From Pseudomonas azadiae (GTDB lineage Bacteria; Pseudomonadota; Gammaproteobacteria; Pseudomonadales; Pseudomonadaceae), in the NCBI RefSeq assembly GCF_019145355.1, contig NZ_JAHSTY010000001.1:2046001-2110000 (forward strand): a stretch of DNA of 64,000 nucleotides, read 5' to 3'. Each line of letters begins with the position of its first letter. The stretch's first letter is position 1. The notes beneath the pieces are model-generated. The model searched no databases and was not told the origin of the DNA. It saw only the letters and a list, made by a program, of their open reading frames with translations. A program made the position numbers and the translations under genes. Below, piece by piece: positions 1 to 64,000 of the stretch.

Positions 1-350
1 CAACCATCGCCTTCGGCCTGTCCACTTCGTTCTGGTTTTCCCTGGCGGTGCTGGTGGTGCTGGGCGCAGCCGACATGATCAGCATGGTGATCCGCGCCTC
101 GTTCGTGCAGCTTGAAACGCCGGATGAAATGCGCGGGCGCGTCAGTGCGGTCAACGGCTTGTTTATCGGCGCGTCCAATCAGTTGGGTGAGTTTGAGTCC
201 GGGATTACCGCGCACTGGTTCGGCACCGTGCCCGCCGTGGTCATGGGCGGGATCGGTACGCTGGTGGTGACCGGGGTGTGGATCAAGTTGTTTCCGACCT
301 TGGCGAATCGAGATCGGATGCATGTGCCGGTGGTAGAGCCTAAGGTTTAA
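1..350 (+). CDS. MFS transporter (MFS_3 / EntS-like), C-terminal part
   Basis: The reading frame is open from the left edge and ends at 350, so only the last ~115 residues of an inner-membrane major facilitator are present. They contain hydrophobic helices (SFWFSLAVLVVLG; a second one ending near the C-terminus) separated by the loop TPDEMRGRVSAVNGLFIG and then NQLGEFESG. That loop is typical of the MFS_3 group, which includes enterobactin exporter EntS and many multidrug exporters. The substrate cannot be told from this fragment. An internal ATG at 48 is not the start because homologous sequence continues upstream of it. A REP pair follows the stop codon. Confidence 0.8.
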   Translation, partial: TIAFGLSTSFWFSLAVLVVLGAADMISMVIRASFVQLETPDEMRGRVSAVNGLFIGASNQLGEFESGITAHWFGTVPAVVMGGIGTLVVTGVWIKLFPTLANRDRMHVPVVEPKV

Positions 351-382
351 GCCCGCCGCCATCTTATTGTTGAAATACAGTA

Positions 383-476
383 AATGTGGGAGCGGGCTTG
401 CTCGCGAAGGCGGTGGGTCAGTCACCTGATCGGCTGGCTGATCCACCGCCTTCGCGAGCAAGCCCGCTCCCACATT
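383..476. repeat. REP pair (REPIN), GCGGGCTTGCTCGCGAA subtype
   Basis: Two inverted arms, TGTGGGAGCGGGCTTGCTCG and its complement, enclose a short variable centre. This subtype differs from the commoner GTGGGAGCTGGCTTGCCTGCG form elsewhere in the window. It lies between the convergent ends of the MFS gene and the molybdenum hydroxylase operon. Confidence 0.9.
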
Positions 477-505
477 TTGGATCTTCGGTGGGTTGAGGAT
501 CGGGG

Positions 506-2689
506 CTAGAGCACCTTATCCAAGGTAATCGGAAACTCCCGCACCCGTTTGCCGGTGGCGTGATAAATCGCATTCGCCACCGCCGCCGCTACGCCGACAA
601 TCCCGATTTCACCGACTCCCTTGGAGCCCAGGGCGTTGACGATCTCGTCGTGCTCTTCGACAAACACCACATCAATCTCGCCAATATCGGCGTTCACCGG
701 AATGTGATACTCCGCCAGGCTGTGGTTCATGTAGCGCCCCAGCTGATGGTCAATCTGGGTTTCTTCATGCAGGGCCATGCCGATGCCCCACACCACACCG
801 CCGAGGATCTGGCTGCGGGCCATCTTCGGGTTGACCACGCGCCCGGCGGCGATGGCGCTGACCACGCGGCTGACCTTGATGGTGCCTAGGTCCTCATCCA
901 CGCGCACCTCGACAAACACCGCCGAATGGGTGGCCGTGGCGTAGCCTTCACGTTTCTTGTCCGGCTCACTGTCGACCTGCACCTCCAATGCGTCTTCGCC
1001 GCTGTCCTTGACCAGCTGTGCCAACGACACACTCACGTCGCCGGTATGCAATTGGCCCTCTTCAAAGCGCACGGACGCGGCATCCTTGAACACCGGGTAA
1101 GTCTGCCGGGCGATTTCCAATAGCTTGGCGGTCAAGGCTTCACAGGCTTGCTGCACGGCCGTGCCGACGGAGGACACGGTAAACGAGCCGCCCTGCAGCG
1201 GTGCGGTAGGCAGTGATGAATCACCCAGCACAAAGGCCACGTTCTCGACCGCCACGCCGCTGGCCTGCGCGGCGATCTGGGTCATTACCGTGTAAGTGCC
1301 GGTACCGATATCGGTGGTGGCGCTGCTGACAGTGAGCTTGCCGTGCGCGTCGATCCGCGCCTTGGCGCTGGCCTTCATCTGCATGGCCTCCCACACGCCG
1401 CCGGCCATGCCCCAGCCGATCAACTGGCGGCCATCACGCATGCTGCGCGGTTCGGGGTTGCGCTGGCTCCAGCCGAAACGCTCGGCACCTTCGCTGTAAC
1501 ACTCGCGCAGGGCCTTGCTCGACCAGGGCTTGTCTTCGTTCTGGTTGCGCTCGGCGTAATTGATCAGGCGCAGTTGCACCGGGTCGATGGCCAAGGCGCA
1601 GGCCAGTTCGTCCATGGCGCATTCAAGGCCGATCACCCCGAGGGCCGCACCCGGCGCGCGCATGTCCAAGGGCGTGAACACGTCCAGTGGCGCCAGCTTA
1701 TAAGTGAGCTGCACGTTATCGCAGTGGTAGAGCATGCCGCTCCATTCCACCACATGTTCACTGAAATCCTCGAAGCGCGACGTCTGGCCGATAGCCGTGT
1801 GCCCTAACGCCAGCAAACGCCCGTTGGCGGCGGCGCCCATTTGCAAGCGCTGCAAAGTGCGCGGGCGGTAGCCGAAGGTGAACATCTGCTGGCGCGTCAG
1901 CGTGACCCGCACCGAACGCTTGAGCGCCAGAGAAGCCATCACCGCCAGCGGCAATTGATATTGCGGGCGCAGGCCGGAGCCAAAAGCGCCGCCGACGAAC
2001 GCGGCGAAAATGCGCACCTGGCTTTTATCCAGGCCGAACACTTTTTGCACATAGGCCTGGCAGTTTTGCGGGCCTTGGGTCTTGTCATGGATATGCAGGG
2101 TGCCGTCGGTCTGGTACAGGACGGTGCTGGCGTGGGGCTCCATGGGGTTGTGGTGTTCGACCGGCGTGCTGTAGTGCAGGTCCAGGCTGATGGCGGCGCC
2201 GGCCCATTCGGCCTGGAAGTTGCCGCGCGGCCCTGGCGGGGTTTGCGGTGAGGGGTGGGCCTGTTCCTGCACTGCCGCCAGGTCGGTTTCGAACGCCTCG
2301 GTTGCGTACTCGATCTCCACCAGGGAGCCGGCATGTCGCGCCAGCTCCAGGTTGTCGGCGATCACCAGGGCCAGGGGCTGGCCGCTGTACAGCACGCGGT
2401 CGTTGTAGAGCGGGCGAAACGGCGAACCGTCGGCCGCATCCGCGTCCTGGAAGGCATCGTCGTAGCTCGCGATCCTGGGCCGGTTGAGGTGGTGGATGAC
2501 TTCCACCACGCCCGGCAACGCCAGGGCCTTGGACGCCTCGATTTTAATCACGCGGCCCTTGGCAATGCTGCTCGACACGACGCTGCCGTGGAGCAGACCG
2601 TGTTCAGGAAATTCACCGGCATAACGCGCCTGGCCAGTGACCTTGAGCAGACCGTCGACACGGTCCAGGGGTTTTCCGATAGCGGTCAT
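506..2689 (-). CDS. Xanthine dehydrogenase/aldehyde oxidase family, molybdopterin-binding subunit (PaoC-like)
   Basis: The 727-residue protein matches the length of E. coli PaoC (YagR) and is the catalytic Mo subunit of a molybdenum hydroxylase, probably oxidising aldehydes or related compounds. It opens with MTAIGKPLDRVDGLLKVTG, the usual start of this family, contains the Mo-site loop GGAFGSG, and ends with GVGEIGIVG, which holds the conserved catalytic Glu. It is the third gene of a translationally coupled operon: its ATG overlaps the TGA of the FAD-subunit gene (ATGA), with GGAGAGCG as ribosome binding site. No XdhC/PaoD-type cofactor-insertion chaperone follows it; a REP pair and a convergent MFS gene come next. 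The substrate cannot be inferred. Confidence 0.9.
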   Translation of the reverse strand: MTAIGKPLDRVDGLLKVTGQARYAGEFPEHGLLHGSVVSSSIAKGRVIKIEASKALALPGVVEVIHHLNRPRIASYDDAFQDADAADGSPFRPLYNDRVLYSGQPLALVIADNLELARHAGSLVEIEYATEAFETDLAAVQEQAHPSPQTPPGPRGNFQAEWAGAAISLDLHYSTPVEHHNPMEPHASTVLYQTDGTLHIHDKTQGPQNCQAYVQKVFGLDKSQVRIFAAFVGGAFGSGLRPQYQLPLAVMASLALKRSVRVTLTRQQMFTFGYRPRTLQRLQMGAAANGRLLALGHTAIGQTSRFEDFSEHVVEWSGMLYHCDNVQLTYKLAPLDVFTPLDMRAPGAALGVIGLECAMDELACALAIDPVQLRLINYAERNQNEDKPWSSKALRECYSEGAERFGWSQRNPEPRSMRDGRQLIGWGMAGGVWEAMQMKASAKARIDAHGKLTVSSATTDIGTGTYTVMTQIAAQASGVAVENVAFVLGDSSLPTAPLQGGSFTVSSVGTAVQQACEALTAKLLEIARQTYPVFKDAASVRFEEGQLHTGDVSVSLAQLVKDSGEDALEVQVDSEPDKKREGYATATHSAVFVEVRVDEDLGTIKVSRVVSAIAAGRVVNPKMARSQILGGVVWGIGMALHEETQIDHQLGRYMNHSLAEYHIPVNADIGEIDVVFVEEHDEIVNALGSKGVGEIGIVGVAAAVANAIYHATGKRVREFPITLDKVL

Positions 2690-3675
2690 GGGCGCTCTCC
2701 TGCGACAGCGGCGTCACTCAGGGCACGAATAATCCCCCGGCGTGCCAGCTTGATCTTGAAGCCGTTGTGCGCCAGCGGCTCGGCGTCCTGCAGCAGTGCG
2801 TCGGCGGCCTGGCTGAAGGTTTCGCGGCTGACCACCTGGCCGATCAACGAGGCTTCCACCGCGCGGTCACGCCAGGGTTTGTGGGCCACCCCGCCCAACG
2901 CCAGGCGCGCGTCAATGATGGTGTCGCCGTCCAGCTCGAGTGCTGTGGCCACGGACACCAGGGCGAACGCGTAGGAGGCACGGTCGCGGATTTTAAGGTA
3001 GTTGCTATGGCTCGCCAGGTTGTCGGCGGGCAGTTCGATGGCGGTGATCAGCTCGTCATCGGCCAATTGGTTGTCGCGCTGCGGCGCATCACCGGGCAGA
3101 CGGTGGAAGTCGGCGAATTCGATCACCCGCGCGCCGCCGCGACCTTCGACATGCACCCGCGCTGCCAGCGCTGCCAGGGCCACGCACATGTCTGAAGGAT
3201 GGGTCGCGACGCACTGTTCACTGGCGCCGAGAATCGCGTGGATGCGGTTCAGGCCGGTGCGCGCCGGGCAGCCACTGCCGGGTTCGCGCTTGTTACAGGG
3301 CACGTGGGTGTCATAGAAGTAGTAGCACCGCGTGCGTTGCAACAGGTTGCCGCCGGTACTGGCCATATTGCGCAGTTGCGGCGAGGCGCCCGCGAGGATC
3401 GCCTGGGACAACAGCGGGTAACGCTGTTCGATCAGCGGGTGCCAGGCCAGGTCGGCGTTGCTCACCAGGGCGCCGATCAGCACACCGCCCTCGGCTGTCT
3501 CCTGAATGTGGTTTAACGGCAACCCGGTAATATCGATCAGATGCTCGGGGCGGCTGATGTTTTCTTTCATCAGGTCCAGCAGGTTGGTGCCTCCGGCGAT
3601 AAAACGCGAAGCGCCACTGCTCAGGTGCACGGCCTCCTGCACATCGGCCGGTTTGCTGTAGTGGAAGGGATTCAC
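2686..3675 (-). CDS. Molybdenum hydroxylase FAD-binding subunit with 4Fe-4S insert (PaoB-like)
   Basis: This 329-residue medium subunit passes electrons through FAD. The FAD motif AGGTNLLDLM is near residue 28 and NMASTGGNLLQRTRC follows about residue 105. A Cys-rich segment (RCYYFYDTHVPCNKREPGSGC) matches the extra 4Fe-4S cluster loop of E. coli PaoB and 4-hydroxybenzoyl-CoA reductase rather than plain XdhA-type subunits. The start is a GTG whose bases overlap the TGA of the upstream 2Fe-2S gene; a strong GGGAGGTGA ribosome binding site precedes it. It is the middle gene of the three-gene operon. Confidence 0.9.
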   Translation of the reverse strand: MNPFHYSKPADVQEAVHLSSGASRFIAGGTNLLDLMKENISRPEHLIDITGLPLNHIQETAEGGVLIGALVSNADLAWHPLIEQRYPLLSQAILAGASPQLRNMASTGGNLLQRTRCYYFYDTHVPCNKREPGSGCPARTGLNRIHAILGASEQCVATHPSDMCVALAALAARVHVEGRGGARVIEFADFHRLPGDAPQRDNQLADDELITAIELPADNLASHSNYLKIRDRASYAFALVSVATALELDGDTIIDARLALGGVAHKPWRDRAVEASLIGQVVSRETFSQAADALLQDAEPLAHNGFKIKLARRGIIRALSDAAVAGERP

Positions 3676-4178
3676 TGCTCACCTCCCAAGACTTCCTGCA
3701 CGGCGTCGCGAATATTGTTGTAGGCGCCGCAGCGGCACAGGTTGCCGCTCATCAGCTCCTGGATTTGCGCGCTGTCATGGGCGCGCCCTTCGTTGACCAG
3801 GCCAACGGCCGAGCAGATCTGGCCGGGGGTGCAATAACCGCATTGGAAGGCGTCGTGTTTGATAAAGGCCTGCTGCATCGGGTGCAGTTGGTCGCCGGTG
3901 GCCAGGCCCTCGATGGTGGTCAGCTCGGCACCGTCGCACATCACCGCCAGGGTCAGGCAGGCATTGATCCGTTTGCCATCGCGCAACACCGTGCAGGCAC
4001 CGCACTGGCCGTGGTCGCAGCCTTTCTTGCTGCCCACCAGGTTGAGCTGTTCGCGCAAAAGGTCGAGCAGCGTGGTCCAGGGCAATACATCCAGCTGGCG
4101 ATCCTGGCCGTTGAGGCTCAGGCGTATCGAGTGGCTGACGAACGGTTGATCCGCCGCGCCATTGGGGGTCGCGCTCAT
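3672..4178 (-). CDS. Molybdenum hydroxylase 2Fe-2S subunit (PaoA-like)
   Basis: The small subunit carries both 2Fe-2S clusters of the enzyme. From the chosen start the first cluster uses Cys 54, 59, 62 and 74 (CDHGQCGAC and NAC) and the second Cys 113, 116, 148 and 150 (QCGYC and LCRC). I chose the ATG at 4178, preceded by TGAGGTGTTT, over a GTG six bases upstream. At about 168 residues it lacks the long N-terminal Tat signal that E. coli PaoA carries, so the complex is probably cytoplasmic. It is the first gene of the operon (2Fe-2S, FAD, Mo). Confidence 0.88.
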   Translation of the reverse strand: MSATPNGAADQPFVSHSIRLSLNGQDRQLDVLPWTTLLDLLREQLNLVGSKKGCDHGQCGACTVLRDGKRINACLTLAVMCDGAELTTIEGLATGDQLHPMQQAFIKHDAFQCGYCTPGQICSAVGLVNEGRAHDSAQIQELMSGNLCRCGAYNNIRDAVQEVLGGEQ

Positions 4179-4274
4179 AAACACCTCACGGGTTGGTGTA
4201 CATCCGCGGCGTTCTGGGAAGTCGCCGTCTCAGGGGTACGACTTCCAGGGGTTTTGAGCGTTCAAGCGGATTGA

Positions 4275-4721
4275 TCAGCGGATATTGAGTAGCGTCTTGA
4301 GGGTGTTGCGCGGTGGGTTGATCGAGGCGTTACTGTATTCGAACCAGCCTTGCGCCTGCACATTCAGCTCATACACGTAGATGTAACCCACCAACGTGCC
4401 CGACCCGGTGCAGGCCTGGCTGATGTTGCCGACCTGGCACACAGCGGTCCGCTGGCCATTGAGCACCGCACCATTAAAGAGGCCGACCGGGTTATTGCCC
4501 AGGCCGACTTCCATCACCGAGACCTGGGTGGCTCCGCGGTGCGTGCACATCTGCGTGGTGTTCACGCGCTCAGGGATGGTTTCGGTGCAAGCCGCCGACT
4601 CGACCTTGAACACGCGCACCTCGCTCAAGGGCGGTGCAGTGGCGCCCCACGCCGGTGCTGCGCCGAGCCACAGGCTCAGACAAGGGATCAGGGCTAGACT
4701 CCATGGGTTGGTTTTTTTCAT
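4275..4721 (-). CDS. Small secreted protein, probably DUF4879 (YolA-like)
   Basis: The 148-residue product has a clear Sec signal (basic MKKTNPW, a hydrophobic stretch, cleavage near AWGA around residue 27) and is probably exported. Four or more cysteines in the mature part (ACTET, MCTHRG, VCQVG, ACTGSG) suggest disulfides. The C-terminal pattern WFEYSNASI then NTLKTLLNIR and the overall length resemble the DUF4879/YolA family of small secreted proteins; this is recognition from memory. It sits 97 bp upstream of the molybdenum hydroxylase operon on the same strand but is probably a separate unit. Function unknown. Confidence 0.7.
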   Translation of the reverse strand: MKKTNPWSLALIPCLSLWLGAAPAWGATAPPLSEVRVFKVESAACTETIPERVNTTQMCTHRGATQVSVMEVGLGNNPVGLFNGAVLNGQRTAVCQVGNISQACTGSGTLVGYIYVYELNVQAQGWFEYSNASINPPRNTLKTLLNIR

Positions 4722-4841
4722 GGGGCGGGTGACCTTCGTTTAAACGTCGGCGCAGTATGCCTCAAGGCCTCGGCTGCTGGTATGATGCGCCGCTTTTTCC
4801 GATCCTCTCTGGAACCACAGGCGCTTGGCGCAGTTTGTGCT

Positions 4842-4881
4842 TTGACTTAGAGGTCAACAAATCACGACGCAACCAAGCGTC
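4842..4881 (+). promoter_or_regulatory. Palindrome and stem-loop in the purine permease leader
   Basis: TTGAC-N6-GTCAA (4842-4857) is an imperfect palindrome, followed at 4866-4881 by a perfect 5-bp stem, GACGC-AACCAA-GCGTC, immediately before the GGGAG ribosome binding site. It could be an operator plus a translation-modulating hairpin. I do not recognise a known riboswitch class here. Confidence 0.35.
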
Positions 4882-4894
4882 ACAGGGAGCAGGC

Positions 4895-6190
4895 ATGCTG
4901 GAAAAGCTGTTTCAACTCAAGGCACACAACACCAACGTGCGCACCGAGATCCTCGCGGGCATCACGACCTTCCTGGCCATGGCCTACATCCTGTTCGTGA
5001 ACCCGAGCATCCTCGGCGAGACCGGCATGGACAAGGGTGCGGTGTTCGTCGCGACCTGCCTGGCGGCCGCCATCGGTTCGACGGTGATGGGCCTGATCGC
5101 CAACTACCCGATCGCCCTGGCGCCGGGCATGGGCCTCAACGCCTTCTTTACCTACACCGTGGTCCTCCACATGGGCCACACCTGGCAGGTTGCGCTGGGC
5201 GCGGTGTTCATCTCGGCGGTGCTGTTCTTCCTGCTGTCGATTTTTCGCATTCGTGAATGGATCATCAACAGCATTCCGCTGCCCCTGCGCTCGGCGATTG
5301 CCGCGGGTATCGGCCTGTTCCTGGCGCTGATCGCGCTGCATAACGCCGGTATCGTGGTCGCCAACCCGGCCACCCTGGTGGGAATGGGTGACTTGAAACA
5401 ACCTGCTCCCATCCTCGCGACGCTGGGTTTCGTACTGATCGTCGCACTGGAAGCCCTGGCCGTACGCGGTGCCGTGCTCATTGGCATCCTGGCCGTGACT
5501 ATCGTGTCGATACTGCTGGGCGTCACTCCCTTCGGCGGCGTGACCTCGATGCCACCGTCCCTGGCGCCGACGTTCCTGCAACTGGATATCAAAGGCGCGC
5601 TGGATATCGGCCTGGTCAGCGTGATCTTTGCGTTCCTGTTCGTCGACCTGTTCGACAACTCCGGCACCCTGATCGGCGTGGCCAAGCGTGCCGGGCTGAT
5701 GGGCAAGGATGGCCATATGCCGAAAATGGGCCGTGCGTTGATTGCCGACAGTACCGCCGCCATGGCCGGTTCCTTGCTGGGCACTTCGACCACCACCAGC
5801 TACATCGAATCGGCCGCGGGCGTGAGCGCCGGTGGCCGTACCGGCTTGACCGCCATCGTGGTCGCGATCCTGTTCCTGCTGGCGTTGTTCTTCTCGCCAC
5901 TGGCCGCCAGCGTTCCAGCGTTTGCCACTGCACCGGCACTGCTGTTCGTCGCCGTGCTGATGACCCAGGGCCTGGCCGAGATCGACTGGGACGACATTAC
6001 GGTGGCAGCGCCGGTGGTGATCACCGCCCTGGCGATGCCCTTCACTTACTCCATCGCCAACGGCATCGCCTTCGGTTTCATCGCCTGGACCGCCATCAAG
6101 CTGCTTTCGGGCCGCTACCGTGAGCTGAACCCGGCGCTGGTGATTCTGTCGATTCTGTTTGTGATCAAGCTGGGCTGGTTCAACGCATGA
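4895..6190 (+). CDS. NCS2 family purine (guanine/hypoxanthine/adenine) permease
   Basis: The 431-residue inner-membrane protein has about twelve to fourteen hydrophobic segments and belongs to the AzgA/GhxP/AdeP branch of NCS2, proton symporters for purine bases. Diagnostic pieces are [20 protein letters not shown] at the N-terminus, [22 protein letters not shown] and [15 protein letters not shown]. The frame is open further upstream, but the ATG at 4895 has a GGGAGC ribosome binding site and gives the normal family length. The stop overlaps the trmA start (ATGA), so the two are probably co-translated. I cannot tell which purine it prefers. Confidence 0.9.
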
Positions 6191-7266
6191 CTTTTGACGC
6201 CGCACGCTACACCGCGCAACTTCAGGACAAGGTCACGCGCTTGCGTGACCTGCTGGCGCCGTTCGACGCCCCCGAGCCGCAGGTATTCGACTCACCGCTG
6301 CAGCACTTCCGCCTGCGCGCCGAGTTCCGCCTGTGGCGCGAGGACGGCGAGCGCCACTATGCGATGTTCTCGCAGGACGACAAGCGCACGCCGATCCTGA
6401 TCGAAGACTTCCCGATTGCCAGCCAACGCATCAACCAACTGATGCCGCAACTCAAGGCTGCCTGGCAAGCCAGCGCCGCCCTGAGCCACAAGTTGTTCCA
6501 GGTGGAGTTCCTGACCACCCTGGCCGGCAACGCGATGATCACCCTGTGTTATCACCGCCCGCTGGACGAGCATTGGCACAACGCCGCGAACAAGCTGGCA
6601 ACAGACCTGAACGTGAGCATCATCGGCCGCTCCAAGGGCAAGCGCGATGTGATCGGCCATGACTACGTGGTGGAAAAACTCGAGGTGGGCGGCCGTACTT
6701 TCAGCTACCGCCAACCTGAAGGCGCGTTCACCCAGCCCAACGGCACCGTGAACCAGAAGATGCTCAACTGGGCATACGAAGCCCTGGGCGATCGCCCGGA
6801 CGATCTGCTCGAGCTGTACTGCGGCAACGGTAACTTCACCCTGCCGCTGGCGACCCGCGTGCGCAAAGTGCTGGCCACCGAGATCAGCAAGACCTCCGTG
6901 AATGCCGCCTTGAGCAACCTCGATGAAAACGCGGTGGACAACGTCACCCTGGTGCGCCTCTCCGCCGAAGAACTCACCGAAGCCCTCAATGAAGTGCGCC
7001 CGTTCCGCCGCTTGCACGGCATCGACCTGAAAAGCTACGAATTCGGCAGCGTATTCGTCGACCCGCCGCGCGCCGGCATGGACCCGGACACCTGCGAACT
7101 GACCCGACGCTTCGACAACATCCTGTACATCTCCTGCAACCCGGAGACGCTGGCGGCGAACATTGCGCAGTTGCATGACACTCATCGTATTACCCGATGC
7201 GCGATGTTTGACCAGTTTCCGTGGACACACCATATGGAATCCGGGGTGTTGCTGACCCGCCGATAG
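6187..7266 (+). CDS. trmA: tRNA (uracil(54)-C5)-methyltransferase TrmA
   Basis: The 359-residue SAM-dependent enzyme makes ribothymidine-54 in the T-loop of tRNAs. It has the SAM-binding motif [16 protein letters not shown], the motif [10 protein letters not shown], and the nucleophilic cysteine in YISCNPETL near residue 320, with the C-terminal catalytic Glu region HHMESGVLL. Length matches E. coli TrmA (366). Unlike RlmD/RlmC relatives it has no N-terminal Cys cluster. It overlaps the end of the purine permease gene by four bases, and a REP pair follows its stop. Confidence 0.95.
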
Positions 7267-7290
7267 GCCGGCCCGACACCACCAATCCCT

Positions 7291-7380
7291 TGTTGGAGCT
7301 GGCTTGCCTGCGATAGCGGTGTATCAGCCACACACCGTCGGCAGACAGTCCGCTATCGCAGGCAAGCCAGCTCCCACATT
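7291..7380. repeat. REP pair (REPIN), GCTGGCTTGCCTGCG subtype
   Basis: Inverted arms GTTGGAGCTGGCTTGCCTGC and the complement flank a ~35-bp centre. The left arm has a T instead of G in the leading GTGGGAG. It lies between the convergent ends of trmA and the DUF2442 gene. Confidence 0.88.
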
Positions 7381-7386
7381 GGAACT

Positions 7387-7851
7387 TCATGTATCCGGTG
7401 AATCGCCGGGCTCCACGACTTCCTTGCGGGGCCGACCACCCTTCTTGCCATTGGCCCGGGCGGCCGCCGATTTGGCGGCGCTGCGTTTGCGACCGTTGCG
7501 GGAGGCCACCAGGCTTGTCGCGAGGTCCATCAGCGGCTGGCTTGTCGCGATCAGGCCCGTGATCGAAACGTCCAGATCCTTGGCCTCGCAGCAGAGCGCC
7601 TTGCCGCCGAAACCTACTTCCAACTGCTGGAAGTCCTGCGGGGAAAACCCCTCGAACTCCGGCAGGCCGGCCACCGGCAACATGACGCGGCTGCCGTCGC
7701 TGAAGCCAATGGAGATGCAGTCGTCTTGATAGCGCACGTTGCTGGCGTTGGCATACAGACGCTTGAGCTTGCGCCCACGGGCTATTGCCTTTTCGACATC
7801 AGCGTCGGTGAGGGGCACATAGGGTGTGACTTTGGCTTTTACGATTTTCAT
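7387..7851 (-). CDS. DUF2442 domain protein with basic C-terminal tail
   Basis: The 154-residue protein has a DUF2442-type core (roughly residues 35-85, with YANASNVRYQDDCISIGFSDG then LPVAGLPEF) and a Lys/Arg/Ala-rich C-terminal helix (NGRKRSAAKSAAARANGKKG, then GRPRKE) that looks nucleic-acid binding. It is translationally coupled to the upstream DUF4160 gene by an ATGA overlap. DUF4160/DUF2442 pairs are common small two-gene units in bacteria and are often suspected toxin-antitoxin modules; the arrangement and the basic tail fit that, but activity is not shown by sequence. The REP pair begins 6 bp beyond its stop. Confidence 0.75.
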   Translation of the reverse strand: MKIVKAKVTPYVPLTDADVEKAIARGRKLKRLYANASNVRYQDDCISIGFSDGSRVMLPVAGLPEFEGFSPQDFQQLEVGFGGKALCCEAKDLDVSITGLIATSQPLMDLATSLVASRNGRKRSAAKSAAARANGKKGGRPRKEVVEPGDSPDT

Positions 7852-8336
7852 AAATTAATTCCCACGTTATCTGGCGCTCTTATCAGACTCAAAATTGTCC
7901 GTTGCTCTACGACGTCGTGCCGGGCGCTTGCAATGACATAAACACCGCGTCGAATGACTAATCCTGGAACCAACTCACCAGCCTCCCAATCCCAGGAATG
8001 ATTCTCCAGGCAAACTGTTTGCAGGTTTTCCCACCAGATCCTGCGTGCCCGCACCAGGTAGTGCCGCTGCATGATGACCTCGCGTATTTCCTTCAGGACC
8101 GCCGTGGGCGGCCCGCTGCGTTCAGGGTTTACATCCCACAACTCCACGTCCCCATTCAGAAAGCTGAAGCGAAAACGCGCATCCCAGACCCGTCCTCTGA
8201 CATGTACGTGGGGAGGGCAATGCTCATCCCGAAGAAATACCGAAATCACATAGCCTCTGTAAGCACCTACTTTCATACTAACCCATCCGTTAGGTTTTAT
8301 TCCGTCAGGTAACAATTTTTCCGTGCCACCCGACAA
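7848..8336 (-). CDS. DUF4160 domain protein, partner of the DUF2442 gene
   Basis: The N-terminal half carries the DUF4160 signature YVISVFLRDEHCPPHVHVRG (metal-binding-like His residues) followed by LNGDVELWDVNP. About 60 further residues (from ENLQTVCLENHSWDWEAGEL on) extend beyond a usual short DUF4160 protein. The best start is a TTG at 8336 preceded by AAAAAGGAGCCGG, an excellent ribosome binding site; an internal ATG at 8276 (MKVGAY) is the alternative and would give 142 residues. Gene order DUF4160 then DUF2442 with a 4-bp overlap indicates one transcript. Function unknown. Confidence 0.75.
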   Translation of the reverse strand: MSGGTEKLLPDGIKPNGWVSMKVGAYRGYVISVFLRDEHCPPHVHVRGRVWDARFRFSFLNGDVELWDVNPERSGPPTAVLKEIREVIMQRHYLVRARRIWWENLQTVCLENHSWDWEAGELVPGLVIRRGVYVIASARHDVVEQRTILSLIRAPDNVGINL

Positions 8337-8507
8337 CCGGCTCCTTTTTCCGAAGCTGCTTCACAGACTAGTAACGACTAAAAAACCGGCGAACGTCGGG
8401 TTGTAACCACTCATGCCAATGGTTGGAAATACGCGGCCAACGCTCGCCAACCCTGCTCGCCCAGCAATCCCCCGTAATACCTTGGCTTCTTCGGGCGATA
8501 ATTAAAG

Positions 8508-8522
8508 GTTCGATAATCGAAC
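8508..8522 (+). promoter_or_regulatory. PcaR-type box upstream of the dehydroquinase gene
   Basis: GTTCGATAATCGAAC is a perfect 15-bp palindrome 82 bp before the aroQ-type start. It differs at one base from GTTCGATAATCGCAC, which I recall as the PcaR (IclR-family, beta-ketoadipate-responsive) site of P. putida pca promoters. A close copy lies at 12755-12769 in the quiC/MFS promoter region. Confidence 0.7.
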
Positions 8523-8549
8523 ATATCCGCCCACATCAATTGACCAAAT

Positions 8550-8569
8550 TAACCAACCAGTACATTTTA
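8550..8569 (+). promoter_or_regulatory. Second shared promoter element (TAACC-N5-GTACATTTTA)
   Basis: TAACC, five variable bases, then GTACATTTTA, located 27 bp after the PcaR-type box and 35 bp before the gene start. The same two blocks with the same spacing occur upstream of quiC (12728-12747, minus strand). It may be the operator of the TetR protein in the cluster or a shared core promoter. A consensus DnaA box (TTATCCACA, 8567-8575) overlaps its end. Confidence 0.5.
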
Positions 8570-8604
8570 TCCACACAACTGACAAGAACTGTGGAGACCC
8601 CCTT

Positions 8605-9054
8605 ATGCCGCCCCTCGTGCTGGTGCTCAACGGCCCCAACCTGAACCTGCTCGGCACCCGCGAGCCGGCTACCTATGGCCATGAAACCCTGGCCGATGTC
8701 GCTGCCCTGTGTGGCCGCAGCGCCGAACAACTCGGGCTGAACATCGAATTCCGCCAGACCAACCACGAAGGCGAATTGCTTGACTGGATCCACGGCGCCC
8801 GCGCTCGCTGCGCCGGCATCGTGATCAACCCGGCAGCCTGGACCCACACCTCGGTGGCCATTCGCGACGCGCTGGTCGCCAGTGAAGTGCCGGTGATCGA
8901 GGTGCATCTGTCCAACGTGCATGCCCGTGAAGCGTTCCGTCATCACTCGTTCGTATCGCCCATTGCCACAGCGGTATTGGCCGGGTTCGGCAGCCAGGGC
9001 TACCACTTGGCCCTGGAACATTTCAGCCATCTGCTCAAAGGGTCGGCACAATGA
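8605..9054 (+). CDS. aroQ: Type II 3-dehydroquinate dehydratase (catabolic copy)
   Basis: The 149-residue protein is a class II dehydroquinase interconverting 3-dehydroquinate and 3-dehydroshikimate. It has the flexible lid [14 protein letters not shown] with Tyr24 and the active-site loop [19 protein letters not shown]. It overlaps the following dehydrogenase gene (ATGA) and shares a regulatory box with quiC, so it is most likely the catabolic paralogue (P. aeruginosa aroQ2-like) rather than the biosynthetic copy, which in Pseudomonas normally sits next to accB. The expected step is quinate-derived dehydroquinate to dehydroshikimate, feeding QuiC. Confidence 0.93.
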
Positions 9055-9899
9055 AACCGCGCATCCTCGCCGGTCTGATCGGCGCCGGCATCCAGGCCTC
9101 TCGCACGCCCGCTTTGCATGAACAGGAAGGTGACGCCCAAGGCCTGCGCTACCTGTACCGTTTGATCGACCTTGAGCCGCTGCATCTGGACATCAACGCC
9201 CTGCCCGACCTGCTGCACGCCGCCGAGTTGATGCAGTTCACCGGGCTGAACATCACTTACCCCTGCAAACAGGCAATTCTGCCGCTGCTTGATAACTTGT
9301 CCGACGAGGCCCGCGGCATAGGCGCGGTCAACACGGTGGTGTTCAAGGACGGCAAACGCATCGGCCACAACACCGATTGCCTCGGGTTCGCCGAAGGGTT
9401 CCGACGCAATTTGAATGACGTGGCCCGTCAACGCGTGGTGCAGATGGGCGCTGGCGGGGCTGGCGCGGCGGTGGCGCATGCGTTGCTGGCAGAAGGCGTG
9501 GAGCACTTGAGTATTTTCGATGTGGACGTCACACGCGCCCGCGACCTTGTGGATAACCTGGCGCAGCATTTCGGCACCGGTCGCGCCCAGGTGGGCAGCC
9601 ACTTGGAAAACGCGATGGCCGAGGCGGACGGCGTGGTCAACACCACGCCGATGGGCATGGCCAAGCTGCCCGGAACGCCGGTTCCCGCGGCCCTGTTGCG
9701 GGCAGAGCTATGGGTGGCGGAAATCGTGTATTTCCCTTTGGAAACCGAACTGCTGCGCGACGCCCGCGCCTTGGGTTGCCGCACGCTGGATGGCGGCAAC
9801 ATGGCGGTGTTTCAGGCGGTGAAGGCGTTCGAGTTATTCAGTGGGCAGGCAGCGGATGCGCAACGCATGCTGGCGCACTTCCAGAGCCTGAATACCTGA
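9051..9899 (+). CDS. Quinate/shikimate dehydrogenase, NAD-type
   Basis: The 282-residue AroE-superfamily protein oxidises quinate and/or shikimate. Substrate-site residues are Ser17 and Thr19 (ASRTP), and the catalytic pair is Lys73 (TYPCK) and Asp109 (HNTD). The Rossmann loop GAGGAG is at 133-138, and the second strand ends in FDVD with Asp157, where NADP-dependent AroE enzymes have a basic NRT motif. That acidic residue indicates NAD and an oxidative, catabolic role. The start overlaps the end of the dehydroquinase gene. This fits the Corynebacterium QSDH-like class better than biosynthetic AroE or YdiB. Confidence 0.88.
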
Positions 9900-9919
9900 C
9901 TGCCAAAACCGGATTAAAC

Positions 9920-10010
9920 CTGTGGGAGCTGGCTTGCCTGCGATAGCGGTTTGCCAGGCGAAGGTGTAGCTCTGACACACCGCTATCGCGGGCAAGCCCG
10001 GCTCCCACAT
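9920..10010. repeat. REP pair (REPIN)
   Basis: Left arm TGTGGGAGCTGGCTTGCCTG; right arm ATCGCGGGCAAGCCCGGCTCCCACA carries a one-base insertion and two substitutions, a decayed arm. It lies between the convergent ends of the dehydrogenase and the TetR gene. Confidence 0.88.
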
Positions 10011-10043
10011 GGATTGTATTCCAGCCTGGAGCATTGCGTGTAG

Positions 10044-10685
10044 TCAGGCCTGCAAGTAGCGCATCACCGAGTCGCATATCATCTCGCGGTGCCGCTGCTT
10101 GACCGCCTCATCCGACAGCTCGATCTGAAAGATCTCACTGAACGTATGGCGGTTGGACACGCGGTAAAAGCTGAATGAGTTGATCAGCAGGTGCACGTCC
10201 AGCGGCTCCAGCCCATCCCTGAATAGGCCCATCTGCGCCCCACGGCGCAACGTTGCGCCCAGCGCTTCGAGGATGTTGCTGTTCATCGCCTTGATCGCAT
10301 CCGAGCGCTTCACGAATTCGGCGTTGTGGATATTCTCGATGCTGACGATGCGCACGAAATCCACGTTCTGGTCGTGGTGATCGAAGGTGAATTCCACCAG
10401 CCGACGGATCGCTTCGCGCGGTTCCAGGGCGGTGAGGTTCATGCGGGTCTCTGTGTTGCGGATGTCGCCGTAGAGCTTCTCGAGCACCTCGACGTACAAC
10501 TGCTCCTTACTGCCAAAGTAGTAGTAGATCATGCGCTTGGAGGTGTGGATGCGCTCGGCGATGGCGTCCACGCGAGCACCGGCGAGGCCCTGTTGGACAA
10601 ACTCGACAATGGCTTCCTGGAGTATGTTCTCGCGGGTCTTTTCCGGATTGTTCTTACGACTCTTGCGGGTTGCCTCGGAGGTCAT
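10044..10685 (-). CDS. TetR family regulator of the quinate/shikimate cluster
   Basis: The 213-residue protein has an N-terminal TetR helix-turn-helix (ILQEAIVEFVQQGLAGARVD, then ERIHTSKRMIYYYFGSKEQL) and a helical ligand-binding C-terminal half. I prefer the ATG at 10685 (MTSEATRKSRKN) to one 54 bp upstream because it gives the usual short basic lead before the HTH. It is transcribed in the same direction as and just downstream of quiC, and lies between the two catabolic promoters, so regulating this cluster is the natural inference. A palindrome ACGAACCGGTTAGT in the quiC/MFS intergenic region (12736-12749) would suit a TetR operator. The ligand is unknown. Confidence 0.88.
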   Translation of the reverse strand: MTSEATRKSRKNNPEKTRENILQEAIVEFVQQGLAGARVDAIAERIHTSKRMIYYYFGSKEQLYVEVLEKLYGDIRNTETRMNLTALEPREAIRRLVEFTFDHHDQNVDFVRIVSIENIHNAEFVKRSDAIKAMNSNILEALGATLRRGAQMGLFRDGLEPLDVHLLINSFSFYRVSNRHTFSEIFQIELSDEAVKQRHREMICDSVMRYLQA

Positions 10686-10763
10686 GGTGCGCTCACGGCC
10701 AGTGCTATGCAGGCCATGATTATGGGCCGCGATGCACAACGAAAGAAAGCACCCCGCCCGCCG

Positions 10764-12665
10764 TTATAACCGCGCCTGGCGCACCGCACCGCTGCGCGAT
10801 TTGGCCATCGCCGCCAGGCGCACCGCCACGTTGGCCGCGCCGTAGCCGGCATAGCCGTTCTTGCGCTGGAGGATCTCGAAGAAAAATCGCCCCTCGAAGG
10901 GTTCGGTGTACACGTGAAACAATTCACCGCCCTGCGCGTCGCGGTCGTACAACACGTTGTAGTAGGCCAGCTCGCTGAGGAACTCGTCGTCAAAATCGAA
11001 GCGCGCCGCCAGGTCGTCGTAATAGTTGAGCGGAATATCCAGCAGCGGCACCCCGGCCTCTTTGGCGCGGCGTACCTCGGCGAAAATATCCGCGCAGTCG
11101 AAGGCAATGTGGTGCACGCCCGAGCCGCGATAGCTCGACAGCGCGTGGGAAATGGCCGTGTTGCGGTTCTCGGAGATATTCAGCGGCAGGCGAATCGAGC
11201 TGCAACGGCTGCGCAGTGCACGGCTTTTTACCAGGCCATAAGGGTCGGGCAACACCACTTCATCATCGGCCTCGAAGTCCAGCAGGCTCTTGTAGAACAG
11301 CACCCAACTGTCGAGGCTGTCGGCCGGCAGCGCCATGGCCATGTGATCGATGCGCAGCAAGCCACCGCTGGACGACGATGGCGGTTGCAGGTTGAAATCC
11401 GTGTCGTACAGGCCGCCTTCGCTCGGGTCCACCAGGTAAATCAGGCTACCGTCCGGCGCGCGCACCGCTGCCAGTTCCAGCTCATTGGGGCCGACCAGGC
11501 CGCGATACGGCTGGCCCTTGTAGGCCACCGCCCGCTCCAGGGCCTTGGCGCTGTCCTTGACCCGCATCGCAGTGGCGCATAACGACGGCCCGTGGGCTTC
11601 GAAAAAGTTGTGCGCGAAGGAATAGGGCTCGCAGTTGAGGATCAGGTTGATATCGCCCTGGCACAGCAGGCTTACGCTCTTGGAGCGATGCTGCCCGGCC
11701 TTGACGAAGCCCAGGCGCTCCAGCCAGTGCGTGAGTTTGGCGCCGAGGCTTTCATCGACGGCGAACTCGAGGAACTCAATGCCGTCGTACTCGCTGGCGG
11801 CTGGGGTATCGAACAGAATCTCGACCGGTTGCGCGGGGGCCTCCTGTTGCAGACGCTCGCGGGTCTTCTCTTCCAGGTAGAGCAGGGAGCGCAAGCCATC
11901 CGCCGCGTTCGCCCGGGTGGGCGCGGCACGAAAGCCGTCGTTGAAAATCTCCAGGGACAGTGGCCCGGTGTAACCGCTCTTGATGATCGGCGCGAGGAAC
12001 CCGGCCAGGTCGAATTCGCCCTGGCCGGGAAAACAGCGAAAATGCCGACTCCACTCCAACACGTCCATGGCCAGGATTGGCGCGTCGGCCATTTGTACAA
12101 AAAAGATCTTGTCGCCGGGGATCTGCGCAATGGCGCTCGGGTCGCCCTTTAGGGACAAGGTATGAAAGCTGTCCAACAGCACACCAAGGGCCGGATGATC
12201 GACCTGGCGCACCAGGTTCCACACCTGTTGCCAGGTGTTCACATGCTTGCCCCAGGCCAAGGCTTCATAGCCAATGCGCAGGCCACGGCGGCCGGCGTGT
12301 TCGGCGAGCAGGCCCAGGTCATCCAGCAAAATGTGCTCGTCGCCGACGCAATCGGCCGACGCGTTGCTGCACACCAGCACCAGGTCGGTGCCCAGTTCCT
12401 GCATCAAATCGAATTTGCGCTCGGCACGCTCAAGGTTGCGCGCCAAGCGGTCGCGGCGGCATCCTTCGAAGTCGCGAAACGGCTGGAACAAGGTGATGGC
12501 GATGCCCAGGTCGGTGCACATCTGCCTGACTTCGCGCGGGCTGCCGTCGTAATACAACAAATCGTTCTCGAAGATTTCAACCCCGTCAAACCCGGCGGCG
12601 GCAATGGCTTCGAGCTTTTCCGGCAGGGTGCCGCTCAAGGAAACGGTGGCAATGGAACGTTGCAT
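10764..12665 (-). CDS. quiC: 3-Dehydroshikimate dehydratase QuiC1 (TIM barrel + HPPD-like fusion)
   Basis: The 633-residue protein converts 3-dehydroshikimate to protocatechuate, the entry to the beta-ketoadipate pathway. The N-terminal ~280 residues form a xylose-isomerase-like TIM barrel (starts MQRSIATVSLSGTLPEKLEA; FDGVEIFENDLLYYDG, GYEALAWGKHVNTW, LLDSFHTL supply metal-ligand Glu/Asp/His positions). The C-terminal half has two VOC modules like 4-hydroxyphenylpyruvate dioxygenase (IDHMAMALPADSLDSWVLFY; GVHHIAFDCADI; GRFFFEILQR). This is the two-domain architecture of Pseudomonas QuiC1. It is divergent from the MFS gene, with the shared regulatory elements between them. Confidence 0.92.
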   Translation of the reverse strand: MQRSIATVSLSGTLPEKLEAIAAAGFDGVEIFENDLLYYDGSPREVRQMCTDLGIAITLFQPFRDFEGCRRDRLARNLERAERKFDLMQELGTDLVLVCSNASADCVGDEHILLDDLGLLAEHAGRRGLRIGYEALAWGKHVNTWQQVWNLVRQVDHPALGVLLDSFHTLSLKGDPSAIAQIPGDKIFFVQMADAPILAMDVLEWSRHFRCFPGQGEFDLAGFLAPIIKSGYTGPLSLEIFNDGFRAAPTRANAADGLRSLLYLEEKTRERLQQEAPAQPVEILFDTPAASEYDGIEFLEFAVDESLGAKLTHWLERLGFVKAGQHRSKSVSLLCQGDINLILNCEPYSFAHNFFEAHGPSLCATAMRVKDSAKALERAVAYKGQPYRGLVGPNELELAAVRAPDGSLIYLVDPSEGGLYDTDFNLQPPSSSSGGLLRIDHMAMALPADSLDSWVLFYKSLLDFEADDEVVLPDPYGLVKSRALRSRCSSIRLPLNISENRNTAISHALSSYRGSGVHHIAFDCADIFAEVRRAKEAGVPLLDIPLNYYDDLAARFDFDDEFLSELAYYNVLYDRDAQGGELFHVYTEPFEGRFFFEILQRKNGYAGYGAANVAVRLAAMAKSRSGAVRQARL

Positions 12666-12727
12666 GGGCGACTCCCGGCAATTGTTGTTTGCAGCAAATT
12701 ATTCGCCCCCAGCCTGCACGCAGCAAT

Positions 12728-12747
12728 TAAAATGTACGAACCGGTTA
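12728..12747 (-). promoter_or_regulatory. Shared promoter element upstream of quiC, with TetR-like palindrome
   Basis: Read on the minus strand this is TAACC-GGTTC-GTACATTTTA, matching 8550-8569 outside the five-base spacer. The overlapping ACGAACCGGTTAGT (12736-12749) is palindromic at 12 of 14 positions, typical of a TetR operator. Confidence 0.5.
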
Positions 12748-12754
12748 GTTTTCG

Positions 12755-12769
12755 GTGCGATTATCGAAC
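12755..12769 (-). promoter_or_regulatory. PcaR-type box in the quiC/MFS intergenic region
   Basis: The minus strand reads GTTCGATAATCGCAC, identical to the 15-bp P. putida PcaR site as I remember it. It is 90 bp upstream of quiC and 109 bp upstream of the MFS start, so it could serve either or both promoters. Confidence 0.72.
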
Positions 12770-12877
12770 ACTATGCCGATTTGGCGAATTGACGAGTTTT
12801 TAGCCACTGCGCACCATCGATCACGCAAAGAAGACCCAAAACACACCATAAAAATTTCAAAAAACGGGTACGACCTC

Positions 12878-14212
12878 ATGCCTCTGCAAAATTCCGTCCT
12901 GGCCGATCGCCCAGGCAACCCGCACGCCGGCATCGGCGACAAGATCCGCGGCGCCCTGGCCGTGGGTAAAACGCGCTGGGGCATGCTGGCCCTGGTGTTT
13001 TTCGCCACCACCCTGAACTACATCGACCGCGCCGCACTGGGCGTAATGCAACCGATCCTGGCCAAGGAAATGAGCTGGACGGCGATGGACTACGCCAACA
13101 TCAACTTCTGGTTCCAGGTCGGCTATGCCATCGGCTTTGTGCTGCAAGGCCGCTTGATCGACCGGGTGGGCGTCAAGCGCGTGTTCTTCTGCGCCGTATT
13201 GCTGTGGAGCCTGGCGACCGGCGCCCACGGCCTGGCCACGTCGGCGGTGGGCTTTATGGTGTGCCGTTTTATCCTCGGGCTGACCGAAGCGGCCAACTAC
13301 CCGGCGTGCGTTAAAACCACGCGCTTGTGGTTCCCGGCGGGCGAACGGGCGGTGGCCACCGGTATCTTCAACGCCGGCACCAACGTTGGCGCGATGATGA
13401 CGCCGATGCTGCTGCCCGTGATCCTGCAGGTGTGGGGCTGGCAAGCGGCGTTCCTGTGCATGGCATCGCTGGGCGCGATCTGGCTGGTGTTCTGGGGGTT
13501 GAAGTACTACAACCCGGAAGAGCATCCGACGGTTAAACAATCCGAATTGGATTACGTGCAGCAGCAAGTCGAGCCGGAACAACCTGGCGTACCTTTCAGC
13601 CGCATCCTGCGCATGCGCGGCACCTGGGCGTTCGCCATTGCCTACGCGCTGACCGCGCCGGTGTTCTGGTTCTACCTGTACTGGCTGCCGCCGTTCCTGA
13701 ACCAGCAATACAACCTGGGCATCAACGTGACCCAAATGGGCATCCCGCTGATCATCATCTACCTGACCGCGGACTTCGGCAGCGTGGGGGGCGGGATCCT
13801 GTCCTCGTTCCTGATCGGTCGCGGGATGAACTCGATCAAGGCGCGGCTGCTGTCGATGCTGCTGTTTGCCTGCTGCATCGTCGGCGTGATCATGGCCGCC
13901 GGCTCCAGCCAGCTGTGGGTCGCGGTGTTTGCCATCTCCCTGGCGATTGGCGCGCACCAGGCCTGGACCGCCAATATCTGGAGCCTGGTGATGGACTACA
14001 CGCCCAAGCACATGATGAGCACGGTGTTTGGTTTCGGCGGCATGTGCGCGGCCATCGGTGGCATGTTCATGACCCAGATCGTCGGCCACATCCTCACGGT
14101 GACCAACAACAATTACACCGTGTTGTTCACCCTGATCCCGGCGATGTACTTCGTTGCGCTGACCTGGATGTACTTCATGGCGCCGCGCAGGATTCCCGCC
14201 GTAGACGCCTGA
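12878..14212 (+). CDS. MFS transporter, probably for quinate/shikimate or protocatechuate (ACS family)
   Basis: The 444-residue inner-membrane protein has twelve predicted helices and the anion:cation symporter signature (TTLNYIDRAALGVMQPIL near residue 45; RFILGLTEAANYPACVK in helix 4-5; FNAGTNVGAMMTPML). I chose the ATG at 12878; the frame stays open upstream to 12755 but that would run through the PcaR-type box. Divergent from quiC with a shared regulatory region, it is the likely importer of the ring acid degraded by this cluster. Specificity within quinate, shikimate, dehydroshikimate and protocatechuate cannot be read from sequence. Confidence 0.85.
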   Translation: MPLQNSVLADRPGNPHAGIGDKIRGALAVGKTRWGMLALVFFATTLNYIDRAALGVMQPILAKEMSWTAMDYANINFWFQVGYAIGFVLQGRLIDRVGVKRVFFCAVLLWSLATGAHGLATSAVGFMVCRFILGLTEAANYPACVKTTRLWFPAGERAVATGIFNAGTNVGAMMTPMLLPVILQVWGWQAAFLCMASLGAIWLVFWGLKYYNPEEHPTVKQSELDYVQQQVEPEQPGVPFSRILRMRGTWAFAIAYALTAPVFWFYLYWLPPFLNQQYNLGINVTQMGIPLIIIYLTADFGSVGGGILSSFLIGRGMNSIKARLLSMLLFACCIVGVIMAAGSSQLWVAVFAISLAIGAHQAWTANIWSLVMDYTPKHMMSTVFGFGGMCAAIGGMFMTQIVGHILTVTNNNYTVLFTLIPAMYFVALTWMYFMAPRRIPAVDA

Positions 14213-14213
14213 C

Positions 14214-15092
14214 CTACCTGCGCCGCTGCTGCCAGGCAGCGGCCAACCCGCTCATGCAGATCACCCCGATGCCGACCACGGTGGTCATGTCGGGGGTATG
14301 GTTGAACACCAGCCAGCCCAACAAGCCCGCGAACACGATCTGGCAATAGCCGAACGGCGCCAGCAACGCCGGCGCCGCGAAGCGGAACGCCTGGGTCAGC
14401 ATCAAGTGCGCGGTCATCCCGCACGTGCCCAGCGCCAACATCAATACGCCGTGCCACAGCGTCGGCACCTGCCAGAAGAACGGCACCATCGCACTCATCA
14501 CCAAGGTATTGCACAGCCCGGCGAAGAAGTTGCTGGTGGTCGGCGTGTCGAATTTGCTCAGGATGCGTGTGAGTAATTGGTAAAAGCAGAAAAACATCGC
14601 CGAACACAGCGGCAGCAGCACCGCCGGGGTAAACAACTCGCCGCCGGGGTGGATGATGATCAGCACGCCGACAAACCCGCAGATCACCGCCAGCCATTGG
14701 CCACGCGTCACGTGCTCGCCGAGCAGCGGCACCGAGAGCGCGGTCACCAGGATCGGCGCGAGGAAGTTCACCGCCGTGGCTTCGGCCAGCGGGATGTAAT
14801 GCAGCGCCGCCGTGAAAAACAGGCTGGTGCCCAACAGGCACAGCGCCCGCACCACCTGCATGCCAGGCCGTTTGCTGCGCAGTACGCGCAGGCCTGATTG
14901 CGGCAGGAAAATGCCGGCCATCAACAAGGTATGCACCAAGTAACGTGCCCACACCACCATCACGATCGGATAGAACCCGGCCAGGTACTTGGACAACGCG
15001 TCATGGCTGGAGAACAGAAACGTCGCCAGCACAATCAGTAAAATGCCTTTGAAAGGATGGTTGACGCCGGAAAGGGGGGTGCTGAGTGTCAT
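14214..15092 (-). CDS. EamA/DMT family transporter
   Basis: The 292-residue protein has ten predicted membrane helices arranged as two EamA repeats (first from FKGILLIVLATFLFSSHDAL, second from about residue 155), with the conserved small-residue helix EATAVNFLAPILVTALSVPL and the end of the second repeat LAPFGYCQIVFAGLLGWLVF. Such proteins are inner-membrane metabolite exporters of varied substrate. Its stop is 1 bp from the stop of the convergent MFS gene, so it belongs to a separate unit. The substrate is unknown. Confidence 0.85.
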   Translation of the reverse strand: MTLSTPLSGVNHPFKGILLIVLATFLFSSHDALSKYLAGFYPIVMVVWARYLVHTLLMAGIFLPQSGLRVLRSKRPGMQVVRALCLLGTSLFFTAALHYIPLAEATAVNFLAPILVTALSVPLLGEHVTRGQWLAVICGFVGVLIIIHPGGELFTPAVLLPLCSAMFFCFYQLLTRILSKFDTPTTSNFFAGLCNTLVMSAMVPFFWQVPTLWHGVLMLALGTCGMTAHLMLTQAFRFAAPALLAPFGYCQIVFAGLLGWLVFNHTPDMTTVVGIGVICMSGLAAAWQQRRR

Positions 15093-15270
15093 TGAATCCT
15101 CGTGTGGGGAGCGCGATGGCGTTCAACCCGATAATCTAGCAGTTAGGCCAGAGTCTGCCCCAAGAGCATAACCAAACACCGTGCGAACGGCGCACTAAAT
15201 CACGGGATTCGAGTCCAACGCTGCACATTGATCTCCGTGCTGTACATTTTTTAACCAAGGCCCTGCCACT

Positions 15271-15684
15271 ATGAAAAAAATACTATTCGCCTTGTCTGCC
15301 CTTGCCCTGCTCACCGCGTGCAACCAGGAAGCCAAGGACGCGCCTAAACCCGCGCCGGCTTCCGTGCAGGCCACCCTGGTGCCAGAAACGCCGCCCACCG
15401 ACAAATGGGTCGGCAAGTGGATTGGCGTCGAAGGCCTCTACCTGACCATTGCCAAGGACGACAGCGTCGGCCGCGGTCACTACCTGCTCACCATGCAATA
15501 CGGCCTCGATGCCGACGACTCGGGCACCTTCAAGGGTGAGGCCGCCGAAGACGGCATCGCCTTCAATCGCCCGGACGGCCCGCAACTGTTGCGTGCCGGT
15601 GACGGTGAAGCCACCGGGCTGAAATGGCTGGCCGATAAGAAGGACTGCCTGATTGTCGATACCGGCGAAGGCTACTGCCGCTAA
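15271..15684 (+). CDS. Small predicted lipoprotein
   Basis: The 137-residue product begins MKKILFALSALALLTAC, a lipoprotein signal with lipobox LTAC and modified Cys17. Asn follows the cysteine, so Lol sorting to the outer membrane is likely. The mature part is a short Pro/Ala linker and a compact beta-rich domain (DKWVGKWIGVEGLYLTIAKD; GHYLLTMQYGLDADDSGTFK) ending in two cysteines (KDCLIVDTGEGYC). I do not recognise a named family; it looks like a lipocalin-like small fold. It is followed within 46 bp by ypfJ on the same strand. Confidence 0.8.
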   Translation: MKKILFALSALALLTACNQEAKDAPKPAPASVQATLVPETPPTDKWVGKWIGVEGLYLTIAKDDSVGRGHYLLTMQYGLDADDSGTFKGEAAEDGIAFNRPDGPQLLRAGDGEATGLKWLADKKDCLIVDTGEGYCR

Positions 15685-15729
15685 TTACAGCCATACTCAA
15701 ACACTGTCATCACCCAGAGGATTGCCCAC

Positions 15730-16611
15730 ATGCTATGGAAAAAAGGCCGACGCAGCGACAACGTGGTGGATGCCCGCGATGGCGGCGGCGGTGGCGGCAT
15801 GCGCTTCGGTGGCGGCAAGGGCCTGAGCCTCACGGCCATTGTGCTGATCGTCGGCATCGGCTGGCTGACCGGCCAGGACCCGATGCAGATCCTCGGCCAA
15901 CTGACCGGGCAGATGGAACAGGCGCCTTCGGTGAGCACACAGTCGCGCCAGGCGCCGCCGGCCAACGATGAGCAGGCCGATTTCGTCCGCGCCGTGCTGG
16001 GCGATACCGAAGACACCTGGGGCCAGGTATTCCAGGAAAACGGGTTGGCCTACAAGAACCCCAAACTGGTCCTGTTCCGTGGCCGGGTGAATTCCGCCTG
16101 CGGCGGGGCTACCTCGGCCAGCGGCCCGTTCTACTGCCCGGCTGACCAGCAGGTGTACCTGGACCTGGAGTTCTTCCGGGAAATGTCGCAACGCTTCCAG
16201 GCCGCCGGCGACTTTGCCCAGGCCTACGTGATCGCCCATGAAGTCGGACACCACGTGCAGACGCTGCTGGGCATTTCGTCGAAGATCCAGGCCGCGCGCC
16301 AACAAGGCCGGCAGATGGAAGGTGACGGCGGCCTGTTGGTACGCCAGGAACTGCAAGCCGACTGCTTCGCCGGGGTGTGGGCCAACCGCGCGCAAAAGCG
16401 CTTGAACTGGCTGGAACCCGGCGACATCGAGGAGGCGCTGAATGCGGCCAACGCCATTGGCGACGACCGTTTGCAGCAACAAGGCCAGGGCCGCGTGGTG
16501 CCGGACTCGTTTACCCATGGCACCTCGGCGCAACGGGTGCGCTGGTTCAAGACCGGCTTTGCCCAGGGCCAGATCTCGCAATGCGACACCTTTGCCGCCA
16601 AGAGTCTTTAA
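15730..16611 (+). CDS. ypfJ: Neutral zinc metallopeptidase YpfJ
   Basis: The 293-residue membrane-anchored protein belongs to the YpfJ/KPN_02809 family. A short cytoplasmic N-terminus with a Gly run (RDGGGGGGMRFGGGKGLSL) is followed by one membrane helix (LTAIVLIVGIGWLTG), then a periplasmic catalytic domain with the zinc motif HEVGHHVQ starting at His170 and the third-ligand region LQADCFAGVW. It is immediately followed (no gap: TAA then ATG) by a secreted hydrolase gene, so the two are co-transcribed. The physiological substrate is unknown. Confidence 0.93.
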   Translation: MLWKKGRRSDNVVDARDGGGGGGMRFGGGKGLSLTAIVLIVGIGWLTGQDPMQILGQLTGQMEQAPSVSTQSRQAPPANDEQADFVRAVLGDTEDTWGQVFQENGLAYKNPKLVLFRGRVNSACGGATSASGPFYCPADQQVYLDLEFFREMSQRFQAAGDFAQAYVIAHEVGHHVQTLLGISSKIQAARQQGRQMEGDGGLLVRQELQADCFAGVWANRAQKRLNWLEPGDIEEALNAANAIGDDRLQQQGQGRVVPDSFTHGTSAQRVRWFKTGFAQGQISQCDTFAAKSL

Positions 16612-17586
16612 ATGAATACACGATGGGGCTGGCTGCTGGCCGTGTTGCTGGCGTGTCCAACGGTGGCGGCCGAGCATGGCGTGAACGTGGTCAGCCCCGA
16701 TCGTTTTCATCTGCAGGCCGGCGACCTCGGCCTGGGCATGAGCCAGGACTGGCGCCAGCCGCTGCCGAACGTCACCCGCGCGCTGATCATCGTGCATGGC
16801 CGCCTGCGTAATGCACAGACCTATCTGAAAAGTGGTGAGGATGCGGCTGCGCACGCGAAGGTTGGCGGCACCACGCTGGTGATTGCGCCGCAGTTTCTCA
16901 ACGACGCCGACGTCAAGCGCAACCACTTGGGCACCCAGCTGCTGCGCTGGAACGGCAACGACTGGATGGCCGGCGAGGCATCGGTCGGGCCTGGCCACAT
17001 CAGTTCCTTCGGCGCCCTGGACCAGATCATCAAGCACCTGGGCGACCGCAGGTTATTCCCGGCGCTCAGGGAGATCGTGGTGGCCGGCCATTCCGGCGGC
17101 GGCCAGGTGGTGCAGCGTTTCGCCCTCACCGGCCGCGACCACCCTGCCCTGCAAAGCGAAGGCATCCGCCTGCGTTACGTAGTCGCCAACCCTTCTTCCT
17201 ACGCCTACTTCAATCCACAACGCCCGGTAAGATTCGCCGTGGCCGATTGCCCGAGCTTCAACGACTGGAAGTACGGCATGCAGAAGTTGCCAGCCTATGC
17301 CAAGGGCCGCGGGCCCCAACAGTTGGAACAGGCTTATGTGTCACGGGATATCACGTATCTGCTGGGCGAACAGGACATCGACCCCAACCATCCGGCGCTG
17401 GATAAAGGCTGCGAAGCCGAGACCCAGGGCGCGTATCGGTTGATTCGAGGGCATAACTACTTTGACGCCCTGAAGCTGCGGCATCCGCAGTTGAGCCACA
17501 GGCTGGTGGAGGTACCCGGGGTGGGGCATGACGGGGATAAGATGTTTACATCGCCGGAAGGACAGGAAGTATTGTTTCCTCAATAG
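16612..17586 (+). CDS. Secreted alpha/beta hydrolase
   Basis: The 324-residue protein starts with a Sec signal peptide (MNTRWGWLLAVLLACPTVAA, cleavage near residue 20). The mature part has an alpha/beta-hydrolase core: RALIIVHGRLRN (oxyanion strand), the nucleophile elbow GHSGGG with Ser161, and a C-terminal GVGHDGDKMF supplying the likely catalytic His. Eukaryotic-like relatives with this architecture are annotated as esterase-like exported hydrolases; the substrate is not known. The ATG directly abuts the ypfJ stop, implying translational coupling and a shared envelope role with that peptidase. Confidence 0.82.
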   Translation: MNTRWGWLLAVLLACPTVAAEHGVNVVSPDRFHLQAGDLGLGMSQDWRQPLPNVTRALIIVHGRLRNAQTYLKSGEDAAAHAKVGGTTLVIAPQFLNDADVKRNHLGTQLLRWNGNDWMAGEASVGPGHISSFGALDQIIKHLGDRRLFPALREIVVAGHSGGGQVVQRFALTGRDHPALQSEGIRLRYVVANPSSYAYFNPQRPVRFAVADCPSFNDWKYGMQKLPAYAKGRGPQQLEQAYVSRDITYLLGEQDIDPNHPALDKGCEAETQGAYRLIRGHNYFDALKLRHPQLSHRLVEVPGVGHDGDKMFTSPEGQEVLFPQ

Positions 17587-17609
17587 CCCCTGAAGAAACC
17601 GAGTCAACC

Positions 17610-17699
17610 TGTGGGGGCTGGCTTGCCTGCGATAACGGACTGTCAGCTGATATAGGTTTAGCTGACCCACCGCTATCGCAGGCAAGCCAGCTCCCACAG
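17610..17699. repeat. REP pair (REPIN), GCTGGCTTGCCTGCG subtype
   Basis: Arms TGTGGGGGCTGGCTTGCCTG and the complement around a ~30-bp centre. A second REP pair of the other subtype lies 45 bp further on, giving a tandem of two unlike elements between convergent genes. Confidence 0.9.
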
Positions 17700-17744
17700 G
17701 GGATTGATGCTGTTCGCCAGTCCTGTGCCTGGCACCGAAAGAAC

Positions 17745-17835
17745 TGTGGGAGCGGGCTTTCTCGCGAAGGCGGTGAATCAGTCAGCCTATTTGATACCGA
17801 CACTCCGCATTCGCGAGCAAGCCCGCTCCCACATT
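17745..17835. repeat. REP pair (REPIN), GCGGGCTTGCTCGCGAA subtype
   Basis: Arms TGTGGGAGCGGGCTTTCTCG and the complement (right arm intact, left arm with one T change). It ends 6 bp before the stop of the HAD phosphatase gene. Confidence 0.9.
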
Positions 17836-17841
17836 TGATCC

Positions 17842-18441
17842 CTATTGCCTGGACTGGATCATCCGGCGCAATTGCTCACAATCCTCAGCATACCAATCCG
17901 CCAATGCCGGCCACGGGTTTTCCGGCAGGTTGACCAGCACCGTCCGCGTCCCCGCCGCCCGGCCGCAATCCAGGTCAAAGCGGTAATCCCCCACCATCAC
18001 CATCTCGCTCGGCGCTACATCCCACGCCGCCGCCAGTTTCAGCAAACCGCCGGGGTCCGGTTTGGGAGGCGCATCCTCACGCCCCAGCACATCGTCGATG
18101 GCAAAGCAGTCCGCCAGGCCGATCGCATCCAGTGTGACATGCGCCAACTCCCGTGCGTTGCGGGTCAGGATGCCCAAGCGGTAACCGCGCCCGGCCAGCT
18201 CGCGAACCAGTTCAACCGCGCCATCAGCCGCGACCGAACCCAGCGCCAGCTCACGCTCGTGTTCCAGCAACCAGGCATGCTTGGCCGCCGCGACATCCGC
18301 TGGTAATGCGGCCAGGTGCGTGAGGATGTCGTCTTGCGCAGGGATCTCCAAGGCCACGCGAATGGCCGCGAAGTCATGCACGGCCACCGTGAGGGTGCCG
18401 TCCATGTCGAACACCCAATGCTTAACCTCGCCCAGGCTCAT
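17842..18441 (-). CDS. HAD family hydrolase (phosphatase)
   Basis: The 199-residue cytosolic protein has the HAD motifs in order: motif I FDMDGT with Asp12 and Asp14, motif II ILTRN near residue 120, motif III Lys in PPKPDP, and motif IV VGDYRFDLDCGRAAG. A small helical cap lies between I and II, as in phosphoglycolate phosphatase-like members; the substrate is not identifiable. I chose the ATG at 18441 (MSLGEVKH); the open frame upstream lies inside tesB. Its start overlaps the tesB stop (ATGA), so it is translated from the tesB transcript. Confidence 0.88.
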   Translation of the reverse strand: MSLGEVKHWVFDMDGTLTVAVHDFAAIRVALEIPAQDDILTHLAALPADVAAAKHAWLLEHERELALGSVAADGAVELVRELAGRGYRLGILTRNARELAHVTLDAIGLADCFAIDDVLGREDAPPKPDPGGLLKLAAAWDVAPSEMVMVGDYRFDLDCGRAAGTRTVLVNLPENPWPALADWYAEDCEQLRRMIQSRQ

Positions 18442-19307
18442 GCCCAATCCTTGCGATGACGGATCAAGCCTTCCTGAGTCACCGAAGCCACCAGTTGCCC
18501 GGCGCGGTTGTACACGCTGCCACGGGAGAAACCACGGGAATTGCCGGCCCACGGGCTGTCCATGGCGTAAAGCAGCCAGTCATCGGCCCGCAGGTCGGCG
18601 TGGAACCACAGCGCGTGGTCAAGACTGGCGACTTGCATATCTTTCTGCCACACGGTCTTGCCATGGGGCAGCAACGAAGTGGTCAGCAGGCCGAAATCCG
18701 AAGCGTAGGCCAGCAAGTACTTGTGCAGCGCCGGCGCGTCGGCCAGGGCGCCGTCGGCCCGAAACCACACGTACTTGACCGGGTCGGACGGTTGCGGGTT
18801 GAACGGATCTTTTTCGGTGACCGGGCGCACTTCGATCGGCTTGGGGCACAGCAACTTGTCACGCATGTGCTCGGGAATCAGGTGCGCGCGCTGCTTGGTC
18901 AACTCCAGTTCCGACGGCAGGTTTTCCGGGCCGACCACCACGGGCATGGTGGTCTGGTGCTCGAAGCCTTCTTCGTCGTACTGGAACGAGGCACTGCAGG
19001 TGAAGATCGGGTGGCCTTTCTGGATCGCCGTTACGCGGCGGGTGCTGAAACTGCCACCGTCGCGCACCCGGTCCACCGAGTACACCACCGGCAACGCCGC
19101 GTCACCCGGGCGCAGGAAGTAACCGTGCAGGGAATGCACGTGCCGCGCTTCTTCCACGGTCTGGCTGGCCGCCGACAACGACTGGCCAAGCACCTGGCCG
19201 CCGAACAGTTGGCGAAAACCCAGGTCCTGGCTGCGGCCGCGAAAGAGGTTTTCCTCGATCGGCTCCAGGGTCAGCAAGTCCACCAGATCTTCCAATACTT
19301 GGCTCAT
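18438..19307 (-). CDS. tesB: Acyl-CoA thioesterase II TesB
   Basis: The 289-residue protein is a double-hotdog acyl-CoA thioesterase, matching E. coli TesB (286). It shows LEPIEENLFRGRSQD at the N-terminus, QLFGGQVLGQSLSAA, HSLHGYFLRPGD and the second hotdog LDHALWFHADLRADDWLLY with conserved catalytic Asp/Gln/Thr positions, ending GSVYNRAGQLVASVTQEGLI. The ATG at 19307 has a textbook TAGGAG site seven bases upstream; the longer open frame is not used. It is co-transcribed with the downstream HAD gene. Role: hydrolysing medium/long acyl-CoAs during fatty-acid metabolism. Confidence 0.95.
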   Translation of the reverse strand: MSQVLEDLVDLLTLEPIEENLFRGRSQDLGFRQLFGGQVLGQSLSAASQTVEEARHVHSLHGYFLRPGDAALPVVYSVDRVRDGGSFSTRRVTAIQKGHPIFTCSASFQYDEEGFEHQTTMPVVVGPENLPSELELTKQRAHLIPEHMRDKLLCPKPIEVRPVTEKDPFNPQPSDPVKYVWFRADGALADAPALHKYLLAYASDFGLLTTSLLPHGKTVWQKDMQVASLDHALWFHADLRADDWLLYAMDSPWAGNSRGFSRGSVYNRAGQLVASVTQEGLIRHRKDWA

Positions 19308-19345
19308 AGAGCAACTCCTACAATCTATGGGGCATTCCGGGCTGC

Positions 19346-19915
19346 TTATCCATGCAGCGTGTCCAACCATTGGGCGCGGGTGATGCGGTACAAAACGTGA
19401 TGGCGCAGCGGGTCATCGGCTGCGACCTTGGGGTGTTCAAAATCTGCCAGCGGATCGTAATGCATACCGATGGCCTGCATGACTTTTTGTGATGGCAGAT
19501 TGGCTTCGGTGGTGAATGCAACCATTTCATCCAGCTGCAGGCGGTCGAACCCACAGCGCAAGGCGGTCCAGGCGGCCTCGCTGGCGTAGCCCAGGCCCCA
19601 ATGCTCACGGGCCAAGCGCCAGCCGATTTCCACCGCAGGCGTGAAGCCGGCTTCAAAGCTGACGTTCTGCAGCCCGGTCAATCCGATGAATTCGCCGGTG
19701 TCCTTGCGCTGCAAGGCCCAAAAGCCAAAGCCGTATTCGGCGAAGTGGCCGCGAATACGGCCGATGAACGCGGCGCTTTCCAAGTGGCTCAATTTGGCCG
19801 GGAAATAGCGCATCACCTGCGGGTCCGCGCACATGCGCGCAAAGTCCGGCAGGTCGCGGTCGCGCCATTGACGCAGCACCAGGCGTGCGCTTTCCAATTC
19901 CAGTATCGGCTCCAT
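19346..19915 (-). CDS. GNAT acetyltransferase (RimJ/RimL-like)
   Basis: The 189-residue protein starts MEPILELESARLVLRQWRDR and has the acetyl-CoA-binding segment EIGWRLAREHWGLGYASEAA (variant of Q/R-x-x-G-x-G/A) around residue 100, then TTEANLPSQKVMQAIGM, typical of the Acetyltransf_3 group that acetylates protein N-termini or small amines. I chose the ATG at 19915, which has AAGGAGAGG just upstream. It lies 38 bp upstream of tesB on the same strand and may share its transcript. The acceptor substrate is unknown. Confidence 0.88.
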   Translation of the reverse strand: MEPILELESARLVLRQWRDRDLPDFARMCADPQVMRYFPAKLSHLESAAFIGRIRGHFAEYGFGFWALQRKDTGEFIGLTGLQNVSFEAGFTPAVEIGWRLAREHWGLGYASEAAWTALRCGFDRLQLDEMVAFTTEANLPSQKVMQAIGMHYDPLADFEHPKVAADDPLRHHVLYRITRAQWLDTLHG

Positions 19916-19991
19916 GGGGCCCCTCTCCTTGCCATGTGCGTGAGTGTACAGCGCTGGTAAGATCCGTCGCAGGTTCCCGTCAGAAAATCCC

Positions 19992-20912
19992 ATGCCCTTG
20001 CCTTTGATCTACCACGATGACTACAGCCCCGAGTTCCCGGCGGACCATCGCTTCCCCATGGACAAGTTCCGCCTGTTGCGCGACCACCTGGTGGACAGCG
20101 GCCTGACCGAGGACAGCCAGTTGCTGCGCCCGCAGCTGTGCCCGCCACAGATTCTGGCGCTTGCCCATGACGCTGGGTATATCGAACGCTACATGGGCGG
20201 CGAGTTGTCCCGCGAAGACCAACGGCGCCTCGGTCTGCCCTGGAACGAGGCCCTGGCGCGGCGCACCGTGCGTGCGGTCGGCGGTTCTATCCTGGCGGCG
20301 GAACAGGCGCTGGAGCACGGCCTGGCGTGCCACCTGGCGGGCGGCACCCACCATGCGCACTACGACTACCCGGCGGGCTTTTGCATCTTCAATGACCTGG
20401 CGGTGATCAGTCATTACCTGCTGGCCAGCGGCCGGGTCAACCGCGTGCTGATCTTCGACTGCGACGTGCACCAGGGCGACGGCACCGCGCGCATCCTCCA
20501 CGACACGCCGGACGCCATCACCGTGTCGCTGCACTGCGAAAAAAACTTCCCCGCGCGCAAGGCCCAGAGCGACTGGGACATTCCGTTGCCCATGGGCATG
20601 GGCGATGCCGACTACCTCAAGGTGGTGGACGACGCGCTCAACTACCTGCTGCCGCTCTATCAACCGGACTTGGTGCTGTACGACGCCGGCGTCGATGTGC
20701 ATAAAGACGACGCCCTCGGCTACCTTAAACTGACAGACCAAGGCGTCGCTGCCCGCGATGAAAGCGTGATGCGCCACTGCCTGGGCCGCGACATTCCGGT
20801 GATGGGCGTGATCGGCGGCGGCTACAGCAAGGACCGCCCGGCCCTGGCCCGCCGTCACGGCATCCTGCACCACAGTGCGCAACGGGTGTGGACGTCATCA
20901 GGGTGTCATTGA
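19992..20912 (+). CDS. Histone deacetylase-family amidohydrolase
   Basis: The 306-residue zinc-dependent deacetylase belongs to the class IV/bacterial acetylpolyamine-amidohydrolase-like group. It has the catalytic His pair in GGTHHAHYDYPAGFCIFND, the zinc ligands Asp and His in FDCDVHQGDGTA, and the late ligand region LVLYDAGVDVHKDD followed by GVIGGGYSKD. The start is the ATG at 19992 (MPLPLIYHDDY); an in-frame ATG upstream overlaps the divergent GNAT promoter region. Bacterial members act on acetylated small molecules or lysines; this one's substrate is unknown. Confidence 0.9.
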   Translation: MPLPLIYHDDYSPEFPADHRFPMDKFRLLRDHLVDSGLTEDSQLLRPQLCPPQILALAHDAGYIERYMGGELSREDQRRLGLPWNEALARRTVRAVGGSILAAEQALEHGLACHLAGGTHHAHYDYPAGFCIFNDLAVISHYLLASGRVNRVLIFDCDVHQGDGTARILHDTPDAITVSLHCEKNFPARKAQSDWDIPLPMGMGDADYLKVVDDALNYLLPLYQPDLVLYDAGVDVHKDDALGYLKLTDQGVAARDESVMRHCLGRDIPVMGVIGGGYSKDRPALARRHGILHHSAQRVWTSSGCH

Positions 20913-20922
20913 GGTGTGGGCG

Positions 20923-21558
20923 TTACCCACAATGCCTGTGGAACGGCCTGTGGATAACTTGAGCGTAAGCGGCGCAGAGCTCGTGGCTGCAAGGCCTGTA
21001 GGAAACTGTACGTTTTTTGATCAGGCAGGCGCCGCTCTGTCCGGTAGAATGTTCGGCCTATTCACAGCACCGTAGCCTTGCCCATGCCTCAGACCCAACC
21101 TCACCGCGTCACCGTTATCGGCGGCGGCCCCGCCGGGCTGATGGCCGCCGAAGTCTTGAGCCAGGCTGGGGTTCGCGTGGACCTGTACGACGGCATGCCT
21201 TCGGTAGGGCGCAAATTCCTGCTGGCTGGCGTGGGCGGCATGAATATCACCCACTCCGAGGCGTACCCGGCGTTTCTCTCGCGCTATGCAGAACGCGCGC
21301 CTCACATGGCGCCGTTGCTGCGCGGGTTTGGTGCCCAAACGTTGTGCGAATGGATCCATGGCCTGGGCATCCAGACTTTCGTCGGCACCTCCGGCCGAGT
21401 GTTTCCCACCGACATGAAAGCCGCCCCCTTACTGCGTGCCTGGCTCAAGCGCCTGCGCGACCAGGGCGTGGTTATCCACACCCGGCATCGTTGGACCGGC
21501 TGGAATGCCCAAGGCGATTTACTTATCCACAGCCCGGCAGGCGAACACGTTGTCCACA
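20923..21558. promoter_or_regulatory. Cluster of DnaA-box sequences
   Basis: Three perfect TTATCCACA boxes occur at 20949-20957 (complement), 21472-21480 and 21523-21531, plus one-mismatch boxes TTACCCACA at 20923-20931 and TTGTCCACA at 21550-21558. Two of the five are in the 171-bp intergenic gap and three lie inside the flavoprotein gene. This could be a DnaA-binding or titration locus; no other origin features are present. Confidence 0.5.
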
Positions 21559-22310
21559 GCGACGCCGTGCTGCTGGCCCTTGGCGGCGGCAGCTGGTCAC
21601 GCCTGGGCTCCGATGGGGCCTGGCTTAACATCCTGGAAGGCAAAGGCGTGCCCTACGTGCGTCTGCAACCGAGCAATTGTGGCTTCGAGGTGTCGGCCTG
21701 GAGCGACCTGATGGTCAGCAAATTCGCCGGCGCGCCGTTGAAAAACGTCGCCATCGGGTTGGGGGATGACAAACCACGACTGGGCGAATGCGTGGTCACC
21801 GCCACGGGCATCGAGGGCAGCCTGATCTACGCGCTGTCGGCGCCGATCCGTGAGGCGATCAATCGCGACGGCGCGGCCACGGTGCATGTCGATCTGCTGC
21901 CAAGCAAGCCGCTGGACAAGGTCCAGGCTGCCCTTGCCAAACCACGTGGCTCACGCTCGATGAGCAAACATTTGCACAGTCAGTTGGGCCTGGATGGGGT
22001 CAAGGCCGCGTTATTGCGCGAGCTGACGCCGGCCGAACACTTCAACGATCCGGCGCAATTGGCGGTGGATATCAAGGCGTTGCCATTGACGCTGGTGAAG
22101 ACGCGGCCCATCGATGAAGCCATCAGCACCGCCGGCGGCGTGCCGTTTGAGGCGCTGGATGAACGGCTGATGCTCAAGCAACTGCCCGGGGTGTTTTGTG
22201 CGGGCGAGATGCTCGATTGGGAAGCGCCGACCGGGGGGTATTTGCTGACCGGGTGTTTTGCCAGTGGCAGAGCGGCTGGACGGGGGATGTTGGAGTGGCT
22301 TAACCGCTGA
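21084..22310 (+). CDS. NAD(P)/FAD-dependent oxidoreductase (TIGR03862/HI0933-like flavoprotein)
   Basis: The 408-residue protein begins with a Rossmann FAD fold (VTVIGGGPAGLMAAEVLSQA), then GRKFLLAGVGGMNITHSE, the HI0933/YhiN signature, LALGGGSWSRLGSDG, and a C-terminal GVFCAGEMLDWEAPTGGYLL that closes the FAD site. These BaiN/YhiN-like flavoproteins have no settled physiological role. The ATG at 21084 is taken as start; a TTG two codons upstream is also in frame. Two consensus DnaA boxes and a near-consensus box fall within codons ~130-160, which is unusual. Confidence 0.87.
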   Translation: MPQTQPHRVTVIGGGPAGLMAAEVLSQAGVRVDLYDGMPSVGRKFLLAGVGGMNITHSEAYPAFLSRYAERAPHMAPLLRGFGAQTLCEWIHGLGIQTFVGTSGRVFPTDMKAAPLLRAWLKRLRDQGVVIHTRHRWTGWNAQGDLLIHSPAGEHVVHSDAVLLALGGGSWSRLGSDGAWLNILEGKGVPYVRLQPSNCGFEVSAWSDLMVSKFAGAPLKNVAIGLGDDKPRLGECVVTATGIEGSLIYALSAPIREAINRDGAATVHVDLLPSKPLDKVQAALAKPRGSRSMSKHLHSQLGLDGVKAALLRELTPAEHFNDPAQLAVDIKALPLTLVKTRPIDEAISTAGGVPFEALDERLMLKQLPGVFCAGEMLDWEAPTGGYLLTGCFASGRAAGRGMLEWLNR

Positions 22311-22331
22311 GTCTTGCGGTGAACTTTAGAT

Positions 22332-22410
22332 CGCATCGCAGGCAAGCCAGCTCCCACATTTTGATGTGTAAACACCGTCAATGTGGGAGCTGGCTTGCCT
22401 GCGATAGCGC
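22332..22410. repeat. REP pair in reversed (tail-out) orientation
   Basis: Here the order is ATCGCAGGCAAGCCAGCTCC first and GGAGCTGGCTTGCCTGCGAT second, enclosing a short centre in which GATGTGTAAACACCGTCA contains a small palindrome. It lies between the convergent flavoprotein and rhlE genes. The same reversed layout recurs at 47875 and 61613. Confidence 0.88.
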
Positions 22411-22430
22411 CCGCACAGGCGCCGAAAATC

Positions 22431-23765
22431 TTACTTCTTCTTACGCGGCCCAGTGTTAAAAACAGGCACCTTGCGCACCGGCTTGATCGAAGGCTCCGCC
22501 GGCGCAACCTCCCCGCTGTCCACCCACTTGCCCAGGTTGCGCTTACCGCCGCCGCCCGACGATTTAGGCTTCTTTGGCTTTTTCGGCTTCTTCACCACCT
22601 GCCCGCTGGCATCGGTGTCCGGCACGCGATGCTCCGGTTCAAAATCCTGCTCCATGTGCCGGGCCAAGGTCTGACGCGTGAGCATCTCGATGGCCGACAG
22701 CATGTTCACCTCATCGGCGCACACCAGGGAAATCGCTTCACCGGTATTGCCCGCACGCCCGGTACGCCCGATACGGTGGATGTAGTCCTCCGCCACGATC
22801 GGCAAGTCGAAGTTGACCACCAGCGGCAGGTCTTCAATGTCCAGCCCACGCGCGGCCACATCGGTGGCCACCAGGATCTGCACGTCACTGGACTTGAAAC
22901 GGTCCAACGCACGTTGGCGCGTGGCTTGCGGTTTGTCGCCGTGAATGCCGTCGGCATTGATGCCCAGGCCCTGCAACTTATCCACCAGCGCGTCCACGCC
23001 GTTACGGGTCTTGGCGAACACCAGCACCTGCTTCCAACGGCCCTTGCGCATCAGGTGCACAAACAGCTCCGCCTTGCGCTTCTTGTCCACCGGCACCACC
23101 CACTGCTTCACGGTGTTGGCGGCGACGTTGCGCGGGCTGACTTCGATGGTCAGCGGGTCGTTGAGCATCTGCCCGGCCAGCAGGCGGATCTCATCGGAAA
23201 AGGTCGCGGAGAACAGCAGGGTCTGACGTTTTTTCGGCAGCATGCGGTAGATGTTCGCCAGTTCCTCGGAGAAGCCCAGGTCGAGCATGCGGTCGGCTTC
23301 ATCCAGCACCAGGGTTTGCAGCTGATTGAGTTTCAGCGCGTTCTGGCGGAACAGGTCGATCAGGCGGCCAGGCGTGGCGACCAAAATGTCGACGCCCTTG
23401 CGCAGCTTCATCATCTGCGGGTTGATGCTCACGCCGCCGTACACCGCGTAAGTGGTCAGCGGCAGGTTTTGCGCGTACTCGGCGACACTGGCGTGAACCT
23501 GCTCGGCCAGCTCGCGGGTCGGGCACAGGATCAGCGCACGCGCCGAATTGGCGGCGACCTTCGGCCCTTCCAGCGTCAGCAGTTGCAAGAGCGGCACGGC
23601 GAAGCCTGCGGTCTTGCCGGTGCCGGTCTGGGCCGCGGCCATCAGGTCGCGACCGGCCAGCACCGCCGGAATGGCTTGCGCCTGCACCGGCGTCGGGGTC
23701 TGGTAGCCAAGCGTCTCAAGGGCGCGCAGCAAGGGTTCGATCAGGCCAAGGGTGGCGAAAGTCAT
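22431..23765 (-). CDS. rhlE: DEAD-box ATP-dependent RNA helicase RhlE
   Basis: The 444-residue helicase has the Q motif region (LGYQTPTPVQAQAI), motif I AAQTGTGKT, Ia PTRELAEQV, II DEAD (VLDEADRMLD), III SAT, and VI HRIGRTGRAG. After residue ~375 comes a low-complexity basic tail (KKPKKPKKPKSSGGGGKR, ending GPRKKK), as in Pseudomonas RhlE proteins, which act in RNA decay, ribosome assembly and cold growth. The position just downstream of a REP pair and with no close same-strand partner suggests a single-gene unit. Confidence 0.93.
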   Translation of the reverse strand: MTFATLGLIEPLLRALETLGYQTPTPVQAQAIPAVLAGRDLMAAAQTGTGKTAGFAVPLLQLLTLEGPKVAANSARALILCPTRELAEQVHASVAEYAQNLPLTTYAVYGGVSINPQMMKLRKGVDILVATPGRLIDLFRQNALKLNQLQTLVLDEADRMLDLGFSEELANIYRMLPKKRQTLLFSATFSDEIRLLAGQMLNDPLTIEVSPRNVAANTVKQWVVPVDKKRKAELFVHLMRKGRWKQVLVFAKTRNGVDALVDKLQGLGINADGIHGDKPQATRQRALDRFKSSDVQILVATDVAARGLDIEDLPLVVNFDLPIVAEDYIHRIGRTGRAGNTGEAISLVCADEVNMLSAIEMLTRQTLARHMEQDFEPEHRVPDTDASGQVVKKPKKPKKPKSSGGGGKRNLGKWVDSGEVAPAEPSIKPVRKVPVFNTGPRKKK

Positions 23766-23814
23766 GTAGTTACCGTAGGGAAAATTCAGCGCAAGGTCGC
23801 AATTGCGCCGCAGT

Positions 23815-24711
23815 TTACCTTATTTCCAGCTTGGGCTTGCGCCACTGGGGCAGGCTGATCAACAGCACGGCGCTGATGATCACCAGCATCGCCAGGGCCT
23901 CCTCCAAACCGATGGTTTCGCCGACGAACACAATCCCCAGCAACACCGCCACCGCCGGGTTGACGTAGGCATAGCTGGTCGCCGCCGCCGGGCGTACATT
24001 TTTAAGCAGGTACATATAGGCATTGAAGGCGATGATCGAGCCGAACACCGTCAGGTACGCCAGGGCCAACCAACCTTCCAGCGGTGGCATGGCCTGCAGG
24101 TGCTCGCCGGACACCGCGCTGGCGATCAACAGCGCCACACCGGCCACCAGCATTTCCGCCGCGCTGGCCATGGCGCCCTGGGGCAACGGCAAGTGGCGGC
24201 TCCACACCGAACCGAACGCCCAGGATGCCGCCGCAAACAACAGCAACGCCGCGCCCATCGGGCTCGATTGCAAGGTGCTGCCCATGTTGAGCATGGCGAT
24301 GCCGACAATCCCCAGGATCACCCCGGCCCATTCCAGGCGCGTATTGCGCGCGCCCCAGAAATACCCGCATAACAAGGTAAACAACGGCACGGTCGCCACC
24401 GCCAGCGCCGCCACGCCGGACGACACGCCGGTGTGTTCGGCCACGCTCACGCCGCCATTGCCGAAGGTGAGCAGCAAAATACCGATCATTCCCGCCGCCT
24501 TCCATTGCGCCCAGGTCGGCGCCGGCACCCCGCGCCACCTCAGGTAGCCGTACATCAACGCGCCTGCCGTGCAAAACCGAATCCCCGCCAGCAACAGCGG
24601 CGGCCAGTACTCCACGCCGATACGAATCACCAGGTAGGTGGAACCCCAGATCACATACAGCGCAAAAAAGGCGGCGATCAACGGTAAGGGAAAGCGACGT
24701 GGGCCAGGCAT
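23815..24711 (-). CDS. EamA/DMT family exporter (YedA-like)
   Basis: The 298-residue inner-membrane protein has ten predicted helices in two EamA repeats: FALYVIWGSTYLVIRIGVEY at the start (the classic IWGSTYL motif of YedA/RhaT-type exporters) and SSPMGAALLLFAAASWAFGS at the start of the second half, ending AILLGIVFVGETIGLEEALA. Members export amino acids or drugs. It is divergent, with a ~160-bp gap, from an Lrp/AsnC regulator, a common arrangement for amino-acid exporters under local Lrp control. Confidence 0.87.
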   Translation of the reverse strand: MPGPRRFPLPLIAAFFALYVIWGSTYLVIRIGVEYWPPLLLAGIRFCTAGALMYGYLRWRGVPAPTWAQWKAAGMIGILLLTFGNGGVSVAEHTGVSSGVAALAVATVPLFTLLCGYFWGARNTRLEWAGVILGIVGIAMLNMGSTLQSSPMGAALLLFAAASWAFGSVWSRHLPLPQGAMASAAEMLVAGVALLIASAVSGEHLQAMPPLEGWLALAYLTVFGSIIAFNAYMYLLKNVRPAAATSYAYVNPAVAVLLGIVFVGETIGLEEALAMLVIISAVLLISLPQWRKPKLEIR

Positions 24712-24871
24712 TGGGTGGCTCTTTGGCAGTAGATGGGAGGCTTATTCTAGAAACGAAGGCGAATAAACATAAGTTACAAAACCTGTTTAAACCGCCCATA
24801 CACTTTTCAAAGCATGGTTGTGAAGGCTATAAACCATGCTTTCGAAAGCCACGCGCAACCGGAGCCTTATC

Positions 24872-25333
24872 ATGGACAAATACGACCGCATGCTCCTCAG
24901 CGCCCTGCTCGACGACGGCCGCGCGTCCTACGCGCAATTGGCCCGCACGGTAAACCTCTCCGCCCCCGCCGTGGCCGAACGCGTAGCCAAGCTGGAAGCC
25001 AGCGGCGTGATCACCGGGTACCAGGCCAAGGTGGACTTGTCCAAGGTGGGTTTGCCGATTCAGTGCGTGATTGAGTTGAGGTTGACCAATCATGGCAGTC
25101 AGAAGGTATACGACGCCCTGGCCGAGATTCCCGAACTGACCGAATGCCACCGGGTGACGGGCGATCCGTGCGTGATCATGCAAGCGGCGGTGGGCTCGAT
25201 GCCGGAGTTGGAAGACTTGATCAACCGGATCGCGAAGTTTGGGTTCAGCAAGACCTCGATCATCTTGTCGAGTGCGATAGAACGGCGGGTGCCGTTGGGG
25301 CAGTTGGAGAGCAATGGGAAAAGTGCTGGCTGA
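24872..25333 (+). CDS. Lrp/AsnC family transcriptional regulator
   Basis: The 153-residue protein has an N-terminal winged HTH ([20 protein letters not shown], then [20 protein letters not shown]) and a C-terminal RAM ligand-binding domain ([32 protein letters not shown]). I chose the ATG at 24872, preceded by GGAGCC; upstream in-frame ATG at 24836 is less likely. Divergent from the EamA exporter, it probably controls that gene in response to an amino acid. A long palindromic repeat begins 2 bp after its stop. Confidence 0.88.
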
Positions 25334-25335
25334 CC

Positions 25336-25448
25336 GATCGTTCCCACGCTCTGCGTGGGAATGCATCTTGTGACGCTCCGCGTCACGACCTCAAGAGCGG
25401 ACGCAGAGCGTCCAAGGCGGCATTCCCACGCGGAGCGTGGGAACGATC
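25336..25448. repeat. Long palindromic repeat, GATCGTTCCCACGCTC type
   Basis: The ends GATCGTTCCCACGCTC and GAGCGTGGGAACGATC are exact inverted repeats. Inside are nested palindromes (GTTCCCACGCTCTGCGTGGG; TGACGCTCCGCGTCA; GGACGCAGAGCGTCC). It is unrelated to the REP pairs in the window and resembles a second class of interspersed pseudomonad repeat. It marks the boundary between the Lrp gene and the lower-GC gene pair. Confidence 0.85.
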
Positions 25449-25466
25449 AACATGGCGTCAGTGGCC

Positions 25467-25730
25467 TCAACGAAGAGTTGAGTGCTGAACAATCAAATCG
25501 ACAATTTGTTGGATGGTCGTGATGTGGTCCCAATCTTCCTGAGTCGCTTGCAGCTTGAATTGCCATTTGATCTGCATGACGAAGCAGGTCAAATCGTCAT
25601 CGATAATCTTGAAATCATGGATGAAATCCGTTTGCTCCGTCACCTGGCTTCGGTCGATGAAACCGATGATATCGACAAACAGTTGAATAACCTTCTCGCT
25701 GATTTCGGCTCTGGTCAGACTACCTTCCAT
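25467..25730 (-). CDS. Acyl-carrier-like small acidic protein (DUF1493-like), carrier serine absent
   Basis: The 87-residue product reads like an acyl-carrier-protein fold: helix I ([18 protein letters not shown]), [19 protein letters not shown] at the place of the DSL motif, and [13 protein letters not shown] as the last helix. The phosphopantetheine serine is replaced (IDDDL), so it is unlikely to carry an acyl chain. It resembles DUF1493, but that is from memory. I chose ATG 25730 (MEGSLTR, with GAGGC upstream) over 25757; it overlaps the end of the upstream gene by 11 bp, so the two are coupled. GC is visibly lower than in surrounding genes. It may be a specific partner or immunity-like protein. 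Confidence 0.6.
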
Positions 25731-26286
25731 TTCTTGCCTCATAAGCACACTTGCCAATACTGATTAGATCAAAGACAGCCAAACCGGCTGCAACAAAGGG
25801 AATGCCCCGGCCGATAATGCCAAAAACTCGCACCGTGCCAAACGTTGCTTTCGCGATCCTGGCCGCTGTCGGCTGCCTGATCAACGTACGGGGGAAGAAG
25901 CGCATTCCGATAAGGCTCGCCAGGTTGGTCGTCCTGCTGGAGCCAACGTGAACCCAAGTACCCACGGCTATTTTGCTGATCGGTATGCCTGTCGCGCCGG
26001 TAATAAGTGTTGCTGCCGTCAACCCGTAGTGTTCCTGCGTGCATTTCCAGAGGTCATCGGTAGTCGTACTCGGGGCCTGAGAGTCGGCATGTATGGGTCT
26101 AAGGACTTGGTAACTACCTCCGTTGTTAAGGCTTGGCGAATTAGGCAAGACCATGACTGCCGGGCAGCTTGTCATCGTGTTTCCTAAATGAAAGGCCATG
26201 CTTGAAGGTGAGCCGAAATCGATGCCGTTGCGTTGAAGCTCAAACTGGCTTCGCATGATTGCTGTGTGAAGATCGCTTTCCTGCAT
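25720..26286 (-). CDS. Hydrophobic protein of unknown function, STM2901-like
   Basis: The 188-residue protein has a polar N-terminal ~70 residues, then Gly/Ala-rich hydrophobic stretches: LTAATLITGATGIPISKIAV and, near the C-terminus, VFGIIGRGIPFVAAGLAVFD, joined by a basic segment (MRFFPRTLIRQPTAARIAK). The C-terminal pattern resembles the STM2901 family found beside DUF1493 genes in enterobacteria; this is a tentative match. ATG 26286 (MQESDLH) with AGGGA upstream is preferred to 26334. The membrane-active look plus a coupled small acidic partner would fit an effector/partner pair, but nothing proves toxicity. Low GC and isolated position suggest acquisition. Confidence 0.55.
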   Translation of the reverse strand: MQESDLHTAIMRSQFELQRNGIDFGSPSSMAFHLGNTMTSCPAVMVLPNSPSLNNGGSYQVLRPIHADSQAPSTTTDDLWKCTQEHYGLTAATLITGATGIPISKIAVGTWVHVGSSRTTNLASLIGMRFFPRTLIRQPTAARIAKATFGTVRVFGIIGRGIPFVAAGLAVFDLISIGKCAYEARNGR

Positions 26287-26759
26287 GACGTAATCCCTGT
26301 AAGTAAATAACAGCGGGATGGTAGGTCGCAGCAAAGGGCGATAGGCGGATGAAGAGAGAATTCAGAAAGGTCCGACGAGGCAGCAGGGCTAAGCCTACTG
26401 ACGATTCAGAAAGCAGATAAAAGCCCCCGCAAAGAGATGATGTTTCAATGGCCAGCAAGACCGATCCCTTTCATTTGCGGGACGTTTCCGAGAGAATCCC
26501 ACGGCCTTGTTTCCGTCGGATTGGGTAGCTAGTCTCGGCCAGTCATCGAATGTTCGGTGACCGGACGTGCAAGTCCGATGGCAAGCAAGATCACAAATAA
26601 ACCTACAGCCAATAAGCCTGTTATGGCGGCTGTGCGTGGGAGGCCTTCGGGCCTGCTGGGTTTGGATCCTTGCCCCGGTCTTGCACACCTACGCACAGTT
26701 GCCACCCTAATTCGCGTGCAAGCGAACGGTGTCGACTTCTTCCAGCAAGGAGTTTCACC
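26287..26759 (+). other. Intergenic region with structured leader before the DUF6124 gene
   Basis: This 473-bp gap contains no convincing gene. On the + strand it holds three hairpins: CGGAC-GTGCAA-GTCCG (26562-26577), AGGCC-TTCG-GGCCT (26641-26654) and CTTGCAC...GTGCAAG (26680-26686 with 26716-26722). The first hairpin's GTGCAAG (26567-26573) is identical to the distal arm, so both could pair with CTTGCAC. The last stem ends 25 bp before the AAGGAG ribosome binding site. It may be a regulatory 5' UTR. Confidence 0.4.
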
Positions 26760-27056
26760 ATGGTCAAAGTCACCCCCGATCCACCCCGTTTCCTTAGCGA
26801 AGACGCCCTGCTCAATCGCCGAGCCATTGACTACTACCTCAAGGCATCCGCCCCGGATGCGCCCACCTTTATTCTGAACGACAACCTGAGCTTTGAAGAC
26901 GCCCTCGCCCATGCGGCGGATTTGCTGCAGTGCGCGGTCGAGACGGCGCATTCATCCGCTGAAGCGATGAACGTGCAGCAGCGGGCGGTGATGCATTTGG
27001 TGGAGATGGCGAAGGGGGTGGTGGATCGGGCGCTGGAGTGTGTGCAGCCTCAATAG
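26760..27056 (+). CDS. DUF6124 family protein
   Basis: The 98-residue protein starts MVKVTPDPPRFLSEDALLNR and contains RAIDYYLKASAPD and LSFEDALAHAADLLQCAVET, characteristic of the small helical DUF6124 proteins that occur, often in several copies, in Pseudomonas. No signal peptide or membrane segment is present; the second half is amphipathic helix. ATG 26760 has an AAGGAG site (AGCAAGGAGTTTCACC); upstream in-frame starts belong to the leader. The function is unknown. A REP pair begins 14 bp after the stop. Confidence 0.8.
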   Translation: MVKVTPDPPRFLSEDALLNRRAIDYYLKASAPDAPTFILNDNLSFEDALAHAADLLQCAVETAHSSAEAMNVQQRAVMHLVEMAKGVVDRALECVQPQ

Positions 27057-27070
27057 GCACCGCCTAACCC

Positions 27071-27161
27071 ATGTGGGAGTCGGGCTTGCCCACGATGGCG
27101 GAGGGTCAGGCGAAAAATGGCTGCCTGATACACCGCTATCGCAGGCAAGCCAGCTCCCACA
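27071..27161. repeat. REP pair (REPIN), mixed arms
   Basis: The left arm (ATGTGGGAGTCGGGCTTGCC) has diverged towards the GCGGGCTTG subtype with an inserted T, while the right arm is a standard TATCGCAGGCAAGCCAGCTC. The unlike arms suggest decay or gene conversion. It lies between the convergent DUF6124 and exonuclease genes. Confidence 0.85.
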
Positions 27162-27196
27162 GTTGGATCTTCGGTGTTCCTGAGGTTGTGGCTGGC

Positions 27197-27832
27197 TCAG
27201 AACCCGCGATGTTTCTTCAGGTGCTCATTGATCTTCGCCGCCGGCACTTTCTGCAAACTGCACAGCAACTCATGGGACAGTTCACGCAACCCGTGGGTCC
27301 CGCGCAGTTCCTTGGCCAGGTGCGCCGTGAGGTTCGCCGCCATCTCCGCATCCGCCAGCGCCCGGTGAGCCTTGCCGGTGTGGGGCAGTTGCGCGAAGGC
27401 GTTCAACGTGCCGAGCTTGTGGTTGGGCGCCGAAGGCATCAACCGTCGCGCCAGTAACAAGGAACAGGCGAACTTCTGCAAACGGGTACGGCGGATCAGG
27501 CCCAACTCAAAGTCCCAAAACTTCTGGTCGAACGCGGCGTTGTGCGCCATCAATGGCGTGGTACCGACGAATTCGTTGACTTCGTTCATCACCCGCTCGG
27601 CCGGCGGCGCGTTGCGCAGCATGGCGTTGCTGATGCCGGTGAGTTGCTCGATGAAACCGGGGACGCGCACGCCGGCATTCATCAGGCTTTGGTAGCGGTC
27701 GACGATTTGCCCACGCTCAAGGATGACCACGCCGATTTCCGTGGCCCGGCAATGGCTGCTGGGGGTGATACCGGTGGTTTCAAAGTCGATGACCGCTATA
27801 CGTTCCAAACCTGTTTCAACTCCGTCTAACAA
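27197..27832 (-). CDS. DEDDh 3'-5' exonuclease (DnaQ-like)
   Basis: The 211-residue nuclease has all Exo motifs: ExoI IAVIDFETTG (Asp and Glu metal ligands), ExoII MAHNAAFDQKFW, and ExoIII HRALADAEMAANL with the DEDDh histidine and last Asp. There is no polymerase III tau-binding tail, so it is a stand-alone proofreading-type or RNA/DNA trimming exonuclease rather than DnaQ itself. Its start is 2 bp from the stop of the upstream NYN gene, giving a two-nuclease operon. Confidence 0.9.
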   Translation of the reverse strand: MLDGVETGLERIAVIDFETTGITPSSHCRATEIGVVILERGQIVDRYQSLMNAGVRVPGFIEQLTGISNAMLRNAPPAERVMNEVNEFVGTTPLMAHNAAFDQKFWDFELGLIRRTRLQKFACSLLLARRLMPSAPNHKLGTLNAFAQLPHTGKAHRALADAEMAANLTAHLAKELRGTHGLRELSHELLCSLQKVPAAKINEHLKKHRGF

Positions 27833-27834
27833 TT

Positions 27835-28311
27835 TTATTTAAGCAGCAGTGCGCCTTCGATCGGCACGTAGCGGCTGGCAGCGCGTATCAGCGAGTTGGC
27901 CGTCAGCCCCGGCACGCCGTAGGCCACGGCTTCGACGTGGTGCTTGTGGATAACGCGGTCGAGCAGCATGTCGAAGTCGCCGTCGCCGGAGGCCAGTACG
28001 ATTTCGTCGACGTGGTCGGCGGCGTCCATGATGTCAATGGTGATGCCCACGTCCCAGTCGCCTTTGGCCGAGCCGTCGCTGCGTTGGATATACGGCTTGA
28101 GTTTTACCGTGAAGCCCAGGTTGCGCAGGATCTGCTGGAATTGCTGCTGCTTGCTGTCGCCACGGTCGATGGCATAGGCGTACGCCTCGACGATCTGCCC
28201 ACGCGCGCTGATGTCAGCCCACAGGGCGGCGTAGTTGAAGTGGCAGCCATAGGCCTGGCGAACGGTGTAGTAGAGGTTTTGCACATCGGCGAACACTGCA
28301 ATTTTCTTCAC
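27835..28311 (-). CDS. NYN domain (LabA/DUF88-like) nuclease
   Basis: The 158-residue single-domain protein has a PIN-like NYN fold: MKKIAVFADVQNLYYTVRQA (first acidic residue), GDWDVGITIDIMDAA and VLASGDGDFDMLLDRV supply the conserved Asp cluster that binds metal. NYN proteins are predicted single-strand RNA nucleases. It is the first gene of a two-gene unit with the DEDDh exonuclease 2 bp downstream, suggesting a joint role in RNA turnover. Confidence 0.87.
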   Translation of the reverse strand: MKKIAVFADVQNLYYTVRQAYGCHFNYAALWADISARGQIVEAYAYAIDRGDSKQQQFQQILRNLGFTVKLKPYIQRSDGSAKGDWDVGITIDIMDAADHVDEIVLASGDGDFDMLLDRVIHKHHVEAVAYGVPGLTANSLIRAASRYVPIEGALLLK

Positions 28312-28385
28312 CGCACTTCCTCATGACAGCCAGGCGCCAGGCCCGGAAAGGGTGCAAGTATGCCAGCCGCGAGTAGGTTTCCGGG

Positions 28386-28417
28386 AAAAATCAGACCGGG
28401 GCGACAAAGCGCCCCGG
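28386..28417 (-). terminator. Rho-independent terminator of the DUF2076 gene
   Basis: On the minus strand CCGGGGCG-CTTTGT-CGCCCCGG forms an 8-bp GC stem followed a few bases later by TTTTT (28386-28390). It lies 10 bp beyond the DUF2076 stop codon. Confidence 0.85.
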
Positions 28418-28427
28418 GCCAGGGGTG

Positions 28428-29168
28428 TCAGACGAAGGAATCGTCGTCGCCGAAGGAAGAGGAGTCGTCGGAATAATCGCTGTCGGCGAAGCTGTCCGAA
28501 TTGTTGCTGCCCCAGCTGTCATTGCCGGCGAACTTCTGGTCGTCATTGCCCCAGCCGCTCGTGTCGCTGGCCGGTGCCGGTTGTTCGATGATTTCCTCCA
28601 CCACCTGCGGCTGCTGGTTATGGTGGAACAGGCTGCTGATGCCTTCGGCCAGCAACACACCACCGGCCACACCGGCAGCGGTTTTCATCGCGCCGCCGAG
28701 GAAACCGCCACCCATTGGCGCTGCGGCGGCAGCTTGTTGGGGCGGCTGTTGATAGTTCTGCTGCGGCGCAGGTTGGCCAAACGCAGGCCGCGCCGGTTCA
28801 CGCCAGCCACTGTTCGACGATGCCGGTGCGTTTTGGGCCGGTTGCGGGTCACGCGAGCCGCCGCCAAAGATGCTCGACAAGAAACCACCGCCACCCGAAG
28901 CGGCAGGCTGCGTGGCTTTGGCCCGTTGCAGCTCATCCTGCAATTGCTGGATTTGTTGCGCCTGTTGCTTGTTCTGCGCGTCGAGACTTTTGAGCGCGTG
29001 TTCCTGCACCAGGATCGACTGGGTCATGTAGTACCCGGCGGCCGGTTGGCGAGTCATGTGCTCCTTGATCCGCGCTTCGGCCTGGGCGTCGCGGGGGGCT
29101 GAGTCCGTTTCGGCTTGTTGCAACCGTGAAAACAGTCCATCGATCAGGGTTTGCTCTTCGCTGTTCAT
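28428..29168 (-). CDS. DUF2076 domain-containing protein
   Basis: The 246-residue protein opens with a helical segment (MNSEEQTLIDGLFSRLQQAE) and a coiled coil (LKSLDAQNKQQAQQIQQLQD), then a Gly/Pro/Gln-rich middle (GGGGFLSSIFGGGS; QNYQQPPQQAAAAAP), a hydrophobic glycine-zipper-like stretch (GGGFLGGAMKTAAGVAGGVL) and a strongly acidic Ser/Asp C-terminus (SDYSDDSSSFGDDDSFV). This is the layout of DUF2076 proteins, sometimes annotated as periplasmic ligand-binding sensors, though I see no signal peptide. A terminator follows directly. Confidence 0.85.
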   Translation of the reverse strand: MNSEEQTLIDGLFSRLQQAETDSAPRDAQAEARIKEHMTRQPAAGYYMTQSILVQEHALKSLDAQNKQQAQQIQQLQDELQRAKATQPAASGGGGFLSSIFGGGSRDPQPAQNAPASSNSGWREPARPAFGQPAPQQNYQQPPQQAAAAAPMGGGFLGGAMKTAAGVAGGVLLAEGISSLFHHNQQPQVVEEIIEQPAPASDTSGWGNDDQKFAGNDSWGSNNSDSFADSDYSDDSSSFGDDDSFV

Positions 29169-29335
29169 GGCGACCTCGTTAGATTGCCGTTGGAAATCGT
29201 GGTTTCGCCTGTTATCAGGCGCCCTTCCAGTTATGGGGGTGTTACGAGTTGTTTCAATGGTCTTTACTCAAGGTTTACGTTTGCTCACCGCCGGTGATGA
29301 TCGGTTAAAGTGTCGCCCTTGCTCTCAGGCCTGCG

Positions 29336-30004
29336 ATGAACTTGATGAATCCGTTAGACGTATTACGTGACTCCTTGCGTTTCACTCGGCACAACCTGGG
29401 CGCCATCGTCCAGCTGTGTTTGCCGCTGGTGATCTTCGAAGCCCTGCTGCAACAGGTGCTCAACCATGTCGTCGGCCCGGATGCGTTTGCCGGTTACAGC
29501 GTGGTGGTGGGGTTGCTGGTGTACCCGCTCTACACCGGCGCCCTGATCCTGTTTCTCGACGCCCGCACCCGTGGCGAATCGCCGCGCACCCAGGACGTGT
29601 GGGCCATGACGCTGACCCTGTGGCCGCGCTTCGCCCTGCTGACGGCCATGAGCACGCTGCTGATCCTGCTGGGGCTGTCGCTGTATTTCCTGCCGGGCTT
29701 GTGGCTGATGGTGGTACTGGCCTTTGCCGAGTACCTGCTGGTATTGCGCGGTATGCCGGCGCTGGAGGCGATGAAGGAAAGCTTTCGCCTGACCCGTGGG
29801 CATTTCTGGCGGATCCTGGTGTGCCTGCTGTGCGTGATGACGCCACTGTGGTTGCTCAAGGGCGCCAGTGTGGCGGCGTATCCGACGCCTGCGCCGTTGG
29901 TCGGCTTGTTGCTCGACAGCGCTCACAGCTTTTTGCAGCTGTTTACCAGCGTGGTGCTGTTCCGCTTATTCATGTTGATCGGTGGCGATGCCGACGCGCG
30001 GTGA
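29336..30004 (+). CDS. YciC family inner-membrane protein
   Basis: The 222-residue integral membrane protein has about six hydrophobic segments, beginning MNPLDVLRDSLRFTRHNLGA and followed by LCLPLVIFEALLQQVLNHVV. The helix-loop ALEAMKESFRLTRGHFWRIL is the recurrent YciC/UPF0259 signature. Function in these proteins is not established. It starts a + strand pair with the endonuclease/exonuclease/phosphatase gene, whose start follows 40 bp after its stop; the DUF2076 gene is divergent across a 167-bp gap. Confidence 0.82.
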   Translation: MNLMNPLDVLRDSLRFTRHNLGAIVQLCLPLVIFEALLQQVLNHVVGPDAFAGYSVVVGLLVYPLYTGALILFLDARTRGESPRTQDVWAMTLTLWPRFALLTAMSTLLILLGLSLYFLPGLWLMVVLAFAEYLLVLRGMPALEAMKESFRLTRGHFWRILVCLLCVMTPLWLLKGASVAAYPTPAPLVGLLLDSAHSFLQLFTSVVLFRLFMLIGGDADAR

Positions 30005-30044
30005 TATGCTCCGCTCCATTCCTGAAACACCATAAGCCGAGCCG

Positions 30045-31133
30045 ATGACCCGTTTATTGCGCATCACCTTGCTGGGCCTGTTGATCACCGCAGGCCTGCT
30101 CGCGACCCTGATCTATAGCGCAACCTGGCGCCCCGAAGCCAAGGAAACCCTGCCGGTGAGCTGCGTCGCGCCGCGTGCACCGACCTTGCTGCCGGGACAG
30201 GCGCTCAAGGTCATGACCTGGAACGTGCAATACCTGGCCGGCAAGAACTACGTGTTCTGGTATGACACCCCCGACGGCAGCGGCCCCGACGACCGCCCCA
30301 CAGTCGAGGACATGGCCGCCAGCCTCGACGAAGTGGCGCGGGTGATTCGCGACGAACAACCGGACATCCTGCTGCTGCAGGAACTCGACGAAAACGCCAA
30401 GCCCTCCCACTACCAGGACCAACTCGCCCTGCTGCAGGAACGCCTGGTCGACCTTTACCCGTGCAGCGCACAAGCCTTCGACTGGAAAGCCGACTTCGTG
30501 CCCAACCTGCACATCTTCGGCAGCGTCGGCCGCAAACTGGCGACCCTGAGCCGCTACCAGATCGAACACGCCGAACGCCTGCAATTGCCGGCGCCCGAGG
30601 CCAATATGCTGAGCCGCCAGTTCCAACCCAAGCCGGCCCTGCTGCTGACCTACCTGCCGCTGAGCGACGGTGGCCAACTGGCGGTGCTCAACACGCGCCT
30701 GGACGGCGATGCCCCTGGGCGCAACGCGGTACAGGAGCAGGTCAAAACCACGGTCAAGCTGCTGGATAAATTCGAAGGCCGTGGCACGCCCTGGCTGATC
30801 GGCGGGGATTTCAACCTGCTGCCCCTGGGCCAATTCCTGCGCCTGGACGCCGGCAAACGCGGGCAGTATTCACCGGACAGCGAACTGCATTTGCTGTGGG
30901 ATAAATACCCGATGATCCCGAGCAACAGCCAATCCAGCGGGATCGACCGTGAGAAATGGCTGACGAACTTCCCGAATGACCCCAGCGTGGATGGCCCGGA
31001 TCGCACGCTTGATTACCTGTTCTACAGCCCGAGGATCAAGCGGGTGGAGGCCAAGGTGCGGCAGGAGGATACGTTGCGTATTTCCAATCATCTGCCGGTG
31101 ATTGCGCGGTTCCTGCTGCCCGCCGCGCAATAA
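30045..31133 (+). CDS. Endonuclease/exonuclease/phosphatase family protein
   Basis: The 362-residue protein has an N-terminal signal anchor (LLRITLLGLLITAGLLATLI) and an EEP fold: LKVMTWNVQYLAGKNY (metal-site Asn), ILLLQELDEN (catalytic Glu), IGGDFNLLPLG (Asp/Asn) and a C-terminal ISNHLPVIARF (catalytic His), with RTLDYLFYSP before it. It probably acts in the periplasm on nucleic acid, a phosphodiester or a phosphoinositide-type lipid; the family does not allow a choice. It forms a unit with the preceding YciC gene. Confidence 0.85.
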   Translation: MTRLLRITLLGLLITAGLLATLIYSATWRPEAKETLPVSCVAPRAPTLLPGQALKVMTWNVQYLAGKNYVFWYDTPDGSGPDDRPTVEDMAASLDEVARVIRDEQPDILLLQELDENAKPSHYQDQLALLQERLVDLYPCSAQAFDWKADFVPNLHIFGSVGRKLATLSRYQIEHAERLQLPAPEANMLSRQFQPKPALLLTYLPLSDGGQLAVLNTRLDGDAPGRNAVQEQVKTTVKLLDKFEGRGTPWLIGGDFNLLPLGQFLRLDAGKRGQYSPDSELHLLWDKYPMIPSNSQSSGIDREKWLTNFPNDPSVDGPDRTLDYLFYSPRIKRVEAKVRQEDTLRISNHLPVIARFLLPAAQ

Positions 31134-31140
31134 CCCACAC

Positions 31141-31162
31141 CACAAAGCCAGCTCCCACATTT
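31141..31162. repeat. Solitary REP arm (fragment)
   Basis: CAAAGCCAGCTCCCACATTT is a truncated right arm without a partner, in the 43-bp gap between the convergent phosphatase-family gene and hrpB. Confidence 0.7.
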
Positions 31163-31176
31163 GACCTCTGTCGCGG

Positions 31177-33684
31177 CTACTTGCGGGGTTTGATCCGGGC
31201 AGTGGGCTCGGCGATCAACGGGTCATCCGGCCAGTAATGCTTGGGGTACCGCCCCTTCAAATCCTTCTTCACCTCGGCGTAGGTACTGCGCCAGAAGTTC
31301 GCCAGGTCCTGCGTCACCTGCACCGGCCGCCGTGCCGGGGACAGCAAGTGCAGCTTCACCACCTGACGCCCGCCGGCAATGCGCGGGGTGTCCGCCAACC
31401 CGAACAATTCCTGCAAACGCACCGCCAGAATCGGCGGCTGTTCGCTGTAGTCCAGGCGCACCGACGAGCCAGACGGCACTTTCACATGCTGCGGCGCCAG
31501 TTCGTCGAGGCGCTGGGGCAGCGGCCAGGGCAGAAGGTTGTGCAGGTAGCTGGAAATATCCAGATTGGCGAAATGACTCAGGCGTGAGACTTTGCCCAGG
31601 TAGGGCATCAGCCAGTGTTCGAGGCTGGCGAGCAAGGCGCTGTCGCTGACGTCGGGCCATTCGTTGGGTTTGCCGGTGTCGAGGTGGCGCAGCAGCAGGA
31701 CACGGGCCTGCCATTGGCGCAGCTCGGGCGTCCACGGCAGCAGTTCCAGGCCCTTGCGGCGCACCAGGTTGACCAGCGCTTGGCTGCGCGCGGCCTCGTC
31801 GAGGCCGGCCAGCGCTTCGCGGCTGAGCACCAGTTCGCCGACCTTGCGCTGGCGCTCGGCGCGCAGGACGCCTTCGCGTTCATCCCAATCCAGCTGGTCG
31901 ACAGTGCGCACTTGTTCGGCGAGTACCGTGTCGAACAGCGCCGAATCAAACTCAGCCGCCAAGTAGATGCGTTCTTCGCGCTGGCCCTGGCGACTGCCCA
32001 GGTCGGCGATGACCAGCCAGGGTTGCTTCATCAGGCTGTCAGCCTCGGCGAACAGCGCGGCGCGGCCATTGGCCAGGCGGTATTCGGCGCCACCGGGGCG
32101 GCGTTGCTGGGCGACGCGGTCCGGGTACGCCAGGGCGAGCAAGGCGCCGAGCCAGCGCGGGTGGTCGGGGTCGGCCACCGGTTGCGTGGCCTGGCCTCTC
32201 AGGTAGCCACGATATTGCCGGGCCAGTTGCTTGGCTCGCTGTACGCCGCCTTGCGTACCGCGCGCGCGCTCTTCGCCGGACAGCAGCGCCAGGCGACTGT
32301 GCAGGTCCGCACCGCCGCCACGCAGGATATCGCGCTCACCCAACAGCGCGGCGACATCGCACGCCATCGCCGCCAACCCCAGGTCCTGCCCGCGCAACAA
32401 TAAATGGGCGATGCGCGGATGGGCCGGCAACTCGGCCATCTTCTGCCCGTGGGCGGTGAGTTTGTCTTCCTTCAATGCGCCCAGGCGCACCAGCAAATCC
32501 TGGGCCTGGGCATACGCAGCGGCCGGCGGCACATCCAGCCACGCCAGCTGCGCGGGCGTGACGCCCCAGCGCGCCAACTGCAAGGCCAGGCCGGCCAGGT
32601 CGGCGGCGAGGATTTCCGCACTGCCATAGGCCGCCAGGCCTTCATGCTGGTCTTCGGACCACAGGCGATAGCACACGCCCGGCTCCAAACGCCCTGCCCG
32701 GCCGGCGCGCTGGGTGGCGCTGGCGCGGGAAATGCGCTGGGTATCGAGGCGGGTCATGCCGCTGCCCGGGTCGAAACGCGGCACCCGCGCCAAGCCGGCG
32801 TCAATCACCACGCGCACGCCGTTGATGGTCAGGCTGGTCTCGGCGATGTTGGTGGCCAGCACGACTTTGCGTTTACCGGCGGGCGCGGGGTCGATGGCGG
32901 CGCGTTGGGCGTTGAGGTCCAACTCGCCATGCAACGGGCATAACAGCACATCGGTGCTATCGCCCAGGGCCTCGGCCAACTGCTGGTTGACCCTTCGAAT
33001 CTCCGCCTGCCCCGGCAAGAACACCAGCACGCTGCCGGTTTCGTCATGCAGCGCTTCAAGGATGGTCTGCACCACACGCGGCTCGATAAATTCCCCAGCC
33101 TGGTACGGCCGCCCCCAGCGCATCCGCACCGGGAACATGCGCCCTTCGCTGCGCAGGATCGGCGCGTTGTCCAACAAACCGGAGAGGCGCTCGCCTTCCA
33201 GGGTGGCGGACATCAGCAGGATTTTCAGCGGTTGCTCATCACGAAACAGATCGCGGCCGTTCAGGCTCAGGGCCAGCGCCAGGTCGGCGTCGAGGCTGCG
33301 TTCGTGGTACTCGTCAAAGATCAACAGGCCCACGCCGTCCAATGCCGGGTCATCCTGCAGTCGCCGGGTGAGAATGCCTTCAGTGACCACTTCGATGCGA
33401 GTGTCGGGGCCGACTTTGCTGTCGAGGCGGATGCGATAGCCGACGGTTTCACCGACCTTTTCGCCCAATTCGCTGGCCATTCGCTCCGCTGCGGCGCGGG
33501 CGGCCAGGCGCCGGGGTTCGAGCATCAGGATGGTCTGCCCGGCCAGCCACGGCTCGTTCAATAAAGCCAAGGGCACGCGGGTGGTTTTACCGGCGCCGGG
33601 CGGCGCTTCCAGCACGGCTTCGTGGCGGTTGGCCAAAGCGTCACGCAGGGCGGGTAAAACTTCATCAATGGGCAACGAATTCAT
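31177..33684 (-). CDS. hrpB: ATP-dependent helicase HrpB
   Basis: The 835-residue DEAH/DExH helicase starts MNSLPIDEVLPALRDAL. Motif I is PPGAGKTTRVPL, motif II DEYHERSLDADLALAL (variant DEYH), motif III LMSATLEGERL, and motifs V/VI ATNIAETSLTI and QRAGRAGRLEPG, followed by the HA2/HrpB C-terminal region (LARWGVTPAQLAWLDVPP; DLANFWRSTYAEVKKDLKGR) that defines HrpB. The longer open frame upstream is not used; ATG 33684 matches the family start. Bacterial HrpB is linked to RNA metabolism; its exact substrate is not settled. Confidence 0.94.
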   Translation of the reverse strand: MNSLPIDEVLPALRDALANRHEAVLEAPPGAGKTTRVPLALLNEPWLAGQTILMLEPRRLAARAAAERMASELGEKVGETVGYRIRLDSKVGPDTRIEVVTEGILTRRLQDDPALDGVGLLIFDEYHERSLDADLALALSLNGRDLFRDEQPLKILLMSATLEGERLSGLLDNAPILRSEGRMFPVRMRWGRPYQAGEFIEPRVVQTILEALHDETGSVLVFLPGQAEIRRVNQQLAEALGDSTDVLLCPLHGELDLNAQRAAIDPAPAGKRKVVLATNIAETSLTINGVRVVIDAGLARVPRFDPGSGMTRLDTQRISRASATQRAGRAGRLEPGVCYRLWSEDQHEGLAAYGSAEILAADLAGLALQLARWGVTPAQLAWLDVPPAAAYAQAQDLLVRLGALKEDKLTAHGQKMAELPAHPRIAHLLLRGQDLGLAAMACDVAALLGERDILRGGGADLHSRLALLSGEERARGTQGGVQRAKQLARQYRGYLRGQATQPVADPDHPRWLGALLALAYPDRVAQQRRPGGAEYRLANGRAALFAEADSLMKQPWLVIADLGSRQGQREERIYLAAEFDSALFDTVLAEQVRTVDQLDWDEREGVLRAERQRKVGELVLSREALAGLDEAARSQALVNLVRRKGLELLPWTPELRQWQARVLLLRHLDTGKPNEWPDVSDSALLASLEHWLMPYLGKVSRLSHFANLDISSYLHNLLPWPLPQRLDELAPQHVKVPSGSSVRLDYSEQPPILAVRLQELFGLADTPRIAGGRQVVKLHLLSPARRPVQVTQDLANFWRSTYAEVKKDLKGRYPKHYWPDDPLIAEPTARIKPRK

Positions 33685-33783
33685 ACTGGCTCCAAAGCAG
33701 AGCGGCGAGTATAACGGCGAACTGCCAGATGCCGGCGCTGGTCTCATCTGCATCCACTCTGTTTGATTGCAAACACAATCAAA

Positions 33784-33873
33784 GGTGGGAGCTGGCTTGC
33801 CTGCGATAGCGGTGGGTCAGTCAGCTATTCATTAACTGACCCACCGCCATCGCAGGCAAGCCAGCTCCCACAT
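33784..33873. repeat. REP pair (REPIN), GCTGGCTTGCCTGCG subtype
   Basis: Arms GGTGGGAGCTGGCTTGCCTG and complement. The centre TCAGTCAGC...GCTGAC also contains inverted bases. It lies in the 253-bp gap between the divergent hrpB and lipoprotein genes, one of the few REP pairs here at a promoter side. Confidence 0.9.
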
Positions 33874-33937
33874 GGGAACAGCGTCGCCCGGTAGATCTGG
33901 CTTATAGTCATCCTTAAACGGTGTTCAGGAGAATTTT

Positions 33938-34357
33938 ATGCGTATCGCTTCCCGTGTCATCGGCGGTGTTCTCGCCGTCACCCTGCTGAGCCAACTCACC
34001 GCCTGCGGCTCGATCTTCTACCCCGACCGCCGTGGCCAGATCGACGGCAAGATCGACCCGGCTATCGCTGCGCTCGACGCCATCGGGCTGTTGTTCTACG
34101 TGATCCCCGGCCTGATCGCCTTTGGCGTCGACTTCGCCACCGGCGCCATCTACTTCGAACCGGGCAAGACCGCCCAGGTCGCCCCGGAAAAACTCCACGA
34201 AGCCATCGGCGCCGACGGCAAGGTCGACAACGCCAAGCTGCAAAGCATCATTCAAAAGGAAACCGGGCGCAGCCTGCCGCTGGACGATCCGCGCATGATC
34301 CAGTTCAAGGGCAGCGTGCAGCAACTCGCGGCCCTGGGCCTGCAGCCCGCCGCCTAA
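33938..34357 (+). CDS. Small lipoprotein (sometimes misnamed polyribonucleotide nucleotidyltransferase)
   Basis: The 139-residue protein has a lipoprotein signal (RVIGGVLAVTLLSQLTACGS, lipobox LTAC near Cys23), then a hydrophobic segment (IGLLFYVIPGLIAFGVDFAT) and a small C-terminal domain (EKLHEAIGADGKVDNAKLQS). It has no nuclease features, although I recall that homologues in Pseudomonas genomes are often mislabelled. An AGGAG site precedes the ATG. The CDF transporter gene starts 9 bp after its stop, so the two are co-transcribed. Confidence 0.82.
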   Translation: MRIASRVIGGVLAVTLLSQLTACGSIFYPDRRGQIDGKIDPAIAALDAIGLLFYVIPGLIAFGVDFATGAIYFEPGKTAQVAPEKLHEAIGADGKVDNAKLQSIIQKETGRSLPLDDPRMIQFKGSVQQLAALGLQPAA

Positions 34358-34366
34358 GGACCGTTT

Positions 34367-35260
34367 ATGACCAGCAGTGCCGAACATGCCAGGCTCTTGC
34401 GCCTGGCCACCCGCGCGTCGGTGGGCGTGGCCTGTGTGCTGATAGTCACCAAGGCCATCGCCTGGTGGTTCAGCGGTTCGGTGAGCATGCTCGCCGGGCT
34501 GACCGACTCACTGCTGGACGGCGTGACCTCGCTGCTGAACCTGGTGGCGGTGCATTACGCGCTGCGCCCGGCCGATGACGATCACCGCTATGGGCATGGT
34601 AAGGCGGAGTCGCTGTCAGGCATGGCCCAGGCGCTGTTTATCGGCGGCAGCGCGGTGCTGATCGCGTTCCAGGCCTACGGGCGCCTGCAACACCCGGAAC
34701 CGGTGGGCGCGCCGTGGTTGAGCATCGGCGTGATCGTCTTCTCGCTGATGCTGACCGTGGCGTTGTTGATGCTGCAACACCGAGTGGTTCGCGAAACCGG
34801 CTCCAACGCCGTGCGCGCCGACTCGCTGCACTACCGTTCGGACCTGATGCTCAACGGCAGCATTCTGGTGGCATTGATCCTGGCCGGCTTTGGCTACCAT
34901 CAGGTGGATGCCTGGTTCGGCCTGGGCATCGCCGCCTACATCCTGTGGAGCGCGATCCAGATCGCCCGCGAAAGCTTCGCGGTGCTGATGGATGAGGAAC
35001 TGCCGCCGGACGTGAGCCAGCACATGTTGGAACTGGCCCGTGGCGTACCGGGGGTATTGGGTGCCCATGACCTGCGCACGCGCGTGTCGGGCAACCATTG
35101 GTTTGTGCAGTTGCACCTGGAGTTGCCGGGGGAATTGACGCTGTCCGTCGCCCATGGCATCAGCGACAAAGCCGCCGATGCCATCCACCAAGCCTACCCG
35201 CGCGCCGAAGTGCTGGTGCACGCCGACCCACGGGAAGTGGTCACGGGCAACAAGGCCTAG
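34367..35260 (+). CDS. Cation diffusion facilitator (FieF/YiiP-like)
   Basis: The 297-residue protein exports divalent metals (Zn, Fe, Cd or Co) across the inner membrane in exchange for protons. Six helices are present; helix 2 has SMLAGLTDSLLDGVTSLLNL (metal-site Asp pair) and helix 5 ADSLHYRSDLMLNG (His-x3-Asp), the tetrahedral transport site of YiiP. The cytoplasmic C-terminal domain contains the conserved GAHDLRTRVSGNHWFVQLHL with metal-binding His. AAGGA precedes the ATG. Its end overlaps by 4 bp the convergent DUF6515 gene. Confidence 0.92.
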   Translation: MTSSAEHARLLRLATRASVGVACVLIVTKAIAWWFSGSVSMLAGLTDSLLDGVTSLLNLVAVHYALRPADDDHRYGHGKAESLSGMAQALFIGGSAVLIAFQAYGRLQHPEPVGAPWLSIGVIVFSLMLTVALLMLQHRVVRETGSNAVRADSLHYRSDLMLNGSILVALILAGFGYHQVDAWFGLGIAAYILWSAIQIARESFAVLMDEELPPDVSQHMLELARGVPGVLGAHDLRTRVSGNHWFVQLHLELPGELTLSVAHGISDKAADAIHQAYPRAEVLVHADPREVVTGNKA

Positions 35261-36291
35261 TACTGCACCTGATAGCCGCGGCTGCTCAGGCAGTTGCCCT
35301 GGGCCTGGCGGTAGGTGCGCACCACGGCCGGGTCGGGTGCGTAGGTCACTTGCTGCGGGTCGAAGCCGCTTTGCTGCACCGCCCAGCGATAACAGTCATT
35401 GCCGTCCTGCTGCACCTGAGCCGGTGACTGGCCGTTGGCGGGGTAGGCCACCACGTCATAACCGTTGCCCTGGGGCGCGGGCGGCGGCGTGGGCACAGCC
35501 GCCGGCGGTTGCACCACCACGTACTGCTGGGTGCTTTCTTCATAGGCGTAATAAGCACCGGCGGCGAGGAACAACAGCGAACCGCCTACCCACACTTCCC
35601 GCGCATAGTCCGGCAGATAATGCACACGGATGCCATACGGCGGCGCTACGACTACGTAGCGCGGGCCTTGGGGACGATACCAATAGCCGCCCGAGAAAAA
35701 GTAATCCTGGCCGCGATAGGGCACGCGGTAATTACGCTCCGGGAAACGGTCGACGATATAGCCGGGGCGATACTGCGGGCCTTGGCCCCAGCCATTGCCG
35801 TGGCCGTCGGGGCGGCCTGGCCAGCGGTTATCGTTGGGATGGCCGTTGTAGCCGGGGCGCGAACCGGGGCCGCCCGCCTCCCAGTGTCGGTTGTCGTCGT
35901 TGCGCCGGGGAATGTCGCGGTAATAGCCCTGGCGCGGTTCCTGGGTCTGGCGCACGGTATCGGGCCGGCCCTGGATCGGCAGGTTGCTCGCCGGTTGGGG
36001 TTGCGGCGCCGGCCGAGGCTGTTCATTGTTTGGCGGACGACTTTGCCATTGACCGCCGTCGTGCTGGCCGCCACGATCAAAATGCTGATTCTGCGGGCGT
36101 GGCTGATTGTTCTCGGGTCGCGGCGGATTATTGTCTGGCCGCCCGCCCTCAGGACCTCGCTCATGCTGCCCGCCACCGCCCTGCGGCCGTTGCCCCTGAT
36201 TCGGTGAGTTATCGCGCTCGTCGGCCATCACCTGCGTACCGACACTGACCACCAGCAAACCAACACCTGCCATACGCCAGATGCGCTTCAT
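35257..36291 (-). CDS. DUF6515-like secreted Pro/Asn/Gln-rich protein
   Basis: The 344-residue protein has a signal peptide (MKRIWRMAGVGLLVVSVGTQ, cleavage after VMA near residue 23), a long low-complexity region rich in Pro, Asn, Gln, Arg and Gly (NQGQRPQGGGGQHERGPEGG and similar), a Tyr/Gly-rich domain (YPRGQDYFFSGGYWYRPQG-like), one hydrophobic segment, and a C-terminal domain QDGNDCYRWAVQQSGFDPQQ ending with GNCLSSRGYQV. This matches DUF6515 proteins of unknown function. ATG 36291 with GAGGAATAGC upstream is the start; a GTG 12 bp earlier is rejected. Confidence 0.78.
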   Translation of the reverse strand: MKRIWRMAGVGLLVVSVGTQVMADERDNSPNQGQRPQGGGGQHERGPEGGRPDNNPPRPENNQPRPQNQHFDRGGQHDGGQWQSRPPNNEQPRPAPQPQPASNLPIQGRPDTVRQTQEPRQGYYRDIPRRNDDNRHWEAGGPGSRPGYNGHPNDNRWPGRPDGHGNGWGQGPQYRPGYIVDRFPERNYRVPYRGQDYFFSGGYWYRPQGPRYVVVAPPYGIRVHYLPDYAREVWVGGSLLFLAAGAYYAYEESTQQYVVVQPPAAVPTPPPAPQGNGYDVVAYPANGQSPAQVQQDGNDCYRWAVQQSGFDPQQVTYAPDPAVVRTYRQAQGNCLSSRGYQVQY

Positions 36292-36688
36292 GCTATTCCT
36301 CACTGCGGATTAGGGCCTGTCCATGAGACTGGAAAAGCGAGGCCCGGTTCTGGCACAGGTTATCAGCAGGCAAAAGAAAAGGGGCGACCCGTCGGCCACC
36401 CCTTGAGAACTTCGTCCTGGCTCAACGCTTTTGACGTTGGCTCACCTCACGCCGTCTTGTGGACAGTGCGCAGCCTGGAGGCCAACTCAACCCTGCTGGG
36501 GTGGCGGCCGCAGCGGGCCTGATTGGGCTCGCTGCTATGGACTGTTGTCCAGGCGGTGATTCTGTTGATAACGATACCCGCCTGCGTCCGACAGATGATT
36601 GCGAAGATTGCGTCAATAAACAGTGCTTGCGCAATTTTTAACCCTTCATAGATAATTCACCGCAATAGTTACGACAAAGGCCAACCCA
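36292..36688. other. 397-bp intergenic region with two terminator-like hairpins
   Basis: No convincing gene. AAGGGG...CCCCTT (36379-36404) followed on the minus strand by TTTTCTTTT resembles a terminator, yet no minus-strand gene ends there. ATTGCG...CGCAAT (36607-36612 with 36630-36635) followed by TTTTT resembles a + strand terminator, again with no gene. A small RNA or a decayed gene between them is possible. A Cys-rich open frame (36459-36641, GTG start, no ribosome binding site) ends at the second hairpin. Confidence 0.4.
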
Positions 36689-37168
36689 ATGAGCAAGCTT
36701 GACCGATACGACCTGAGTATTTTGGCGGAATTGCAGCGTGACGCGAGGATCTCCAACCAGGAGTTGGCCGAGCGTATCGGCCTGTCGCCTTCGCCGTGCT
36801 CGCGCCGGGTCAAGCAGCTGGAAGACGACGGCTACATCGCCCGCCAAGTCGCGTTGCTCGACCGCAAGATGCTCGGCCTGAGCCTGACGGCCTATGTGCT
36901 GATCGGCATGGACCGCCACACCCCCGAGCGTTTCGAGAATTTCGAAGCGGCCATCCGCACCCTGCCACAGGTATTGGAGTGCAGTTTGGTCACTGGAATG
37001 GATGCCGACTACCAGTTGAAAGTGGTGGTGCCGGACATGGATCACTACCAGAAGCTGCTGCTGGGGCATTTGACCCGCATTGAAGGCGTAACCAGTGTGC
37101 GTTCCAGTTTTGTGCTGAACCAGGTATTGAATAGCACCGAACTGCCGCTGACCCACCTGCGTACTTAG
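36689..37168 (+). CDS. Lrp/AsnC family transcriptional regulator
   Basis: The 159-residue protein begins MSKLDRYDLSILAELQRDAR with an HTH continuing NQELAERIGLSPSPCSRRVK (the SPSPCxRRV recognition helix typical of Lrp) and a C-terminal RAM domain (LSLTAYVLIGMDRHTPERFE; VTGMDADYQLKVVVPDMDHY). It is closer to classic Lrp-type feast/famine regulators than the copy at 24.9 kb. No obvious target gene adjoins it. An AAAGG site precedes the ATG, and a REP pair follows the stop by 17 bp. Confidence 0.88.
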   Translation: MSKLDRYDLSILAELQRDARISNQELAERIGLSPSPCSRRVKQLEDDGYIARQVALLDRKMLGLSLTAYVLIGMDRHTPERFENFEAAIRTLPQVLECSLVTGMDADYQLKVVVPDMDHYQKLLLGHLTRIEGVTSVRSSFVLNQVLNSTELPLTHLRT

Positions 37169-37185
37169 GAACAACGAAGATCCAA

Positions 37186-37275
37186 GGTGGGAGCTGGCTT
37201 GCCTGCGATAGCGGTCTGTCAGTCACATGGATGCAAACTGGTCCACCGCCATCGCAGGCAAGCCAGCTCCCACAT
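37186..37275. repeat. REP pair (REPIN), GCTGGCTTGCCTGCG subtype
   Basis: Arms GGTGGGAGCTGGCTTGCCTG and complement around a ~30-bp centre, between the Lrp gene and the DUF2788 gene on the same strand. Confidence 0.9.
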
Positions 37276-37353
37276 TGACCGCCACCGACTCAGGTCAATA
37301 TTGCACCTGTGACGCTGCCGTATACTGCTCGCTTGTCTTGTCGGAAACGTCCC

Positions 37354-37572
37354 ATGAACAACATCGACCCCGTCCTGTTTGAAGAATGGATGATGACCGG
37401 CCTGGTCACGATCCTGATCATTTTCATGGGCTTTATCGTCTGGGACCTGGCGAAGAAGTCCAAGGCCGGACGCTTTGGCTCGTTCATTCTGTTCTTCGTG
37501 CTGGGGCTGGGCGTGGCCGCGTTTATCATCAAGAGCGTGGTAATCGGCCTGATCGAGTCCGGCGCCTTATAA
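37354..37572 (+). CDS. DUF2788 small membrane protein
   Basis: The 72-residue protein has two hydrophobic helices ([20 protein letters not shown] and [20 protein letters not shown]) separated by a short basic loop, with an acidic N-terminus ([14 protein letters not shown]), as in DUF2788 proteins of pseudomonads. The start is ATG 37354; the open frame upstream is leader. Function unknown. Its last codons overlap the end of convergent rluE by 6 bp. Confidence 0.82.
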
Positions 37573-38202
37573 GCGCGCCGGTACTTCCCGCCACTGGCCT
37601 TGATCCAGGCCGTCGAGTGTCCACTCGCCGATTCGCACACGCACCAGCCGCAACGTGGGCAGCCCCACGGCCGCCGTCATACGTCGAACCTGGCGGTTGC
37701 GCCCTTCCCGAATCACCAGCTCCAGCCAATGAGTGGGCACGCTTTTGCGAAAGCGCACCGGCGGGTTGCGTGGCCACAACTCAGGCTCATCCAACTGCCG
37801 AGCCTCGGCGGGCAAGGTTTTACCGTCGTTGAGCTCCACGCCGTCGCGCAGGCGTTGCAGCTGTTCTTCGCTGGGCTCGCCTTCGACTTGCACCCAATAG
37901 GTTTTCGCCAGCTTGTGCTTGGGGTCGGCGATGCGCGCCTGTAACTGGCCATCATTGGTCAGCAGCAGCAGGCCTTCGCTGTCACGGTCCAGGCGGCCCG
38001 CCGGATAGATGCCGGGGATGTCGATAAAATCCTTGAGGGTCGCGCGCCCGCCTTCGTCGCTGAACTGGGTCAGTACGTCGAACGGCTTATTGAACAGGAT
38101 CAGCTTCGGCTCGGCCGGTGGCGCCTTGGCGACGCGACGCGCAGCGGAGTGCGGAGGTTTCACGCCAGGGCGGCGCGAATCGGAGCGGGTGGGACGGGAC
38201 AT
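37567..38202 (-). CDS. rluE: 23S rRNA pseudouridine(2457) synthase RluE
   Basis: The 211-residue enzyme isomerises U2457 (E. coli numbering) in 23S rRNA. It lacks an S4 domain, opens the catalytic domain with [20 protein letters not shown], and has the catalytic Asp in [50 protein letters not shown] and [15 protein letters not shown], all close to E. coli RluE (217 residues). ATG 38202 (MSRPTRSD) starts a basic Arg/Pro/Ala-rich tail of ~35 residues. An upstream in-frame start is less likely. Confidence 0.93.
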
Positions 38203-38273
38203 GGCAAGGGAACATCTAACGGTCAGGACCGACAATGCTAGTGGCCTGACCGTTAAATGACCATCCCCTGCGC

Positions 38274-39746
38274 TTAGCGGAACGGCGGCTCGTCGAAGCT
38301 GCGCAGCTTGCGCGAGTGCAGCGAGTTGAGTTCGGTGCGCAACAGGTCGACCGCCTCGATGCCGATCTTCAGGTGCTGGCTGACCGCGCGCTCATAAAAC
38401 GCGTTGGCCGAACCCGGCAGCTTGATCTCGCTGTGCAGCGGTTTGTCCGAGACACACAACAACGTGCCGTACGGCACCCGCAAACGGTAGCCTTGCGCCG
38501 CGATGGTGCCGCTTTCCATGTCCACCGCCACCGCGCGGGACAGGTTGATCAACGGCCGTTCCTGGGCCCAGCGCAGTTCCCAGTTGCGGTCGTCGTAAGT
38601 CAGTACGGTGCCGGTGCGCAGGCGTTTTTTCAGCTCTTCGCCTTTTTCCCCGGTCACATGGGCCGCCGCTTGCTGCAGCGCCAATTGCACTTCGGCCAAG
38701 GCCGGGATCGGGATATTCGGCGGTACCACGCGGTCGAGAATCCCGTCGCGACGCATGTAGGCGTGAGCCAGTACGTAATCGCCGATGGTCTGGGATTGGC
38801 GCAGGCCGCCGCAGTGGCCGATCATCAGCCAGCAATGCGGACGCAGCACAGCCAGGTGGTCGGTGATGTTCTTGGCGTTGGACGGGCCAACGCCAATGTT
38901 CACCAGCGTCACGCCGTGGCCGTCAGTGGCTTGCAGGTGGTAGGCCGGCATCTGATAGCGGTGCCAGACCACGCCGGCGGCAATCGCCGACGCTTCGCCA
39001 TGGTCCATGCTCTTGTCGATGATCACGTTGCCCGGCAGCACCATGCGGATAAACCGTGGATCGCTGCGCAGTTGTTCCAGGCCATGCAGGATGAACTGGT
39101 CGACATAGCGGTGGTAGTTGGTCAGCAGGATCCACGGCTGCACATGGCGCCAGTCGCTGCCGGTGTAATGCACCAGGCGGCGCAGGGAAAAGTCCACGCG
39201 CGCCGCATCGAACAACGCCAGGGGCAGCGGGTCGGTGTTTTCCCAGTCGTACAGGCCATCGGCGATGCCATCGGTGGCGGCCGACAGGTCGGTGCTGGGG
39301 AACACGCGGGCCAGGGTCGCGGCGGTCACGCCGGAGCCGGCCAGCTCGTCGCCCTGCTCCACCACGTACGGATACGGGATGTTCTGCTGGCTGACGCCCA
39401 CTTCCACCGTCACGGTGAAGTCGTGCATCAACGGCACCAGTTGCTCCAGCAGGTACTTACGGAACGCCGCAGGATGGGTGACGGTAACGCTGTAGGTTCC
39501 CGGCAATTGGACTTTGGCGTACGCCCGGGTGGTCTGTGGGACTTCGCCGTGGCAGTGGTAGGTCAGGCGCAGTTCCGGGTAGCGAAACAGCGCGCGTTGT
39601 TCGGCGTCGGGCTCGACGCGGTCCTTGAGGTATTGCTTGAGGGCTCGATTGAGCGCGCCGGTAGCGCGCTCATGCAGGGCCGCCAGCCGATCCACGGCTT
39701 CTTCGGCGGTTTGAACGACAACAAAAGCTTCGGTCACGGTAAGCAT
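38274..39746 (-). CDS. amn: AMP nucleosidase
   Basis: The 490-residue protein hydrolyses AMP to adenine and ribose-5-phosphate, adjusting adenylate pools. It has the N-terminal AMP-nucleosidase domain ([34 protein letters not shown]) and the C-terminal phosphorylase-fold domain with [40 protein letters not shown] and [20 protein letters not shown] (nucleoside-phosphorylase-like ME-S active-site region). Length matches E. coli Amn (484). It appears to be a single-gene unit. Confidence 0.94.
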
Positions 39747-39822
39747 CCTGTGTACTGAGTTGCAGGTCTTTATCTTGCCTGTATCGAGGCCTCACTTAAA
39801 CAAAGGAATTGGAATGCTATCA

Positions 39823-39914
39823 ATGTGGGAGCTGGCTTGCCTGCGATAGCGGTGTGCCAGTTGACAACCCTATGACTGACCCACCGCCATCGCAGGCAAG
39901 CCAGCTCCCACAAT
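39823..39914. repeat. REP pair (REPIN), GCTGGCTTGCCTGCG subtype
   Basis: Arms ATGTGGGAGCTGGCTTGCCT and complement. It lies between the amn promoter side and the end of aidB (same strand), 13 bp beyond the aidB stop. Confidence 0.9.
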
Positions 39915-39927
39915 TGATCGTGTTTAT

Positions 39928-41580
39928 TCAAATAGATTGAGGAGTTGCGCGGGCGACAAGCGCCTCCACATCCACCCCACGCGGCAGAGTGCCGTAGACC
40001 CGACCGGAGGCCTCACCCAACCGGCTGGCGATAAACCCATCGCTGACCGCCCCATTCCCCGCCTCCAGCAACAACTTGGCCTGCAATGCCACGGCAATAT
40101 CCTCGGTGAGTTGCCGCGCGCGGTACTGGATGTCTTGGGTGTCCATGAATGCCGACTTCAGCTGTTCAATCCGCCGTGCCAATTGCTTGTCCCCATGGCC
40201 GTCCCCCAACTCTTCAAACAACGCCTCCAGCACCCCCGACTCCTTCGACAACGCTCGCAGCACGTCCAGGCATTGCACGTTGCCGGAGCCTTCCCACGTC
40301 GAGTTCACCGGTGCCTCACGGTACAGGCGCGGCAGGATGCTGTCCTCGACATACCCCGCGCCGCCCATGCACTCGGCGGCTTCGTTGATCATCGCCGGGG
40401 CGCGCTTGCAGATCCAATATTTGCCCACCGCCGTCACCAGCCGGGCGAACTTGGCTTCCTGCTCATCGCCCAAGTGGTCCAACGCGCGGCCCATGCGCAG
40501 GCTCAAGGCCAGTGCGGCTTCGCTTTCCAGCGCCAGGTCAGCCAGCACGTTTTGCATCAGCGGTTGCTCGCTGAGAACGCGGCCGCCGACTGAACGATGG
40601 GCACAATGATGGCTGGCCTGGGTCAGCGCCTGGCGCATCAGGGCGCTGGAGCCGACCATGCAATCGAAGCGGGTCATGGCGACCATTTCGATGATGGTCG
40701 GCACGCCCCGGCCCTCTTCGCCGACCATCCAGGCCAGGGCGCCGCGAAACTCCACTTCGCTGGACGCATTCGAGCAGTTGCCGAGTTTGTTTTTCAGGCG
40801 TTGGATGTAGAACGCATTGCGCGTGTCATCCGGGCGGTGCCGGGGCAGCAGGAAACAGGTCAGGCCCTTGTCGGTCTGGGCCAGGGTGAGGAAAGCGTCG
40901 CACATCGGCGCCGAGCAGAACCATTTATGGCCGACCAGTTCATAGGCCTGGCCCGGGCCGCCGGCGCCTACTGGATAAGCGCGGGTGGTGTTGGCGCGCA
41001 CATCGGTGCCGCCCTGCTTTTCGGTCATGGCCATGCCGATGGTGGCGCCGGTCTTGTGGGCGATGCCGACGTTGCGCGGGTCGTAGTGGGTGCCGAGGAT
41101 TTTCGGCAGCCAAGTGTCAGCCAGCTCCGGCTGCAAGCGCAGGGCCGGTACGCAGGCGAACGTCATGGTCAGCGGGCAACCGGTGCCGGCTTCGGCCTGG
41201 CTGTGCAGGTAAGTCATGGCGGCGCGGGCCACATGGGCGCCGGGCTGCGGATGGGCCCACGGCAGCGACGGCAGGCCGTGCTCGACGGCCGTGCGCATCA
41301 GCTCGTGATAAGCCGGATGAAACTCCACCAGGTCGATGCGGTGGCCGTAACGGTCATGGCTGTTGAACACCGGTTTGTTCTGGTTCGCCAGGAACCCGGC
41401 CGCCATCAGCGGCCCGCCGGCTAGCGCTCCGTAGGCATCAATGCGCGTGTGCGCCCAGCCTGCGCCAAAGCGGCGCGACCATTCCTGCAGGGGCACATCG
41501 ATACGGTACAGGTTGGTGCCGTCCAGGGACGGTGGCTGGTTGGTGACGTCGTGGGTTTCGGCGAACGGGTGCAGGTTCAT
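39928..41580 (-). CDS. aidB: AidB-like acyl-CoA dehydrogenase (alkylation response)
   Basis: The 550-residue flavoprotein aligns along its length with E. coli AidB (541): early NQPPSLDGTNLYRIDVPLQE, RIDLVEFHPAYHELMRTAVE, the FAD/substrate loop IGMAMTEKQGGTDVRANTTR, GHKWFCSAPMCDAFLTLAQT, MTRFDCMVGSSALMRQAL and LYREAPVNSTWEGSGNVQCL. AidB binds DNA and limits alkylation damage in E. coli. Here no ada or alkB is nearby, so adaptive-response control is not evident. A strong AGGAGG site precedes the ATG. Confidence 0.92.
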   Translation of the reverse strand: MNLHPFAETHDVTNQPPSLDGTNLYRIDVPLQEWSRRFGAGWAHTRIDAYGALAGGPLMAAGFLANQNKPVFNSHDRYGHRIDLVEFHPAYHELMRTAVEHGLPSLPWAHPQPGAHVARAAMTYLHSQAEAGTGCPLTMTFACVPALRLQPELADTWLPKILGTHYDPRNVGIAHKTGATIGMAMTEKQGGTDVRANTTRAYPVGAGGPGQAYELVGHKWFCSAPMCDAFLTLAQTDKGLTCFLLPRHRPDDTRNAFYIQRLKNKLGNCSNASSEVEFRGALAWMVGEEGRGVPTIIEMVAMTRFDCMVGSSALMRQALTQASHHCAHRSVGGRVLSEQPLMQNVLADLALESEAALALSLRMGRALDHLGDEQEAKFARLVTAVGKYWICKRAPAMINEAAECMGGAGYVEDSILPRLYREAPVNSTWEGSGNVQCLDVLRALSKESGVLEALFEELGDGHGDKQLARRIEQLKSAFMDTQDIQYRARQLTEDIAVALQAKLLLEAGNGAVSDGFIASRLGEASGRVYGTLPRGVDVEALVARATPQSI

Positions 41581-41646
41581 ACGGGCCTCCTGGAAAAGGC
41601 CACGTCTGATTGAGGCCTGGATTTCAGTTAAGCACCGTCAACCCGC

Positions 41647-44037
41647 TTAAAAAAGTGGCATACCCGCCGAATACGCTGCGCTTTTGCCCTCTACCGGACA
41701 CAACAAACGGCGTTCCAAGACCGCTTGCAACGCCTCGAAACGCACGGGCTTGGCCAGGCGATCAGAGACACCCACCCCGTGGCAACGCTCACGCTCCGGC
41801 ACATTCAGCGAGGTGCTCAAGGCGATCACCGGCAGTTCACCGCAGCCAGGCAGTGCACGAATCTGACAGCACAATGAGAAGCCACCTTCAGGAATATCCA
41901 GCAGTACCGCGTCGAAATCCCCGGCCTGCAAGGCCGCCAACGCGTCCGGGCCGGTGTCGACGGTTTTCACCCGGTAACCCAGCTTGAGCAGCATGCCGCG
42001 CACCACCCACTGGCCGACGCTGTTGTCATCGACCAACAGCACCGCGCACTCCTGGGGCGAACGTTGCCGCTCTGGCGCAGGCTTGGTTTCGGGCGGGGCC
42101 GGGCTGAGCGCCACGTCCAGCTGAAAGCGGCTGCCTTTGCTCGGTTCGGAATGATGGGTCAGGCGCCCGCCCAGCAACTCGATCAATTGACGGCAGATCG
42201 CCAGCCCGATACCCAGGCCGCCGTACTCGCGCGTCGTGGAGCCATCGAGCTGAAAGAACCGCTGATACAACGTGGCCTCGTCGAGGAAAGCAAAGCCGAT
42301 ACCGGTGTCGGTGACGATAAAGCTCGTGTGCAGGGCACCGTTACTCTGGGGCACGCCGACCACACGCAGGCGCACGGAGCCTGCATGGGTGAACTTGAAG
42401 GCGTTGTCCAGCAGGCAGTCCAGGCACTGCAGCAGTTTATCGGCATCGCCCAGCACGCGGTCCGGCAGTTCGTCCGCCACGTCGATGGAAAACGCCAGGC
42501 CTTTGCCCAGAGCGCTGGCATTGAACTGCTGACGCAAGGTGTCGAGTGTGCCGCGCAGGCTGAACACCTGGGGCTGGGCACCCAGGCGTCCGGCCTGCAG
42601 TTCGGTCAGGATGAGGATGCCATTGACCATGCGCATCATGTCCCGCGCCGAACCGGCGGCGGTTTGCTGGTAGCTCGCCAGGTCCGTGTCCAGCGGCATG
42701 GTTTGCATCAGCTCAAGGGAACCGATCACGCCGTTCATGGGCGTGCGCAGCTCGTGAGTCAGGGTGGCGAGGAATTCATCCTTGAGGCGGTTACTGCGGG
42801 CCAATTGCTGGTTGAGCACTTCGAGCTTCTGGCTGGCATCGAACAGGATCTGCGCCTGTTGCTCGCGCATGGCGTTGATGCGGTCGGCCAGGGCCAGGGA
42901 CAACAGCGCCACTTCGATCGCCGAGCCGATCTGGCTGGCGTACATGGTCAGGAACACATTGGGCAGGTAGCCCAGCACCATCAATGTATTCACCACACCA
43001 CCCAGCAGGAACGCCGACCAGGCGATGATGAAATAGCGCGCCACGCGCTGGCCGCAATACCAGGCCTTGATGGCCGCGACAAAGATAGTCACGGTGAACA
43101 TCAGCGCCAACCCCGTGGCCAGGCGCAGCGCCAGGGCGTAGCTGGTCATCAACGACAACAACATCACCACGCCACCGCAGGCCACCAGCGCCAGCAGCAG
43201 GCGATTGATCCACCGACTGTGCTGGGCTGTGTGCAAAAAGCTGCGCGCAAACAGGCTGCCGAACAGCGCCGATGCACCGATCAGGAACGGCGTCGCGGCA
43301 TTCGCCCACCAGGGGTTGTTCGGCCAGAAATACTCCACCGCCGCGCCGTTGACCGATAGCTGGTACATGCCGAACGAAGCGATATAGAAGATGTAATAGA
43401 GGTAGCTGGTGTCGCGCACGCTGAGGTAGATGAACAGGTTGTAGACCAACATGCCGAGCAACACGCCATAAATCAGGCCCAGTACATACAGGCGCAGCGG
43501 TTGTTGTTCCAGGTAGGCGGTGCTCGACCAGAGCGTCAATGGCGCCTGGATCGAGCCTTCGCTTTGCAGGCGCAGGTAGACGGTTTTAGCCTCGCCAGGG
43601 ACAAAGTCGACCTTGAACAGGTAGTTGTTCTGCCGGATCTCGCGGGCGGAAAACGGCAGCGCATCCCCGGTTCGCCCGGCCAGGCGATAGGTGCCGGTGC
43701 TGTCGGGCAAGTAGAGGTCAAGATGGTCGAGTGGCGGATAGGCCAGTTCCAGCAACCAGGTGCGTTGCGCGTCGGAATGATTGGGCAGGTAGTGCAGATT
43801 GACCTTGAGCCAGAACACCGAGCGTGAGTAGCCCGCATTCAGGGTGTCTTTGTCGTGGGGCTTGAACTGCGCGGCGGCGGAAGACGCGCTGACATCAGCG
43901 ATGGTCAACGCATCGGTCGGGTCTTCGAGCACTTGCATGGCCCGGCCCAACGGCAGGCTTCGCGTGTCCTGGGTGAACTCAACGGCGCCGGCGAGCATCG
44001 GCAGCCCGCACAACAGTAACATCAGCAAATAGCGCAT
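41647..44037 (-). CDS. ladS: Hybrid sensor kinase LadS (7TMR-DISM, HisKA, HATPase, receiver)
   Basis: The 796-residue protein has a signal peptide (LLMLLLCGLPMLAGA), a periplasmic 7TMR-DISM sensing domain (residues ~20-160), seven membrane helices (~175-385), a HisKA box ATLTHELRTPMNGVIGSLEL with His428, HATPase motifs (DNAFKFTHAG, TDTGIGFAF, GGLGIGLAICRQL) and a C-terminal receiver (VLLVDDN; phospho-acceptor Asp714 in LLDIPEGG; LAKPVRFEA). Length and the neighbouring thiD-thiE-hemL match P. aeruginosa ladS, whose product activates the Gac/Rsm pathway towards biofilm and secretion. It is divergent from thiD. Confidence 0.92.
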   Translation of the reverse strand: MRYLLMLLLCGLPMLAGAVEFTQDTRSLPLGRAMQVLEDPTDALTIADVSASSAAAQFKPHDKDTLNAGYSRSVFWLKVNLHYLPNHSDAQRTWLLELAYPPLDHLDLYLPDSTGTYRLAGRTGDALPFSAREIRQNNYLFKVDFVPGEAKTVYLRLQSEGSIQAPLTLWSSTAYLEQQPLRLYVLGLIYGVLLGMLVYNLFIYLSVRDTSYLYYIFYIASFGMYQLSVNGAAVEYFWPNNPWWANAATPFLIGASALFGSLFARSFLHTAQHSRWINRLLLALVACGGVVMLLSLMTSYALALRLATGLALMFTVTIFVAAIKAWYCGQRVARYFIIAWSAFLLGGVVNTLMVLGYLPNVFLTMYASQIGSAIEVALLSLALADRINAMREQQAQILFDASQKLEVLNQQLARSNRLKDEFLATLTHELRTPMNGVIGSLELMQTMPLDTDLASYQQTAAGSARDMMRMVNGILILTELQAGRLGAQPQVFSLRGTLDTLRQQFNASALGKGLAFSIDVADELPDRVLGDADKLLQCLDCLLDNAFKFTHAGSVRLRVVGVPQSNGALHTSFIVTDTGIGFAFLDEATLYQRFFQLDGSTTREYGGLGIGLAICRQLIELLGGRLTHHSEPSKGSRFQLDVALSPAPPETKPAPERQRSPQECAVLLVDDNSVGQWVVRGMLLKLGYRVKTVDTGPDALAALQAGDFDAVLLDIPEGGFSLCCQIRALPGCGELPVIALSTSLNVPERERCHGVGVSDRLAKPVRFEALQAVLERRLLCPVEGKSAAYSAGMPLF

Positions 44038-44323
44038 AGAGCCCCAGCGTGGCCTGTCCGGTTATGTCAAAAAGCCCCCCATCCTTTTGAGAAGACGTAT
44101 ACCGGCAATACAGTAAGTAGTTTGGATCCACTCTAGCATAGCCGCTAAAGGCCATTGGACACCATTGAAATAAAATTTCGAAAGGCTCTAGAACAAGGCT
44201 TTCAGCGCCTTTCTCTACCGCGGCGAAGACTAGCAAACCGCCAAAACTCATGATAAATGCGTCTATCATTCAACCTTCGCCGGAAGGCCCCGCCAAAAGC
44301 GTTTGGTGGTAAGCTCGCGCTCC

Positions 44324-45121
44324 ATGAATATCTACAGCTCTCGCCCCGTTGTCCTCTGTCTCTCCGGCCATGATCCCAGTGGTGGCGCCGGCTTGCAGGC
44401 AGATATCGAAGCCCTGCTCGCCCAGGGTTGCCACGCGGCTGCGGCCGTCACCGCGCTGACCGTGCAGAACACCGTCAACGTCAGCGATTTCCGTGTGCTC
44501 GACCGCGAGTGGGTGCTGGCCCAGGCCAATGCCGTGCTCGGCGATTCCGAGGTGGCGGCGGTCAAGCTGGGCATGCTCGGTTCCACCGCGATGGTCGACA
44601 CCGTGGTTGAACTGCTGCAGGCGCACCCGCACCTGCCGGTGGTGTGCGACCCGGTGCTGCGCGCCGGTGGCGGGGGCAGCCTGGGCAAGGACGAGGTCGG
44701 CTTCGCGATGCGCGAGCGGCTGTTGCCGTTGTCGCTGATCGCCACACCAAACCTGCCCGAAGCGCGCATCCTCGCAGAACTGCCTGAAGGCACGGCGGAC
44801 GAATGCGCCGAAAAGCTGCTGCCGTATATCAAGCATCTACTGATCACCGGCGGCCACGGCGACGAGCACGAAGTGCACAACCGCCTGTACAGTCGCGACG
44901 GCACGCGCCAGACCTTCACCTGCCAGCGCCTGCCCGGCAGTTATCACGGTTCGGGCTGCACGTTGGCCAGCGCGTTGGCCGGGCGAATCGCCCAGGGCGA
45001 AGGCTTGGTGAGCGCCGTGCAAACGGCGCTCAACTATACGTGGCGCACCCTGCGTGACGCCGAACAACTCGGCCAGGGCCAGTTTGTACCGCGCCGGTTG
45101 CCACTGGATTTCTGCTCGTAA
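44324..45121 (+). CDS. thiD: Hydroxymethylpyrimidine/phosphomethylpyrimidine kinase ThiD
   Basis: The 265-residue ribokinase-fold enzyme phosphorylates HMP and HMP-P to HMP-PP in thiamine synthesis. It shows VVLCLSGHDPSGGAGLQADI near the start, VTALTVQNTVNV, KLGMLGSTAMVDTVVELL, TPNLPEARIL and the anion-hole/catalytic segment LPGSYHGSGCTLASALAG. ATG 44324 is preferred; an upstream in-frame start lies in the intergenic region. It is followed 32 bp later by thiE. No TPP riboswitch is visible upstream. Confidence 0.94.
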   Translation: MNIYSSRPVVLCLSGHDPSGGAGLQADIEALLAQGCHAAAAVTALTVQNTVNVSDFRVLDREWVLAQANAVLGDSEVAAVKLGMLGSTAMVDTVVELLQAHPHLPVVCDPVLRAGGGGSLGKDEVGFAMRERLLPLSLIATPNLPEARILAELPEGTADECAEKLLPYIKHLLITGGHGDEHEVHNRLYSRDGTRQTFTCQRLPGSYHGSGCTLASALAGRIAQGEGLVSAVQTALNYTWRTLRDAEQLGQGQFVPRRLPLDFCS

Positions 45122-45153
45122 CACCCTGCTCGTAAAATCAAGGGACTCGCCCG

Positions 45154-45777
45154 ATGAAACTACGTGGCCTTTACGCCATTACCGACAGCCAATTATTGGC
45201 CGGCAAATTCCTCGCCTACGTCGAAGCGGCATTGGACGGTGGCGTGACCCTGCTGCAGTACCGCGACAAAAGCAGCGACGAAGCCCGACGCTTGCGTGAA
45301 GCGCAAAAACTGCGGGAACTGTGCTCGCGCTACAAGACTCAACTGATCATCAACGATGACGCTGAACTGGCCGCTCGCCTCGGCGTCGGCGTGCACCTGG
45401 GGCAGACCGACGGCCCGCTGACGCCGGCCCGTGCGCTGCTCGGCTCCAAGGCGATCATCGGCGCCACCTGCCACAGCCAGATCGAACTGGCCGAACAGGC
45501 CGCCAAGGAAGGCGCCAGCTACGTTGCCTTCGGCCGCTTTTTCAATTCCAGCACCAAGCCCGGTGCCCCGGCCGCCGCCGTCGACATGCTCGCGCAAGCG
45601 CGCAAGCGGCTGCACCTGCCGATCTGCGTGATCGGCGGCGTCACCCTGGAGAACGCCGAGCCCCTGGTGGCCCACGGTGCCGACCTGCTGGCGGTGGTGC
45701 ACGGCCTGTTCGGTGCCGACAGCACCCAGGAAGTCACGCGCCGCGCCCGTGCGTTCAACGCCCTTTTCAAGATTTGA
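45154..45777 (+). CDS. thiE: Thiamine-phosphate synthase ThiE
   Basis: The 207-residue TIM-barrel enzyme joins HMP-PP and thiazole phosphate to thiamine phosphate. Motifs include [32 protein letters not shown] (diphosphate binding), [20 protein letters not shown] with [37 protein letters not shown] and [20 protein letters not shown]. It lies between thiD and hemL on the same strand (16 bp to hemL), so the three probably form one operon. Confidence 0.95.
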
Positions 45778-45793
45778 TTTCAGAGAGCCCATC

Positions 45794-47077
45794 ATGTCCC
45801 GTTCCGAAACCCTGTTTGCCAATGCCCAGAAACACATCCCCGGCGGTGTGAACTCCCCCGTGCGTGCGTTCAAGAGCGTGGGCGGCACGCCGTTGTTCTT
45901 CAAGCATGCCGAAGGCGCCTACGTCACCGACGAGGATGACAAGCGCTACGTCGACTATGTGGGCTCATGGGGCCCCATGATCCTCGGTCACAGCCACCCG
46001 GACGTGCTGGACGCGGTGCGTCAGCAACTGCAACACGGCCTCTCCTACGGCGCGCCGACCGCCATGGAAACCGAGATGGCCGACTTGGTATGCAGCATTG
46101 TGCCGTCGATGGAAATGGTGCGCATGGTCAGCTCCGGCACCGAAGCGACCATGAGCGCAATCCGCCTGGCCCGTGGTTTTACCGGCCGCGACAGCATCAT
46201 CAAGTTCGAAGGCTGCTACCACGGTCACTCCGACAGCCTGCTGGTGAAAGCCGGCTCCGGCGCGCTGACCCAAGGCGTGCCAAGCTCGGCCGGTGTACCG
46301 GCAGCGTTTGCCAAACACACCTTGACCCTGCCGTTCAACGACATCGCCGCCGTCGAGCAGATGCTCAGTGAAGTCGGCCAGGACGTGGCGTGCATCATCG
46401 TCGAACCGGTGGCCGGCAACATGAACTGCGTACCGCCGGCGCCAGGCTTCCTCGAAGGGCTGCGCGAGCAGTGCGACAAGCACGGCGTGGTGTTGATTTT
46501 CGACGAAGTGATGACCGGCTTTCGCGTCGCCCTCGGCGGCGCCCAGGCCCACTACGGTGTGACGCCGGACCTGAGCACCTTCGGCAAGATCATCGGCGGC
46601 GGCATGCCGGTAGGCTGCTTCGGCGGCAAACGCGAAATCATGCAGCACATCGCGCCGCTGGGCCCGGTGTATCAGGCGGGTACCTTGTCGGGTAACCCGC
46701 TGGCGATGGCCGCCGGCCTGACCACCCTGCGCCTGATCAGCCGCCCAGGCTTCCACGCCGAACTGACCGACTACACCACGCGTTTGCTCGACGGCCTGCA
46801 ACAGCGCGCCGATGCCGCCGGTATCCCCTTTGTTACCACCCAGGCGGGCGGTATGTTCGGCCTGTACTTCAGCGGCGCCGACGATATCGTCACCTTCGAT
46901 GACGTGATGGGCAGTGATGCCGATCTGTTCAAGCGCTTCTTCCACCTCATGCTGGAAGGCGGTGTGTACCTGGCACCGAGCGCTTTCGAAGCCGGCTTCA
47001 CCTCCATCGCCCATGGCGACGCCGAGCTGAAACTGACCCTCGACGCCGCCGAGCGAGCCTTCGCTGCACTGAAGTAA
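45794..47077 (+). CDS. hemL: Glutamate-1-semialdehyde 2,1-aminomutase HemL
   Basis: The 427-residue PLP enzyme makes 5-aminolevulinate in the C5 heme pathway. It starts [20 protein letters not shown], has [20 protein letters not shown] (PLP phosphate), [16 protein letters not shown], and the Schiff-base Lys265 in [17 protein letters not shown]. The frame is open upstream through thiE, but ATG 45794 (preceded by AGAGAGCCC) matches the family start. It is the last gene of thiD-thiE-hemL; the order is the same as in P. aeruginosa next to ladS. Confidence 0.96.
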
Positions 47078-47214
47078 TCGGCCGCAACCCTCAGGCATCG
47101 CGCGATCGGTGCCTGATTTGCCGCTTTGCCGACAGATATTTCCGAATTATTTCGAGAAATTACCTGCAATCCGGCAGATAACTTGCCCAACCAGCAGAAA
47201 AACGAGTAAAGACT

Positions 47215-47244
47215 TTGTAAGCAGAGGCCTGCTTATTTCATAAT
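47215..47244 (+). promoter_or_regulatory. Sigma70-type promoter with palindrome in the spacer
   Basis: TTGTAA (47215-47220), 18 bp, CATAAT (47239-47244) precede the SEL1-repeat gene. The spacer holds AAGCAG-AGGC-CTGCTT (47219-47234), an inverted repeat placed where a bound repressor would block RNA polymerase. Confidence 0.5.
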
Positions 47245-47302
47245 GCGCGCTTATTGGATCCCACGAGGGTCCGCGCGCCCCGTCAGAGGTAAGTCGATTC
47301 CC

Positions 47303-47857
47303 ATGAAACGCACCGGCCGCACCCTGGTTCTGGGCTGCCTGTTGCTCCTTCAGCCGCTGCTGGCACATGCACAAGCAGGCGGCAACTCGTTGTTAATCCC
47401 AGCGATGGGTCGCTGCACCCTCAATACCCAGCCAGAAAGCCAGGCCGAAACCCTGAGCGCGTGCCAGAAACAGGCCGACGGCGGGGATGCGCAGGCCCAA
47501 TACGAGTTGGGCGAGTACTTCCACGACAGCAAAAACCCTGCCCGCGACCTCAACAAGGCCTTGAGCTACTTCGAAAAAGCCTCATTGCAGGGCCACGCCC
47601 AGGCGCAGTTTCAGCTGGGCAGCATGTTTTTCAAAGGCGAAGGCGTACCGGCCAACAACGTGCAGGCGTACATCGTGCTGAAAATGGCCGCGGTCAACGG
47701 CGCCGAAGACGCACTGGACACGGCCGATGAAGTGGCCGAGCACATGCAGCGCGATGAGCTGGAAGTGGCGACCCAGGTGCTGGGGCAGATTTTCCGCAAT
47801 TATCTGCAGGAATTGCAGAGTGCGGATGGGCGTTCGCCCTTTTCACCCCTGCCCTGA
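47303..47857 (+). CDS. Secreted SEL1/TPR-repeat protein
   Basis: The 184-residue protein has a signal peptide (TLVLGCLLLLQPLLAHAQA, cleavage near residue 26) and then about two SEL1-like repeats (GGDAQAQYELGEYFHDSKNP...ALSYFEKASLQGHAQAQFQL, GSMFFKGEGVPANNVQAYIV) between residues ~60 and 135, a helical scaffold for protein contacts in the periplasm. ATG 47303 is preferred to an in-frame start at 47243 because it begins a proper signal peptide. In P. aeruginosa the same position (after hemL) also holds a hypothetical gene. Function unknown. Confidence 0.83.
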   Translation: MKRTGRTLVLGCLLLLQPLLAHAQAGGNSLLIPAMGRCTLNTQPESQAETLSACQKQADGGDAQAQYELGEYFHDSKNPARDLNKALSYFEKASLQGHAQAQFQLGSMFFKGEGVPANNVQAYIVLKMAAVNGAEDALDTADEVAEHMQRDELEVATQVLGQIFRNYLQELQSADGRSPFSPLP

Positions 47858-47874
47858 TTTCAGCTAAACCCTTC

Positions 47875-47964
47875 TACCGCCATCGCAGGCAAGCCAGCTC
47901 CCACAGTCGATCGAGTTCCAACCTTGGAATGCATTCAACTGTGGGAGCTGGCTTGCCTGCGATG
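47875..47964. repeat. REP pair in reversed (tail-out) orientation
   Basis: CCGCCATCGCAGGCAAGCCA first, TGTGGGAGCTGGCTTGCCTG second, around a centre containing TTCCAACCTTGGAA, itself a palindrome. It lies between convergent genes. Confidence 0.88.
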
Positions 47965-47988
47965 GGCGCGGCGCGGTCTAACGCCCTA

Positions 47989-48315
47989 CTACTTCTCAGG
48001 CATCGGCATCGGAAACGGCATTACATTGCTGGTGCCCCGCGCTTCGCTGATCTTCGGCGTACCCAAACGCTCGACTTCATCGATGCGCACAATCGAATGC
48101 ATCGGCACAAAACTGCGCACCACGCCTTCAAACTGCGCCTTGAGCTTCTCTTCGCCGGGGTCGACGACCAACTGGGTGCGCTCGCCAAAGACGAACTCTT
48201 CCACCTCCAGGAAACCCCACAGATCGCTCTGATAGATCTGCTTGGCGTACATTTCGAACACCTGGCCCTGGTTGAGGAAAATCACCTTATAGATTGGAGC
48301 TTCACGTTTGGTCAT
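47989..48315 (-). CDS. DUF1820 family protein
   Basis: The 108-residue protein (MTKREAPIYKVIFLNQGQVF) has EMYAKQIYQSDLWGFLEVEE and FGERTQLVVDPGEEKLKAQF, then SFVPMHSIVRIDEVERLGTP, which is the DUF1820 family pattern of a small conserved cytosolic protein in gammaproteobacteria. Function is unknown. ATG 48315 is chosen; the longer frame adds six residues. It is divergent from miaB across 131 bp, as in P. aeruginosa. Confidence 0.85.
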   Translation of the reverse strand: MTKREAPIYKVIFLNQGQVFEMYAKQIYQSDLWGFLEVEEFVFGERTQLVVDPGEEKLKAQFEGVVRSFVPMHSIVRIDEVERLGTPKISEARGTSNVMPFPMPMPEK

Positions 48316-48408
48316 GGTGGGCGGATAACACATCGGGGATATAAAAGAGGGCGCGAACTATAGCATGGCACCCGATGCACAACGCTAGGAACCAATGGAC
48401 ATGCGCCC

Positions 48409-48414
48409 TATAAT
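48409..48414 (+). promoter_or_regulatory. -10 element of the miaB promoter
   Basis: A perfect TATAAT lies 33 bp before the miaB start codon; no clear -35 is seen at the usual distance (GCTAGG is the nearest candidate). Confidence 0.55.
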
Positions 48415-48446
48415 GCGCGGTTCTTTACCACCAGTTGACGATTCCC

Positions 48447-49775
48447 ATGGCCAAGAAGCTTTACATCGAAACCCACGGTTGCCAGATGAACGAGTACGAC
48501 AGCTCGCGCATGGTCGACCTGCTGGGCGAACACCAGGCCCTGGAAGTCACCGCCCGCGCCGAAGATGCCGACGTGATCCTGCTCAATACCTGCTCGATCC
48601 GCGAACGGGCCCAGGACCGTGTCTACTCCCAGCTGGGCCGCTGGCGCGAACTGAAACTGGCCAACCCGGACATGGTGATCGCCGTTGGTGGTTGCGTGGC
48701 CAGCCAGGAAGGCGCCGCGATCCGCGACCGCGCGCCCTATGTCGACGTGGTGTTCGGCCCTCAGACCCTGCACCGCCTGCCGGAAATGATCGACGCCGCG
48801 CGCCTCACCAAGCTGCCGCAGGTCGACGTGTCCTTCCCGGAGATCGAAAAATTCGACCATTTACCCGAACCGCGTATCGACGGGCCAAGCGCCTACGTGT
48901 CGGTAATGGAAGGCTGCAGCAAGTACTGCACCTTTTGCGTGGTGCCTTACACCCGTGGCGAAGAAGTCAGCCGGCCGTTTGACGATGTCATGTCGGAAAT
49001 CATCCACCTGGCCGAAAACGGCGTGCGTGAAGTGACCCTGCTGGGCCAGAACGTCAACGGCTATCGCGGCCTGACCCACGACGGCCGCCTGGCCGACCTG
49101 GCAGAGTTGATCCGCGTGGTCGCCGCCGTGGACGGGATCGAGCGCATTCGCTACACCACCTCGCACCCGCTGGAGTTCTCCGACAGCCTGATCCAGGCTC
49201 ACGCCGAAGTACCGGAACTGGTCAAGCACCTGCATCTGCCGGTGCAATCGGGCTCGGACCGCATCCTGGCGGCGATGAAGCGCAACCACACCGCGCTGGA
49301 GTACAAATCCAAACTGCGCAAATTGCGCGCGGCGGTGCCGGGCATCTGCATCAGCTCGGACTTTATCGTCGGCTTCCCCGGCGAGACCGAGAAAGACTTC
49401 GAGCAGACCATGAAGTTGATCGAAGACGTCGGTTTCGACTTCTCCTACTCGTTCGTCTACAGCCAGCGCCCCGGCACCCCGGCGGCCGACCTGGCGGATG
49501 AAACCCCGGAAGCGCTGAAAAAAGAGCGCCTGAATGCGCTGCAACATCGCCTGAACCAACAAGGTTTCGAGATCAGCCGACAAATGGTCGGTTCGACCCA
49601 GCGCATCCTGGTCACCGACTACTCGAAAAAAGACCCCGGCGAATTGCAGGGCCGAACCGAGAACAACCGAATCGTCAACTTCCGGTGCGACAATCCGACC
49701 CTGATCGGCCAGTTTGCCGATGTGCATATCGATGCGGCGCAACCGCATTCGTTGCGGGGGTCGCTGCTTAACTGA
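48447..49775 (+). CDS. miaB: tRNA-2-methylthio-N6-dimethylallyladenosine synthase MiaB
   Basis: The 442-residue radical-SAM methylthiotransferase modifies i6A37 of tRNAs. The N-terminal UPF0004 domain supplies cysteines in [23 protein letters not shown] and GGCVASQEG for the second cluster; the radical-SAM motif is CSKYCTFC ([12 protein letters not shown] follows); a C-terminal TRAM domain ([20 protein letters not shown]) binds tRNA. ATG 48447 ([11 protein letters not shown]) is the family start. It begins the conserved miaB-phoH-ybeY-corC-lnt block. Confidence 0.96.
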
Positions 49776-49806
49776 CATGCAAACCTTCAAGCCTGATGAA
49801 GATCAA

Positions 49807-49898
49807 ATGTGGGAGCTGGCTTGCCTGCGATAGCGGTGCAACAGGCAATATCTTTTTTGAATGTGCCGGCCCTATCGCAGGCAAGCCAGCTCCCACAG
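49807..49898. repeat. REP pair (REPIN), GCTGGCTTGCCTGCG subtype
   Basis: Arms ATGTGGGAGCTGGCTTGCCT and complement. It interrupts the miaB-phoH spacing, an example of a REP pair inserted between genes that are otherwise syntenic. Confidence 0.9.
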
Positions 49899-50012
49899 TA
49901 GATTTTTGTTGTTCTTGAGAGATAACCCAGCCCATATAAGTGCTTTCGCACACGGGCGGCTGGCGTTATTCTCTAGTCCACCTCAACAGCCAAAGGGCGG
50001 CTAAAAGCGACC

Positions 50013-51017
50013 TTGAACGCACCCATAGTAGAACCCCATCGTTTCACGCTCGAGCCGTTTGAGGCTCGCCGTTTCGCCAACCTGTGCGGACAGTTCGACG
50101 AGCACCTGCGCCTGATCGAACAACGCCTGAGCATCGAGATCCGCAACCGCGGCAATCAGTTCGAGCTCATTGGTGAACCCCAACACACGACGTCCGCAGA
50201 AAACCTGCTGCGCCGCCTCTACCGCGAAACCAAGGGTAGCGAGCTGTCGCCGGAAACCGTGCATCTGTACCTGCAGGAATCGGCGGTCGAAGACCTCGCC
50301 AATAACCCCGTGGCCGAAGCCAGCGTGGCGCTGCGTACCAAAAAAGGCATGATTCGCCCGCGCGGCCTGAATCAGCAGAGGTACGTCAAGGAAATCCTCG
50401 GCAACGACATCAACTTCGGCATCGGCCCCGCCGGTACCGGCAAAACCTACCTGGCCGTGGCCTGCGCGGTCGACGCCCTGGAGCGCGAGCAGGTGCGCCG
50501 CATCCTGCTGGTGCGCCCGGCGGTCGAGGCCGGCGAGAAGCTCGGCTTCCTGCCCGGCGACCTGGCCCAGAAGATCGACCCGTACCTGCGCCCGCTCTAT
50601 GACGCGCTCTACGAGATGCTCGGCTTTGAATACGTGGCCAAACTGATAGAACGCCAAGTGATCGAGATCGCTCCGCTGGCCTACATGCGTGGACGCACCT
50701 TGAACAACAGCTTCATCATCCTCGACGAAAGCCAGAACACCACCGTCGAACAAATGAAGATGTTCCTCACCCGCATCGGCTTCGGCTCCACCGCCGTGAT
50801 CACCGGTGACGTCACCCAGGTTGACCTGCCCAAGGGCACCAAATCGGGCCTGGCCCAAGTGATCGAGGTGCTCAAGGACGTACCGGGGATCAGCTTCACG
50901 CACTTCATGCCCAAGGACGTGGTGCGCCACCCGCTGGTGCAGCGCATTGTCGAGGCCTATGAGCGCTTCGATCATCGCGACGACGCACCGGCCAAGGACA
51001 CGCGCCGCGATGCTTGA
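50013..51017 (+). CDS. ybeZ: PhoH-like ATPase (YbeZ/PhoL)
   Basis: The 334-residue P-loop ATPase has Walker [17 protein letters not shown], Walker [14 protein letters not shown] and the sensor region [20 protein letters not shown]. Its N-terminus [20 protein letters not shown] reads from a TTG codon; no in-frame ATG gives the family start, so TTG initiation is likely. YbeZ works with YbeY in rRNA processing, and here the ybeY start overlaps its end by 8 bp, so the two are coupled. corC and lnt follow. Confidence 0.93.
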
Positions 51018-51468
51018 GCTTGACCTGCAGCTGGCCACCGAAGCGCCCGTCCCCAGCGAAGCACAGTTGCGCCAATGGTGTGCGCTGGCCCTGCGCCAGC
51101 GCAGCGCCGACTCGGAGCTGACCATCCGTCTGGTGGATGAGCCCGAAGGTCGAGCGCTGAACCACACCTGGCGTCAAAAGGATTACGCGACCAACGTGTT
51201 GTCCTTTCCCGCCGACGTACCGGACGAATTGCTGGATATCCCGCTGCTGGGCGACCTGGTGATCTGCGTCGAGGTGGTGGAACGCGAAGCGAAGGAACAG
51301 GGCAAGGCACTCGAAGCCCACTGGGCTCATCTGGTCATCCACGGCTGCTTGCATCTCTTGGGTTACGACCATATAGACGATGACGAAGCCGAGGAAATGG
51401 AAGCGCTGGAACAAACGTTGCTTGCAGAACTGGGCCATCCGGACCCGTATGCAGACGACGAAGTTTAA
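51010..51468 (+). CDS. ybeY: Endoribonuclease YbeY
   Basis: The 152-residue metal-dependent RNase matures rRNA 3' ends and acts in ribosome quality control. It has the UPF0054 zinc motif [11 protein letters not shown] and the conserved [17 protein letters not shown] and [11 protein letters not shown] segments. ATG 51010 lies inside the end of the phoH-like gene (8-bp overlap). An acidic tail ([20 protein letters not shown]) closes the protein. Position in the phoH-ybeY-corC-lnt block is conserved. Confidence 0.95.
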
Positions 51469-51510
51469 AAAACACTCAACTGTCACACTAAAGGATTCAG
51501 AGTAATCGCT

Positions 51511-52350
51511 ATGAGCGAAGACCGATCGAGCAACGGGCAGAAGTCATGGCTGGGGAAACTGACCCAGGCTTTTGCCCACGAGCCGAAAAACCGCCAGGAG
51601 CTGCTTGAGCTGCTGCGCGAGGCCCACCAGAACAAGTTGCTGGACAGCGAAGCGCTGGCCATCGTCGAAGGCGCCATTCAGGTGGCTGACCTGCAAGTAC
51701 GCGACATCATGGTCCCGCGCTCGCAGATGATCAGCATCAAGGCGACCCAGACCCCACGGGAGTTCCTCCCGGCCGTGATCGATTCAGCGCACTCGCGCTA
51801 CCCGGTGATCGGTGAAAGCCATGACGACGTCATGGGCGTCCTGTTGGCCAAGGATCTGCTGCCGCTGATCCTCAAGGAAAACGGCGACAGCTTCAACATC
51901 AAGGACCTGCTGCGTCCGGCCACCTTCGTGCCGGAATCCAAGCGCCTGAACGTGCTGCTGCGCGAATTCCGCGCCAACCACAATCACATGGCCATTGTGA
52001 TCGACGAATACGGCGGCGTGGCCGGCCTGGTGACGATTGAAGACGTCCTGGAGCAGATCGTCGGCGACATCGAAGATGAACACGACGTCGAAGAAGACAG
52101 CTACATCAAGCCACTGCCCAGCGGTGATTTCCTGATCAAGGCCCTGACGCCGATCGAGAACTTCAACGAGTTCTTCGACAGCGAGTTTTCCGACGACGAG
52201 TTCGACACCGTCGGCGGCCTGGTGATGAGCGCGTTCGGGCATCTGCCCAAGCGTAACGAAACCACCGAGATCGGCGCGTATCGGTTCCGCATCCTCAATG
52301 CGGACAGCCGTCGTATCCACCTGATCCGTCTGACCCCTATTGCTCGTTAA
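51511..52350 (+). CDS. corC: CorC/HlyC family CBS-domain protein (YbeX)
   Basis: The 279-residue soluble protein has two CBS domains (first from VRDIMVPRSQMISIKATQTP, second from PESKRLNVLLREFRANHNHM to EYGGVAGLVTIEDVLEQIVG) and a C-terminal CorC_HlyC domain (DFLIKALTPIENFNEFFDSE; GGLVMSAFGHLPKRNE). It was linked to cobalt/magnesium efflux in Salmonella, and YbeX is also linked to ribosome metabolism. It lacks the membrane DUF21 domain. It starts 42 bp after ybeY and is followed 8 bp later by lnt. Confidence 0.93.
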   Translation: MSEDRSSNGQKSWLGKLTQAFAHEPKNRQELLELLREAHQNKLLDSEALAIVEGAIQVADLQVRDIMVPRSQMISIKATQTPREFLPAVIDSAHSRYPVIGESHDDVMGVLLAKDLLPLILKENGDSFNIKDLLRPATFVPESKRLNVLLREFRANHNHMAIVIDEYGGVAGLVTIEDVLEQIVGDIEDEHDVEEDSYIKPLPSGDFLIKALTPIENFNEFFDSEFSDDEFDTVGGLVMSAFGHLPKRNETTEIGAYRFRILNADSRRIHLIRLTPIAR

Positions 52351-52358
52351 GGACTGAA

Positions 52359-53882
52359 ATGCGCCGTCTGATCGCACCCGGCTGGCCCGGTAATCTGCTG
52401 GCCGCGGTGGCCGGCGCCATCACCACCCTGGCGCTGGCGCCGTTCGATCTGTGGCCGCTGGCCCTGGTGGCGGTCGGATTGTTTTATGTGGGGCTGCGGG
52501 AACTGAGCCCACGCCAGGCCTTGGGCCGTGGCTGGTGTTTTGGTTTCGGTCTGTTCGGTGCCGGCACCAGTTGGATCTACTACAGCATTCACCACTTCGG
52601 CGGCGCTTCGGTGCTGCTGGCGGGCTTCCTGATGCTGCTGTTTACCGCCGCCATCGCCTGGTTCTTTGCCCTGCCCGCGTGGCTGTGGGCACGCTGGTTG
52701 CGGCGTAATGAAGCACCGCTGGCGGATGCGCTGACATTCGCGGCCCTGTGGGTGGGCCAGGAAGCGTTTCGCGGTTGGTTCCTCACCGGCTTCCCGTGGC
52801 TGTACTCCGGTTACAGCCAGCTTGACGGCCCCCTCTCGGGCCTGGCGCCCGTGGGCGGCATGTGGCTGATTTCGTTTACCCTGGCACTGACCGCGGCGCT
52901 GTTGTGCAACCTGCCGCGCCTGCTGGCAGGCAAGCGCAACGCGTTTATCGGCGCGGGCCTGGTGTTGCTGGTGGCGCCTTGGGCGATCGGCCTTGCGCTC
53001 AAGCACCACGCCTGGACCAGCCCGTCTGGCGCGCCGCTGACCGTGGCCGCCCTTCAAGGCAATGTCGAACAAAGCATGAAGTGGGACCCGGAGCAGCTCA
53101 ATGCGCAACTCGCGCTGTACCGCGACATGAGCTTCGCCTCCAAGCGCGTCGACTTGCTGGTGTGGCCGGAAACCGCCGTGCCCGTCCTCAAGGAGTCCGT
53201 CGAAGGCTACCTGGGGATGATGGGCAAGTTCGCCGCCGACCGGCATACGGCGCTGATCACCGGCGTGCCCATCCGCCAGGAAGTGCATCACCAGAAGCGC
53301 TACTACAACGGCATCACCGTGGTCGGTGAAGGCGACGGCACCTACCTCAAGCAGAAACTGGTGCCCTTCGGTGAGTACGTACCACTGCAGGACATGCTGC
53401 GCGGCCTGATCGCCTTCTTCGACCTGCCGATGTCGGACTTCGCCCGCGGCCCGGCTGACCAGGCGATGTTGCAGGCCAAGGGCTACCAGATTGCGCCGTT
53501 CATTTGTTACGAAGTGGTGTACCCGGAATTCGCCGCCGGCCTCTCGGCCCAGAGCGACCTGCTGCTGACCATCAGCAACGACACCTGGTTCGGCCGTTCC
53601 ATCGGCCCCTTGCAACACCTGCAAATGGCGCAGATGCGTGCACTTGAGGCCGGCCGCTGGATGATCCGCGCCACCAACAATGGCGTGACCGGCCTGATCA
53701 ACCCATTCGGGCAGATCACCGCGCAGATCCCGCAATTCGAGCGCGGCATTCTCTACGGTGAAGTGGTGCCGATGCACAACCTCACGCCGTACCTGCAATG
53801 GCGCTCGTGGCCGTTGATCATTGTGTGCCTGCTGCTGTTCGGCTGGGCGCTGTTGGCGGCCCGCATGTCGAAGACCGTCTGA
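52359..53882 (+). CDS. lnt: Apolipoprotein N-acyltransferase Lnt
   Basis: The 507-residue inner-membrane enzyme adds the third acyl chain to lipoproteins. Eight or so membrane helices in the first ~210 residues are followed by a periplasmic nitrilase domain with the catalytic Glu in LVWPETAVPVL, the Lys region KQKLVPFGEYVPLQ, and the nucleophilic Cys in IAPFICYEVVYPEF, then TISNDTWFGRSIGPLQHLQM and a final C-terminal helix. Length matches E. coli Lnt (512). It ends the miaB-lnt block and a REP pair follows. Confidence 0.96.
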   Translation: MRRLIAPGWPGNLLAAVAGAITTLALAPFDLWPLALVAVGLFYVGLRELSPRQALGRGWCFGFGLFGAGTSWIYYSIHHFGGASVLLAGFLMLLFTAAIAWFFALPAWLWARWLRRNEAPLADALTFAALWVGQEAFRGWFLTGFPWLYSGYSQLDGPLSGLAPVGGMWLISFTLALTAALLCNLPRLLAGKRNAFIGAGLVLLVAPWAIGLALKHHAWTSPSGAPLTVAALQGNVEQSMKWDPEQLNAQLALYRDMSFASKRVDLLVWPETAVPVLKESVEGYLGMMGKFAADRHTALITGVPIRQEVHHQKRYYNGITVVGEGDGTYLKQKLVPFGEYVPLQDMLRGLIAFFDLPMSDFARGPADQAMLQAKGYQIAPFICYEVVYPEFAAGLSAQSDLLLTISNDTWFGRSIGPLQHLQMAQMRALEAGRWMIRATNNGVTGLINPFGQITAQIPQFERGILYGEVVPMHNLTPYLQWRSWPLIIVCLLLFGWALLAARMSKTV

Positions 53883-53900
53883 CAGACAACCACAAAACCT

Positions 53901-53989
53901 GGTGGGAGCTGGCTTGCCTGCGATGCAGGCACCTCGGTGTATCAGTGAGACCGGGGGGATGCCATCGCAGGCAAGCCAGCTCCCACATT
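53901..53989. repeat. REP pair (REPIN), GCTGGCTTGCCTGCG subtype
   Basis: Arms GGTGGGAGCTGGCTTGCCTG and complement, between the convergent lnt and YdcF-like genes. Confidence 0.9.
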
Positions 53990-54001
53990 TGCCCTGCGGT
54001 G

Positions 54002-54763
54002 TTACCTGTAAAATACTCGATACCCCACCTGCCCCACCGCTTCATTGATCAACTGCCCGCTCTGCCATATCGACTTGAACTCCGGCATCCAGCCACCCAG
54101 CGGGCGAGCGTTATCCACGCCCAGAAACCCCACCGGCGCCGGCACTACGGTGAAACCGGCCTTCTCAAAGCTCCATACCGCGCGCGGCATGTGCCAGGCC
54201 TGAGTCACGACCACCACGCGTTTGACGCCTTCTGGAAGCAGTATCTCGGCGCTCATCTGCGCATTTTCCCAGGTGGTGCGGCTGCGCTCTTCCTTCCAGC
54301 GCACGGTCACGCCGAAGTCATCGCGCATCGACACCGCCATCAACTCGGCCTCGCTGGGCGGCGTGCCGTAGTGCAGGCCGCCGGTGGTCAGCACCGGCAA
54401 ACCGGAAGCCTTGGCCAAACGCGCGGCATAACGCTGGCGCTCCAGGCCAATGCCGGTGGGCTGGTCGGTGCCCCAGGCCGGGTCACCGCGCTCGCGTCCC
54501 GAACCCAGCACCACAATGGCGTCGGCGCGCCCGGCCAGGGTCGACCAATCTTCCCGTGCCAGCGGCGGTTCGGTTTCCAGGGTCCGCGCACTCCATTCCA
54601 CTACCACCGGCAGGCTGATCAGCCACATCCCGCCCAAACCCAGGGCAAAACAACACGCCGCCAGGCGTGGGCGGGTGCGACGAAACCACCAGGCAAGGGC
54701 CAGCAACAGCAAGAGAATGCCGGGCGGCAGGAGCAGTTGTTTGATGAAATAACGAATAGGCAT
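54002..54763 (-). CDS. YdcF/ElyC family (DUF218) envelope protein
   Basis: The 253-residue protein has two N-terminal membrane helices (LPPGILLLLLALAWWF; CCFALGLGGMWLISLPVVVE) and a DUF218 domain: ADAIVVLGSGRERGD, YAARLAKASGLPVLTTGGLH, STTW-type ERSRTTWENAQMSAE and VVVVTQAWHMPRAVWSFEKA. This layout matches ElyC/YdcF proteins connected to envelope homeostasis (ElyC to undecaprenyl-phosphate/peptidoglycan). It is opposite in direction to leuS. Confidence 0.87.
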   Translation of the reverse strand: MPIRYFIKQLLLPPGILLLLLALAWWFRRTRPRLAACCFALGLGGMWLISLPVVVEWSARTLETEPPLAREDWSTLAGRADAIVVLGSGRERGDPAWGTDQPTGIGLERQRYAARLAKASGLPVLTTGGLHYGTPPSEAELMAVSMRDDFGVTVRWKEERSRTTWENAQMSAEILLPEGVKRVVVVTQAWHMPRAVWSFEKAGFTVVPAPVGFLGVDNARPLGGWMPEFKSIWQSGQLINEAVGQVGYRVFYR

Positions 54764-54856
54764 CGGGCATCTCCATAGATGCCCGAAGCCTAAGGTGTAA
54801 CGGGGTTTAGCGACAATCTCTACGATAAAAACGGTGCAGCTCAGGAGAGCAGTGAA

Positions 54857-58042
<3,186 letters not shown>

Positions 58043-58130
58043 TCGGATCGGGCGCAGGGCTTGAGCGCTGCGCCGAATAAAGCCTTCAGGGCCTCGATAA
58101 GGCCCACATGGTTTCAAGGGGAGCAACAAA

Positions 58131-58736
58131 ATGATCAAACGCAATTTGCTGGTTATGGGCCTTGCCGTGCTGCTGAGCGCTTGCGGCTTCCAACTGCGTG
58201 GCACAGGCACCACCGAACTGGCGGTCAAGGAACTGGACCTCAGCGCCCGCGACGCCTACAGCGAAACGGTGACCCAGCTGCGTCAGGTTCTGGAAAACAG
58301 CGGCGTTCACGTCTACAACGGCGCGACCTACAAGCTGTACCTGGCCAACGAGCGGGAAACCCAGCGCAACCTCAGCTATGCCAGCGCCGGTCGTGCATCC
58401 GATATCGAACTGAGCAGCGTGCTCAGCTTTGAACTCCAGGGCCGCGACAAAGTGCCTTTGATGGGCGACGACCTCCAGGTTCAGAAAGTTGTCAGCCACG
58501 ACGGCAACAATCTGGTGGGTTCGGACTCCGAAATCATTCAGGTGCGCAAGGAAATGCGTCGCGAGCTGGTACAGCGCATGATGGTGCGCCTGTCGATGAT
58601 TACGCCGCAACAGCTCGAGGTCCTGCAGCAGAAAGCTGACGACAAGGCAAAGGCTGATGCCGATGCGCTCAAGGCCGCCCAGGAATACGAAGACAACACG
58701 CCGAAACAATCGCCTGTTGAAGTCCCTGTCGAGTAA
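58131..58736 (+). CDS. lptE: LPS-assembly lipoprotein LptE
   Basis: The 201-residue protein is the outer-membrane lipoprotein plugging LptD for lipopolysaccharide export. It has a lipoprotein signal (NLLVMGLAVLLSACGFQLRG, lipobox LSAC at Cys19 with the classic CGFxLRG start of the mature domain). The family features TELAVKELDLSARDAYSETV and AGRASDIELSSVLSFELQGR follow; the C-terminal ~40 residues are Lys/Asp/Ala-rich. AGGGGAGC precedes the ATG. It lies 88 bp after leuS, the usual order. Confidence 0.94.
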   Translation: MIKRNLLVMGLAVLLSACGFQLRGTGTTELAVKELDLSARDAYSETVTQLRQVLENSGVHVYNGATYKLYLANERETQRNLSYASAGRASDIELSSVLSFELQGRDKVPLMGDDLQVQKVVSHDGNNLVGSDSEIIQVRKEMRRELVQRMMVRLSMITPQQLEVLQQKADDKAKADADALKAAQEYEDNTPKQSPVEVPVE

Positions 58737-58741
58737 GCCAG

Positions 58742-58764
58742 ACGGGGCGCGCCAAGCGCCCCGT
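58742..58764 (+). terminator. Strong hairpin between lptE and holA
   Basis: ACGGGGCGC-GCCAA-GCGCCCCGT is a 9-bp perfect GC-rich stem 6 bp after the lptE stop. It lacks a T-run, so it is more likely an RNA-stabilising or partial attenuator structure than a full terminator. Confidence 0.5.
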
Positions 58765-58775
58765 TCGCCCTGCCT

Positions 58776-59813
58776 ATGAAACTCGCCCCCGCCCAACTCG
58801 CCAAGCACCTGCAAGGCAGCCTTGCGCCTGTCTACATCATCAGCGGAGACGATCCGCTGCTGTGCCAGGAAGCCGCCGACGCTATCCGCGCTGCTGTGCG
58901 CCAGCAAGGCTTCGATGAACGCCAGGTTTTCAGCGCCGACGCCAGTTTCGACTGGGGCACGTTGCTGCAAGCGGGCGCGAGCATGTCGCTGTTTGCCGAA
59001 AAACGCCTGCTGGAACTGCGCCTGCCGTCGGGCAAGCCCGGCGACAAGGGGGCGGCAGCCCTAATGGAATATTGCTCACGGCCTGCCGAAGACACGGTGC
59101 TGTTGATCAGCCTGCCCAAGCTCGATGGCAGTGCGCAGAAAACCAAATGGGGCAAGGCCCTGGTCGAGGGAGCACACACCCAGTTCATCCAGATCTGGCC
59201 GGTGGACAGCAGCCAGTTGCCGCAGTGGATTCGCCAGCGCCTGTCCCAATCGGGGCTGTCGGCCACTCAGGACGCGGTGGAGTTGATCGCCGCGCGGGTC
59301 GAAGGCAACTTGCTGGCCGCCGCCCAGGAGATCGAAAAGCTCAAGCTGATGGCCGAAGACGGGCAGATCACCGTCGAAACCGTTCAGGGCGCCGTGGCGG
59401 ACAGCGCGCGCTTTGACGTGTTCGGGCTGGTGGATGCGATCCTCAACGGCGAACCCGCCCACGCACTGCGCATGCTGGAAGGCCTGCGCGGCGAAGGCGT
59501 GGAGCCGCCGGTGATTCTGTGGGCCTTGGCCCGTGAACTGCGGGTGCTGGCCAATATCGCGCTGCAATACAGCCAAGGCACGCCGCTGGACAAATGCTTC
59601 AGCCAGGCTCGACCGCCGGTCTGGGACAAGCGCAAGCCCCTGATGAGCAAAGCCCTGCAACGGCACTCGGCGCAACGCTGGGCGCAGCTTTTGCTGGAAG
59701 CGCAGCGCATCGATGCGCAGATCAAGGGCCAGGCAGCCGGTTCGCCGTGGATGAGCCTGAGCCGTTTGTCGCTTTTGATGTGCGGCCAGCGCCTTACTCT
59801 GCCTGCCGAATAA
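58776..59813 (+). CDS. holA: DNA polymerase III subunit delta HolA
   Basis: The 345-residue clamp-loader subunit opens the beta sliding clamp. It begins MKLAPAQLAKHLQGSLAPVY and has IISGDDPLLCQEAADAIRAA, ASMSLFAEKRLLELRLPSGK (beta-contact region), VELIAARVEGNLLAAAQEIE and the C-terminal collar helices. Like other delta subunits it lacks a working Walker A. Length matches E. coli HolA (343). A leuS-lptE-holA order is widespread in gammaproteobacteria. Confidence 0.94.
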   Translation: MKLAPAQLAKHLQGSLAPVYIISGDDPLLCQEAADAIRAAVRQQGFDERQVFSADASFDWGTLLQAGASMSLFAEKRLLELRLPSGKPGDKGAAALMEYCSRPAEDTVLLISLPKLDGSAQKTKWGKALVEGAHTQFIQIWPVDSSQLPQWIRQRLSQSGLSATQDAVELIAARVEGNLLAAAQEIEKLKLMAEDGQITVETVQGAVADSARFDVFGLVDAILNGEPAHALRMLEGLRGEGVEPPVILWALARELRVLANIALQYSQGTPLDKCFSQARPPVWDKRKPLMSKALQRHSAQRWAQLLLEAQRIDAQIKGQAAGSPWMSLSRLSLLMCGQRLTLPAE

Positions 59814-59840
59814 CACCTCTCTCAAAATCACCACACCCCC

Positions 59841-59932
59841 CTGTGGGAGCTGGCTTGCCTGCGATAGCGGTGGATCAGCTTGCATCTCTGGCACCGATAC
59901 ACCGCCATCGCAGGCAAGCCAGCTCCCACATT
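59841..59932. repeat. REP pair (REPIN), GCTGGCTTGCCTGCG subtype
   Basis: Arms CTGTGGGAGCTGGCTTGCCT and complement, just after holA and before arfA on the same strand. Confidence 0.9.
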
Positions 59933-60042
59933 GACCGTGCCCACTTGATTCTTTGAAAAAGCCTACACATCGTCGGGCTTTACAGCGGCCAAACTTCAGC
60001 AGATTATTTGCTCCGATTCCCCCACCCAAAGAGCGTACCATC

Positions 60043-60207
60043 ATGAGCAAAAAGCCATCCAAGCATGGCCCCAACAAGGCCAAATCCATCATCGCCCAGC
60101 CATTGTTCCGCAGCCGCCAGGAACGCGCCGGCAAGGGCAAAGGCAGCTACCGCCGCGAAGCCTTCCAGTCTAATAGCTGGGAGGCTTCTTACTTTCTGGC
60201 TGCCTGA
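60043..60207 (+). CDS. arfA: Alternative ribosome-rescue factor ArfA
   Basis: The 54-residue protein recruits RF2 to ribosomes stalled without a stop codon. It starts MSKKPSKHGPNKAKSIIAQP and holds the diagnostic AQPLFRSRQERAGKGKGSYR followed by NSWEAS. In E. coli, arfA mRNA is cut at a hairpin so that only a truncated active form is made when tmRNA fails. Here a composite hairpin (outer GGAGG 60180-60184 with CCTCC 60219-60223; inner TGCC-TGAA-GGCA 60201-60212) straddles the stop codon, which is compatible with similar control. Upstream in-frame codons are leader. Confidence 0.9.
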   Translation: MSKKPSKHGPNKAKSIIAQPLFRSRQERAGKGKGSYRREAFQSNSWEASYFLAA

Positions 60208-60268
60208 AGGCAAGCGCCCCTCCGGCATGATAAGGTCTGCTTCTGATTTGTAATCCCTGGACCTGTGC

Positions 60269-61594
60269 ATGCCCTCTAGTCTTTCCCGTCGTTGGCACCT
60301 TCGCCAATTGATCGCTGCCTCCAGCCTCATTCTGCTTGTCGCCTGCGCGGAGAAACCAACCGCCGCCGACGCTCAACCACTGCCCAAAGTCCAGACCGCC
60401 CCGGTGGTCGCGCCTGCCGTAGTGGCCCCGCTGGCCGTGGACAATCTTGATATCCAACCCACCCAGACCTTTGCCGAATGGCAGGCCGGCTTTCGCGCGC
60501 AAGCCCTGCAGGCGGGCATCACTGCCGCCGTGTTCGACGATGCCTTCGCCAACGTCACGCCCGACATGGCGGTGATTCGTGCCGACCGCAGCCAGCCGGA
60601 GTTTTCCCGCCCGGTGTGGGAATACCTCGACGGCGCCCTGTCGCCGGTGCGCGTGCGCAACGGCCAGGCCTTGCTGGTCAGATACGCCGACATCCTGCAA
60701 AGCATCGAGCAACGGTACGGCGTCGACCGCCAGGCGCTGGTGTCGGTGTGGGGCATGGAAAGCAACTTCGGCCAGTTCCAGGGCAATAACTCAGTGATCC
60801 GCTCACTGGCGACCCTGGCCTACGAAGGCCGCCGCCCGGCGTTTGCCCAGGCGCAGCTGCTGGCGGCGTTGCAGATCATCCAGCACGGCGACATCCAGGC
60901 CGACCAGATGAAAGGCTCCTGGGCCGGCGCCATGGGCCAGACCCAATTTATCCCGACCACCTACAACACCCACGCCGTGGACTTCGATGGCGACGGTCGC
61001 CGCGATATCTGGAACAGCCCGGCTGACGCCCTCGCCTCCACCGCGCACTACCTGCAAAGCTCCGGCTGGCAGAAAGGCCAGCCGTGGGGTTTCGAGGTGA
61101 AACAACTGCCAACGAACTTTGATTACGCCCTCGCCGATGGCGGCATCCGCAAGACTGTTGCCGAATGGCTGCAATTGGGCGTCCAACTGCCACCGGGCGC
61201 AAGCCTGCCGCCCAACGTCGAGCAACTGTCCGCCGCGCTGTTGTTGCCGTCGGGCTACCGTGGGCCGGCATTCCTGGTGCTGGATAACTTCCGCGCGATT
61301 CTCAAGTACAACAACTCGTCGTCCTACGCGTTGGCGGTCGGCTTGCTGTCGGAGCGGTTCGGCGGTGGCGGCGTGATTCGTGGCGACTGGCCAAAAGACG
61401 AGCTGCCGCTGAGCCGCTCACAGCGTATGGATTTGCAGACGGCGCTGAGTGCCAATGGCTATGACGCGGGCAACCCGGACGGGATCATCGGCGCCAATAC
61501 GCGCAAGGCGATACGCGCGGCGCAGCAGGCACTGGGCTGGCCGGCGGATGGGTATCCGACGGTGAAACTGCTGGAATCGTTGCAGAACCGTTAG
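60269..61594 (+). CDS. Lytic murein transglycosylase (MltB family) with peptidoglycan-binding domain
   Basis: The 441-residue protein cleaves glycan strands of peptidoglycan to 1,6-anhydro products. It has a lipoprotein signal (LIAASSLILLVACAEK, modified Cys near 31), the MltB catalytic domain with Glu in SVWGMESNFGQFQG, then KGSWAGAMGQTQFIPTTYNT and DFDGDGRRDIWNSPADALAS, and a C-terminal PG_binding_1 domain (SRSQRMDLQTALSANGYDAG; GIIGANTRKAIRAAQQALGW). It lies in the leuS-to-lip region but a REP pair separates it from ldcA. Confidence 0.93.
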   Translation: MPSSLSRRWHLRQLIAASSLILLVACAEKPTAADAQPLPKVQTAPVVAPAVVAPLAVDNLDIQPTQTFAEWQAGFRAQALQAGITAAVFDDAFANVTPDMAVIRADRSQPEFSRPVWEYLDGALSPVRVRNGQALLVRYADILQSIEQRYGVDRQALVSVWGMESNFGQFQGNNSVIRSLATLAYEGRRPAFAQAQLLAALQIIQHGDIQADQMKGSWAGAMGQTQFIPTTYNTHAVDFDGDGRRDIWNSPADALASTAHYLQSSGWQKGQPWGFEVKQLPTNFDYALADGGIRKTVAEWLQLGVQLPPGASLPPNVEQLSAALLLPSGYRGPAFLVLDNFRAILKYNNSSSYALAVGLLSERFGGGGVIRGDWPKDELPLSRSQRMDLQTALSANGYDAGNPDGIIGANTRKAIRAAQQALGWPADGYPTVKLLESLQNR

Positions 61595-61612
61595 ATTTGC
61601 TTATGGCGACCG

Positions 61613-61684
61613 GCGCTATCGCAGGCAAGCCAGCTCCCACATTAGGAATGCATTCCCCTGTGGGAGCTGGCTTGCCTGCGATGA
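61613..61684. repeat. REP pair in reversed (tail-out) orientation, short centre
   Basis: GCTATCGCAGGCAAGCCAGC first, then TGTGGGAGCTGGCTTGCCTG, with only ~20 bp between the arms (AATGCATT palindrome in the centre). It lies between the convergent transglycosylase and LD-carboxypeptidase genes. Confidence 0.88.
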
Positions 61685-61702
61685 CGGCACCACAGGCGGC
61701 AA

Positions 61703-62620
61703 CTATTTGAAGACCACATCCTGCTCCAGCACCACCCGCTGCTCCCCCGCATCCAACCGTACCAGCGCACCCATCGGCAGCGTCAGGTTCGGGTCGCAAT
61801 GCCCACTGCGCCAGCCGGACAATACCGGAATGCACAGCGGCGCAAAGGTCTGCTTCAACAGACGCTCCAGGGCGACAGGCTCCACACCCGCCACATCCCC
61901 CACCAGCACGCCGGCCACCTGGGCCAGCTTGCCCGCCAGGCGTAAATGCGTAAGCAGGCGGTCGATGCGGTAGATCGGCTCGTTGACGTCTTCGATAAAC
62001 AGGATGATGCCGTCGGCGTCGATCTCGTAGGGCGTGCCCATCACGGCGGCGATCATTGATAAGTTGCCACCCAGCAAGTGACCACAGGCGATGCCGGGCT
62101 CAAGGGTGATCAACGGGAAGGCGGCCGGGTGTGCCAGCACGCTGCCCGCACCGAGGTCACCGCGCAGCATGCCGAGCAATGACGACTCGGTGGGTGGTTG
62201 CTTGGCACCGAGCAAGTCGGCATTGAGCATCGGGCCGTGGAACGTCACGAAACCGGCATAGCGGTTGATCGCCAGGTGCAGGGCAGTGATGTCGCTGTAG
62301 CCGACGAAGGGCTTGGGGTTGCCGCGCAGCAGTTCAAAATCAAGGCTGTCGAGCAGACGTGGCGTGCCGTAGCCGCCGCGCAGGCAGAAGATGGCGTCGA
62401 CTTCAGGGTCGGCGAAGGCTGTGTGCAAATCGTTGAGACGGGTTTTATCGCTGCCGGCCAGGTAGCCGTCGCGTTCATAGACGCCAGGCAGGATTCGCAG
62501 GTCGTAGCCACGGGAGCGTATCCATTGGCCGGCTTTTTCAACGTCCAGCGCGGCGGGGCCGGCGGGGGCGATCAGGGCGATGGTGCCTTCGGGTCGCAAG
62601 GCAGGTACGGCAATGCTCAT
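61703..62620 (-). CDS. ldcA: LD-carboxypeptidase (S66 family)
   Basis: The 305-residue cytosolic serine peptidase removes the terminal D-Ala from murein tetrapeptides during recycling. It starts MSIAVPALRPEGTIALIAPA, has FCLRGGYGTPRLLDSLDFEL (RGGYG loop) and the nucleophile Ser in KPFVGYSDITALHL, with further ligands in the C-terminal part (LFIEDVNEPIYRIDRLLTHL, then SGWRSGHCDPNLTLPMGAL holding the catalytic His). It lies next to a lytic transglycosylase, a sensible functional neighbour although the two converge. Confidence 0.92.
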   Translation of the reverse strand: MSIAVPALRPEGTIALIAPAGPAALDVEKAGQWIRSRGYDLRILPGVYERDGYLAGSDKTRLNDLHTAFADPEVDAIFCLRGGYGTPRLLDSLDFELLRGNPKPFVGYSDITALHLAINRYAGFVTFHGPMLNADLLGAKQPPTESSLLGMLRGDLGAGSVLAHPAAFPLITLEPGIACGHLLGGNLSMIAAVMGTPYEIDADGIILFIEDVNEPIYRIDRLLTHLRLAGKLAQVAGVLVGDVAGVEPVALERLLKQTFAPLCIPVLSGWRSGHCDPNLTLPMGALVRLDAGEQRVVLEQDVVFK

Positions 62621-62652
62621 CCACGATTCTCCCTAAATTAACGCAGAACGAA

Positions 62653-62759
62653 CTGTGGGAGCTGGCTTGCCTGCGATGGCATCTCCTCGGTACATCTGTT
62701 GTACCGAGGCGTCTGCATCGCAGGCAAGCCAGCTCCCACATAAGCCCGCTCCCACATTG
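62653..62759. repeat. REP pair plus abutting half-element of the other subtype
   Basis: A complete GCTGGCTTGCCTGCG pair (62653-62741) is followed at once by AAGCCCGCTCCCACATT, the right arm of the GCGGGCTTG subtype without a partner. The centre has a long stem CTCCTCGGTACA...TGTACCGAGG. It marks a composite element upstream of ldcA. Confidence 0.85.
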
Positions 62760-62785
62760 GATCAGCGGTGTTCTCCATCTCTGTA

Positions 62786-63811
62786 TTAAGAGACCAAACT
62801 CGCCTTGACCAGCTTGGCCTGCTCGTCCGCGTGGTACGAGGAGCGCACCAACGGGCCCGATGCCACGTTCTTGAAGCCCATCTTGTAGCCTTCCTCGGCG
62901 AACCAGGCGAAGGTGTCCGGGTGCACGAAACGCTGCACCGGCAAGTGGCTGCGGGACGGTTGCAGGTACTGGCCCAGGGTCAGCATGTCGATGTCGTGTT
63001 CGCGCATGCGCTTCATGACTTCGATCACTTCTTCATCGGTCTCGCCCAGGCCCAGCATCAAGCCGGACTTGGTCGGGATGTGCGGCATCATCTGCTTGAA
63101 TTTCTGCAGCAGGGTCAGCGACCACTGGTAATCCGAACCCGGACGCGCTGCCTTGTACAGGCGCGGCACGGTCTCCAGGTTGTGGTTGAACACATCCGGC
63201 GGCTCGGCGGCGGTGATTTCCAGCGCCACGTCCATACGGCCGCGGTAGTCCGGCACCAGGGTTTCGAGCATCACGTTCGGCGACAGCTTGCGGATTTCGC
63301 GGATGCAGTCGGCGAAGTGCTGCGCGCCGCCGTCACGCAGGTCGTCACGGTCGACCGAGGTGATCACCACGTATTTGAGTTTCAGGTCGGCGATGGCGAT
63401 GGCCAGGCTTTGCGGCTCGTTGACGTCCAGAGGCTTCGGCCGGCCGTGGCCGACGTCGCAGAACGGGCAACGACGGGTGCAGATATCGCCCATGATCATG
63501 AAGGTGGCGGTGCCGCCGGAGAAGCACTCACCCAGGTTCGGGCAGGAGGCTTCTTCGCACACGCTGTGCAGCTTGTGCTTGCGCAGCAGCGCCTTGATAC
63601 GGTCGACTTCCGGCGAAACCGGGATGCGCACGCGGATCCAGTCGGGTTTCTTCGGCAGCTCGGTGGTCGGAATGATCTTCACCGGGATGCGTGCAACCTT
63701 CTCGGCGCCGCGCAGCTTGACGCCGGCTTCCACCTTGGCACGCGGGGCCGGGGCCGGACGGTCGGTCACGTCGACCGTCGGGATCATGGTTTGCACTGCA
63801 TCAGTAGTCAT
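62786..63811 (-). CDS. lipA: Lipoyl synthase LipA
   Basis: The 341-residue radical-SAM enzyme inserts two sulfurs into octanoyl groups to form lipoyl cofactor. It has both cluster motifs: auxiliary [12 protein letters not shown] and radical-[14 protein letters not shown], plus the C-terminal [17 protein letters not shown] with the conserved Ser ligand. The start follows the lipB stop by only 2 bp, so lipB-lipA form the standard operon. A short N-terminal extension precedes the family core. Confidence 0.96.
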
Positions 63812-63813
63812 AG

Positions 63814-64000
63814 TCAGTCGATTCCGCCCGTAAGGGTCGTCTGCTCAGCATAGTCGAGGTGTTTGACGAGCTGCGCACGCAGCCGGGCACTTACCTCGGC
63901 AAATTTAATCGGTGTGGCATGCTCACTCAGTTGCGTCATCGCCAACCCGGCATAGCCGCACGGGTTGATCCGCCGGAACGGCGCCAGGTCCATGTCCACA
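63814..64000 (-). CDS. lipB: Octanoyltransferase LipB, C-terminal part
   Basis: The frame runs off the right edge, leaving about the last 62 residues of LipB, which moves octanoate from ACP to lipoyl domains. It contains [15 protein letters not shown] with the catalytic Cys of the acyl-enzyme and ends [13 protein letters not shown]. The first ATG visible in frame is internal; the true start lies outside the window. It is directly upstream of lipA in one operon. Confidence 0.9.

Follow-up and report, generated by a model that had tools for sequence, protein, structure and literature searches.

Probable PcaR operators tie a Pseudomonas quinate/shikimate cluster to the beta-ketoadipate regulon

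The quiC cluster encodes a pathway that leads from the plant acid quinate to protocatechuate. Its intermediate 3-dehydroshikimate is common to quinate breakdown and aromatic amino-acid synthesis. In Acinetobacter baylyi, the quinate and protocatechuate genes are governed jointly by PcaU, an IclR regulator of PcaR's subfamily. There the qui genes lie within one pca-qui cluster, and the inducer of PcaU is protocatechuate. In Corynebacterium glutamicum, QsuR is a LysR-type regulator that responds to chorismate, and we know of no PcaR box in the qsu cluster of that species. The PcaR regulon of Pseudomonas putida includes pcaK and pcaR itself.

The same P. putida regulon includes pcaBDC, pcaF and pcaIJ, according to PMC12455658. 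PcaR responds to several carboxylic acids when placed in E. coli (PMC12455658), so beta-ketoadipate may not be its sole signal. In the proteome of P. putida KT2440, benzoate, a substrate of the catechol branch, raised the quinate-pathway enzymes 1.3- to 2.0-fold (PMC7792162). PcaR control of Pseudomonas quinate genes was not mentioned in the mostly open-access literature searched; the regulon tables that supplement PMC8222616 may mention it.

The window analysed here is a stretch of 64,000 nucleotides from Pseudomonas azadiae. An earlier note on it had proposed that two PcaR-type boxes tie its quinate/shikimate cluster to the beta-ketoadipate regulon. The second conserved element listed below, M (TAAC-N6-GTACATTTT), and the TetR gene are additions to that note, which mentions neither. 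The features are as follows.

8508..8522, plus strand: putative PcaR box A, GTTCGATAATCGAAC, preceding the aroQ operon (motif scan; alignment of 24 near relatives; spacing classes in 99 aroQ promoters)
8540..8545, plus strand: TTGACC, putative -35 hexamer for aroQ, 25 bp downstream of the box A centre (sequence; well conserved in a 24-row alignment, from which L053 departs)
8550..8569, plus strand: element M of the aroQ promoter, TAACCAACCAGTACATTTTA, a candidate TetR operator overlapping the candidate -10 (motif scan, 24-row alignment)
8605..9054, plus strand: aroQ-type 3-dehydroquinate dehydratase, type II (NCBIfam NF003806 and TIGR01088 above cut-off)
9051..9899, plus strand: quinate/shikimate dehydrogenase relative, PRK12549 subfamily (NCBIfam NF009201, 467 bits against a cut-off of 235)
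10044..10685, minus strand: TetR-family regulator, directly downstream of quiC on the same strand (Pfam TetR_N and TetR_C_29; synteny in most related loci)
10764..12665, minus strand: quiC, 3-dehydroshikimate dehydratase with an HPPD-like second domain (NF042435, 1293 bits against a cut-off of 1200; AP_endonuc_2 and Glyoxalase_5 domains)
12728..12747, minus strand: copy of element M in the quiC promoter, TAACCGGTTCGTACATTTTA, starting 22 bp downstream of the start of box B (motif scan)
12755..12769, minus strand: putative PcaR box B, GTTCGATAATCGCAC, in the region that separates quiC from the divergent MFS gene (motif scan; kept in relatives; mean information 1.75 bits)
12789..12794, plus strand: TTGACG, putative -35 hexamer for the MFS gene, 27 bp away from the box B centre (conserved TTGAC spacing)
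12878..14212, plus strand: MFS transporter, divergent from quiC (Pfam MFS_1)

To judge from its context, the transporter probably takes up quinate or shikimate. The cluster resembles the qsu cluster of C. glutamicum, a quinate/shikimate cluster with a two-domain dehydroshikimate dehydratase, QsuB, that is related to QuiC1 (PMC7442255). The region between quiC and the MFS gene had no match in a plasmid collection, and Pfam scans of several long frames, chosen mechanically as the longest and often antisense, returned nothing.

Both 15-mers stand where the earlier note had placed them, on the strands it had given: box A before the dehydroquinase-dehydrogenase operon, and box B between quiC (minus) and the MFS gene (plus). 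It had also stated correctly that box B is identical to the PcaR operator of P. putida, which PMC12455658 prints and from which box A is one base off, and that the window holds no other match (none at up to 3 mismatches). The scan at that threshold gives 4 rows, which are two near-palindromic sites each counted on both strands; the window count alone is weak, since shuffling the window equalled or exceeded it in 12 of 100 trials. The genome as a whole is more telling. Exact matches to GTTCGATAATCGMAC in its 6.1 Mb are limited to boxes A and B, both in the quinate cluster, where base composition predicts about 0.009, an excess of about 200-fold.

The pcaR gene lies outside the window, as had been claimed, on another contig (C2:134424-135167). 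Its product is the single protein of the genome above the TIGR02431 cut-off (351 bits against 284.75; the next best scores 91). It aligns to P. putida PcaR (8eju) with 518 bits, and in the printed alignment residues 35-107 differ at one V/I position, so that the DNA-binding region is near-identical. The neighbours of pcaR are pcaK, a CoA-transferase pair, pcaF and pcaHG. The pair scores under the cut-offs of the pcaIJ models; its CoA_trans domains and its place are the grounds for reading it as pcaIJ.

A comparison with the pca promoters, which the earlier note had called for, finds related boxes upstream of pcaR (GCCCGATAATCGCAC, 2 mismatches to GTTCGATAATCGMAC) and of the CoA-transferase pair, which pcaK and pcaF flank (GTTCGGTAATCGAAC, 1 mismatch). 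Both are weaker than the quinate boxes. Upstream of pcaR and of the pair there are two near-palindromes 19 bp apart, whereas the quinate genes have a single box and M.

The likeness to the P. putida regulon extends to the operator, the DNA-binding region and the placing of sites in promoter regions. The difference lies in the proposed targets, which here are upstream quinate genes at a separate locus. Unlike in A. baylyi, the qui genes and pcaR occupy different contigs here, and the operators would be their only link.

The boxes are widely kept in relatives. At quiC, a box within 2 mismatches is found in 140 of 140 usable Pseudomonas loci, of which 137 are distinct because the promoter stretches of L053/L166, L108/L176 and L075/L077 are identical; the loci are related, so such counts overstate independence. 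One set of loci comprised the best 80 of 571 confirmed loci and for that reason leans to near relatives, and a second set, which overlaps the first, took 60 loci, chosen to be widely spread, from the 159 genomes (of 199) whose QuiC passes the cut-off. L066, whose contig stops 92 bp upstream of quiC, was left out, and the box of L081 was caught with a 330-bp window and missed with a 320-bp one. In other genera of the family, the box is present at 49 of 55 QuiC loci and absent from 6 (60 of 63 rows were examined, 55 from other genera and 5 from the own genus).

On the aroQ side, 85 of 99 promoters have a box within 2 mismatches near M. The exceptions include eight with a 3-mismatch box and one without M. 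Five have no box within 110 bp of M, with weaker candidates (1-3 mismatches) 144-166 bp off.

The motif is also specific. The earlier note had named wide occurrence at unrelated sites as an argument against its proposal, and the exact GTNCGATWATCGNAC sites of relatives indicate otherwise: among 75 sites listed out of a larger number, from 42 genomes, 60 fall at four kinds of place. Of these, quiC has 19, the aroQ side 6, pcaR 15, and the 3 kb beyond the 3' end of pcaR 20. The remainder are 12 without assignment and 3 without placement. Among 199 genomes of the genus, the exact box occurs in 170 of 187 above the pcaR cut-off and in 0 of 11 below it (Fisher p 6e-10), but this is not independent evidence, because the same 11 genomes also lack QuiC above cut-off. 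Their best pcaR match reaches at most 164 bits. In a twelfth genome below the cut-off the box is present and pcaR is in pieces.

Taken with the single close PcaR, the boxes at pca promoters, the specificity of the motif and the genus-wide quiC box support the proposed tie to the beta-ketoadipate regulon. That boxes A and B are operators of PcaR, and that PcaR controls the cluster, is on these sequence comparisons highly probable.

A mechanism can be proposed on this basis. PcaR, as the IclR-family regulator of the beta-ketoadipate pathway, would in its signal-bound form (with a dicarboxylate, beta-ketoadipate) activate three quinate promoters. The aroQ-dehydrogenase and MFS promoters would be activated from an upstream box position of about -60, and quiC from about -40, with the box overlapping the -35 region. 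A local TetR repressor would act on M at aroQ and quiC, with quinate or an intermediate of the pathway as its signal. Both a substrate and a running lower pathway would be needed for full expression. Such two-input control would keep QuiC from draining 3-dehydroshikimate off aromatic amino-acid synthesis.

With upper and lower pathway genes under the same DNA switch, the upper pathway would probably be active only while the lower one is. A downstream metabolite is the predicted signal, with beta-ketoadipate as the predicted inducer; this fits the benzoate effect in the one published KT2440 proteome (PMC7792162). The full scheme is offered tentatively: a two-input AND promoter of the Pseudomonas family, in which PcaR, phased at three promoters, would activate from the product end of the lower pathway, while a local TetR protein would repress according to substrate, from an operator 21-22 bp from the box at quiC, together guarding the 3-dehydroshikimate pool.

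If true, the PcaR regulon of Pseudomonas grows from the lower beta-ketoadipate pathway to the upper quinate pathway, which begins with a common plant acid, and the sparing of 3-dehydroshikimate by the cell is explained. Whether PcaR is an activator or a repressor can be tested directly in a laboratory strain, given the fixed composite operator and the helical phasing of the boxes. Knowledge of the quiC switch would also be useful for strains engineered to make aromatics, in which quiC genes have been knocked out (PMC6581684).

The part of this scheme that concerns M is evenly balanced. Judged by its sequence and surroundings, M has about an even chance of being an operator of the adjacent TetR regulator that overlaps the core promoter. 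It is also quite possible, if not favoured, that M is merely the core promoter (-35/-10), with no second regulator bound. At aroQ it holds TACATT, which agrees with TATAAT at 4 of 6 positions, downstream of TTGACC. Against this, identity across 140 loci is 96-100% at positions 17-25 and 32-36, counted from the start of the box, which exceeds the needs of a -10. Mean information over AAACTAAC-N6-GTACA at quiC loci is 1.64 bits, compared with 0.33-0.43 in the outer flanks. In this genome, TAACNNNNCNGTACATTTTA is matched with at most 1 mismatch only by the aroQ and quiC copies of M, which both belong to the quinate cluster; a third place has 2 mismatches. The TetR gene directly follows quiC.

The dyad within M bears on both readings. 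It is often imperfect, as a core promoter would allow. The exact form TAACYRGTT occurs in 59 of 127 loci with tetR adjacent, compared with 2 of 13 without (Fisher p 0.04, confounded by phylogeny). One of these two is on a 3.9-kb contig, and the other has tetR 1.15 kb away. In the 11 sampled loci without tetR in the stretch taken, M retains TAAC-N6-GTAC and the dyad is lost, and the retention suits a core promoter. The same 11 genomes, which we guess to be P. putida-like, encode a TetR 68-72% identical elsewhere. Beside that best homologue no M was found in these genomes, except for one 2-mismatch match inside a tetR reading frame (L213), and this counts against a simple TetR story for them.

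The direction of PcaR action can be approached through promoter geometry. From box to M, the spacing at quiC is 22 bp in 129 of 140 loci and 21 bp in 11. At aroQ it is 42-44, 52-54 or 64-65 bp in the 85 promoters with a close box; these classes step by about one helical turn, a pattern that rests on few independent shifts, counted without a tree. Of 110 loci that have this MFS gene, 109 keep TTGAC on the MFS side at 26-27 bp from the centre of the box. The distance from box to start codon in those 110 loci runs from 103 to 321 bp for quiC and from about 107 to 495 bp for the MFS gene. Fixed or helically phased spacings suggest activation, and it is moderately probable that PcaR activates the quinate-pathway promoters.

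PcaR could instead act on the same operators by repression, which appears doubtful. The -10 of quiC would then be the GATAAT in box B, M would come after the start site in the transcribed leader, and a dicarboxylate would release PcaR. A consensus scan does prefer TCGCCA-N16-GATAAT for quiC, with the -10 inside box B (the sigma-70 consensus scan found no promoter match at aroQ). The title of Guo and Houghton 1999 reportedly names both activation and repression, through -35 and -10 elements, and is counted here for repression. A PcaR-controlled promoter of P. putida was repressed in E. coli and relieved by succinate, with activation too in other promoter arrangements (PMC12455658). However, GATAAT is not kept, and many sampled loci have GGTAAT or GATTAT. 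At aroQ, moreover, the distance from box to M falls into three classes, and in near relatives TTGACC and M do not shift apart, which places the box outside the core promoter there.

It is improbable that M also holds a third half-site for PcaR, after the pattern of the three-box sites of PcaU and PobR. Three-box IclR sites have been described (PMC8222616), and M at the window's quiC promoter contains GTTCGTAC, oriented like the first half-site. This is judged less likely because TTCG is not kept: many loci have GTTAGTAC, GTTGGTAC or GGTAGTAC, and while GTTCG is present in M of the window's quiC promoter, TTCG and GTTCG are absent from M at its aroQ. Upstream of pcaR and of the CoA-transferase pair, the second box is a near-palindrome at 19 bp.

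Another IclR-family protein, a PobR- or PcaU-like paralogue, is very unlikely to own the boxes in place of PcaR. PcaU and PobR of Acinetobacter do have similar motifs (table in PMC8222616), and four other IclR-type proteins of the genome match TIGR02431 weakly. These four stay at 91 bits or below, far under the cut-off, while box B matches the P. putida PcaR operator exactly and pcaR has the same motif upstream. Chance matching, for which the shuffled windows speak, is rejected as having next to no probability, given the exact-match counts and the conservation in relatives.

A one-mismatch match elsewhere in the genome (C2:84141) was set aside, as it sits at the junction of two histidine-type ABC permease reading frames. 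A weak match at C2:2218318 lies at a locus with a peptidyl-prolyl isomerase-like frame and a weak LysR-like frame. Box A is read by the consensus scan as a small terminator-like hairpin on the minus strand.

Two candidate operators for PcaR, the IclR-family regulator of the beta-ketoadipate pathway, lie in a quinate cluster, and it is proposed that PcaR controls its genes, putatively together with a local TetR protein. The features of the cluster are:

8508-8522, plus strand: box A, GTTCGATAATCGAAC, on the aroQ side
8605-9054: aroQ, type II 3-dehydroquinate dehydratase, downstream of box A
9051-9899: quinate/shikimate dehydrogenase relative, downstream of box A
10685-10044, minus strand: TetR-family gene (tetR), directly after quiC
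12665-10764, minus strand: quiC, 3-dehydroshikimate dehydratase (NF042435, 1293 bits)
12755-12769, minus strand: box B, GTTCGATAATCGCAC, between quiC and the MFS gene
12878-14212: MFS transporter

Both boxes are present where the earlier note had placed them, and a search allowing three mismatches confirms that the window holds no further match. Its statement that box B equals the P. putida PcaR operator also holds, since that operator is printed as GTTCGATAATCGCAC in PMC12455658. By QuiC, species of Pseudomonas come closest among the named relatives, for example P. marginalis and P. canadensis (98% identity).

In the whole genome (6,106,669 bases on 3 contigs), boxes A and B are the sole exact matches to GTTCGATAATCGMAC, where base composition predicts about 0.009. 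Two additional sites lie one mismatch away:

near pcaR, upstream of a CoA-transferase gene pair
at the junction of two ABC permease reading frames

A single protein of this genome exceeds the cut-off of the PcaR/PcaU/PobR model (C2:134424-135167; 351 bits, cut-off 284.75), and the runner-up reaches 91 bits. The top-scoring protein aligns with P. putida PcaR (8eju) at 518 bits, and the printed alignment contains one V/I difference in residues 35-107, a stretch that takes in the helix-turn-helix domain. The gene is followed by pcaK, the CoA-transferase pair, pcaF and pcaHG. The pair (12844-14480 of locus L021, the pcaR region) is taken for pcaIJ from its CoA_trans domains and position. It scores far under the respective cut-offs, with 30 bits against 128.5 for pcaI and 51 against 243.55 for pcaJ, and may therefore be of another, CatIJ-like type. 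pcaR and the pair are each preceded by two related near-palindromes, with a step of 19 bp between the starts of their CGATWATCG-type cores:

L021 10205-10238: paired near-palindromes upstream of pcaR
L021 12723-12756: paired near-palindromes upstream of the CoA-transferase pair

The quinate promoters carry instead one box and a second element, M. The two operator designs probably serve one regulator.

Conservation of box B was followed in the window, 80 loci of QuiC relatives and 60 more diverse loci of the genus. Only L066, whose contig ends upstream of quiC, was left out. Box B occurs in all 140 usable loci (137 distinct promoter stretches), being exact in 83, with one mismatch in 55 and with two in 2. 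In nine other genera of the family it is found with at most two mismatches at 49 of 55 QuiC loci; the six loci without it belong to g11 (one), g13 (two), g15 (two) and g12 (a second quiC copy). Mean information is 1.75 bits in the box and 1.64 bits in AAACTAAC-N6-GTACA, against 0.33 and 0.43 bits in the outer flanks.

Across the genus, exact GTNCGATWATCGNAC is present in 171 of 199 genomes and its reversed control in 13. Among the 75 matches listed, from 42 genomes, the quiC promoter accounts for 19, the aroQ side for 6 and the pcaR promoter for 15; another 20 are found up to 3 kb 3' of pcaR, 12 are left unassigned and 3 could not be placed. The exact box is absent from 17 of the 187 genomes with pcaR. 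The gene was not found in 12 genomes at E 1e-80. In 11 of these, a repeated search at E 0.001 gave nothing above the cut-off (top score 164 bits), and they contain neither an exact box nor a QuiC over its cut-off, so that co-occurrence of box and pcaR cannot tell dependence on PcaR from loss of the pathway. The twelfth, G034, has the box and a pcaR in pieces. In this 95%-complete, single-contig genome (loci L181 and L212) the tetR of the quiC cluster is also split between frames; both defects are perhaps assembly errors.

Element M (8550..8569, plus strand; 12728..12747, minus strand) has the form TAAC-N6-GTACATTTT and is common to the aroQ and quiC promoters. With at most one mismatch, TAACNNNNCNGTACATTTTA occurs in the genome at these two places only; two mismatches add a third place, and the reversed control gave one. 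In the quiC promoter M starts 22 bp from the box start in 129 loci and 21 bp in 11, despite a distance from box to quiC start codon that ranges from 103 to 321 bp (110 loci with the MFS gene). Among the family loci with a box, TAAC follows 18 to 23 bp after it in 52 of 54, and in 49 of these at 21-22.

Spacing at aroQ is variable but stepped. In 99 promoters (97 distinct), a box with at most two mismatches accompanies M in 85, at 42-44 bp (26 loci), 52-54 (51) or 64-65 (8), with no intermediates. In eight further promoters the box differs at three positions and lies at 53 or 64. Five show no box within 110 bp, the stretch covered by the search, with weaker candidates at a distance of 144-166 bp, and M is absent from one. 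Many of the loci L059-L107, including P. jessenii and P. koreensis, carry variants such as GTCCGATCACCGCAC in place of box A, 53 bp from M, a weaker-looking yet maintained site.

The quiC and aroQ spacings are near-multiples of 10.7 bp. If GTACATTTT carries the -10 hexamer, the quiC box is centred near -40 and the aroQ boxes near -60, -71 and -82, positions which would resemble the class II and class I activator positions of CRP. Of 110 loci, 109 have TTGAC on the MFS side at 26-27 bp from the centre of the box, five of them with an extra TTGAC at 18-19; it is missing from L193. In PMC8222616, IclR sites are described as following the DNA turn.

Alternatively, PcaR may repress. A sigma-70 consensus scan favours GATAAT within box B as the quiC -10, which would mean repression, and finds no promoter at aroQ. 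However, GATAAT is not retained in many relatives and the box shifts relative to M at aroQ; for these reasons activation by PcaR appears, from promoter architecture, somewhat the likelier mode.

The obvious candidate for the regulator of M is the adjacent TetR gene, a reading with moderate support. Many versions of M contain the dyad TAACYRGTTA. In the aroQ promoter this region falls between TTGACC and TACATT, where a bound repressor would stand in the way of RNA polymerase. Loci with tetR adjacent have an exact dyad in 59 of 127 cases, those without it in 2 of 13, a comparison confounded by phylogeny. In 11 sampled loci without tetR in the stretch retrieved, the dyad is gone and TAAC-N6-GTAC is retained. 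Their closest TetR homologue lies elsewhere (68-72% identity), and M is absent beside it but for one 2-mismatch match inside a tetR frame.

The substrate of QuiC, 3-dehydroshikimate, is also needed for aromatic amino-acid synthesis. Expression of quiC would be tied to the lower-pathway product, and possibly also to a substrate-sensing TetR; such coupling would prevent loss of the 3-dehydroshikimate pool. In P. putida KT2440, quinate dehydrogenase and QuiC rise 1.3- to 2.0-fold on benzoate (PMC7792162). This small, indirect effect is consistent with PcaR, because benzoate is converted to beta-ketoadipate by way of catechol, bypassing both quinate and protocatechuate.

In Acinetobacter, PcaU is already known to control the pca and qui genes together. 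A literature search turned up no report of quinate genes under PcaR control in Pseudomonas. The IclR-regulated families listed in PMC8222616 include quinate/shikimate metabolism, in passages that leave the regulator unnamed, and the tables of that paper may hold this prediction.

Other features were seen near the cluster. Between the dehydrogenase gene and tetR, 9921-10009 holds a strong inverted repeat similar in kind to Pseudomonas REP elements; its 27-nt arms occupy 9931-9957 and 9972-9998 and are 89% complementary. Upstream of the aroQ promoter, 7387-8285 contains two overlapping minus-strand frames with a DUF2442 match and a borderline DUF4160 match. The small protein encoded at 4275-4721 matches DUF4879.
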